The translations under genes and the position numbers were made by a program. 33,699 bases of DNA from Burkholderiales bacterium (GTDB taxonomy: Bacteria; Pseudomonadota; Gammaproteobacteria; Burkholderiales; Casimicrobiaceae), in assembly GCA_014378555.1 (NCBI GenBank), contig JACMNN010000007.1, forward strand, positions 1 to 33,699, written 5' to 3'. The stretch's first letter is position 1, and each line of letters starts with the position of its first letter. Positions 1 through 33,699 of the stretch are shown piece by piece. The notes beneath the pieces are model-generated. The model was given only the letters and a program-made list of their open reading frames with translations, ran no database searches and had not been told where the DNA came from.

Positions 1-7
1 ACGCGGA

Positions 8-1978
8 TCACGCTGCGCTCGGCCGCTGCTGGCGCTGGTAGTTAAACGGCCCGCCGGTAAACGGGGCGAAACCGCAGCCGAAGATCGCGCCTGCGTCGGC
101 AAGATCGCTGTCGGTAACGACGCCTTCAGCCAATGCAAGGTTGGCCTCGTTGAGCATTGGCGTGATCAGGCGCTCAGTGAGACCCGCAGGCACTGCACCC
201 GCTACGCCTTTCTGTGGTTTGCCATCGATCCAGACGTAGAAACCTTTGCCGGTCTTTTTGCCGAGTTCTTTGGCGTCGAGCTTCGTCGCTAGTTTCTTCG
301 GCGCATTTGCGAGCGCCGCTTCGCCACCGACCACTTGGCCCACCGCCGCGCAAACATCGAGCCCAACGACGTCGGCGAGTTCGACCGGTCCCATGGGCAT
401 GCCGAATGCGAGCGCGGCCTCATCGAGCGTTTCCGGCGTGATACCTTCATCAAGGCAACGCATCGCTTCGGTGAGATACGGCGCCAGGATACGGTTGACC
501 CAGAAGCCAGGCGCGCTTTTGCAGGCGAGTGGCAGTTTGTCGATCTGGTCGACAAATGCCGTTGCTTTGCGTGCGATTTCGGCATCCGTTTGTGCGCCGC
601 TGATGATCTCGACCAGCATCATCTGCGCGACCGGATTGAAGAAGTGAATGCCGACCAGCCTTGTTGGATCTTTCAACGCCGTGGCGATCTGTTCGAGCGG
701 GATGCTGGACGTGTTGGTTGCCAGCACAGCACCGGGCTTTGCTTTCGCCTCAAGCTCAGCGAAAACCTTTTGCTTGACGGAAAGATTTTCGACAATGGCT
801 TCGATGATCACGTCTGCGGTCTTCGCGCCGTCACCGGTGGTGTCCGGTTGCAGGCGGTCCATCGCGCCGCGGATACGGCGCTCGTCGCGCAGACGCTTTT
901 TGAACAGGTCAGCGGCGCGCTTGATGGCGGGCGCAATTTTCGATGCATCGAGATCCTGCAAGGTGACGGTGATGCCGCGCAGCGCGCACCAAGCCGCAAT
1001 GTCTCCACCCATCACGCCCGCGCCGACGATGTGAACGTGCTTCGCCTGGAAGTCGATGCCCTTGGCTTGCGCCTTCAGCTTTTCGCGCAGGCCGAATACG
1101 CGGATGAGGTTTTTGGCGGTTGAATGCGAAAGCAGCGCTTGCATCGAACACGATTCAGTCGCGCTAGGAAGGTGAACATCACCGTTGTACTTTTGCCAGA
1201 GGTCGATGATCGCGTACGGTGCCGGATAGTGCTCTGGACGCGCTCGTTGTGCGACCTGCTTTCGCGCTTGCGACGCGACGTAGCCGCGCAGTAAACCATC
1301 GGTCATGAGGCGCTGCACGAATGACAATTTGCGCGGCGCGGGCAGCGCTTTGAGCACGCCAATCGCGGTGTTCCACATGATGCGCGGCGGCACGGCTTCA
1401 TCAACCAGGCCGAGTTTCTTTGCCCGTTTCGCGTCCACTGTTTTGCCGGTGAGCATCAGGTCAAAGGCAGCAGGCGCGCCGAGCAGTTGCGGCAAACGTT
1501 TGACGCCACCCCACGCCGGCAAAATGCCGAGCATGACCTCAGGCAGGCCCATGCGCGTGCCGGGCTCGTCCACCGCGACACGGTAGCGGCAGGCCATGGC
1601 GAGCTCCAGCCCGCCGCCCATGCAGAAGCCTTTAATGAGCGCCAGCGTCGGATACTTCACGGCGGCAAGACGCTCGTAGAGGTCGTAGCCCGTTTTGATA
1701 AGTTTTTCGGCGGCGGCGACGTCATCGGTTTTGCCGATCGCCTCGAATTCCTGAATGTTCGCACCCGCAATAAAGCCGGAGGACTTCAGCGAGTGGAACA
1801 CCACCGCGATGGGCGGCGCCTGATCGAATTGATCGAGCAGCGCGGCGAACTCAGCAAGCACTGGCGTGCCCATGGTGTTGACGTTGCCACCCGCGACATC
1901 AATGCCGACCCAAGTGATGCCGTTTTCATCAGTTTTTAGTTTGAAATTTTCGTAGTTCATAACTCGCCAAGCTCGCAT
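8..1978 (-). CDS. fadB: 3-hydroxyacyl-CoA dehydrogenase / enoyl-CoA hydratase (FadB-type alpha subunit)
   Basis: Bifunctional beta-oxidation enzyme that hydrates enoyl-CoA and oxidises 3-hydroxyacyl-CoA with NAD. Numbering from the second Met (position 1960), the N-terminal crotonase domain spans about residues 1-190, with an oxyanion-hole segment SGFIAGANI and two acidic residues, E119 (GGGLEL) and E141 (PEVMLG), matching the catalytic pair of E. coli FadB. The NAD-binding dehydrogenase domain begins at GAGVMG (313-318) and carries the catalytic-type His439 in GIHFFNP. Two C-terminal 3HCDH helical domains follow. At about 650 residues it is somewhat shorter than E. coli FadB. Two starts are possible. 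ATG at 1978 has a GAGAGGG ribosome-binding site 8 nt upstream, supplied by a repeat arm. ATG at 1960 (MNYENF) fits the usual family N-terminus but has a poor site. It is the last visible gene of a regulator-thiolase-fadB operon. Substrate chain length cannot be told. Confidence 0.93.
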   Translation of the reverse strand: MRAWRVMNYENFKLKTDENGITWVGIDVAGGNVNTMGTPVLAEFAALLDQFDQAPPIAVVFHSLKSSGFIAGANIQEFEAIGKTDDVAAAEKLIKTGYDLYERLAAVKYPTLALIKGFCMGGGLELAMACRYRVAVDEPGTRMGLPEVMLGILPAWGGVKRLPQLLGAPAAFDLMLTGKTVDAKRAKKLGLVDEAVPPRIMWNTAIGVLKALPAPRKLSFVQRLMTDGLLRGYVASQARKQVAQRARPEHYPAPYAIIDLWQKYNGDVHLPSATESCSMQALLSHSTAKNLIRVFGLREKLKAQAKGIDFQAKHVHIVGAGVMGGDIAAWCALRGITVTLQDLDASKIAPAIKRAADLFKKRLRDERRIRGAMDRLQPDTTGDGAKTADVIIEAIVENLSVKQKVFAELEAKAKPGAVLATNTSSIPLEQIATALKDPTRLVGIHFFNPVAQMMLVEIISGAQTDAEIARKATAFVDQIDKLPLACKSAPGFWVNRILAPYLTEAMRCLDEGITPETLDEAALAFGMPMGPVELADVVGLDVCAAVGQVVGGEAALANAPKKLATKLDAKELGKKTGKGFYVWIDGKPQKGVAGAVPAGLTERLITPMLNEANLALAEGVVTDSDLADAGAIFGCGFAPFTGGPFNYQRQQRPSAA

Positions 1979-1986
1979 TTTGAAAT

Positions 1987-2113
1987 CCCTCTCCCGCCGC
2001 GCGGGAGAGGGTGCCCGACAGGGCGGGTGAGGGCGGTAACTGCCTCGTCACTGTGAAAGAAGAAATAATGCAATCGCCCTCACCCTAGCCCTCTCCCGCG
2101 CCGCGGGAGAGGG
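1987..2113. repeat. Paired palindromic (REP/BIME-like) element, copy 1
   Basis: This element has long imperfect terminal inverted repeats. The left end is a perfect 11-bp hairpin, CCCTCTCCCGC / GCGGGAGAGGG, at 1987-2011 with a 3-nt loop, followed by GGGTGAGGGCG. The right end has the complementary CGCCCTCACCC and a second CCCTCTCCC / GGGAGAGGG hairpin at about 2089-2113. The core between the arms is AT-richer. The arrangement is typical of paired REP elements common in proteobacterial intergenic DNA. It lies between thiolase and fadB in the same transcript, so it could affect RNA stability. Its leftmost arm supplies the ribosome-binding sequence of fadB on the minus strand. Confidence 0.85.
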
Positions 2114-2115
2114 GA

Positions 2116-2220
2116 CTAAGCCGCTTCCACCAGTGTGGCTCCGCCCCGTCCGCCACCGATGCAAATTTCATTAGTTTTTAGTTTGAAATTTTCGTAGTTC
2201 ATAACTCGCCAAGCTCGCAT
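2116..2220 (-). other. 34-codon chimeric ORF: fadB 5' end fused to thiolase 3' end
   Basis: Reading the minus strand from ATG at 2220 gives MRAWRVMNYENFKLKT, identical to the first 16 residues encoded at fadB (start 1978). It then continues in frame into NEICIGGGRGGATLVEAA and a TAG stop. The second half matches the thiolase C-terminus (ICIGGGQGGAMLVEAA). It keeps the same GAGAGGG-type ribosome-binding site as fadB. The structure is what the joint of a tandem duplication would leave. Whether the peptide is made is unknown. It could be a neutral relic or a short upstream ORF affecting fadB translation. Confidence 0.75.
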
Positions 2221-2228
2221 TTTGAAAT

Positions 2229-2333
2229 CCCTCTCCCGCAGCGCGGGTGAGGGCGGTCACTGCCTCGTTATTGTGAAAGAAGAAATAATTTAATCGCCCT
2301 CACCCTAGCCCTCTCCCGCGCTGCGGGAAAGGG
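2229..2333. repeat. Paired palindromic (REP/BIME-like) element, copy 2, with 22-nt deletion
   Basis: Second copy of the element at 1987-2113. The spacing between copies is 242 nt on the fadB-proximal side and 220 nt on the thiolase side, so this copy lacks 22 nt from its left half. The deletion still leaves a foldable hairpin, CCCTCTCCCGC paired with GCGGGTGAGGG (one mismatch). The right half again carries CGCCCTCACCC and a CCCTCTCCC hairpin. It begins just before the thiolase stop codon and may act as a 3' stem-loop of the thiolase message. Confidence 0.8.
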
Positions 2334-2335
2334 GA

Positions 2336-3634
2336 TTAAGCCGCTTCCACCAACATCGCTCCGCCCTGTCCGCCACCAATGCAGATCGTCGCCAGCGCAC
2401 GTTTGCCACCGGTGCGCTTGAGCACATTGAGCGCGTGCAACACAATCCGCGCGCCGGATGCGCCGACTGGGTGACCTAGCGCCACCGCACCGCCATCGAC
2501 GTTCAATTTGTTCATGTCAATCGAGCCCATTGCGCCATCCAGACCCAGCTCTTCTTTGCAAAATTTTTCGTCTTCCCATGCGCGCTTGCAGCCGAGTACC
2601 TGAGCGGCAAAAGCTTCGTTGATTTCGATGTTGTCGAGATCGTTGAGCGTGAGGCCGTTGCGCTTCAGGATGGGTGTCGATGCGTAGACCGGCCCAAGGC
2701 CCATCTGCGCCGGATCGCAGCCCGCCCATTGGGTGTCGACGATTTTGCCGAGCACCGGCAAGTTGTGTTTGGCGACTGCAGCCTGTGTGGCCAGCATCAG
2801 CCACACGCCACCGTCGGTGATTTGTGAGCTATTGCCCGCGGTGACGTTGCCGTATTTCTTATCAAAAAAAGGCCTCAGTTTTGCGAGCTTGTCTGGCGTG
2901 GAGTCGCTGCGCGCGCCGTCGTCATCGGGGTAGACCTTGCCCTTGCCGTCGATCAGCGGAATCACCTCATTCTTGAGCGTTCCGGCAGCCTGAGCGGCGA
3001 GCACACGCCGGTGGCTTTCGGCGGCATACGCGTCCATCTCGGTGCGCGTAATGCCGAAGCGGTACGCAATATTTTCAGCGGTTTGCCCCATGAGCAAACC
3101 GACCTTCGGATCGGTGAGGCCCTTCATCAACGCAATCACGGGCGACAGCATCGCCGACGGCGAAAGCTTGGCGAACACGCCCACGCGCTGGCCCATCGTC
3201 TTTGCGCCCGCAAGGGCCGCGAACCACAACACCATCTTTTCGTTGTAGAGCAGCGGCGCGCGCGACAGCGCATCAACGCCACCGGCAAGCACCAGCTCAG
3301 AGCGTCCAGCGAGCATGTTGTTGATTGCAGAATCGAGCGCTTGCATGCCGCTGGCGCAGTTGCGCATCACCGTCCAGCCGGTGACCTTATCGCCACAACC
3401 GAGACGCATGGCAACGTAGCGCCCGATGTTCACCTCATCGGGCGAAGGATTCGCACAACCGAGGATGACCTCATCGATTTGCGTCGGGTCAATCGGCAGG
3501 CGAGACAACAATGCGCGACCCGCTGCAACCGACAGATCGGACGCAGAAAACGGGCCGGGTGCATTGCGCGCTTTGAGAAACGGTGTGCGGGCCCCGTCGA
3601 CAACGTAGATAGGGGCGCGAAGGGCTGATGCCAT
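2336..3634 (-). CDS. Acetyl-CoA C-acyltransferase (thiolase, FadA/FadI-type beta subunit)
   Basis: Catalyses thiolytic cleavage of 3-ketoacyl-CoA in the last step of beta-oxidation, or the reverse condensation. The 432-residue length is closer to FadI-type thiolases (about 436) than to FadA (about 390). The nucleophilic cysteine is Cys93 in MRNCASGMQ. The NEAFAAQ motif, the GGAVALGHPVGASGAR motif carrying the catalytic His, and the C-terminal CIGGGQGGAM motif with the acid-base Cys are all present. ATG at 3634 is preceded by a modest AAAGG site. It lies 32 bp after the TetR-type regulator and upstream of fadB on the same strand. This gives regulator-thiolase-fadB, the reverse of the E. coli fadBA order. 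The last 18 codons have a diverged copy downstream at 2116-2173. I do not choose between fadA and fadI as a symbol. Confidence 0.92.
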   Translation of the reverse strand: MASALRAPIYVVDGARTPFLKARNAPGPFSASDLSVAAGRALLSRLPIDPTQIDEVILGCANPSPDEVNIGRYVAMRLGCGDKVTGWTVMRNCASGMQALDSAINNMLAGRSELVLAGGVDALSRAPLLYNEKMVLWFAALAGAKTMGQRVGVFAKLSPSAMLSPVIALMKGLTDPKVGLLMGQTAENIAYRFGITRTEMDAYAAESHRRVLAAQAAGTLKNEVIPLIDGKGKVYPDDDGARSDSTPDKLAKLRPFFDKKYGNVTAGNSSQITDGGVWLMLATQAAVAKHNLPVLGKIVDTQWAGCDPAQMGLGPVYASTPILKRNGLTLNDLDNIEINEAFAAQVLGCKRAWEDEKFCKEELGLDGAMGSIDMNKLNVDGGAVALGHPVGASGARIVLHALNVLKRTGGKRALATICIGGGQGGAMLVEAA

Positions 3635-3666
3635 GGCGGGCCTTTTTTGGAGAACTTGGAAGTTGA

Positions 3667-4428
3667 CTAAACGAACGCCAGAACGGCACGAATGGCGCGC
3701 TGCTGTGACGGTTGATTGACTTTGGCGCGCAAGCTGCCGGCGAGGAACGGGCCAAGATGCGCAAGCACAGCGGCGTCTTCTTCAACTGAATCGTTGCTGG
3801 TGGCGGCAAGGGCGGCCATCAGCTTTCTAGCGTCTTCGCTGGCGAGCGTTGACGAGATGGCGTCGAGCATGAAATGCAGCCGCATCGACAAATCCTGCGC
3901 GGCGAGTTCGGGCAGCGCTTTGGCGAACGCCTGCACGAAGCGCGTGTCCTGCGCGGCGTAGCGATCTGCGAGCAATTCGCGCACGAACGGCGACGGATCG
4001 GCATAGGCGCGACCGAGAAATTTCAAAAAATCAGCGCCACCGCGCTCCGGGTTCCGCGCGAGTTGTAAGGCGGGCAGGAACATCGCAGCGATGAGTTGTT
4101 CAACCGTGTACTCAGCGTCAAAACCCTTAGCCTCAAGCGCGTCGAGCAGGCGAACGCGCTCTAGGCTCAACGAGTCTAGGCGATGGGTAAGCACCAGCGC
4201 AAACAGCTCTTCCTTGCTGCCGAAGTGATAGTTGACAGCGGCGAGGTTGACGCCCGCTTCGGTCGTGATGGCGCGCAGGCTGGTCGCGTCGAAACCGTGG
4301 ATCACGAAAAGCTTTTCGGTGGCGGCGAGGATGCGCGTTTTAGTGGCGACGCGGCCCTCATTGCGAGGTTCACGCTCACGAATTTTCAGAGCCGGAAAAG
4401 GGCTACCGAATTGCATGTCAAAGCCCAT
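3667..4428 (-). CDS. TetR/AcrR-family regulator, PsrA/FadR-like
   Basis: One-component repressor with an N-terminal TetR helix-turn-helix. The region from TKTRILAATEKLF through TSLRAITTEAGVN to AAVNYHFGSKEELF is a textbook TetR_N domain, at about residues 28-75. The rest is an all-helical ligand-binding domain, with an acidic and Ala-rich second half resembling PsrA-type proteins that respond to fatty acids. The reading frame opens at a TTG at 4446, but ATG at 4428 has a perfect AAGGAGG eight bases upstream and is the clear start, giving 253 residues. The gene leads the thiolase-fadB operon and is preceded by a PsrA-box-like palindrome, so autorepression relieved by acyl-CoA or fatty acid is likely (inference from family and context). 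Confidence 0.88.
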   Translation of the reverse strand: MGFDMQFGSPFPALKIREREPRNEGRVATKTRILAATEKLFVIHGFDATSLRAITTEAGVNLAAVNYHFGSKEELFALVLTHRLDSLSLERVRLLDALEAKGFDAEYTVEQLIAAMFLPALQLARNPERGGADFLKFLGRAYADPSPFVRELLADRYAAQDTRFVQAFAKALPELAAQDLSMRLHFMLDAISSTLASEDARKLMAALAATSNDSVEEDAAVLAHLGPFLAGSLRAKVNQPSQQRAIRAVLAFV

Positions 4429-4455
4429 CGTACGTGCCTCCTTCAATCGAACGAT

Positions 4456-4471
4456 TCAAACAATTGTTTGA
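4456..4471. promoter_or_regulatory. Palindromic operator resembling a PsrA box
   Basis: TCAAACAATTGTTTGA is a perfect 16-bp palindrome containing CAAAC-N4-GTTTG. This agrees with the described PsrA consensus of inverted (G/C)AAAC and GTTT(G/C) half-sites. It sits 28 bp upstream of the regulator start and directly downstream of the candidate -10, where a bound repressor would block initiation. Confidence 0.75.
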
Positions 4472-4498
4472 TTTTGCACAAAAGCAGTCGTTTGTCTA
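4471..4498 (-). promoter_or_regulatory. Candidate promoter of the regulator-thiolase-fadB operon
   Basis: On the minus strand TAGACA (4498-4493) and CAAAAT (4476-4471) are separated by 16 nt, a moderate sigma70 match. The predicted start site would fall inside the palindrome at 4456-4471. The remaining sequence from 4499 to 4723 shows no gene. It contains AT-rich stretches that could hold other promoters or the end of the upstream transcript, but nothing I can define. Confidence 0.45.
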
Positions 4499-4723
4499 AC
4501 GTTTTCGCGAGATTTTCGCTAGAAAAGGAGCTCTAAGCGGCGCTCAATGCGAAGATTTCGCGTGGAGATTCCTTCGAAAAAACCAATACAACTTTTCACT
4601 ATAAAAGCCCATTGATAGAGGCGCAGACCCGCATATCGTTCATTATTGACTCATGACACTTTATGCAATCCAGCCCAATTGCAATGGTGCTTCGACCAAA
4701 AAGCCATTAACAAAAGTGGGTGT

Positions 4724-6277
4724 CTACTTCTCGGGTTTCACCATCAGCGCGTTGAACCGTCGCTCGGGACGGTGCGTGACCTTGAGGCCTTTTTTTGCCG
4801 CGTAATCAAAGATCGGATAGAAGATCGGGATGAACGCCTGATCGTCCATTGCGACCTCGATGGCCTTTTCCAGCCACGCGCCGCGCTTGGTCTCGTCCAT
4901 TTGCATCAGCGCCTCGCGAGCTAAGGCGTCGACTTTGCTGTTGCTGTAGCGCGTCCGGTTCGCGGTGCCTGCGCCGATCGATGCGTCAGGCGTCATCAGC
5001 AACGCGCGAATGCCGGTGCCTGCTTCCTCTGAGCCGTATTGAGCCGCAAACGCGCTGAAATCCTGTTTGCTGGCGCGACCGAAAAACACGCTCCCTGGAA
5101 TCGCTTCGACCTCGACCTTCAAGCCCAGTTTCGTCCACATCTGCGCAACCGTTTGCGCCACGGCAGCGTCGTTGGGATAACGGTCATTGGTGGCAGACAG
5201 CACGATACGGAAACCGTCGCCCCAACCGGCTTCTTTCAGTAATGCCTGCGCTTTGCTGAGATCGAACGGGTCAGGCTTAAGCTTCTGGCTAGTGCCCGGA
5301 TAACTCGAGGGCAGCAACTGCGCCGCAGGCACAGCGCTGCCCTCCATCAATCGCTCGGCAATCGCGTTGCGATTGATGGCGAGCGACAGCGCCTTGCGGA
5401 CGCGTGGGTCTTTCAGCGGATTTTTTGCAAGCGGTTTGCCATCTTTAGCGGTGACATTCGGGGACATGTCACGCGCTGAATCGAGCGCAATGTAGTGCAC
5501 CAATCCCGCGGCTCCTTTGGTCAGCGTGAAACGTTTGTCGTTGCGCAAGCGCGGTAGGTCGGCGATCGCGGGTAGATCAATCGCATCGACTTCGCCCGAG
5601 AGCAACGCGGCCAGTCGCGTTGGGTCTTTCGCGATGACTTTTTCGGTGACCTTCGCCCAATATTGTTTCGGTCCCCAATACGCCTCGTTGCGGGCGAGTA
5701 CGAGGCGGTCGCCATTAACCCATTCCGTGACTTTGTATGGGCCGGTGCCGATGGCTGCTTTCATCGCATTGAAATCGGCGGTTGTGGCACTCTTCGCGAC
5801 TTTTGCAGGCACGATGAATACGCGGGCAAGCTCGAAGGCGAGTTTAGGGTTTGGCGTTTTGGTTTTAATGATCAGCGTGTCGTCGCCGAGCTTTGCGATG
5901 CTGGCAATGCCGCGCACGAACTGCGAAAAGGAATTTGGAGAATTGGCTACGTTCGGCACACGCTCGTAGGTGGCGATCACATCGTCTGCACTGAACTCGC
6001 TACCGTCATGAAACTTCACGCCCTTGCGCAACTTGAATTCCCATGTCGTGTCGTTGACTACTTTCCACTGCGTTGCCAAGGCGGGCTGCAACCGCTGGTT
6101 TTCATCGTTGAAAATTAGCGCCTCGTAAATCGTTGAATGCGAAGAGCCAGTCGGGAACGCGTTGAAGAAATGGGGATCAAGTGTGTTGAGTTCAAGCTTG
6201 GTTCCGAGCGTGAGCGTTTGCGCAGAAAGTGCGCAGGAAAGAAACGCGAGCAGGATGGTGAGCAGTCGAAGCTTCAT
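4724..6277 (-). CDS. Periplasmic peptide-type ABC transporter substrate-binding protein (SBP_bac_5)
   Basis: Extracytoplasmic solute receptor of the oligopeptide/dipeptide family. The reading frame is open back to 6445, but ATG at 6277 starts a clear signal peptide (MKLRLLTILLAFLSCALSAQ, cleaved after Ala-Gln) and is the probable start, giving 517 residues. There is no lipobox cysteine after the signal, fitting a soluble periplasmic protein. Family features include LGTKLELNTLDPHF near the N-terminus, the KLRKGVKFHDGSEFSADDV block, IGTGPYKV and the DPRVRKALSLAINR block. No permease or ATPase genes adjoin it, so it is an orphan receptor that must use a transporter encoded elsewhere. It is divergent from an MlrC-like peptidase gene across about 120 bp, which suggests a shared peptide substrate (inference). 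Confidence 0.9.
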   Translation of the reverse strand: MKLRLLTILLAFLSCALSAQTLTLGTKLELNTLDPHFFNAFPTGSSHSTIYEALIFNDENQRLQPALATQWKVVNDTTWEFKLRKGVKFHDGSEFSADDVIATYERVPNVANSPNSFSQFVRGIASIAKLGDDTLIIKTKTPNPKLAFELARVFIVPAKVAKSATTADFNAMKAAIGTGPYKVTEWVNGDRLVLARNEAYWGPKQYWAKVTEKVIAKDPTRLAALLSGEVDAIDLPAIADLPRLRNDKRFTLTKGAAGLVHYIALDSARDMSPNVTAKDGKPLAKNPLKDPRVRKALSLAINRNAIAERLMEGSAVPAAQLLPSSYPGTSQKLKPDPFDLSKAQALLKEAGWGDGFRIVLSATNDRYPNDAAVAQTVAQMWTKLGLKVEVEAIPGSVFFGRASKQDFSAFAAQYGSEEAGTGIRALLMTPDASIGAGTANRTRYSNSKVDALAREALMQMDETKRGAWLEKAIEVAMDDQAFIPIFYPIFDYAAKKGLKVTHRPERRFNALMVKPEK

Positions 6278-6398
6278 AATTTCTTGTCTATGCGATGCGA
6301 AAACGTTGGGAGCGGTTCTGCTGCGACCATCGATCGCCGGCAGCGGCGGTTCGCGGCAAAGCCGCTTCAAAGAACATCGGAAAGTTACACCATTCACT
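6278..6398. promoter_or_regulatory. Divergent intergenic region between binding protein and M81 peptidase genes
   Basis: This 121-bp gap must contain promoters for both genes unless the leaders overlap. In the half nearer the peptidase gene, GCCGC at 6362-6366 can pair with either of two upstream GCGGC blocks, at 6344-6348 or 6354-6358, giving mutually exclusive small hairpins before ATG 6399. No convincing -35/-10 pair could be assigned by eye. Confidence 0.35.
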
Positions 6399-7976
6399 AT
6401 GAACCTCACGCCAAAAATTCCACGGATCGCCATCGGCAGTTTCATGCTCGAATCGAACGCGCATTCGCCCGTTTCGACGCGCGAAGAATTTGCCCAGAAC
6501 GTGTTGGTCGAGCCGGAGAATTTGCTGCATGATCTAGCCAGTGCTCATCCCAAATCGCCCGGATGCCTCGCGGGCTTCTACGACGAGATGCAGCGCCTGG
6601 CTGCGTGGACGCCGGTGCCACTGATTGCAGCGGCGGTAGGTGCAAGCGGGCCGATTGATCAGGCCTGGTTTGACCAAATTGTCGCCTCAATGGTTGCGTC
6701 GCTCAACCGCGCTTTGCTTGACGGCCCGCTGGATGCGGTGTTTCTGTCTCTACACGGTGCCGCAATTGCCACGGTCGAGGCCGACCCGGACGGCGTATTG
6801 CTCGCCGCAGTTCGCGCTGTGGTTGGCGACACCGTACCGATCGGCGCAACGCTCGATCTGCACGGCAATGTTTCACGCGCGATGGTGCAACAGGCCGACT
6901 ATCTTTCGGCCTATCTCACCAACCCCCACGTGGACACGCATGAGCGCGGCGCTGAATGCGCACGGGCGCTGCACCAAGCGTTGACTAGCCGTAAACGTTG
7001 GCATCGCGGGTTCGTGAAGCTGCCGTTCATCCCGCCCTCAGTCACGCAAAACACCGAACGGAAAGCGGGCGCAAATACGCCGTACGGCGACATCATTCAT
7101 TTCGGCCAAAGTCTGATCAACGCAGACGTGAAAAACGTGAGCGTGTTGTCGGGCTTCACACTCGGTGACACACCGAAAGCCGGCATGAGCGTGATCGTTT
7201 CGGCACACTCGGCTGAAGGGGCACGAATCGCCGCGAAGACGGTTGCGACGCGCGCGTGGGCGGATCGTGCGCGTTACGTGCCCAAGCTCACGTCGCTTGA
7301 AGCTGCAACGCGCATGGCGCTTGACGCTGCGCACAACCCGAGCAAGCCGTCGTTGCTTTTCGCCGACGTTGCCGATAACGCCGGGGGTGGTGGTCGCGCC
7401 AACACGGTGTGGATTCTCAAGGCGTTTTATGAGGCTGGCGTCACCGGCTGCACGCTAGGCATCTTCTTCGATCCAGCGCTGGCGGCGACGGCGCATCGAC
7501 TCGGCGTCGGCGCAACCTTTGATGCCGAATTCAATCGCGATGAAACACATCCGCTTTCAGGCAGATTCAACGCTGCGGCGACTGTTGCGCAATTGCACGA
7601 TGGGCAGTTCGTGGGTCGTCGCGGAATTGCGGCGGGTCATGCAATTAGCCTTGGGCCGTGCGCTCGCCTCATCGTTGGTGGAATTCAGGTGATCGTGGTG
7701 ACGGTGCGGCAGCAGGCAAAAGACCCGATATTTATGGAAGCGCTCGGCGTGGACATATCTGCCCAGCGTTCGCTCATCATCAAATCACGCGGCCACTTTC
7801 GCGCGTGGGCTGGCGAGTTCTTCAGCGATGAACAAATCATTGAGGTCGACGTGCCAGGACTTACTACACCGGTGCTCAAAAACGTACCGTACGAACACAT
7901 TCCGCGTCCGCTTTATCCACTGGATAACGACTGGGGTTGGCAGGTGGGCGATCCCGAAATGTTTGTGGCGCGGTAG
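6399..7976 (+). CDS. M81-family metallopeptidase, MlrC-like (microcystinase C family)
   Basis: Predicted cytoplasmic zinc-type peptidase of the MlrC family. The name comes from an enzyme degrading linear microcystin, but most family members have no known substrate. The frame is open from 6162, but homology begins at ATG 6399 (MNLTPKIPRIAIGSFMLESN), giving 525 residues, close to the family length. Conserved polar blocks are LSLHGAA (His119), TLDLHGNVS (Asp153, His155) and NPHVDTHERG (His177, His181), which are candidate metal ligands. The Gly-rich DVADNAGGGGRAN block opens the second domain. There is no signal peptide. It is divergent from a peptide-binding protein gene, suggesting import followed by intracellular hydrolysis of a peptide. 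Activity on microcystin should not be assumed. It ends 15 bp from the convergent doc gene. Confidence 0.88.
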   Translation: MNLTPKIPRIAIGSFMLESNAHSPVSTREEFAQNVLVEPENLLHDLASAHPKSPGCLAGFYDEMQRLAAWTPVPLIAAAVGASGPIDQAWFDQIVASMVASLNRALLDGPLDAVFLSLHGAAIATVEADPDGVLLAAVRAVVGDTVPIGATLDLHGNVSRAMVQQADYLSAYLTNPHVDTHERGAECARALHQALTSRKRWHRGFVKLPFIPPSVTQNTERKAGANTPYGDIIHFGQSLINADVKNVSVLSGFTLGDTPKAGMSVIVSAHSAEGARIAAKTVATRAWADRARYVPKLTSLEAATRMALDAAHNPSKPSLLFADVADNAGGGGRANTVWILKAFYEAGVTGCTLGIFFDPALAATAHRLGVGATFDAEFNRDETHPLSGRFNAAATVAQLHDGQFVGRRGIAAGHAISLGPCARLIVGGIQVIVVTVRQQAKDPIFMEALGVDISAQRSLIIKSRGHFRAWAGEFFSDEQIIEVDVPGLTTPVLKNVPYEHIPRPLYPLDNDWGWQVGDPEMFVAR

Positions 7977-7991
7977 CGCGGTTTGCCCCAA

Positions 7992-8378
7992 CTACCGACG
8001 CGGCACGCTATGCGTTCTAATCCAGTCAGCGAAGGCTGATTCGTCAAGCTCGCCCGATGCAACGCCAAGCATCGCAAGTGTTGCATCAGTTTGCGTGGCG
8101 TTGAGTCGGTAGCCATTTTTGAACAGAAATAGGCCCACCGAAAGAAACGCGACGCGCTTGTTGCCGTCAACAAAAGCGTGGTTCTTTGCAAGCCCAAAGC
8201 CGTAGCTCGCTGCAAGCGATGCGTAGTCCGGCTCACCGTATGCAGCCAAATTCTCTGGCCGGGCCAACGCGGATTCGAGCAAACCTTGATCGCGAATACC
8301 AGAAGCGCCGCCATGTTCGGCCAGACTCATGTCGTGTAAGGTCACCAGCGCTTGCCGGCTGACCCAATTCCAGCTCAT
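7992..8378 (-). CDS. doc: Doc-type (Fic-fold) toxin of a type II toxin-antitoxin system
   Basis: Death-on-curing family protein. In phage P1, Doc phosphorylates elongation factor Tu. The signature HAFVDGNKR is present at residues 67-75 and matches the HxFx(D/N)xNKR active-site loop. The GGASGIRDQGLLESAL segment near residue 24 is typical of the family N-terminus. The frame extends to 8459, but ATG 8378 (MSWNWVSRQALVTLH) gives 128 residues, the normal Doc length, and begins 7 bp after the antitoxin stop. The gene is second in a two-gene operon after an AbrB-type antitoxin, the usual antitoxin-first order. All active-site residues are intact, so the toxin is probably functional. Confidence 0.92.
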   Translation of the reverse strand: MSWNWVSRQALVTLHDMSLAEHGGASGIRDQGLLESALARPENLAAYGEPDYASLAASYGFGLAKNHAFVDGNKRVAFLSVGLFLFKNGYRLNATQTDATLAMLGVASGELDESAFADWIRTHSVPRR

Positions 8379-8385
8379 CGTCGGC

Positions 8386-8610
8386 CTATTTCGCGAGCGC
8401 GTGGAACGTGTCGCGATACTCACGCATGAACTCGATGCCCATCCGTACTTCTTTTTCAATCGCCGGGTCGTACGGGGTCAGCGCATAGCCGTCAGGCGTC
8501 TCCGTGACGAATACCGTTTGCCCTTTCTCCAGCTTCATGCGTGCCAGCATTTCACGCGGCAGAACTACGCCAACCGAATTGCCAATTTGAGTGAGTTTGA
8601 GGGTTTGCAT
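8386..8610 (-). CDS. AbrB/MazE-family antitoxin partner of Doc
   Basis: A 74-residue protein with an N-terminal swapped-hairpin AbrB fold. LTQIGNSVGVVLPREMLARMKLEKGQTVFV at residues 6-35 is the characteristic DNA-binding half. The acidic and aromatic C-terminal tail (about 45-74) would bind and neutralise the toxin. Pairing an AbrB-type antitoxin with Doc, rather than Phd, is known among chromosomal modules. ATG 8610 has AGG about 7 nt upstream. A perfect palindrome lies 41-56 bp upstream, the expected place for an autoregulatory operator. Confidence 0.9.
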   Translation of the reverse strand: MQTLKLTQIGNSVGVVLPREMLARMKLEKGQTVFVTETPDGYALTPYDPAIEKEVRMGIEFMREYRDTFHALAK

Positions 8611-8650
8611 TTGAGAGCCTATTCGGTAAAGGTATGCGCCGTCAGCGCGT

Positions 8651-8666
8651 TATTACAATTGTAATA
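8651..8666. promoter_or_regulatory. Palindromic operator upstream of the abrB-doc module
   Basis: TATTACAATTGTAATA is a perfect 16-bp palindrome lying 41-56 bp before the antitoxin start. Its core is ATTAC-N4-GTAAT, the same half-sites as in front of the vapBC operon (20661-20674). It is AT-rich in a GC-rich neighbourhood, followed by no run of T, and so is better explained as an operator/promoter site than a terminator. Confidence 0.65.
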
Positions 8667-8695
8667 CCTAAGCGCATGGCAATGGCCGCTTCCAA

Positions 8696-10930
8696 CTACG
8701 CCAACTTAAACGGCAGCTCTCGCAACGGCTTGCCGGTCGCCCGTCGAAGCGCGTTGGCCAACGCCGGGGCCAGCGGCGGCAATCCGGGCTCGCCCATGCC
8801 TTTAGGTGGCTCGTCGCTCGGCACAATATGCACGCTGACCAGCGGCGCGTCGGGCATACGCAGCGGCGGGAAGTCGTGGAAATTGCTTTGCTCGACCACA
8901 CCGTCTTTGAACGTAATCGCGTGGCCGGGTAGCGTGGTTGCAAGCGCCTGCAATGCCGCGCCCTGCACCTGCGCCTCCACGGTGCGAGGGTTGACGCAGA
9001 AGTTGCAGTGCACGCCCGCCGTGACGTTGCTAAGCACCGCCTTGCCGTCCTTCACGCCTGCTTCAACGACATAGGCGACCACCGACTCAAAACTCTCATG
9101 CACGGCCACGCCCCAGTGCATGCCCGCAGGCAACGTTTTTTTGCCATAACCTGAACGATCCACCGCGAGCTGCAACGCGGCGCGATGCCGCGCGCCCTTG
9201 AGGTCGCTGCCGATCAGTTTCATTCGGTAGGCCACTGGATCCTGACTAGTCGCGGTTGCGATTTCGTCAATCAATGTTTCCATTACAAACGCCGTATGCG
9301 AGCCGCCGACCGATCGCCACCACAGCACCGGCACATTCACCTCGGTGCGATGCACCGACAGCCGCATCGGCAGGTTGTACGGCTCGCGCATGCCCTCGGT
9401 GGTCGAGCCGTCGACGCCGTCCTTGATCATGACCGATTCGAACGCCGTGCCACGCATGATGCTCTGGCTCACGATCTGGTGCCGCCACGCAATTACAGTG
9501 CCGTCTTTGTCGTAACCAATTTCAGCGCGATGCACCACCAGCGGTCGGTAATAGCCCGCCTTCATGTCATCTTCGCGACTGCGAACGACTTTCACCGGAA
9601 CGCTCTTTCCAGCAGCGTTCATGGCCTTCGCAACGTTGACCGCCTCCACTACATATTCGCTTGACGGCACGGCACGGCGACCGAATCCGCCGCCCGCCAT
9701 CTGCACATGAATCTCAATTTGCTCGGGCTTCAGGCCACTGGCTTTGGCAATCGCTGCGGCGTCGAGGCCGGGCATTTGTGAGGCGGTGTACACGTTGCAA
9801 CTGTCCGCTTTCAAATCGACCGTGCAGGCGATGGGCTCCATCTGCGCGTGGTTCAAATAAGGAAACACAAACTCAGCGTTTAGCGTGTTTGGCGCGCTTG
9901 CCAGTTTCGCCATGTCCGCGCGCATCGGGTTGCCCGTGGCGAGCATGCCTTCGGTCTTTGCGAGGGCTTTGTATTGCTTAAGCAACGCGACCGTGTCCGG
10001 CTTGTCGACGCCTGCGGTATCCCATTCAATCTTTAATGCGTCGCGGCCCATTTTCGCGGGCCAATAGCCGTCGGCAATGACCGCGATGCCGCGTGCGCCA
10101 CGATCCAGATCGACCGGCAACACCGCGCGCACCCCTTTAACTTTTAGCGCGCTAGATGCGTCGAATGTTTTGAACTTTGCGCCAAACACCGGAGGCCGTG
10201 CGATGACCGCCGTCAACAGGCCAGGCAGACTGACATCGATGCCGTACTTCTGCTGACCGCTAGCCTTCGCACGCGACACCTTGAGGCCTGTGGGCTTGCC
10301 GATAAGTTTGAAATCTTTTGCATTTTTGAGCGTAACTTCTTCGGGTATCGGCTCTTTCATCGCAGCGTCAAACAGCTCGCCATAAGTAGCCCGCCGCGTG
10401 CCGCCGATCACCACGCCGTTTTCTGCTTTTAACGTTTTGGCGTCCACCTTCCACAGTTTTGCCGCTGCCGCAAGCAGCATGGCTTTAGTGCGCGCGCCAA
10501 GCTCGCGGTACTGGATGTAGCTGTTCTTCACGTTGCTCGAGCCACCGGTGAGGTGTATGCCCATAATCGGGTCAACAAACTGCGCGCGTTGATTGCCAAA
10601 TCCGGTTTTAACTTTGCTCCAGTCGGCGTCAAGTTCGTCCGCGCAGATCATGGCGAGCGCGGTTTCGATGCCCTGTCCCATATCCATGCGATTGCACAGC
10701 ACGGTGGTGGTGCCGTCGTTGGCGATAGTCACAAATGCGGCGGGCTCTTCAGACGGCTTTTGTCCCGGCGGAATGTAGACGTGGTTCGGGTGGTTCGCGG
10801 CCTGTGATGCGGTCAACGGCAGCAACGCCACACCCATCACACCTCCCACCACCATAGTGATGAAACGGCGACGAGGCATGCCCGGTTGAGCAACAGCGGC
10901 GGACGGCGAGAGATATTTTTCGATCATCAT
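8696..10930 (-). CDS. Molybdenum hydroxylase large subunit, isoquinoline 1-oxidoreductase beta type
   Basis: Molybdopterin-cytosine-dinucleotide-binding subunit of a xanthine dehydrogenase-family enzyme that hydroxylates N-heterocycles or aldehydes. It has a twin-arginine export signal (PRRRFITMVVGGVMGVALL, about residues 19-37), placing the enzyme in the periplasm. Family motifs are TTVLCNRMDMGQGIETALAM near the start of the mature part, GGGFGRRAVPSSEYVVEAV in the middle, and GMGEPGLPP near the C-terminus, whose Glu (about 714) is the catalytic base. At 744 residues it matches IorB-like proteins. It lies 12 bp downstream of the iron-sulfur subunit in a two-gene operon with no FAD subunit. 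Electrons therefore probably leave through a c-type cytochrome or other periplasmic carrier not seen here. The substrate cannot be deduced. Confidence 0.9.
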   Translation of the reverse strand: MMIEKYLSPSAAVAQPGMPRRRFITMVVGGVMGVALLPLTASQAANHPNHVYIPPGQKPSEEPAAFVTIANDGTTTVLCNRMDMGQGIETALAMICADELDADWSKVKTGFGNQRAQFVDPIMGIHLTGGSSNVKNSYIQYRELGARTKAMLLAAAAKLWKVDAKTLKAENGVVIGGTRRATYGELFDAAMKEPIPEEVTLKNAKDFKLIGKPTGLKVSRAKASGQQKYGIDVSLPGLLTAVIARPPVFGAKFKTFDASSALKVKGVRAVLPVDLDRGARGIAVIADGYWPAKMGRDALKIEWDTAGVDKPDTVALLKQYKALAKTEGMLATGNPMRADMAKLASAPNTLNAEFVFPYLNHAQMEPIACTVDLKADSCNVYTASQMPGLDAAAIAKASGLKPEQIEIHVQMAGGGFGRRAVPSSEYVVEAVNVAKAMNAAGKSVPVKVVRSREDDMKAGYYRPLVVHRAEIGYDKDGTVIAWRHQIVSQSIMRGTAFESVMIKDGVDGSTTEGMREPYNLPMRLSVHRTEVNVPVLWWRSVGGSHTAFVMETLIDEIATATSQDPVAYRMKLIGSDLKGARHRAALQLAVDRSGYGKKTLPAGMHWGVAVHESFESVVAYVVEAGVKDGKAVLSNVTAGVHCNFCVNPRTVEAQVQGAALQALATTLPGHAITFKDGVVEQSNFHDFPPLRMPDAPLVSVHIVPSDEPPKGMGEPGLPPLAPALANALRRATGKPLRELPFKLA

Positions 10931-10942
10931 GGTCGTCGCTTC

Positions 10943-11410
10943 TTACGCCTTAACCAGCGTTGTTGATGCGTCTTTGATGGCAGCACGAATACGCTGGTAG
11001 GTTCCGCAACGACACACGTTGCCCGCCATCGCGGCATCAATATCGGCGTCGGTTGGCTTCTTATTGGTTCGCAACAGCGCAGCCGCGCTCATCACCTGAC
11101 CGCTTTGGCAGTAGCCACATTGCGCCACGTCATGCTTAACCCACGCCTCGATCACCGCCTTGCCAATCAGGTCTGTCGTTTGCGCCTCAATGGTTGTGAT
11201 GCGCTTGCCTGCGACCGCAGAAACGGGCGTAACGCATGAGCGAATCGCCACGCCATCGAGATGCACCGTGCAGGCACCGCACAGCGCCATGCCACAGCCA
11301 AATTTGGTACCGGTCATGCTGAGATTGTCACGCAACGCCCACAGGATGGGCGTCGATGGATCAACGTCCACAAAAACCACTTTGCCGTTGACATTTAAAG
11401 AAATAGACAT
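10943..11410 (-). CDS. Molybdenum hydroxylase small subunit, two [2Fe-2S] clusters (IorA-like)
   Basis: Iron-sulfur electron-transfer subunit of the hydroxylase encoded just downstream. From ATG 11410 (MSISLNVNGK) it is 155 residues, the normal IorA length. The frame continues to 11485, but that extension has no family similarity, and a GGAAG site lies about 7 nt before 11410. The plant-ferredoxin-type cluster is bound by Cys39, Cys44, Cys47 and Cys59 (FGCGMALCGACTVH). The alpha-helical cluster is bound by Cys98, Cys101, Cys133 and Cys135 (QCGYCQSG, VCRCGTY). All eight ligands are present. It has no export signal of its own and would be carried out by the Tat signal of the large subunit, as is known for this enzyme class. 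Confidence 0.92.
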   Translation of the reverse strand: MSISLNVNGKVVFVDVDPSTPILWALRDNLSMTGTKFGCGMALCGACTVHLDGVAIRSCVTPVSAVAGKRITTIEAQTTDLIGKAVIEAWVKHDVAQCGYCQSGQVMSAAALLRTNKKPTDADIDAAMAGNVCRCGTYQRIRAAIKDASTTLVKA

Positions 11411-11621
11411 GGAGCACTTCCACCGCTTTAAAAATAATGTGTCGTTGCTGTGACGACAGGAATGCAGGCCGCGATTGGCATACATTTACAGGGCACTATT
11501 TTGGACTGAATCATTGCTGTTCGTTCGCTCGCCAGCGGCCGCTGCGTTTGCGGCAGACTACTCGGTCCGCGATCGCGTTGACTCTTTAAAGCGAGGCTCA
11601 ATCGACGTCGCAAGCAAGAGA

Positions 11622-12122
11622 TTAAGGCGCGATAAGCCAAGCAATACACGCCATCGCGATGCTGACAACGCAATAGGCAAGGATCGTTGCCAAATCACTA
11701 TCCGCAACCACTAAAAACGCGGCGATGACCCACAGCGAATGCGCGTTATTCAGCACAAAACTGGAGAACTCGGTCAGCGCCATCGCATTGAAATTGCGCA
11801 CCGCCTCGGTGCGCTGCATGTCATGGTTCTTGTATGAAACGATCAGCGTGATGAGCAGCAAAATTAGGCACGCCAGACCGACGGAAGTGTAGATCCACCA
11901 GTCAAAAATTTCGAGCGCCGCCTTTGTCGTCGCGTCGGTTAGCGAGAAGTACGCGGCTAACGCAACGATCGGCGCGAAGATTACCCAAAGCACGAAATTG
12001 GCGTGAAATCGTCGGACACGTTCTTTGTTGGTGCGTTTGAAGTACGGCGCAAACGAAAGCGCTAACGGCGGTGCCAGTGCCGCCAACGCGACCACAAAAA
12101 AACCGAATAGCGCACTGCTCAT
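11622..12122 (-). CDS. Small integral membrane protein of unknown function
   Basis: I do not recognise a family. From ATG 12122 (MSSALFGFFVV) the protein has 166 residues and about four or five hydrophobic segments, near residues 3-25, 43-60, 73-99, 120-141 and 143-164. A basic loop (FKRTNKERVRRFHAN) lies after the first segment, and a charged loop around 100-115 contains KNHDMQRTEAVRNFN. The frame stays open to 12455, but the extension has no membrane character and looks non-coding, so the shorter start is preferred. No strong ribosome-binding site is seen. It stands alone between the molybdenum hydroxylase operon and a gene-poor stretch. Confidence 0.6.
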   Translation of the reverse strand: MSSALFGFFVVALAALAPPLALSFAPYFKRTNKERVRRFHANFVLWVIFAPIVALAAYFSLTDATTKAALEIFDWWIYTSVGLACLILLLITLIVSYKNHDMQRTEAVRNFNAMALTEFSSFVLNNAHSLWVIAAFLVVADSDLATILAYCVVSIAMACIAWLIAP

Positions 12123-12667
12123 GAAATCAACCAAAAAAATGAAAAACCATGCGGGCGCGGGGTATGAGTTGGGTGGGCTACAGCCCCGCCACATTTGGCG
12201 CTGAAACACCGTTTTCGACGCCCTTTCACAAAGTGACTGAGATGCGGTCGCCACAAATGCAAGTTGGCAGCATAACGCATCAAATTGGCCCAATAGCGAG
12301 GCGGGAGGATGTTTTTTTCGCAACGCGTGGCGACGCTTCGCCAGCCCTGCAATGCCAAAACACGCATTCTCGATAAGGTGGCCTGACTTGTAAATGCGTT
12401 TAGCGCGTTCGCGCTGCACGCTGCGGTTGCCCGCGTGCAAACCGCCGTGGATCAAAGGCGCAATTTACCGGTTTCACTTTGCCGCATATTTTGCTCATGA
12501 TCTCGATCCACCGCACGTCGGTTCCGGCCGCAACTCGTTGTATGCCGTGGGGTTGCGCCATTGCTGCGCGAGCAACCGCCATGAATTCGTGGTAAGTTAC
12601 GAGTCCAAGGCGCTCCCAACACGCATTTGCGTAGTTGGCGTAAGCTGCCTAGGGGAGCAGGAAACCG
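12123..12667. other. 545-bp stretch without a confident gene
   Basis: This should hold the promoters of the divergent membrane-protein and HNH genes. No tRNA, repeat or insertion element was recognised. A minus-strand frame from about 12645 down to 12400 reads as protein-like (LGLVTYHEF, then MAQPHGIQRVAAGTDVRWIE and IMSKICGKVKPVN). It could be a decayed gene end or chance. It has no clear start signal and no family that I recognise. Confidence 0.4.
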
Positions 12668-13246
12668 ATGTCGTTAGCGATTTTGGCACTTGATTCCGGC
12701 GGTCAGCCGAAGGGCTGGATGACGCCCGAAAATGCAGTTTCCCAGTATGCACGCGGCGGCGTTGTGTGGTCGCTGGGTCAGATAATTTTCACCTTTCGTG
12801 GCGGCATTCAACGGCAAAGCGGCGAGCGCAGCGTGATCGAAGTCGCCTCCATCATCGCCTGCGACGGCGAACATAAACACAGCACCTGGAGCCCGGTCTC
12901 GGCACTTCCCGGTCGCGATAACCGCCTACTCTTTTCACGCGACCGTCACCTCTGCGGCTACTGTGGCGACCAATTCGCCGAGTCCGAATTGACGCGCGAC
13001 CACATCATTCCGCGCTCGCAAAACGGTAAAGACACGTGGGAAAATTGCGTGACAGCCTGTCGCAATTGCAATTTGAGCAAGGCAGGTCGCACGCCGGAGC
13101 AGGCCGGCATTCGATTGCTCTACGTGCCGTATCGTCCCGTGAAAAGCGAGAAAATGATTCTCGCGAATCGCCACATCCTTGCCGACCAAATGGAATATTT
13201 GCAAGCACTGGCGAAAACGCATAAAAAAATGATGCGAGCCGCGTAG
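12668..13246 (+). CDS. Stand-alone HNH endonuclease domain protein
   Basis: A 192-residue protein with a C-terminal HNH nuclease. Zinc ligands are Cys96 and Cys99 (LCGYCG) and Cys131 and Cys134 (ACRNC). The catalytic core is the DHIIPRS segment with His112, plus the TWENCVTAC segment. The first 90 residues (GWMTPENAVSQYARGGVVWS) resemble the N-terminal part of the HNH_5-type chromosomal proteins of many betaproteobacteria. The active site appears intact. A purine-rich stretch, AGGAA, precedes ATG 12668. No methyltransferase, integrase, terminase or reverse transcriptase is nearby, so restriction, homing or phage packaging is not supported by context. Its role is unknown. Confidence 0.85.
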   Translation: MSLAILALDSGGQPKGWMTPENAVSQYARGGVVWSLGQIIFTFRGGIQRQSGERSVIEVASIIACDGEHKHSTWSPVSALPGRDNRLLFSRDRHLCGYCGDQFAESELTRDHIIPRSQNGKDTWENCVTACRNCNLSKAGRTPEQAGIRLLYVPYRPVKSEKMILANRHILADQMEYLQALAKTHKKMMRAA

Positions 13247-13336
13247 CGCCTCTAAGGTTGGTGAGCGCTGTTTATCATCTGATTGCACTCAGGGACAGCG
13301 GCGCACGAGTGCTCGCTCGCGGAATTGAACTGTTGC

Positions 13337-13366
13337 TTGCTGGCAATGCCTAGCGCGTACTATGAT
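13337..13366 (+). promoter_or_regulatory. Candidate promoter of the tctCBA operon
   Basis: TTGCTG (13337-13342) and TATGAT (13361-13366) with an 18-nt spacer make a plausible sigma70 promoter. It sits about 38 bp upstream of ATG 13404, which itself has an excellent GAGGAGG site. Assigned by eye only. Confidence 0.35.
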
Positions 13367-13403
13367 CCAGTTTCTGGTGCATGATTCTTGAGGAGGAAAT
13401 CAC

Positions 13404-14396
13404 ATGCTTGTTTCAAAAAAACGTCGCCAATTAATATCCGCTGCCGCCGCGCTAGGCGCGACAGTGGCCATTCCCCGTTTTGCAAGCGCGCAGGCCGCTT
13501 GGCCATCAAGGCCGGTCACCATGATCTGTCCTTGGGGGGCGGGCGGCGGCACTGACGCGACCGCGCGAATCGTCGCCAATCTCTTGGAAAGGGATCTCGG
13601 CCAGCCGTTCAACGTCGTCAATCGCACCGGTGGCTCCGGCGTGGTGGGGCATTCGGCCATCGCGACGGCTGCGGCCGATGGCTATACGTTAGGCATGGTC
13701 ACGGTTGAAATCGCGATGATGCACTGGCAAAAGCTCACCGAACTCAATCCGACCAGCTACACGCCGCTCGCACTCATGAACGAGGACCCGCCGGGCATTA
13801 CCGTCAGCGCATCTTCGCCGCACCAGAATATCAAGGCACTTGCCGACGCCATTAGGGCGGCAGCGCCGGGCAAACTTAAGGCTTCCGGCACGGGGCAGGG
13901 CGGCATCTGGCATCTGGCGTTGATCGGCTGGCTGCAGGCGATGGGGCTCAAGCCCGACCACGTTGCTTGGGTGCCTTCGAACGGTGCCGGTCCTGCGATG
14001 CAGGATCTGGCCGCCAACGGCATCGATATCGTGACCTGTTCGCTGCCAGAAGGCCGCGCCATCATTGAGGCGGGCAAGGCCCGCGCGCTGGCGATCATGG
14101 CAACCGAGCGCAATCCGGTGTTCCCGACCGTGCCCACACTCAAGGAAGCGGGCGGCGTGGACTATTCGGTCGGCGCATGGCGTGGCATTGCTGCGCCCAA
14201 AGGGCTGCCTGTAGACATTCAGGCTAAGGTCGTGACTGCACTCAAGAAGGCTTACGACTCGAAAGAGTTCAAGGACTTCATGACCAACCGCGGCTTCGGT
14301 GTGAAGTGGGCGGATTCGGCCGGGTTTACCAAGTTCATGGCGACCGCCGACACTGCGATGGGCACAGCGATGAAGGCCGCCGGTCTAGTCAAGTAG
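13404..14396 (+). CDS. tctC: Tripartite tricarboxylate transporter substrate-binding protein (TctC/Bug family)
   Basis: Periplasmic receptor of a TTT-family secondary transporter. The N-terminus (KKRRQLISAAAALGATVAIPRFASA) is a Tat-like or Sec signal cleaved near residue 29. The mature protein opens with the Bug signature AWPSRPVTMICPWGAGGGTDATAR, and the GGSGVVGHSAIATAAADGYT block follows. The 330-residue length is typical. GAGGAGG lies 7 nt before ATG. Bug proteins bind carboxylates, amino acids or aromatic acids, and the ligand cannot be read from sequence. Unlike many orphan Bug genes of Burkholderiales, this one is followed by its membrane partners. Confidence 0.95.
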   Translation: MLVSKKRRQLISAAAALGATVAIPRFASAQAAWPSRPVTMICPWGAGGGTDATARIVANLLERDLGQPFNVVNRTGGSGVVGHSAIATAAADGYTLGMVTVEIAMMHWQKLTELNPTSYTPLALMNEDPPGITVSASSPHQNIKALADAIRAAAPGKLKASGTGQGGIWHLALIGWLQAMGLKPDHVAWVPSNGAGPAMQDLAANGIDIVTCSLPEGRAIIEAGKARALAIMATERNPVFPTVPTLKEAGGVDYSVGAWRGIAAPKGLPVDIQAKVVTALKKAYDSKEFKDFMTNRGFGVKWADSAGFTKFMATADTAMGTAMKAAGLVK

Positions 14397-14417
14397 ACGT
14401 CGGCAGCTAGACATTTC

Positions 14418-14939
14418 ATGAAAGTTTCTGACCGGGCCACCGGCCTGATGCTGGTGGTGCTCGGCGCGCTCGCGTATTGGGGCGGTTCGAAGCTTGCGCC
14501 GGTGCCCGGCCAGCAGGTTGGGCCCGATGTGTTTCCGATGGTGATCGGTGCCGCGCTTGCTATTTGCGGCTTCCTGATCATGATCGGTGTCGGTCGGACC
14601 TTCGAGGAAGAAGAGGCGATTGTGACTTCCGCGTCGGGTGAGGTCGCTAAGGCTGACCCCGCCGAGCCCGACCGCGGCTTCGTCGCGGGATTTCTAGCCG
14701 GTGGCTGGAAGGTTCTGCTGCCACCTGCCGCGTTGTTTTTGTATTACTTCGCGTCGGAAAAACTCGGCTTCTGGCTCACCGCGTCGGTGATGATTTTTGT
14801 GCTGGCTTGGAGTCAGGGGGCAAAGCTCAAATGGGCCGTCATGCTCGCTGTCGTCGCGCCCATGTTTGTGCATCTGGTGTTCTACAAACTACTGCGGGTG
14901 CCCCTGCCTGCTGGAATTCTAAATTTCCCCTGGGCCTGA
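14418..14939 (+). CDS. tctB: Tripartite tricarboxylate transporter small membrane subunit
   Basis: The 173-residue TctB-type subunit pairs with TctA in the inner membrane. Hydrophobic segments are at about residues 8-24, 36-56, 95-115 (LLPPAALFLYYFA) and 117-160. A charged linker (about 60-85) joins the first and second halves. The GPDVFPMVIGAALAICG segment is characteristic of the family (typical form xPxxFPxxxG). It starts 21 bp after the tctC stop and ends 30 bp before tctA. The ribosome-binding site is weak, so translation may depend on coupling. Confidence 0.9.
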   Translation: MKVSDRATGLMLVVLGALAYWGGSKLAPVPGQQVGPDVFPMVIGAALAICGFLIMIGVGRTFEEEEAIVTSASGEVAKADPAEPDRGFVAGFLAGGWKVLLPPAALFLYYFASEKLGFWLTASVMIFVLAWSQGAKLKWAVMLAVVAPMFVHLVFYKLLRVPLPAGILNFPWA

Positions 14940-14969
14940 CATCAGGCTCGCGCAGACAAGGCCGTTTTC

Positions 14970-16466
14970 ATGATGAATCACCTGATCGAAGGCCTGCAGA
15001 TGGTCCTGCAGGTCGAAGTGCTGGTCACCATTCTCCTCGCGTCGATTTACGGCTTGGTGGTCGGTGCCCTGCCCGGGCTATCCGCGACGATGGCGACAGC
15101 GTTGCTGGTGCCCGTCACCTTCTACATGTCACCGATCGCCGCGATTTCGGCCATCATCGCCGCGTCGGCCATGGCGATTTTCTCGGGCGACATTCCCGGT
15201 TGCCTGCTGCGCATCCCCGGCACGCCGGCCTCGGCCGCCTACACCGACGAAGCCTTCGCGATGACCATGAAGGGGCAGCCGGAACTCGCGCTCGGCATCT
15301 GCCTCTGGTTCTCCGCCATTGGCGGCATCATCGGCACCCTCTCCCTAATCGCGCTGGCGCCTGCGCTTGCCGAGATGGCGTTCCAGTTCTCCACCTTCGA
15401 ATACTTCTGGCTCGCGCTGCTTGGGCTGATGTGCGCCACCATGGTCGCGCGCTCGTCGCCCGTGAAGGCAATTGCCGCGATGTTCCTCGGGCTGCTGATC
15501 ACCTGCGTCGGCATCGAAAACCCGGCCGGCGCGCATCGGTTCACCTTTGGCATGGAGGATCTGCTCGGCGGCATCGAAATCATTCCGGTGCTGGTCGGCG
15601 TGTTCGCGGTGTCTGAGGTGATGCGCGCCTACAAGGCGAGCGACGTGCCGGTCATGGCGCCACGCAAGTTCGGCAGCATCCTTAAGGGGCAGTGGGCGCT
15701 CACCAAATCACATCCAAAACAACAGGTGCGCGGCAACATCGTCGGCATCATCATCGGCGTGCTGCCCGGAGCAGGTGCCGACATGGCGGCCTGGATCAGC
15801 TATGCAATGTCAAAGCGGTTCTCGAAGACGCCTGAGAAATTCGGCACCGGCCACCCCGAGGGCCTGATCGAGGCGGGTGCCAGCAACAACGCGAGCCTCG
15901 CCTCGGGCTGGGTGCCGGCGCTGCTGTTCGGCATTCCCGGCGACACCATCACGGCCATAGCAATCGGCGTGCTCTACATGAAGGGGCTCAACCCGGGGCC
16001 AACGCTGTTCACCGAGAAGGCGTCGAGCATGTACGCCCTCTATATCGTTTTTATGCTGTCGAACATCATCATGATTCCGCTCGGCATCATGATGATCCGC
16101 TCGGCGCGCTATGTGCTCTATGTGCCGCGCTCGCTGATCATGCCGGTCATCGTTCTGCTCTGCGCGGTTGGCTCGTTTGCGACCGGCAACAACCTCGCGC
16201 TGGTGTTCACTGTGGCCACCTTTGGCCTCATCGGGTACTTCATGGATAAGAACGGCTATCCGGTCGCCGCCCTCGTGCTGGGTGCCGTGATGGGCACTAT
16301 GGTCGAGCAGAACTTTGTCACCTCGCTGATCAAATCCGACGGTAGTGTGTTGCCGTTCTTCAGCCGGCCGGTCTCTGCCGTGCTCGCGACCCTGACGATC
16401 CTTGCCATATTGTGGCCGCTCGCAGTCTGGGTTCGGCGTAAGGTGCCGCGCCGATCGGCCGCTTAG
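14970..16466 (+). CDS. tctA: Tripartite tricarboxylate transporter large permease subunit
   Basis: Main channel subunit, 498 residues with about 11-12 membrane segments, which is the normal TctA size. Conserved stretches include GLVVGALPGLSATMATALLVPVTF at residues 30-53 (TctA signature), FSGDIPGCLLRIPGTPASAA and the internal repeat VGIIIGVLPGAGADMAAWISY. The related ASGWVPALLFGIPGDTITAIAIG is also present. These symmetric Gly/Pro motifs reflect the inverted repeat of the fold. Two Met codons open the frame (14970 and 14973). The operon has no adjacent two-component regulator (TctDE), so control is not evident. Confidence 0.95.
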   Translation: MMNHLIEGLQMVLQVEVLVTILLASIYGLVVGALPGLSATMATALLVPVTFYMSPIAAISAIIAASAMAIFSGDIPGCLLRIPGTPASAAYTDEAFAMTMKGQPELALGICLWFSAIGGIIGTLSLIALAPALAEMAFQFSTFEYFWLALLGLMCATMVARSSPVKAIAAMFLGLLITCVGIENPAGAHRFTFGMEDLLGGIEIIPVLVGVFAVSEVMRAYKASDVPVMAPRKFGSILKGQWALTKSHPKQQVRGNIVGIIIGVLPGAGADMAAWISYAMSKRFSKTPEKFGTGHPEGLIEAGASNNASLASGWVPALLFGIPGDTITAIAIGVLYMKGLNPGPTLFTEKASSMYALYIVFMLSNIIMIPLGIMMIRSARYVLYVPRSLIMPVIVLLCAVGSFATGNNLALVFTVATFGLIGYFMDKNGYPVAALVLGAVMGTMVEQNFVTSLIKSDGSVLPFFSRPVSAVLATLTILAILWPLAVWVRRKVPRRSAA

Positions 16467-16476
16467 TTGATGACTT

Positions 16477-16504
16477 AGCCCATTAGTTCACGAACTGGTG
16501 GGCT
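16477..16504 (+). terminator. Hairpin terminating the tctCBA operon
   Basis: AGCCCATTAGTT and AACTGGTGGGCT form a 12-bp stem with two G-U wobbles around a CACG loop, starting 11 nt after the tctA stop. A second hairpin, GCTGCC/GGCAGC at 16509-16529 with a 9-nt loop, follows immediately. Neither has a T-run, so the pair may end or stabilise the transcript rather than act as a classical intrinsic terminator. Confidence 0.6.
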
Positions 16505-16559
16505 GCGAGCTGCCCATCCTGCAGGCAGCGACGCAATGTGGCCGCGGCATAATTCTGCG

Positions 16560-17450
16560 ATGCAACATCTCTCTTTCGCAGCCGCGCTTGGCGCGCTGAT
16601 CAATGCCACCGTCTGGGGGCTTTCCTGGTATCCACTGAAATGGCTTGAAACTCACGGCATTTCGTCGCTATGGGCCACGTGGTTCATCTTTGGCGGATGC
16701 GCGGTTGCGGTGCTCATCGCGCGACCAGCGGCTTTGAAGCTGCTATGGCAAAACCGACGAACGCTCGGCTGGCTGGTGCTTGCGTCGGGCATGACCAATG
16801 CCTGCTTCAACACGGCGTTGGCGACTGGCGACGTGGTGCGCTCGGTGCTGCTGTTTTATTTGATGCCGATGTGGGTGGTGTTTCTGGCGCGATGGTTGCT
16901 GGCGGAGGGCATCACGTTTTCGGCGGTTGCACGCACGGCGCTGGCGCTGATGGGTGCGGCGTTGGTGTTGGGCGAGGGCAAACTACAGTTTCCGATTCCT
17001 AATTCGTGGCCGGATTGGCTGGCCATCGCCGGTGGATTTTTCTTTGCGCTCAACAACGTGATCTTGCGCAAATACGCAAGCGCGCCGCAGGAGGCGCGCG
17101 CGCTAGGCATGTTCATCGGCGCGGTGATCATCGCACCGATCGTGATCGGCTCGCTAGCGTTGCTGGGCAAACCGCTGGTGCTCGCGCCGCAGCCCATCGC
17201 GTGGGCCGGCGTGGCGATCTTCACCGCACTGGTGCTGGTCGGTAATCTCGCGCTGCAATACGCCGCGTCGCGGCTGCCAGCAAACGTGTTGTCGGTGTTG
17301 ATGCTCGCGGAAATTTTGGTCGCCACGCTCAGCTCGTGGCTGGCGGGCGCGGCGACGATTACGCAAAGCACGTTGATTGGCGGCGCGCTCATCGTGAGCG
17401 CAAGTTTGCTGGCGATATTCGGTGGCGACGGCAAACAAAGCGCGCACTGA
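16560..17450 (+). CDS. EamA/DMT-superfamily permease
   Basis: Inner-membrane transporter of the drug/metabolite superfamily with two EamA repeats and ten predicted membrane segments. The N-terminal repeat begins FAAALGALINATVWGLSWYPLKW. The second begins DWLAIAGGFFFALNNVILRKYA. The frame is open from 16536, but ATG 16560 (MQHLSFAAALG) begins directly before the first membrane segment and is preferred, giving 296 residues. No clear ribosome-binding site is seen. Family members export amino acids, purines or other metabolites, and the substrate is unknown. It follows the tct terminator hairpins and appears to be a separate unit. Confidence 0.87.
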   Translation: MQHLSFAAALGALINATVWGLSWYPLKWLETHGISSLWATWFIFGGCAVAVLIARPAALKLLWQNRRTLGWLVLASGMTNACFNTALATGDVVRSVLLFYLMPMWVVFLARWLLAEGITFSAVARTALALMGAALVLGEGKLQFPIPNSWPDWLAIAGGFFFALNNVILRKYASAPQEARALGMFIGAVIIAPIVIGSLALLGKPLVLAPQPIAWAGVAIFTALVLVGNLALQYAASRLPANVLSVLMLAEILVATLSSWLAGAATITQSTLIGGALIVSASLLAIFGGDGKQSAH

Positions 17451-17467
17451 GTTAGTCCGTTGTCAGT

Positions 17468-17559
17468 GCCGCGAAGGCGGGAACCCCGCACGATGATCGC
17501 GATAATTAAGTGCTTCGCGTACAGTTGCGAAGCGGAAGCCCGCTGTTGCGGGAACGACA
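17468..17559. repeat. Fragmentary GCGGGAA-type palindromic repeats
   Basis: GCCGCGAAGGCGGGAA at 17468-17483 and a CCCGC-TGTT-GCGGG hairpin at 17539-17552 followed by AACGACA resemble pieces of the short intergenic palindromes common in proteobacteria. They lie between the EamA permease and the hydrolase, and the second abuts the hydrolase ribosome-binding site. The copies are incomplete. Confidence 0.45.
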
Positions 17560-17568
17560 GGTGATTTG

Positions 17569-18420
17569 ATGATTCCAGACCTCCCGACCGACGAGCTCGC
17601 ACGCCGCTACAACAACGGCCTCGCGGTGCCCAACTGGGCAGATACGCTACTGCCGCGATGGCAGAGCGAAAGCCAGCGCGTGCGCGATGAATCCTCCGGC
17701 GTTCGCGACGCGGTATACGGGCCGCTTCCGCGCAACACGCTCGACGTATTCACGCCAAAGGGCACCCCCCCGTCGGGCGGCTGGCCGGCGCTGATTTTCA
17801 TTCACGGCGGCTACTGGCAGCGCTTGTCGAAAGACGACTGGAGCGTGATCGCAGCGCCGTTTGTGGCTAACGGTATGGCCGCGGTGATCGTGGGCTACAC
17901 GCTGTGCCCGCAGACCACCATTCGCGGCATTGCAGGCGAGATAGAGGCGGCGGTGAACCACGTGTGGAAGGCCGCCACTGCGCTCAAGTTAAACCGTGAA
18001 AAACTCGCCCTCGCAGGCCATTCGGCGGGCGGACACCTCACCGCTTGGTGCATGACGGTTGACTGGGCGGCACACGGTATGCCCGCGACGCCGTTCGTGT
18101 CGTCGACGGCTATTAGCGGCCTGTTTGACCTCGAACCGTTAGTGCCGATCTACCTTAACGATGCGCTGAAACTCACCCATGCAGAGGCGCTAGCGATGAG
18201 CCCAGCGTATCGCGAACGTCGCGTTGATTGTGAGCTCACCTCAGTGGTGGGCGGGGCGGAATTGGAAGAGTTTCTTCGGCAAAACCAATTGCTCGGCGCG
18301 CACTGGAAAAACGTAATCGAATGGGAGATTCCGGACCTCAATCACTTCACCATCATTGATGAATTGACGCGCGAAGATTCAGCGCTTTTTAAACGGGTCG
18401 CGAGTCGATTGCGGGATTAA
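17569..18420 (+). CDS. Alpha/beta hydrolase, kynurenine formamidase (arylformamidase)-like
   Basis: A 283-residue serine hydrolase. The oxyanion motif HGGYW is at residues 79-83, and the nucleophile elbow GHSAGGH has Ser152. The catalytic His is probably His259 in DLNHFTIID, and a catalytic Asp should lie in the 220-245 region. HGGYW and the N-terminal YNNGLAVPNW are typical of the kynurenine formamidase-like group, which hydrolyses N-formylkynurenine, though some members act on other esters. The frame starts at TTG 17566, but ATG 17569 three bases on, with AGGTG 6 nt upstream, is the likely start. No other kynurenine-pathway gene is nearby, so the substrate remains open. It is convergent with cca. 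Confidence 0.82.
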   Translation: MIPDLPTDELARRYNNGLAVPNWADTLLPRWQSESQRVRDESSGVRDAVYGPLPRNTLDVFTPKGTPPSGGWPALIFIHGGYWQRLSKDDWSVIAAPFVANGMAAVIVGYTLCPQTTIRGIAGEIEAAVNHVWKAATALKLNREKLALAGHSAGGHLTAWCMTVDWAAHGMPATPFVSSTAISGLFDLEPLVPIYLNDALKLTHAEALAMSPAYRERRVDCELTSVVGGAELEEFLRQNQLLGAHWKNVIEWEIPDLNHFTIIDELTREDSALFKRVASRLRD

Positions 18421-18498
18421 TTTCTAGCTACAGCTTTTGGCTGAAATGCCCTATCCAATGGGTCGTAGCGCCAAGAAACATTGCGACTAAATTGCCCG

Positions 18499-19743
18499 CT
18501 ACAGTTGCTCAGGACGCGCGACCCGAATCGCCTCGATCCGCGCGTTGCGCACTGCCTCGGCGATCCGCTCCGGCTTGCCCTGCGCCGCCAGTGCTGCCGC
18601 AATAGAGCCCGCATCCACCGACTGCATCGCCGCGAGTGCGGCCATGGCATCGATTCGCGCGGTAAACGGCTCGCCCGCGCTCTCTGGAAGGCCGACAGCG
18701 CGCCGCGACGACTTGTCGGCCTCACAGGCATCCAGCATCAGCACAAAACGCTCAGGCCGCCGCAAAACGTCGCAGCGCATCAGCACGTCATGCACGGTTG
18801 CGGGCCGCATGTCTGCGAGTTTGCCCAAATTGCCGTGCTCGGCCGCGACGTGCGTGGCCAGCTCGGCGCAGTCACGCGGCACCCGCCAGCGCTCAGACAG
18901 CGCGGCCACCAGCTTCACGCTGCGCGCCTCGTGCGCGTGATGCGCGGGCAGGATGTCGGCGGGCGTCAATCCCTTGCCCAAGTCATGCGTTAACGCGGCA
19001 AACCGCGTGGCCAGCGGCCACTTGCGATTAGCGGCGTAATCGATCACCTGCATGATGTGAATGCCAGTGTCGATCTCGGGGTGCCATTGCGCTTTTTGCG
19101 GCACGCCCCACAGCCGATCAAGTTCGGGCGCAAGCTCGGACAATGCGCCGCATGCACGCAGCACCGCAAACATGCGCGACGGCTGCGCCTCCATCAAGCC
19201 GCGTGCGAGTTCTTGCCAGACGCGCTCCGCGACCAGCTCACGAACCTCGCCGTCAGCAACCAGTTTTTTGCACAACGCGAGCGTTTCGGGAGCGACCGAA
19301 AATTCAGTAAAGCGCGCTGCAAATCGGGCCAGGCGCAGCACGCGCAGCGGGTCTTCGGCAAACGCATCACTTACGTGACGCAATATTTTTGCTGCGATGT
19401 CTATTGCGCCGCCGTAAGGGTCGATCAGCGTGCCGTCGGCATCAACCGCCATGGCGTTAATCGTCAAGTCACGACGCAGCAAATCCTCTTCCAAGGTCAC
19501 GTCAGGTGCAGCCTGAAACGCAAACCCGGTGTAGCCGCGACCGCTCTTGCGCTCGGTGCGCGCCAGCGCATATTCCTGTTTGGTGCGGGGATGCAGAAAC
19601 ACCGGAAAGTCTTTGCCGACCGGCTGATAACCCGCCGCCAGCATCTCGTCGACCGTTGCGCCGACCACGACGTAATCGAGATCAACCGCAGGCAGGCCAA
19701 GCAGTTTGTCGCGAACGCTGCCACCGACTTGATAGATCTTCAT
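18499..19743 (-). CDS. cca: CCA tRNA nucleotidyltransferase
   Basis: Adds or repairs the 3'-CCA end of tRNAs without a template. The class II nucleotidyltransferase head is complete: MKIYQVGGSVRD at the N-terminus, the metal-binding DLD at Asp21/Asp23, the RRDLTINAM motif at about residues 91-99, and the EDPLRVLRLARFAARF neck motif at about 128-144. A C-terminal HD domain follows, with LTHDLGKG, as in E. coli Cca, where it gives phosphohydrolase activity. At 414 residues the length agrees with the E. coli enzyme (412). The start coincides with the conserved family N-terminus. It begins 7 bp after the DJ-1/PfpI gene stop and is probably co-transcribed with it. Confidence 0.97.
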   Translation of the reverse strand: MKIYQVGGSVRDKLLGLPAVDLDYVVVGATVDEMLAAGYQPVGKDFPVFLHPRTKQEYALARTERKSGRGYTGFAFQAAPDVTLEEDLLRRDLTINAMAVDADGTLIDPYGGAIDIAAKILRHVSDAFAEDPLRVLRLARFAARFTEFSVAPETLALCKKLVADGEVRELVAERVWQELARGLMEAQPSRMFAVLRACGALSELAPELDRLWGVPQKAQWHPEIDTGIHIMQVIDYAANRKWPLATRFAALTHDLGKGLTPADILPAHHAHEARSVKLVAALSERWRVPRDCAELATHVAAEHGNLGKLADMRPATVHDVLMRCDVLRRPERFVLMLDACEADKSSRRAVGLPESAGEPFTARIDAMAALAAMQSVDAGSIAAALAAQGKPERIAEAVRNARIEAIRVARPEQL

Positions 19744-19750
19744 GCGCGGA

Positions 19751-20374
19751 TTATGTCGTGGTCGGCGCGCATTCCTCGGACAAGTACGGGACGATATTTT
19801 TCATGGCCCGCGCCACGTAATCGTCTTTCTCGCCGACTGGCGCTACGTAATGAAGCGCAGCTTTGGCCGCGTCAACGCCCTCGCTGCGCGCGATGACCCA
19901 TGCGGCAAGGTAGGGTGAGGCCAGACAGCCGCCCGCGGTGGCCACATTGCCGCGCGCAAAGAACGGCTGATTAAGGACCTCGACGCCCGCTTCAATCACC
20001 CACGGTTTGGTGCTGAGATCAGTGCATGCCGGAATTGTGCCGATCAAACCAAGCTTTGCCAGAAGCAATGTGCCCGAACACTGCGCCGCGATAAGTTGCC
20101 GCGTTGGATCAAGATTAAGGCGCGCCATAAGTTTTGGGTCGGCGGCGATCTCTCTCGTCTTGATGCCGCTTCCGACAATCACTGCGTCGGCGTCCGACAC
20201 GTCGTCGAGGGACGATTGCGCATGAATAGTCACGCCATTCATTGAGGTGACCGTGGCTGTTGGGCACGCCAACGTGACGCGCCAGCCGGGCCGTTTGACG
20301 CGATTGAGAACGCCGAGTGCGATCAATGAATCAAGCTCGTTGAAGCCGTCGAAAGTAAGGATAGCAATATTCAT
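19751..20374 (-). CDS. DJ-1/PfpI-family protein
   Basis: Glutamine-amidotransferase-like fold. From ATG 20374 (MNIAILTFDGFNELD) it is 207 residues and begins with the first beta strand. The longer frame to 20410 is not needed. Glu13 and Cys99 (in AAQCSGTLLLAKLG) occupy the positions of the conserved acidic residue and nucleophilic cysteine of DJ-1-type proteins. The elbow reads QCSG rather than the CHG of classical PfpI proteases, closer to the regulator-like and isonitrile-hydratase-like subgroup. It has no DNA-binding domain. Its activity is not predictable, and candidates include a hydratase, a glyoxalase or a stress protein. It lies directly upstream of cca, a pairing with no obvious functional link. 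Confidence 0.82.
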   Translation of the reverse strand: MNIAILTFDGFNELDSLIALGVLNRVKRPGWRVTLACPTATVTSMNGVTIHAQSSLDDVSDADAVIVGSGIKTREIAADPKLMARLNLDPTRQLIAAQCSGTLLLAKLGLIGTIPACTDLSTKPWVIEAGVEVLNQPFFARGNVATAGGCLASPYLAAWVIARSEGVDAAKAALHYVAPVGEKDDYVARAMKNIVPYLSEECAPTTT

Positions 20375-20449
20375 CGCATTATTTTCCGCGACGCGCCGGT
20401 TGCGTGCCATAGGCTAGGCAAAAACGGCATACCCGCCGAAAAAAATCAT

Positions 20450-20600
20450 AATGTCCGAGAACGTTTAGCGAGGCGCCGTCAGAAAAGCTGAGGTCATGGT
20501 TCTCGACACCAATGCCGCCATCAAGCCATGAGAGCGCACGAGCACGTTAATTTCAGCGCTGCAGCCGAGGCAGTTGGATTTCGTCCGTGATTGCGTTGCG
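20450..20600 (+). pseudogene. Decayed remnant of the 5' end of ada
   Basis: This matches the beginning of the intact ada gene at 21692 and its leader. The shared ATGTCCGA-AACG lies upstream, then GGTCATG followed by a near copy of codons 1-16, and after an internal loss of about 90 bp a copy of codons 53-68. Damage is visible. A one-base loss after codon 7 shifts the frame. The later segment, in frame from 20555, reads SAAAEAVGFRP-stop-LRC, so TGA replaces the codon of the metal-binding Cys65. The order remnant, vapBC, intact ada suggests duplication or insertion. No function is expected, unless the copied leader still serves as a promoter. Confidence 0.8.
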
Positions 20601-20656
20601 CGCGCGCCTGGAAAGGCGTGCGCATCCTCTTCGCTTAACCAAAAGTAAGGCAAATA

Positions 20657-20662
20657 TATAAT
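20657..20662 (+). promoter_or_regulatory. -10 element of the vapBC operon
   Basis: TATAAT, a perfect -10, lies 33 bp before the vapB start. The -35 region (around CTTAAC, 20634-20639) is weak. Its last bases overlap the palindrome at 20661-20674, so antitoxin binding there would block transcription. Confidence 0.55.
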
Positions 20663-20674
20663 TACAGCCGTAAT
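20661..20674. promoter_or_regulatory. Inverted-repeat operator of the vapBC operon
   Basis: ATTAC-AGCC-GTAAT lies 21-34 bp upstream of vapB and overlaps the -10. The half-sites and spacing equal those of the palindrome in front of the abrB-doc pair (8651-8666), although the antitoxins differ in sequence. Confidence 0.6.
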
Positions 20675-20694
20675 GTCTTACTAAGGGATAAGCC

Positions 20695-20964
20695 ATGAAT
20701 TTCGCTCGCCTGTCAAGCAAAGGTCAACTTGTGATCCCGAAGGGCGTGCGCATGTGGCCGCCGGGCACTGAGTTCGCTGTGATCAAAACCGAAACTGGCT
20801 TGCAACTCACGCCCGTTGCGACCATCTTGCCGGTCACGGTGGACGCCGGATTTGGCGTGCTTGCGGGTGCATTGACGAAGCCGATTTCGCGCAGCGTTGC
20901 AAGCGCAGAAGACGACGCCGTGATGCGCGCCGTGCGCGAGGATGACGACGCGAGCAAGCGGTGA
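20695..20964 (+). CDS. vapB: AbrB-family antitoxin (VapB type)
   Basis: An 89-residue antitoxin with an N-terminal SpoVT/AbrB domain (ARLSSKGQLVIPKGVR at residues 4-19). An acidic, flexible C-terminal tail (about 68-89, EDDAVMRAVREDDDASKR) would wrap around the toxin. AAGGG lies 8 nt before ATG. It is first in a two-gene operon, with the toxin start overlapping or just following its stop. It carries an operator-like inverted repeat upstream, consistent with autoregulation by the antitoxin-toxin complex. Confidence 0.88.
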   Translation: MNFARLSSKGQLVIPKGVRMWPPGTEFAVIKTETGLQLTPVATILPVTVDAGFGVLAGALTKPISRSVASAEDDAVMRAVREDDDASKR

Positions 20965-20968
20965 TTCT

Positions 20969-21361
20969 GTGATCGCGCTCGACACCAATCTATTGCTGCG
21001 TTACCTGCTCAATGACGAGCGGAAACAGGCTGAGCGTTCCCGTGCGTTGCTCGCTAGCGGTTCGCGCTTTTGGGTGCCCATTACAGTCATGCTCGAGATC
21101 GCCTGGGTGCTGCGCAGTCATGGCGCTGACGCCGACGCGGTGGCGCTCGGCCTGCGCACGATACTAGGGCTGCCCGCCATCACCGTGCAAGAGCGCGATG
21201 CCGTAGTGCGCGCATTGGCCTGGCATCAACACGGCATGGGCATGGCCGACGCTCTACATCTGGCGCTTTCACATCAAAGCGAGCGGTTCACTACGTTTGA
21301 CAAAGACTTTATTAAGGTCGCCAAACGCATTGGTGCGCAGCCCGCTGTGGGCTCGCCGTGA
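20969..21361 (+). CDS. vapC: PIN-domain ribonuclease toxin (VapC type)
   Basis: VapC toxins are Mg-dependent RNases that cut tRNA or rRNA. With GTG 20969 as start the protein has 130 residues and begins VIALDTN, the usual VapC opening. An in-frame ATG at 20942 would add nine residues and overlap vapB by 23 bp. The PIN acidic residues are Asp5 (LDTN), Glu43 (MLEIAWVL) and Asp94 (MADALH), with Asp111 and Asp113 near the fourth position (TFDKDF). All are intact, so activity is likely. The module sits between a broken ada copy and the intact ada gene. Confidence 0.9.
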   Translation: MIALDTNLLLRYLLNDERKQAERSRALLASGSRFWVPITVMLEIAWVLRSHGADADAVALGLRTILGLPAITVQERDAVVRALAWHQHGMGMADALHLALSHQSERFTTFDKDFIKVAKRIGAQPAVGSP

Positions 21362-21691
21362 TTGGCCTTGGCGCTCGTGGCGTGTTTGAAGTTGGCATCA
21401 TCATTGAACGCGAAGCGCCGTTAAGGTGAACTCGGGCCCGTCGAGCAGGTATGTCGAACTGCGTATTTATGGATCATTAGCCGCATGACTCGACATGAAA
21501 ATTTGTTAAATTTTCTATAATTAAATGCCGTTCATACCCACGAGCGCGTGATGTGTCTTCTGCTGCAGCTACCTATCTTTTAATGGTCACAACATCACAG
21601 AACGTGTCATCCGTGGGCAATTTCAAAAAAGCAAAATGATGATGTCCGAAAACGGCTAATAAGGCACGCGGCGCGCAGATAAACTGCGGTC
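21362..21691. other. 330-bp leader/intergenic region before ada
   Basis: No protein gene of normal size is visible. The region contains a promoter-like array with an inverted repeat (21490-21521), then about 165 bp to the ada start. Within that leader are very short ORFs, for example MCLLLQLPIF from ATG 21551 and MMMSENG just before ada. These have no clear significance. The last 40 bp resemble the sequence before the ada remnant at 20450. Confidence 0.5.
21490..21521 (+). promoter_or_regulatory. Candidate long-spacer promoter with internal inverted repeat
   Basis: TCGACA (21490-21495, five of six to the -35 consensus) and TATAAT (21516-21521) are 20 nt apart. The spacer is almost entirely filled by a perfect inverted repeat, GAAAATTT-GTT-AAATTTTC (21497-21515). 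A palindrome in an over-long spacer is the geometry of MerR-family controlled promoters. The nearest downstream gene on this strand is ada. Confidence 0.45.
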
Positions 21692-23158
21692 ATGTATCTC
21701 GACACCACTGCCTGTTATCAAGCCATGAAAGCGCACGACACGCGCTTTGATGGACGCTTTTTTGTGGGCGTTTCGTCGACCCATATTTATTGCCGGCCGA
21801 TTTGTCGGGTGCGCTTGCCGCAGCAGAAGAATTGCACGTTTCATCCCAGCGCTGCAGCGGCGGAGGCGGCCGGGTTTCGTCCGTGTTTGCGCTGTCGTCC
21901 GGAGCTGGCTCCCGGCTTTGCCGCGACCGAGGCGAGCGCGAAGCTGGCGCGCATCGCGGCCCGCATGATTGAGGATGGCGTTGCCAACGATTTGGATTTG
22001 CCGCTGGTGGCGCAAAAAATCGGCGTAACCGATCGTCACTTGCGACGCATTTTTTCCGAGGAGTTCGGCGTGTCGCCGGTGCAGTTCGCACAGACGCACC
22101 GCTTGCTTTTGGCGAAGCGATTGTTGACCGACACCGCGCTGCCGGTGGCGGAGGTCGCGTTTGCAAGCGGCTTCTCCAGCGTGCGGCGAATGAACACGTT
22201 ATTTGCTGAGCGCTACGGTTTCAGCCCGACGCGGCTGCGTAAAGAGGGCAAAGAGAATGACGCGCCCGATCAGACGGACGCGTTGACGTTTGTGCTGCCG
22301 TATCGACCGCCGTACGACTGGCAGCGGCTGTTGGCGTTTTTTGAGATGCGGGCGATTCCGGGGGTAGAGTCGGTGGCCGAACGCGCGTATCGGCGGGTGA
22401 TTCGCGTGGACGGCGCGACAAGCAGTGCAAAGGCGGACTGGCTCGAGGTCAGCCACCTGTCAAAACGTAACGCGCTGCAATTGCGCTTTTCATCGAAGCT
22501 CGCGAGTTCGACGCAGTCGCTGCTGTCGCGCACCAAGCAGGTGTTTGATGTGGCGGCTGATCCGCAGGAAATTGCGCTGGCGCTCGGAGATCTTGCCGCT
22601 GACGCGCACGGATTGCGCTTGCCGGGGGCGTTTGATGGATTCGAGCTGGCGATGCGGGCGATTCTTGGCCAGCAGGTGACGGTGAAGGCAGCACGCACCT
22701 TGGCGACGCGCTTTGTCGATGCGTTCGGGGAGCCGCTGTCGACGCCGTTTGCGGAATTAACGCGAGCCTTTCCGTTGGCCGCGAAAGTGGCGCAACTGAC
22801 CCGCGACGACATTGCTCGGCTGGGGATTGTTGGGGCGCGGGCTGAGGCGATGATTGCCATTGCGCAGGCAGTTGACTCGAAGGCGCTGGTGCTCAACGGT
22901 GGCGCTGAGCCGATGCAAGCGATAGCGTTGCTGCGAGCGATCAAAGGTATCGGCCCGTGGACCGCCCACTACATCGCAATGCGCGCACTCGCGTGGCCCG
23001 ACGCGTGGCCGCCACAAGACGTGGCGTTGTTGAACGCAATGCAACTGCCGAACACGGCAAAGGGCCAGCGCGAGGCCGACGTAATTGCCGAGGCGTGGCG
23101 ACCATGGCGCAGCTACGCGGTGTTGCATACGTGGAGAAAATTGGAGAAACCAACATGA
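21692..23158 (+). CDS. Ada N-terminal domain / AraC helix-turn-helix / AlkA DNA-3-methyladenine glycosylase fusion
   Basis: Combines alkylation sensing and base-excision repair in one 488-residue protein. Residues 1-75 form the Ada metal-binding domain, with Cys34, Cys38, Cys65 and Cys68 (YCRPICR, CLRC). They correspond to E. coli Ada Cys38/42/69/72, where the first accepts methyl from phosphotriesters. Residues about 85-185 are an AraC-type DNA-binding domain (DLPLVAQKIGVTDRHLRRIF and FASGFSSVRRMNTLF). The rest is AlkA: an N-terminal domain (PYRPPYDWQRLLAFF), then HhH-GPD with IKGIGPWTAHYIAM and the catalytic Asp, probably Asp443 in WPPQDVALL. The O6-methyltransferase half of classical Ada is absent and encoded by the next gene, which overlaps by 4 bp. 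Auto-induction by alkylation damage is expected from the family. Confidence 0.93.
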   Translation: MYLDTTACYQAMKAHDTRFDGRFFVGVSSTHIYCRPICRVRLPQQKNCTFHPSAAAAEAAGFRPCLRCRPELAPGFAATEASAKLARIAARMIEDGVANDLDLPLVAQKIGVTDRHLRRIFSEEFGVSPVQFAQTHRLLLAKRLLTDTALPVAEVAFASGFSSVRRMNTLFAERYGFSPTRLRKEGKENDAPDQTDALTFVLPYRPPYDWQRLLAFFEMRAIPGVESVAERAYRRVIRVDGATSSAKADWLEVSHLSKRNALQLRFSSKLASSTQSLLSRTKQVFDVAADPQEIALALGDLAADAHGLRLPGAFDGFELAMRAILGQQVTVKAARTLATRFVDAFGEPLSTPFAELTRAFPLAAKVAQLTRDDIARLGIVGARAEAMIAIAQAVDSKALVLNGGAEPMQAIALLRAIKGIGPWTAHYIAMRALAWPDAWPPQDVALLNAMQLPNTAKGQREADVIAEAWRPWRSYAVLHTWRKLEKPT

Positions 23159-23637
23159 CGACTTATTACCAGCTACACGATTCACCGACCGGCGAGTTAT
23201 TGCTGTTGTCCAATGGCGAGGCGTTGACCGCACTGCACATGACCGCAGGCAAATACGTGCCTGCGACCAGCACGGATTGGGTACGCGATGAGCGGCTGCC
23301 GATCTTCGCGCAAACCAGGCGCGAACTCGACGCCTATTTTCTCGGCACGCTGCGCAGCTTCACCATGCCGCTGGCACCGCAAGGCACAGATTTTCAGAAG
23401 CGCGCATGGATCGCGCTGAGCAAAATTCCGTACGGCGAAACACGCTCCTACGGACAACAGGCGCACCTCATTGGGCAGCCGTCTGCGGTGCGCGCGATCG
23501 GTGCCGCCAATGGAAAAAATCCGATCGGCATCATCGTGCCCTGCCACCGCGTGATTGGCGCAAATGGCGCGCTCACCGGTTATGCGGGCGGGCTGCACAA
23601 CAAAGAGTTTTTGTTGAAACTGGAAGGCATTCTATGA
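23155..23637 (+). CDS. ogt: Methylated-DNA--[protein]-cysteine S-methyltransferase
   Basis: Repairs O6-methylguanine by transferring the methyl group to its own cysteine. The active-site motif is IVPCHRVIG with Cys130, and the helix-turn-helix recognition part (IPYGETRSYGQQAHLIGQPSAVRAIGAANG) precedes it. The frame is open from 22957, but ATG 23155 overlaps the ada stop as ATGA and gives 160 residues, a normal Ogt length. Coupling to ada means sensor and repair enzyme are made together. The gene overlaps the next one in the same ATGA manner. Confidence 0.95.
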   Translation: MTTYYQLHDSPTGELLLLSNGEALTALHMTAGKYVPATSTDWVRDERLPIFAQTRRELDAYFLGTLRSFTMPLAPQGTDFQKRAWIALSKIPYGETRSYGQQAHLIGQPSAVRAIGAANGKNPIGIIVPCHRVIGANGALTGYAGGLHNKEFLLKLEGIL

Positions 23638-24524
23638 GCCGCCGTGATCTCATCGACTTCGTGCTGCTGGCCGCAATCTGGGGCGCATCATTTCTGTTTC
23701 TGCGTATCGGCGTGCCCGAGTTCGGGCCGTTTGCGTTGATTGGATTGCGCTCAGGCATTGCGGCGTTGTGCCTGTTGCCGCTGGTGTTGATGCGCGAAGG
23801 CAAGTCGCAGATGCTGGGTTACGTGCGCGAACTCACCGTGGTCGGTATCGTCAACGCGGTGATTCCGTTCACCCTGCTCGCCTACGCAGCGGCGTCACTG
23901 AGCGCAGGATTCACCGCGTTGATTAACGCCACTACGCCGCTTTGGGCTGCTGTAATTGGCCTGTTTTGGCTCAACGCGAAGCTGAGCAAATTGCAATGGG
24001 CGGGTCTGGCGCTTGGCGTTGTGGGCATGGTCGTGTTGACCTGGGGCAAGGTTGATTTCAAACCGGGTGGCTCTGGCCTCGCCATCGTGGCGGGTTTGAT
24101 TGCCACGCTGGCATACGGCTTCTCGACCCATTACACCAAAAAGAAGCTCGCCTCGCTGTCGCCAATGGGGGTGGCCGCCGGTAGCCAAACAGCGGGCGCG
24201 CTGCTCATGCTGCCGCTCGCCATTGCTTTTTGGCCGGAAACGCTGCCGTCGGCCAAGGCGTGGCTGGCCGCGATACTGCTTGCGGTGTTGGCAACGGCGT
24301 TTGGCTTGATTCTCTATTTCCGACTCATCGCAAAATTGGGCGGACAAAAAGCGTCGACGGTGACTTTCCTGATTCCGGTATTTGCGGTGGGTTGGGGCGG
24401 CGTTTTTCTGGGAGAAACTGTGACCTTGCCAATGGCGCTGGGCGGCGCGATCGTGTTGGCGGGTACGTCACTAACGCTGGGTTTACGGCTCGGATTGGCG
24501 TCGCGCGTTGAAAAGGCGCCCTAA
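23634..24524 (+). CDS. EamA/DMT-superfamily permease coupled to ada-ogt
   Basis: A 296-residue membrane protein with ten predicted segments and two EamA repeats. The first starts FVLLAAIWGASFLFLRIGV, and the second starts near GLAIVAGLIATLAYGFSTHY. ATG 23634 overlaps the ogt stop (ATGA), so it is almost certainly translated with the repair genes. The longer frame from 23406 lies inside ogt and is not real. The substrate is unknown. The position suggests export of an alkylating metabolite or damaged nucleobase, but chance operon membership is equally possible. It is not closely similar by eye to the other EamA protein at 16560. Confidence 0.9.
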   Translation: MSRRDLIDFVLLAAIWGASFLFLRIGVPEFGPFALIGLRSGIAALCLLPLVLMREGKSQMLGYVRELTVVGIVNAVIPFTLLAYAAASLSAGFTALINATTPLWAAVIGLFWLNAKLSKLQWAGLALGVVGMVVLTWGKVDFKPGGSGLAIVAGLIATLAYGFSTHYTKKKLASLSPMGVAAGSQTAGALLMLPLAIAFWPETLPSAKAWLAAILLAVLATAFGLILYFRLIAKLGGQKASTVTFLIPVFAVGWGGVFLGETVTLPMALGGAIVLAGTSLTLGLRLGLASRVEKAP

Positions 24525-24534
24525 AAGCTATAAT
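24508..24534 (+). promoter_or_regulatory. Candidate promoter and leader of the rpmH operon
   Basis: TATAAT at 24529-24534 is a perfect -10. TTGAAA at 24508-24513 is a good -35, but the 15-nt spacer is short. The promoter overlaps the end of the EamA gene. The roughly 155-nt leader contains an AAAACCG/CGGTTTT stem (24551-24578) and a CAGCC/GGCTG stem further on, either of which might regulate L34 synthesis. Confidence 0.5.
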
Positions 24535-24695
24535 TCAAGGCTTTTCCGCAAAAACCGCACACAAACGTGAACGGTTTTGTCAGCAAGGGGAACGCAACGC
24601 CCTGCGACCGTCGGACAACATTTCAAGCTGCTTCAGCCTTTTAAACAGGCTGGCCCTCGGGCAAAGTAAGCCAATCACACAGAGTCGAAGAGATC

Positions 24696-24830
24696 ATGAA
24701 ACGTACATTCCAGCCTTCCGTTATCCGCCGTAAACGCAACCACGGCTTTCGTGCCCGCATGGCCACCAAAGGCGGTCGTCGCGTGATCGCAGCGCGCCGC
24801 TCTAAAGGCCGCTCGGTTCTCTCGGCCTAA
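24696..24830 (+). CDS. rpmH: 50S ribosomal protein L34
   Basis: A 44-residue basic ribosomal protein of the large subunit. The start [20 protein letters not shown] and the following [18 protein letters not shown] are the universal L34 sequence. ATG 24696 has a purine-rich GAAGAGAT stretch just upstream. It heads the conserved rpmH-rnpA-yidD-yidC-mnmE block. The expected dnaA gene is not upstream. The TAA stop lies in the same frame as rnpA, 12 codons before its start. Confidence 0.98.
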
Positions 24831-24866
24831 GCCAAGACAGCTGTCGTCGCATCTGCTGCGGCTGCC

Positions 24867-25340
24867 GTGCTCCCCACGCTCGCGGAAGCCTCGTTTCCGC
24901 GTGCTGCCAGAGTACTTGAGTCTGACGATTTCGCTCGGGCGCTGAAGACGCGCGCCCAACGCGGTCGCTACTTGTGGGTGTATCGCCGTTCGGTGGACAC
25001 TGATGCTGGGCAAACGCCCGCAGCTCCGTCTGCGGCCACTGCTCGTCCGCAGCTGGGCCTGATGATCGGCAAGCGCAACGCCAGAACTTCAGTGCTGAGA
25101 AACGCAGTTAAACGGCGCATTCGCGAGCAATTTCGGCTTCGCCAGAACGCATTGCCGACGTCGCAGTATGTGGTGCGCTTGAGCCTGTCCATAACAACTA
25201 AAGATGTTGCAGCAGTTATCGCTGAATGGACAGCCACCCTTGACCGCTACATCGCAAAAACTGCCGCAGCCGCAGCAGTTGGCGCATCTGCGCCCGCGCA
25301 GCGGCAACCGCCGCACGCCGCGTCGTCGCTAACCGTATGA
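24867..25340 (+). CDS. rnpA: Ribonuclease P protein component
   Basis: Protein subunit assisting the catalytic RNA that matures tRNA 5' ends. GTG 24867 is the first possible start after the in-frame rpmH stop, giving 157 residues. Family hallmarks are SFPRAARVLESDDFARAL near the N-terminus and the RNR-type motif LRNAVKRRIREQFR at about residues 77-90. It is longer than the usual 115-125 residues for two reasons. There is an Ala/Pro/Thr-rich insertion (about 43-60) before QLGLMIGKRNART, and a low-complexity Ala/Pro-rich tail follows residue 130. Its stop overlaps the yidD start as ATGA. Confidence 0.93.
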   Translation: MLPTLAEASFPRAARVLESDDFARALKTRAQRGRYLWVYRRSVDTDAGQTPAAPSAATARPQLGLMIGKRNARTSVLRNAVKRRIREQFRLRQNALPTSQYVVRLSLSITTKDVAAVIAEWTATLDRYIAKTAAAAAVGASAPAQRQPPHAASSLTV

Positions 25341-25636
25341 CTCCGAGCAAACACAATGCTGCTGAGGCTGTTGCCCTCGGTCTCATCAAAGCTTATCAAT
25401 ACGGCATTCGCCCGATGTTGGGGCAACGTTGCCGCTTTTTTCCAAGTTGCTCCGAATACACCGCGGACGCCATAGGCGTTTATGGTGTGCTCCGTGGCAG
25501 CGCGATGGGCGCGATGCGGCTGGCCAAATGCCACCCGTGGCATGTCGGCGGCTATGACCCCGTGCCTGAAAATAAGCTGAAATCGTCCAATGCTGCCGTC
25601 GTTCGCAACGCGCAGCCTGTCTCTCCCAACCCTTAA
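25337..25636 (+). CDS. yidD: Membrane protein insertion efficiency factor YidD
   Basis: A 99-residue peripheral membrane protein thought to assist YidC-dependent insertion. The diagnostic cysteine motif CRFFPSCSEYTADAI and the KCHPWHVGGYDPVPE motif are both intact. An N-terminal amphipathic stretch (ALGLIKAYQYGIRPML) precedes them. The C-terminal 25 residues are variable. ATG 25337 overlaps the rnpA stop by 4 bp, and yidC follows after 13 bp. Confidence 0.97.
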   Translation: MTPSKHNAAEAVALGLIKAYQYGIRPMLGQRCRFFPSCSEYTADAIGVYGVLRGSAMGAMRLAKCHPWHVGGYDPVPENKLKSSNAAVVRNAQPVSPNP

Positions 25637-25649
25637 CTGAAAGCCCACA

Positions 25650-27359
25650 ATGGACTTCCAGCGTCTCATTCTGTTCGTCATTTTCTCCATGTCTGGCGTG
25701 TTCCTGTTTCAGGCGTGGCAGAAAGAAAATGCGCCACCTGCGCCACCCAAGCCGGTGGCATCGATCGCAACGCCAGCTGACAAAAAAGGTGATGTTCCGG
25801 CGGGAACCGTACCTTTAGCTGGGTCGACAGCATCTGCCGGCTCGGCGCCTACCGCTCCAAACAGTGGTGAGCCTGGAGCACCCGCTGTCGCACCTGTAAC
25901 CGGCGGCGAATTGCTGACCGTCAAGACCGATCTCGCGGACTTCCGGATCAACACGCTGGGTGGCACCATTGAAGATGTCGCGTTGAAGTTTCACGGCGAC
26001 ACGATGGACAAGACGAAGCCCTACCACGTCCTAGTGAAAGATCAGACGCGCATGCACGTTGCGCAGATGGGCTTGCTCGGCGCAGGTATGCCCAATCACT
26101 ACACGCTGTACACGAAGGTATCGACCAACCTCGATATGGGTAACGCCGACACACTAGAGCTGCGTCTGTCAACGCCGATTGCAAGTGGTGGCAAAGATGA
26201 TCTCGTCTACACCTTCAAGCGCGGCAGCTATGTGGTGGATGTGACTCAGGAGATCACCAACAGCGGCAGCGCGACGATTGCACCGACGGCCTATTTCCAG
26301 TTGCAACGTGACAGCGTCGCTACCGGCATGAGTAATCCGATGGGCGCAGGCGCGTTCCACGGACCGGTGCTCTATACCGAGGCGAAAAAGTATCAAAAGA
26401 TCGATTTCAAAGACATCGAAAAAGGTAAATCTGGCATCAACACCGCGCGTTTGACCGACGGCTGGGTTGGCATGGTGGAGCACTACTTTGTCGATGCGTG
26501 GTTGCCAAAAGCTGGGTTGCCCCGCGACTACTACATGAGCAAAGCCACGGGGGACGCTTATCTTGCCGGGTTCAAAACACCGATAGGTGACATCGCTCCG
26601 GGCGCGACCGCGAAAGTGACAATCCCGTTGTACATGGGGCCGCAAGAGCAAGACCTGCTCAAGGCTGCCGCACCGGGGCTGGACCGCGTCGTTGACTACG
26701 GCATGTTCAGCGTTATCGCCGAGCCGATGTTCTGGCTGCTCAAGTGGTTCCACGGACTAGTCGGCAACTGGGGCTGGGCAATCATTTTGCTGACCATCCT
26801 GATTAAGGGGGTGTTCTATCCGTTGAACGCGAAAGCGGGTCGCAGTATGGGCAAAATGAAATTGGTCGGACCTAAGCTCAAAGAAATACAGACTCGATTT
26901 GCTGACGATCGCGTCAAGCTCAATACGGCAATGATGGAGCTTTATAAGAAAGAAAAGATCAATCCGCTCGGTGGATGCCTGCCGGTGGTGGTGCAGATTC
27001 CGGTGTTCATTTCGTTGTACTGGGTACTGAGTGCAGCCGTTGAGCTGCGTCACGCGCCCTGGACCGGTTGGATCAAGGACTTGTCTGCCGCCGATCCGTA
27101 TTACGTGCTGCCAGTGCTCTACGCCATCACTGCATTCGCGCAATCGAGACTGCAACCGCCCGCGCCGGGCATGGACCCGATGCAACAAAAGGTGTTGCAA
27201 TACATGCCGGTTGCGTTCGCAGTAATGTTCATCTTCTTCCCGGCCGGTTTGGTGTTGTACTGGACGGTGTCGAACATCCTGCAAATTGCACAGCAATGGC
27301 AAATCAACAAGATGCTGGAGAAGGAAAACGCGGCGGTTGTTACGGCGCTAAAGCGGTAA
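25650..27359 (+). CDS. yidC: Membrane protein insertase YidC
   Basis: Inner-membrane insertase of the Oxa1 family, 569 residues. An N-terminal membrane anchor (RLILFVIFSMSGVFLFQAW, about 5-23) is followed by an Ala/Pro/Gly-rich linker (about 30-90). A large periplasmic domain runs from about 90 to 345. The conserved insertase core starts at about 350 (MFWLLKWFHGLVGNWGWAIILLT). It contains GWAIILLTILIKGVFYPL with the hydrophilic-groove Arg in the following AKAGRSMGKM segment, PLGGCLPVVVQIPVFISLYWVL and AVMFIFFPAGLVLYWTVSNILQ. It ends in a short basic tail. The linker is unusually rich in Ala-Pro-Gly but otherwise ordinary. Confidence 0.97.
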   Translation: MDFQRLILFVIFSMSGVFLFQAWQKENAPPAPPKPVASIATPADKKGDVPAGTVPLAGSTASAGSAPTAPNSGEPGAPAVAPVTGGELLTVKTDLADFRINTLGGTIEDVALKFHGDTMDKTKPYHVLVKDQTRMHVAQMGLLGAGMPNHYTLYTKVSTNLDMGNADTLELRLSTPIASGGKDDLVYTFKRGSYVVDVTQEITNSGSATIAPTAYFQLQRDSVATGMSNPMGAGAFHGPVLYTEAKKYQKIDFKDIEKGKSGINTARLTDGWVGMVEHYFVDAWLPKAGLPRDYYMSKATGDAYLAGFKTPIGDIAPGATAKVTIPLYMGPQEQDLLKAAAPGLDRVVDYGMFSVIAEPMFWLLKWFHGLVGNWGWAIILLTILIKGVFYPLNAKAGRSMGKMKLVGPKLKEIQTRFADDRVKLNTAMMELYKKEKINPLGGCLPVVVQIPVFISLYWVLSAAVELRHAPWTGWIKDLSAADPYYVLPVLYAITAFAQSRLQPPAPGMDPMQQKVLQYMPVAFAVMFIFFPAGLVLYWTVSNILQIAQQWQINKMLEKENAAVVTALKR

Positions 27360-27408
27360 CGGAAATAAGTAGGCGCAGCGCAAACCGTAATCCTGCTCCT
27401 CGCTCCCC

Positions 27409-28728
27409 ATGACCGACACCATCGTTGCCATCGCCACACCGCCCGGTCGCGGCGGGGTTGGCATGGTGCGGGTTTCGGGCGGTTCGCTCGCTGAATTCGC
27501 CCTCACGCTGTGCGGACGAATCTGCCCACCGCGCATCGCGCAACATACGCGCTTTTTCGACGCTGTCGATCACATCATTGACGATGGCATCGCGATCTAT
27601 TTCGCGTCGCCCGCATCGTTCACGGGTGAAGACGTGCTCGAGCTGCATGCGCACGGCTCGCCGATGGTGTTGCAGGCGTTGGTACGCCGCTGCATCGAAC
27701 TGGGCGCCCGTCACGCTGAGCCCGGCGAATTCACACGGCGGGCATATCTCAACAATAAGATGGACTTGGCTCAGGCCGAGGCGGTGGCCGACATCATTGA
27801 TGCGGCAACGGAAAGCGCCGCGCGTGCCGCCGTGCGCTCGTTGACGGGTGAATTTTCGGCACGCATCAGAACGTTGCAAGACAGGTTGATTCGGTTGCGA
27901 ATGTTCGTCGAAGCGACGCTCGACTTTCCCGAAGAAGACGTTGAATTCTTGGAGTCAGAGCGCGCTCGCGATCAATTGACGGATGCGCGCGTAGCGCTCG
28001 AACACGTGCTGGCCGAAGCGGGGCGCGGGCAACTGCTGCACGACGGCATTCGTATCGTTCTCGCGGGTGAGCCAAACGTGGGCAAGTCAAGTTTGCTCAA
28101 CGCGTTGGCAGGCGACGAAATCGCGATTGTGACGCCGATTGCCGGTACCACGCGTGACACCGTGCGCAGCCGTGTGAGTCTGAAAGGTTTGCCCACAGAA
28201 ATCGTCGATACCGCCGGGCTACGCGACACCACAGACCCCATTGAAATCATCGGCATTGAGCGTACCCGCGCAGCCATTAATGATGCTGATCTGGCGCTGA
28301 TACTGGTTGAGGCCGCAGCGGACGTGCCTGCGCGCCTGCTCGCTGAGTTGCCGTCAAACCTGCCGCGCATTGTGGTGCGTAATAAAGTCGATATCGCGGG
28401 CGGTGAAGCCCATGCTGATGATCGCGGCGTGTGGCTTTCCGCGAAGACTGGCGAGGGCATGGAATTGTTAGTTGATGCGATCACCGCGACGGTGGGCTTC
28501 AACTATCGCGAAGAGGGTGGTTTCATGGCACGCGAACGTCATGTAACGGCACTTCGCGCAGCGCTCGCGCATCTCGACGCCGCATTCGCGCACCTCGATC
28601 ATGTTGCGCTCGAATTGTTTGCGGAAGAGTTGCGGCTGGCGCACCAATCGTTGGGCGCGATCACCGGAGAATTTACGGCAGATGATTTGTTGGGTGAAAT
28701 TTTCAGTCGATTTTGTATTGGCAAATGA
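27409..28728 (+). CDS. mnmE: tRNA uridine-5-carboxymethylaminomethyl modification GTPase
   Basis: With MnmG it modifies U34 of certain tRNAs. The N-terminal tetrahydrofolate-binding domain is residues 1-118 (TIVAIATPPGRGGVGMVRVSG, PGEFTRRAYLNNKMDL). A helical domain encloses the G domain. The G domain has G1 GEPNVGKSS (220-228), G2 TPIAGTTRD (242-250), G3 DTAG (267-270) and G4 NKVD. The C-terminus ends with the invariant FCIGK, whose Cys is required for modification. At 439 residues it is slightly shorter than E. coli MnmE (454). It lies 49 bp after yidC. Confidence 0.97.
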   Translation: MTDTIVAIATPPGRGGVGMVRVSGGSLAEFALTLCGRICPPRIAQHTRFFDAVDHIIDDGIAIYFASPASFTGEDVLELHAHGSPMVLQALVRRCIELGARHAEPGEFTRRAYLNNKMDLAQAEAVADIIDAATESAARAAVRSLTGEFSARIRTLQDRLIRLRMFVEATLDFPEEDVEFLESERARDQLTDARVALEHVLAEAGRGQLLHDGIRIVLAGEPNVGKSSLLNALAGDEIAIVTPIAGTTRDTVRSRVSLKGLPTEIVDTAGLRDTTDPIEIIGIERTRAAINDADLALILVEAAADVPARLLAELPSNLPRIVVRNKVDIAGGEAHADDRGVWLSAKTGEGMELLVDAITATVGFNYREEGGFMARERHVTALRAALAHLDAAFAHLDHVALELFAEELRLAHQSLGAITGEFTADDLLGEIFSRFCIGK

Positions 28729-28731
28729 CAC

Positions 28732-28745
28732 CCACCCGTGGGTGG
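28732..28745 (+). terminator. Short hairpin after mnmE
   Basis: CCACC-CGTG-GGTGG (outer pairs extendable by reading CCACCC/GGGTGG) begins 3 nt after the mnmE stop. It is GC-rich but lacks a T-run, so termination strength is uncertain. The remaining 55 bp before the next GTG start show no clear promoter. Confidence 0.35.
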
Positions 28746-28800
28746 CTCCAATCTTCAGCGCTTCCCCTAGAATCGTCATTCCCAAATTCTTAAGACGCAC

Positions 28801-29544
28801 GTGAAACACATCGTTACGCTCTCGGGCGACATCGGCGGCGGCAAGTCGTCAGTCGCGCACATTCTCGAAACGACACTGGGTTTCCAGCTCATCTCTGCGG
28901 GCGGCATTCAGCGCGAAATTGCGGCGAGCATGGGGCTGACCACATTGCAGCTTAACGAGTGGTCTGTGAAAGATCGTAGCGTTGACGACAAGATCGATTC
29001 GCACACCAAAAAGCTGGGCGAAACCAGCGATCGCATCATCGTCGACTCGCGGCTAGCTTGGCACTTTATTCCCGCGGCGTACAAGGTGTTTTTATCGGTC
29101 GATCCGTTGGTGGGTGCGGAACGGGTTTTCGAGGCGTCGCGTAGTGATGAATTTCACGGCTCGCTCGCTGAAGCGCTGGAAAACAATCTTGCCCGTACGC
29201 GGTTGGAGGCGGTGCGCTATCGCACGCTGTACGGGATCGAACTGCGCGACTACCGCAACTACGATCTGGTGGTTGACACCTCGCATGTTTCGCCGCAAAC
29301 CGTGGCCGATATCATCGAAAAAGGTTTTCGCGTGCATCACGACAGCCTGCCTTATCCGCAACTCTGGATGAGCCCAAAGCGTCTGCTTGCATTGCCGAAA
29401 GTAGAGCAGGGCTCAGCCGACGCGGCCACCGACTTAGTTGAGCTCACCGCCCGCGAAGGCGCATTCCACGTGGCGTCTGGCGCAGCCGTCATCAGCGCAG
29501 CTATTCGCGACGGCACAGCCCTGCTTCCTGCGCGCCTCGTTTAG
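28801..29544 (+). CDS. Cytidylate kinase-like protein (archaeal-type) with C-terminal extension
   Basis: Residues 1-175 read like the archaeal form of CMP kinase. They show the P-loop SGDIGGGKSS (8-17), LISAGGIQREIAASMGL (30-46), the LID-like helix region DDKIDSHTKKLGETSDRIIVDSRLAWHF, and then YRTLYGIELRDYRNYDLVVDTS (140-161). The typical archaeal enzyme ends about here. The extra 70 residues contain WMSPKRLLALPKV (189-201) and GAFHVASGAAVISAAIRDG (220-238). These weakly resemble the start and core of ParB-like domains, but without their catalytic-type residues. GTG 28801 is the natural start. The standard bacterial cmk is expected elsewhere. It ends 2 bp from a convergent gene. Its substrate is unproven. 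Confidence 0.75.
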   Translation: MKHIVTLSGDIGGGKSSVAHILETTLGFQLISAGGIQREIAASMGLTTLQLNEWSVKDRSVDDKIDSHTKKLGETSDRIIVDSRLAWHFIPAAYKVFLSVDPLVGAERVFEASRSDEFHGSLAEALENNLARTRLEAVRYRTLYGIELRDYRNYDLVVDTSHVSPQTVADIIEKGFRVHHDSLPYPQLWMSPKRLLALPKVEQGSADAATDLVELTAREGAFHVASGAAVISAAIRDGTALLPARLV

Positions 29545-29546
29545 CG

Positions 29547-30545
29547 CTACAAAACGCCCTTGAGCCTAAGTATCCGCAGCAACGCGCGGGTATGTCGATC
29601 AATGTCTTTGATGTCGATGTGCGAGGTGTCCGGCGTGTCAATGTTGAGCGCGGGATAATCGCGAAAATCAAGCATCAACGCGGGCATGATGGCAGCTAAC
29701 TTGTCCCAGTACGAAGCGCGCGGAAAATTCGCTTCGTCCAGCTCGATATGTTCGCCTGAAACTGGTTCGCGGTAAATCACCACCTTACCGCCGCGCGCGT
29801 TGATTTTTTCTACCCATTGCACCACCTCGCGCGAGTCTGAAAGCCAAGCCTCTGGGGTGGGCGGGGTGTACAGCGGGTAATACTTTCGCAAGTCCGCCAC
29901 GCGTGCGTTGCGAATCGCCGCAATGTCACTTTTGCGATAGTCGGTGCCGCCCGCGCGATCACGGTCAAAGGTGACGTAGTCCTTGTATGGCGGCCCTTGA
30001 TGGTCAAGCATTCGCTTGCCCAGCGTCACCGCCGCGAAGTCGGGGCGGGCTGCGATTGCATGTTGCTGAGCATAGGTAAGCAGACGGCGGTGCACCTCGC
30101 GCGAGGGGCTCCAATCGTGGTGATATTGCCGCACATGCTTTTCCTGCATGTCCCACACCCGCTTGTCCATGCCGCGCGAATCGATGCCGACGATGGCCAA
30201 CCCCGTAAATTTTTCATCCATCGCCAGATCGCGCAACGCGGCGAGCGGGTAGTGGCCGTTCACCGCCAGCATGATCGGATCCGCATCGAGGTTGATCGCC
30301 CTCGCTTCGTCACGAAATACGGCCGGCGACAATCCATATTGAATACGCGATGCGCCAAGCAAAGCGACACGCAGCGGCGGCGCGGACTTCACTGCGCGCG
30401 CGCGATTGAGTGACCACAGATCCATGCTGTCCATCACCGTGGGCCGGTAGCCCTGGTCGCGCCAGTAAATCTCGAAGGCAAGCCATCCGCCTATGGTGAT
30501 GGCCGCAGCGAGCAGCCAAGTCAGAAGCCATCGCGTGTTCATCAT
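29547..30545 (-). CDS. SGNH/AlgJ-like protein partnered with an MBOAT acyltransferase
   Basis: A 332-residue protein with one N-terminal membrane anchor (WLLTWLLAAAITIGGWLAFEI, about 6-26) and a periplasmic domain. The block LRVALLGASRIQYGLSP carries Ser66 in GAS, and the C-terminal DTSHIDIKD segment supplies a DxxH-like pair (Asp306, His309). This is the Ser-Asp-His layout of SGNH-fold acyl-handling proteins such as AlgJ/AlgX and DltD. AGGAG lies 7 nt before ATG 30545. It follows the MBOAT gene by 9 bp. Together they would move an acyl group across the membrane and attach it to an extracellular polymer, inferred from known MBOAT-SGNH pairs. No polymer biosynthesis genes are in the window. 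Confidence 0.72.
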   Translation of the reverse strand: MMNTRWLLTWLLAAAITIGGWLAFEIYWRDQGYRPTVMDSMDLWSLNRARAVKSAPPLRVALLGASRIQYGLSPAVFRDEARAINLDADPIMLAVNGHYPLAALRDLAMDEKFTGLAIVGIDSRGMDKRVWDMQEKHVRQYHHDWSPSREVHRRLLTYAQQHAIAARPDFAAVTLGKRMLDHQGPPYKDYVTFDRDRAGGTDYRKSDIAAIRNARVADLRKYYPLYTPPTPEAWLSDSREVVQWVEKINARGGKVVIYREPVSGEHIELDEANFPRASYWDKLAAIMPALMLDFRDYPALNIDTPDTSHIDIKDIDRHTRALLRILRLKGVL

Positions 30546-30554
30546 CGCGCGCTC

Positions 30555-31979
30555 CTAAAACTGAAAGTAGATGAAAGCATTGGTCTTGCCGGGAGACAAC
30601 ACAATAGCGAGCGACATCAGTGACAGCAGCGCCACGCGCCACGGCCACGCAATGGCGGGCAACCACTCCCAGCCTTTACGCGATTTGAGCCACGCCTGCA
30701 CCGTGAGTCCGACCACCAAGCCGATCACAAACACTTTGCAATCGGCATTCCACGCAAGCGTTGCAGCATCTTTTATCTCCACACCGAGCATCGCCGTCAC
30801 GCGCTCCCAAGCCAGCGTCAGCGTCGAAGCGCGAAAGAACACCACGGCCAAAGAGAACAGCGCAAACGTTAGCAACGCCAGCAACCAGCGCACCGGCTGC
30901 ACAGCCCAAATCTTCCAGCCACCAATGCTCTCTTTGAGCAGTCGTTCGCCGACCAGAAACGCGCCGTGCAGCGCGCCCCACGCGATGAAATGCCATGCCG
31001 CGCCATGCCAAAAACCGCAGGCTGCGAACGTGATCATTACGTTGATATAGCCGCGCACCCGGCCTTTGCGATAGTGCCCCAACGGATTGAACACATAGTC
31101 GCGCAGCCAGTTCGACAGCGAGATATGCCAGCGCGTCCAAAGCTCGGCAATGCCCACTGAAGCGAACGGGGATTCGAAGTTGGGCGGCAAGTGAAAACCG
31201 AACATTTTTGCGATGCCGAGGGCGGCTAACGAGTACCCTGCGAAGTCACAATACACCTGCATCGAAAACGAAAACGCACCGGCCCAAGCCGCAACAAATC
31301 CTGCTTTGTAATCGGCGGCGAAAACGATGTCTGAGATGGGGGCGAACACATGATCTGCGCCAACAATCTTCAGGAACAAGCCGCCGACGAGCATGTACGC
31401 GCCAAGCGCGGTCGCGTCAGCGGTGACCACGCGCGGCGTCACCGTCTGCGCGTTGAAATCGCCGAAGCGCATGATGGGCCCTGCCACCAAATGCGGAAAA
31501 AAGGTCATGAAAAGACCGTAATCACGCAGGCTCTTGGTCGGCTCAATGCGTTTTTTATAAACGTCAACGATGTATGAAATCGACTCAAAGGTGTAGAACG
31601 AAATTCCCAGCGGCAGCACGATGCCAAGATCGATAGGCTGGTATGTCACGCCAACCAGGGCAAACCATTCAAGCGCCGTATTGGCAAAAAATTGCGCATA
31701 CTTAAAGTAACCGAGCAACGTCAAACTGGCAGTGATGGCCGCCCAAAACCAGAGGCGCCGTGTGCGCAGGTTCGCCGCCGCATGAATGCGCTGCGCAGCC
31801 CACCAATCAAACACCGTCGTGAACGCGAGCAGCAGCAAAAAAAACGGGTTCCACGAGCCATAAAACACACAGCTCGCCACCAGCAGCACGTTCTTGCGAG
31901 CAGGCCACGATTGCAGCGTTGCGTAAATGGGAAAAACTATCGCGAGAAACAGCGCGAAGGTCAGTGAATCAAAGGTCAT
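30555..31979 (-). CDS. MBOAT-family O-acyltransferase (AlgI-like)
   Basis: A 474-residue multispanning membrane protein with the bacterial AlgI/DltB pattern. The start MTFDSLTFALFLAIVFPIY precedes LLVASCVFYGSWNP and LPLGISFYTFESISYIVDVYKK (123-143). FFPHLVAGPIMRFGDF (160-175), WTRWHISLSNWLRDYVFNPLG (281-301) and CGFWHGAAWHFIAWGALHG follow. The catalytic-type His is His325 in FWHG. In the alginate system such a protein brings acetyl groups to the periplasm. It is first in a two-gene operon with an SGNH-like partner. There is no alginate or cellulose gene near, so the acceptor is unknown. The ribosome-binding site is weak. Confidence 0.92.
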   Translation of the reverse strand: MTFDSLTFALFLAIVFPIYATLQSWPARKNVLLVASCVFYGSWNPFFLLLLAFTTVFDWWAAQRIHAAANLRTRRLWFWAAITASLTLLGYFKYAQFFANTALEWFALVGVTYQPIDLGIVLPLGISFYTFESISYIVDVYKKRIEPTKSLRDYGLFMTFFPHLVAGPIMRFGDFNAQTVTPRVVTADATALGAYMLVGGLFLKIVGADHVFAPISDIVFAADYKAGFVAAWAGAFSFSMQVYCDFAGYSLAALGIAKMFGFHLPPNFESPFASVGIAELWTRWHISLSNWLRDYVFNPLGHYRKGRVRGYINVMITFAACGFWHGAAWHFIAWGALHGAFLVGERLLKESIGGWKIWAVQPVRWLLALLTFALFSLAVVFFRASTLTLAWERVTAMLGVEIKDAATLAWNADCKVFVIGLVVGLTVQAWLKSRKGWEWLPAIAWPWRVALLSLMSLAIVLSPGKTNAFIYFQF

Positions 31980-32027
31980 AGGCCAATAATGCTAATGCAG
32001 CGCTGGCAAGCGTGGGGCGGCATAAAT

Positions 32028-32495
32028 TCACGGTGCAGCGCCTGCAAAGTCAAGTTGCCGCCACGCCTCGTAAACCGTGACCGCCACCGAATTCGACAGA
32101 TTCAAACTGCGGATTGCGGGTCGCATCGGTAGGCGCAGTTGATGCTCAGCGTCGAAGTCGGCGAGCACGTCGGTTGACAGCCCTTTCGTCTCCGAGCCAA
32201 ACACGAAAACGTCACCCGCAGCGAGTGTTGTTTCATGCGGTGATCGGATGCCGCAGGTCTCGATGGCAAACATACGATGGCCGGCAAGTGCGGCTTTGCA
32301 GGCCGCCCAGTCATCATGCACCAGCATCTTTGCGTACTCGTGATAATCGAGCCCAGCGCGGCGCATTCGCGCATCATCTAGCGGAAACCCAAGCGGGCGC
32401 ACTAGGTGCAGCGTTGCGCCGGTATTGGCGCAAAGACGGATGACGTTGCCGGTGTTCGGCGGGATTTCTGGTTCAACCAGAACCACGTGAATCAT
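32028..32495 (-). CDS. trmL: tRNA (cytidine/uridine-34-2'-O)-methyltransferase
   Basis: SPOUT-class methyltransferase that 2'-O-methylates the wobble base of leucine tRNAs. The 155-residue length and sequence are typical: MIHVVLVEPEIPPNTGNVIRLCANTG at the N-terminus, VFVFGSETKGLS in the middle and the knotted C-terminal segment MRPAIRSLNLSNSVAVTVYEAWRQ. The knot forms the cofactor site and dimer interface. It starts 10 bp after the comF stop on the same strand, suggesting a two-gene operon. Confidence 0.95.
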   Translation of the reverse strand: MIHVVLVEPEIPPNTGNVIRLCANTGATLHLVRPLGFPLDDARMRRAGLDYHEYAKMLVHDDWAACKAALAGHRMFAIETCGIRSPHETTLAAGDVFVFGSETKGLSTDVLADFDAEHQLRLPMRPAIRSLNLSNSVAVTVYEAWRQLDFAGAAP

Positions 32496-32505
32496 GCGCC
32501 GTTAC

Positions 32506-33336
32506 TCATGTTCGTGCCTGGCCAAATTTGATGATGCGGTCGCGTCGCCTGATCGGCAACACGCGGGCCAGTACAAATGCGTCGACACGCGCTGCACCCG
32601 CATCCAGCAGAGCACTCGCGAGCGAGTTGAGCGTGGCGCCGGTGGTGAGCACGTCATCCACCATCACTACCGATTCGCCCACGAAAGACCGCGTCGCGAC
32701 GAATGCATTACGTACGTTTCGCCGCCGCTCTACCCAGTTCAATCGCTGCTGAATGTCGGTTTCGCGGATGCGAATAACCGCTTTGGTATCGACCTTGAGA
32801 TCGAAGCGCAGTGCCATTTCTTCAGCGATCAACTGCGCCTGGTTGTAGCCGCGCGATTGCAGCCGTAACTCCGCTAATGGCACCGGAATGAGCGTGGCAT
32901 TTTCAGCGAACGGCCAGTCGCTTCGCTGCACCGCGGCCCAACGATAAATCGCAAACGCGTGATGGTATTTCGCAGCTGTTAATGCCTTGTCGAGAGGAAA
33001 TTCATACTGCCAAAGCGCCACCAAATGCTGCCAAACCGGTGGCTTTTTCAAGCAACGTCCACACACTTCACCGTTGGCTGCATCGAGCTGACAGCGCGGA
33101 CAGACTTGCTTGGCTAATCGCGGCAATTCGCTTGCGCAGGGCGTGCACACCGTCTCCTGCGTGCTGTCGCCGCAGAAGAAACAACTTTGCGGCAATGCGC
33201 AGTCACGCACCCGCTTGAGGTTGGGTCTGAGCGCGATGGAAGTCTCGGCGTTGAACAGGCGCAATAGAATTTCAATTCCGATCGGTCGTTGAGTTTCTAG
33301 ATTTTCCCATGCCATCCTTCGTGCCGCGTCTCGCAT
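32506..33336 (-). CDS. ComF-family phosphoribosyltransferase-like protein
   Basis: ComF proteins are needed for DNA uptake during transformation in some bacteria. The N-terminal zinc-finger cysteines appear as CFFCGD, CTPCA, CPRC and CGRC. The phosphoribosyltransferase part shows TLIPVPLAELRLQSRGYNQAQLIAEEM and the PRPP-binding loop VVMVDDVLTTGATLNSLA. The frame opens at GTG 33360. Met codons at 33336 and 33315 are more likely starts, and I give 33336. All leave 40-50 residues before the zinc finger, longer than usual, so an internal start is also possible. It is upstream of trmL and divergent from a bioC-like gene whose ATG overlaps the 33336 codon. Confidence 0.85.
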   Translation of the reverse strand: MRDAARRMAWENLETQRPIGIEILLRLFNAETSIALRPNLKRVRDCALPQSCFFCGDSTQETVCTPCASELPRLAKQVCPRCQLDAANGEVCGRCLKKPPVWQHLVALWQYEFPLDKALTAAKYHHAFAIYRWAAVQRSDWPFAENATLIPVPLAELRLQSRGYNQAQLIAEEMALRFDLKVDTKAVIRIRETDIQQRLNWVERRRNVRNAFVATRSFVGESVVMVDDVLTTGATLNSLASALLDAGAARVDAFVLARVLPIRRRDRIIKFGQART

Positions 33337-33699
33337 GAGTGCGCCTAACCCGCTAGACACCCAGTGGTTGCGCCATCGTTTCGATCGCGCGGCGCATAGC
33401 TACGCCGACGCCGCGGTGGTGCAACGCGAGGTAGGCAATCGTTTGCTCGAACGGTTTGACGTGATGCGCATCGCGCCGGCGGCGATTCTGGACGTCGGCT
33501 GCGGGCCAGGCACTCACACTGCGGCACTCTCGGCGCGCTTTCCAGAGGCAACGGTGACGGCGATCGACCATTCGGCCGCGATGGTTGCCCGAGCGGCGCC
33601 GTCGGCAAGCGGCCTACTGGCGAGATTTTCAGCGTTTGGCAAACGCCCGCGCATTCGCGGTCTGGTCAGCGACATGGGCGCGTTGCCGTTGCCGCGCGA
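33335..33699 (+). CDS. bioC: BioC-like malonyl-ACP O-methyltransferase, truncated by window end
   Basis: An open frame from ATG 33335 runs without a stop to the last base. The protein starts MSAPNPLDTQWLRHRFDRAA and continues with HSYADAAVVQREVGNRLLER, the usual N-terminus of BioC. The SAM-binding motif I ILDVGCGPGTHTAAL follows at about residues 50-64, and AIDHSAAMV is motif II. BioC masks the malonyl carboxyl group so fatty-acid synthesis can build the pimelate moiety of biotin. A divergent comF-trmL neighbour is a common betaproteobacterial arrangement. A different SAM methyltransferase is possible because only about 121 residues are visible. Confidence 0.82.
   Translation, partial: MSAPNPLDTQWLRHRFDRAAHSYADAAVVQREVGNRLLERFDVMRIAPAAILDVGCGPGTHTAALSARFPEATVTAIDHSAAMVARAAPSASGLLARFSAFGKRPRIRGLVSDMGALPLPR

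Follow-up and report, generated by a model that had tools for sequence, protein, structure and literature searches.

A tandem duplication of a REPIN-like element and of both adjoining gene ends, with an in-frame chimeric micro-ORF, between a thiolase gene and fadB

Structure of the duplicated region

The window, i.e. the whole stretch of 33,699 nucleotides analysed here, contains a thiolase gene followed by a fadB-like gene, both read from the reverse strand (Table 1). Between positions 1924 and 2385 a segment made up of the thiolase 3' end, a pair of inverted REP hairpins and the fadB 5' end is present twice, head-to-tail. A repeat search returned two direct repeats, one of 96 nt (1916-2011 versus 2158-2253, 94% identity, offset 242) and one of 148 nt (2019-2166 versus 2239-2386, 89%, offset 220), and the duplicated region produced a self-match of 251 columns, far above chance. 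The tandem duplication proposed in the initial annotation, with an offset of 242 nt changing to 220 after a 22-nt deletion, is thus confirmed, and alignment of the two copies shows a single 22-nt gap and differences at 17 of 216 gap-free columns. The copied thiolase part corresponds to the last 50 nt of the gene (2336-2385), while the copied fadB part measures 55 nt from ATG 1978, or 37 nt from ATG 1960; the ends of the duplication lie 52 and 63 nt outside the REPs, and the repeated units include flanks of 71 and 53 nt. As had also been noticed, the fadB side is nearly identical in the two copies and the thiolase side has diverged: the thiolase part has 8 differing columns out of 51, the REP pair 8 out of 107, and the 5'UTR/fadB part 1 out of 58. 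The almost unchanged fadB half (1/58) is less well predicted by neutral decay alone.

Table 1. Features of the thiolase-fadB region
Feature	Position	Strand	Remarks
Thiolase gene, 432 aa, upstream gene	2336..3634	-	Pfam Thiolase_N + Thiolase_C
fadB-like enoyl-CoA hydratase/3-hydroxyacyl-CoA dehydrogenase gene	8..1978	-	Pfam 3HCDH_N, 3HCDH, ECH_1
Copy 1 (thiolase-proximal)	2166..2385	-	Genuine 3' end of thiolase, REP pair shortened by 22 nt, extra 5' end of fadB
Copy 2 (fadB-proximal)	1924..2165	-	Extra 3' end of thiolase, complete REP pair, genuine 5' end of fadB
Novel junction, fadB codons / thiolase codons	2165..2166		Position comparison by eye
Chimeric micro-ORF	2116..2220	-	34 codons + stop (28 if from ATG 2202)
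REP hairpin, copy 1, thiolase side	2309..2333 (arm 2308-2333 in the repeat search)		2 nt past thiolase stop
REP hairpin, copy 1, fadB side	2229..2253 (arm 2229-2254 in the repeat search)		Shine-Dalgarno-like site of ATG 2220 formed by its mRNA 3' arm, GAGAGGG
REP hairpin, copy 2, thiolase side	2089..2113		2 nt past micro-ORF stop
REP hairpin, copy 2, fadB side	1987..2011		Shine-Dalgarno-like site of ATG 1978 formed by its mRNA 3' arm

The longest fadB frame opens at ATG 1978. In 13 of 14 congeners (L096 and L113 being judged by eye) the nearest in-frame ATG aligns with ATG 1960; L104, from genome G016, is the only one in which the gene begins six residues further upstream, in line with ATG 1978. 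The latter was accordingly not retained as the fadB start, despite the agreement with L104.

The micro-ORF crosses the junction, as claimed for an in-frame fusion of fadB to thiolase codons, and translates to MRAWRVMNYENFKLKTNEICIGGGRGGATLVEAA followed by a stop codon; by eye, about 1 nt at the junction is common to both parents. The annotated length of 34 codons holds for a start at ATG 2220, and is reduced to 28 if ATG 2202, corresponding to the start position that 13 of the 14 congeners share, is used. In the junction copy, Arg and Thr take the place of a Gln and a Met that are invariant in all 14 congeners. Its stop codon is TAG, that of the real thiolase gene TAA, while the congeners use TAG (11/14) or TGA (3), and never TAA. 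Changes at invariant residues are as would be expected for decaying DNA, and the thiolase half of the micro-ORF has drifted like unconstrained sequence. The micro-ORF may nevertheless be translated, since the REP arm that precedes it forms a good Shine-Dalgarno-like site.

The REP pair and other duplications in the genome

The element located between thiolase and fadB is a pair of REP hairpins in inverted orientation, with tails of the CCCTCACCCTARCCCTCTCCCGC type, found in both copies at similar spacing and, in both cases, between genes. The REP region gave at least 80 genome matches, some of them overlapping and 3 within the window (40 of 64 first-look candidates were scored), and the tail gave 23 exact genome matches (2 in the window), versus none for a reversed control, both results indicating a high copy number. 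Alignable REP pairs, 70-82% identical, were found in stretches L129, L130, L131, L132, L133, L144 and L146. The pair is a REPIN-like repeat occurring at dozens of sites in the genome, and the duplicated unit corresponds to a tandem REPIN cluster, in which REPIN units and their flanks follow each other head-to-tail. The term REPIN-like is used because no cognate RAYT flanked by the same REP was found in the genome, which is 87% complete; two Y1_Tnp matches are present, both adjoining other repeats. No Rfam family matched the window at gathering scores. Enterobacterial BIMEs, or REP elements, are inverted REP pairs found between operon cistrons and are often clustered; the element described here resembles them in its inverted intercistronic pairs, but differs in sequence.

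REP-bearing tandem duplications recur in this genome. In a sample of 40 contig starts, chosen regardless of REP content and totalling 440,908 bases, REP hairpins were present at 10 of 16 tandem-duplication loci, versus a mean of 1.45 and a maximum of 6 in 5000 runs of random placement, a comparison that is partly circular, as two nearby REPINs on the same strand score as a tandem duplication. Eight of the 10 REP-bearing loci are near-contiguous, and at several duplication loci the copied stretch extends less than 20 nt past the REPs. None of the 10 carries the REP family of the thiolase-fadB region, of which the sample contains 8 hairpins, and the idea of a link specific to that family was dropped on this ground. 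Among 20 stretches fetched for matching this REP, tandem duplications of at least 60 nt were found in three: L132 (3 x 170 nt) and L139 (2 x 271 nt), both with the same family, and L136 (about 190 nt), with a different one. Mechanically called ORF ends fall within the L132 and L139 units. At most duplication loci examined in this way no clear gene end is copied. In samples of three related genomes these REPs occurred at none of the duplication loci (0/5 in G004, 0/9 in G015, 0/3 in G005); the REP families were defined on the source genome, and families proper to the relatives may escape detection.

Origin of the duplication

Comparison of the region in related genomes, as suggested in the initial annotation, was performed at the locus in 14 of 16 congeners (all but G003 and G012). 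The duplication is absent from all 14, and the micro-ORF shows no conservation in these relatives. The full 86-nt junction has its sole match in the window among 17 genomes of the genus, with partial matches, at ordinary gene ends, in G005, G004 and G001.

The arrangement is very probably the result of a tandem REPIN-like duplication that caught both gene ends, with the in-frame micro-ORF as a by-product. The starting state would be a single REPIN-like element between the two genes, from which one tandem duplication of about 242 bp would have copied the element together with both coding ends. As hardly any sequence is shared at the junction, the event probably took place by illegitimate recombination or replication slippage, which the hairpins would promote. 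Recombination between REPs is disfavoured, because homologous exchange would be expected to leave the ends of the duplication inside the REPs, whereas the observed ends lie 52 and 63 nt outside. A later loss of 22 nt inside one REP would account for copy 1, and the open frame would be a chance outcome of the fusion. The micro-ORF is thus more likely to be an incidental result of the copying than a new gene; both the mutational mechanism and its lack of function are inferred.

The divergence of the thiolase part (8/51) had suggested a paralogous locus as the source of one of the ends; a thiolase locus acquired horizontally can be considered along with it. The search for another such thiolase revealed no close paralogue: the other matches in the genome reach at most 43% identity, and a paralogous donor was rejected on this basis. 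Moreover, one GGA codon, which none of the 14 congeners has, is common to the junction copy and the adjacent thiolase gene. Such an origin seems very unlikely, even considering that a paralogue could be missing from a genome 87% complete. An assembly artefact is very unlikely too. The assembly is fragmented (274 contigs, 87% complete), but 17 differing columns and a 22-nt gap distinguish the copies, the junction offers almost no shared sequence for mis-joining, and other diverged tandem duplications are found on other contigs. Gene conversion homogenising the fadB sides of the two copies, also proposed at the outset, is in our view rather unlikely. Differences are fewer in the fadB than in the thiolase part (1/58 vs 8/51; Fisher p=0.012) and the longest identical run spans 67 of 216 columns (permutation p=0.023); however, these tests were picked after inspection of the data, the Fisher value rises to p=0.046 once the REP part is joined to the thiolase part, and the same pattern would result from uneven mutation or from selection acting on the fadB start. 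The proposal is thus left with weak, post-hoc evidence.

Possible translational relay and known systems

The duplicated module could also be read as a functional translational relay, running from thiolase through the micro-ORF to fadB, a reading that we consider improbable. A ribosome terminating 2 nt before a REP pair would, on this doubtful scheme, open the hairpin hiding the next Shine-Dalgarno site. The REP arm preceding ATG 1978 and ATG 2220 is predicted to pair with the 16S rRNA end at -8.7 kcal/mol, compared to -2.9 for ATG 1960 and to values from -5.6 to +0.5 where fadB begins in 12 congeners, the spacing of the best duplex being unrestricted. The region folds strongly (z -8.3 versus 100 shuffles), and a 67-column identical run surrounds both starts. 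In free RNA the site has a predicted mean unpaired probability of 0.00, which a ribosome-sized block after the stop raises to 0.65 for the micro-ORF, but only to 0.18, a small effect, for fadB. Against the relay, its support comes from folding models, the thiolase-derived residues drift, and the module is absent from the congeners and known from one genome only. By extension, REPINs might act as mobile translation-coupling modules: with insertion directly behind a stop codon, the 3' arm would provide the following gene with a hidden Shine-Dalgarno site, to be opened by the terminating ribosome. We give this generalization little credence; if it were true, a REPIN copied in tandem along with the two gene ends would build a relay micro-ORF in one step. 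A partial parallel is offered by Salmonella mgtQ (PMC8092293), a small ORF between mgtC and mgtB that overlaps structures controlling translation of the gene after it; mgtQ is reported to require ribosome-destabilising acidic residues, of a kind not shown for the micro-ORF.

Tandem clusters of REPINs including their flanks were reported in 2011 for Pseudomonas fluorescens SBW25 (PMC3116915) and consist of head-to-tail units of flank, REPIN and shorter flank, as in the present case. The region described here differs from them in that each flank is the coding end of a gene, so that a chimeric ORF arises, in its REP sequence and lineage, and in that no matching RAYT was found. A literature search yielded no paper on REPINs with a RAYT in Betaproteobacteria. 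Local copying around repeats, tandem REPINs with flanks included, is an already known kind of event, and the finding alone changes little, because such clusters have been described. When a REP pair is copied in tandem, however, both gene ends can be caught and a chimeric ORF ready to be translated can be produced in one step; a fusion of this type would be an inexpensive way of gaining new small ORFs. The present data add a betaproteobacterial genome with REP-bearing tandem duplications.

Anatomy and origin of the duplicated thiolase/fadB boundary

The window is one contig of a genome of 3.55 Mb in 274 contigs (87% complete). The head-to-tail duplication proposed in the initial annotation at the boundary between the thiolase and fadB genes is borne out: positions 1924-2385 consist of two copies, one thiolase-proximal (copy 1) and one fadB-proximal (copy 2), whose alignment shows differences at 17 of 216 gap-free columns and a single deletion of 22 nt, in copy 1. 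Of the two, copy 2 is more complete, since its longer form of the REP (palindromic hairpin repeat) pair is also present in sequence stretches L129-L132. By eye, only about one base at the junction is common to both parents, so that the join looks illegitimate. The duplication is real and largely explained; its by-product, the chimeric micro-ORF, is instructive.

Features of the duplicated region, from the thiolase stop onwards in mRNA-strand order
Feature	Position	Strand	Remark
Thiolase gene	3634-2336	-	Upstream of fadB-like gene; Pfam
fadB-like gene	ends at 8	-	Follows thiolase gene; Pfam
Thiolase stop TAA	2338-2336	-	First in order
REP hairpin, copy 1, thiolase side	2333-2309		After thiolase stop; spacer next
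REP hairpin, copy 1, fadB side	2253-2229		Before ATG 2220
Micro-ORF candidate starts	ATG 2220, ATG 2202	-	Both before junction
Junction	2166/2165		Between ATG 2202 and micro-ORF stop
Micro-ORF stop TAG	2118-2116	-
REP hairpin, copy 2, thiolase side	2113-2089		After micro-ORF stop; spacer next
REP hairpin, copy 2, fadB side	2011-1987		Before ATG 1978
fadB candidate starts	ATG 1978, ATG 1960	-	Last in order, then fadB

A paralogous locus, suggested earlier as a source of one end, found no support: the search of the genome for another thiolase as donor gave a best match of 43% identity, all remaining ones being at or below this value. A GGA codon common to the junction and the adjacent thiolase gene occurs in 0/14 congeners (G003 and G012, 2 of 16, have no thiolase match and fall outside the comparison), and the copy therefore arose in this lineage. 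The junction ends in TAG and the real thiolase in TAA, the congeners using TAG (11/14), TGA (3/14) and never TAA (0/14); moreover, Arg replaces Gln and Thr replaces Met in the junction, at residues invariant in 14/14 congeners. By its sequence, the thiolase part of the junction reads as a local copy losing constraint. In the comparison with related genomes that had been proposed, the whole junction matched the window alone among 17 genus genomes, while parts of it matched in G005, G004 and G001, at ordinary gene ends.

The near-identity of the fadB side, also noted initially, holds (1/58 differences, vs 8/51 in the thiolase part and 8/107 in the middle). Gene conversion as its cause is possible at most, the tests having been picked post hoc, once the pattern was visible (Fisher p = 0.012 for thiolase end vs fadB end, and 0.046 for fadB end vs all else; longest identical run 67, permutation p 0.023).

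A REPIN-like repeat in the genome and genus

The paired palindromes form a REPIN-like repeat (REPIN, inverted REP doublet). A genome search with the region, in which 40 of 64 candidates were scored, gave at least 80 match rows, some of them overlapping and three inside the window. Exact copies of the REP tail number 23 in this genome, vs 0 for the reversed control, and the tail is present in 13 of 17 genus genomes, this one included. Y1 transposases were matched twice in the genome, each time next to other repeats and not beside the focal REP.

Eight of 14 congeners (L011, L013, L014, L015, L018, L019, L079, L096) carry their own REP pair between thiolase and fadB, and six (L012, L016, L017, L020, L104, L113) have none there. 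The eight pairs differ in sequence at one common intergenic place, as if the site had been refilled, or the repeat rewritten, clade by clade. Relative to the window, L018 and L079 have the opposite arrangement, with the longer half next to thiolase. L012 and L016 share a different element, GCGCGGGCGCATTGCTTCGTTGGCG..., after the thiolase stop in the same place.

Tandem duplications at REP loci

A sample of 40 contig starts, drawn from roughly one contig in seven irrespective of REP content and totalling 440,908 bases, contained 16 tandem-duplication loci. Ten carried REP hairpins, belonging to one or more of four families other than the focal one (focal family, 0/10). Over 5000 random placements the count averaged 1.45 and never exceeded 6, in a test that is generous, since two adjacent REPINs of one family also count as duplication. 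Eight of the ten were near-contiguous. The copied stretch extends less than 20 nt beyond the REPs at several loci, with more flank at others.

Among 20 stretches fetched for a focal-REP match, three hold tandem duplications. L132 has three units of 170 nt and L139 two of 271 nt, both with REPs of the focal family; the REPs of L136 are of another family. According to mechanically called ORFs, 42 nt from a 3' end fall within the L132 unit and 111 nt from a 5' end within the L139 unit; copying of two genes' ends is established by Pfam at one of 12 loci, the focal site. The focal duplication belongs to a class of such events in this genome. The same scan gave no duplication loci with these REP families in samples of G004 (0/5, 400,000 bases), G015 (0/9, 312,597) or G005 (0/3, 135,801), a comparison biased towards this genome, on which the families were defined, and including several G015 contigs chosen for their focal REP.

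Tandem REPIN duplication is a kind of event already described. PMC3116915 reports 16 clusters of tandem REPINs with flanking sequence in P. fluorescens, a description that the focal site fits, but without the link to a RAYT (cognate transposase); PMC3733652 describes a REP super-family without dedicated transposase.

Arrays of three to four units with REPs of non-focal families are found at L168:5572-6229 (two families within one unit), L187:1-579 and L151:4098-4568. A further repeat involves 20442-20598 and 21633-21894: some 1.2 kb upstream of the Ada/AlkA gene (21692-23158) there is a decayed, partial copy of that gene's 5' end, in two pieces with about 77% identity; no REPs of the five families were found there.

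Possible translation of the micro-ORF, and the fadB start

Predicted folding of the region is stronger than that of 100 shuffled sequences (z -8.3), as expected of any REP pair. In the predicted RNA the Shine-Dalgarno-like site is fully paired; if a block the size of a ribosome is placed behind the upstream stop, its mean unpaired probability would rise from 0.00 to 0.65 at the micro-ORF and to 0.18 at fadB. Translation of the micro-ORF is quite possible, and a relay through it is conceivable. In Salmonella, mgtQ is a known intergenic small ORF that promotes translation of the next gene (PMC8092293).

The nearest in-frame fadB ATG is at the position of ATG 1960 in 13/14 congeners; in L104, where the two genes are separated by 2 nt, the fadB start corresponds to ATG 1978, six residues further upstream. 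The REP arm before ATG 1978 and ATG 2220 gives a predicted Shine-Dalgarno duplex of -8.7 kcal/mol (ATG 1960, -2.9), stronger than at any of 12 congener fadB starts (strongest, -5.6), and may therefore have taken over as ribosome-binding site in this genome. The upstream in-frame fadB ATG with this REP-derived site (1961-1978, minus strand) possibly adds six residues.
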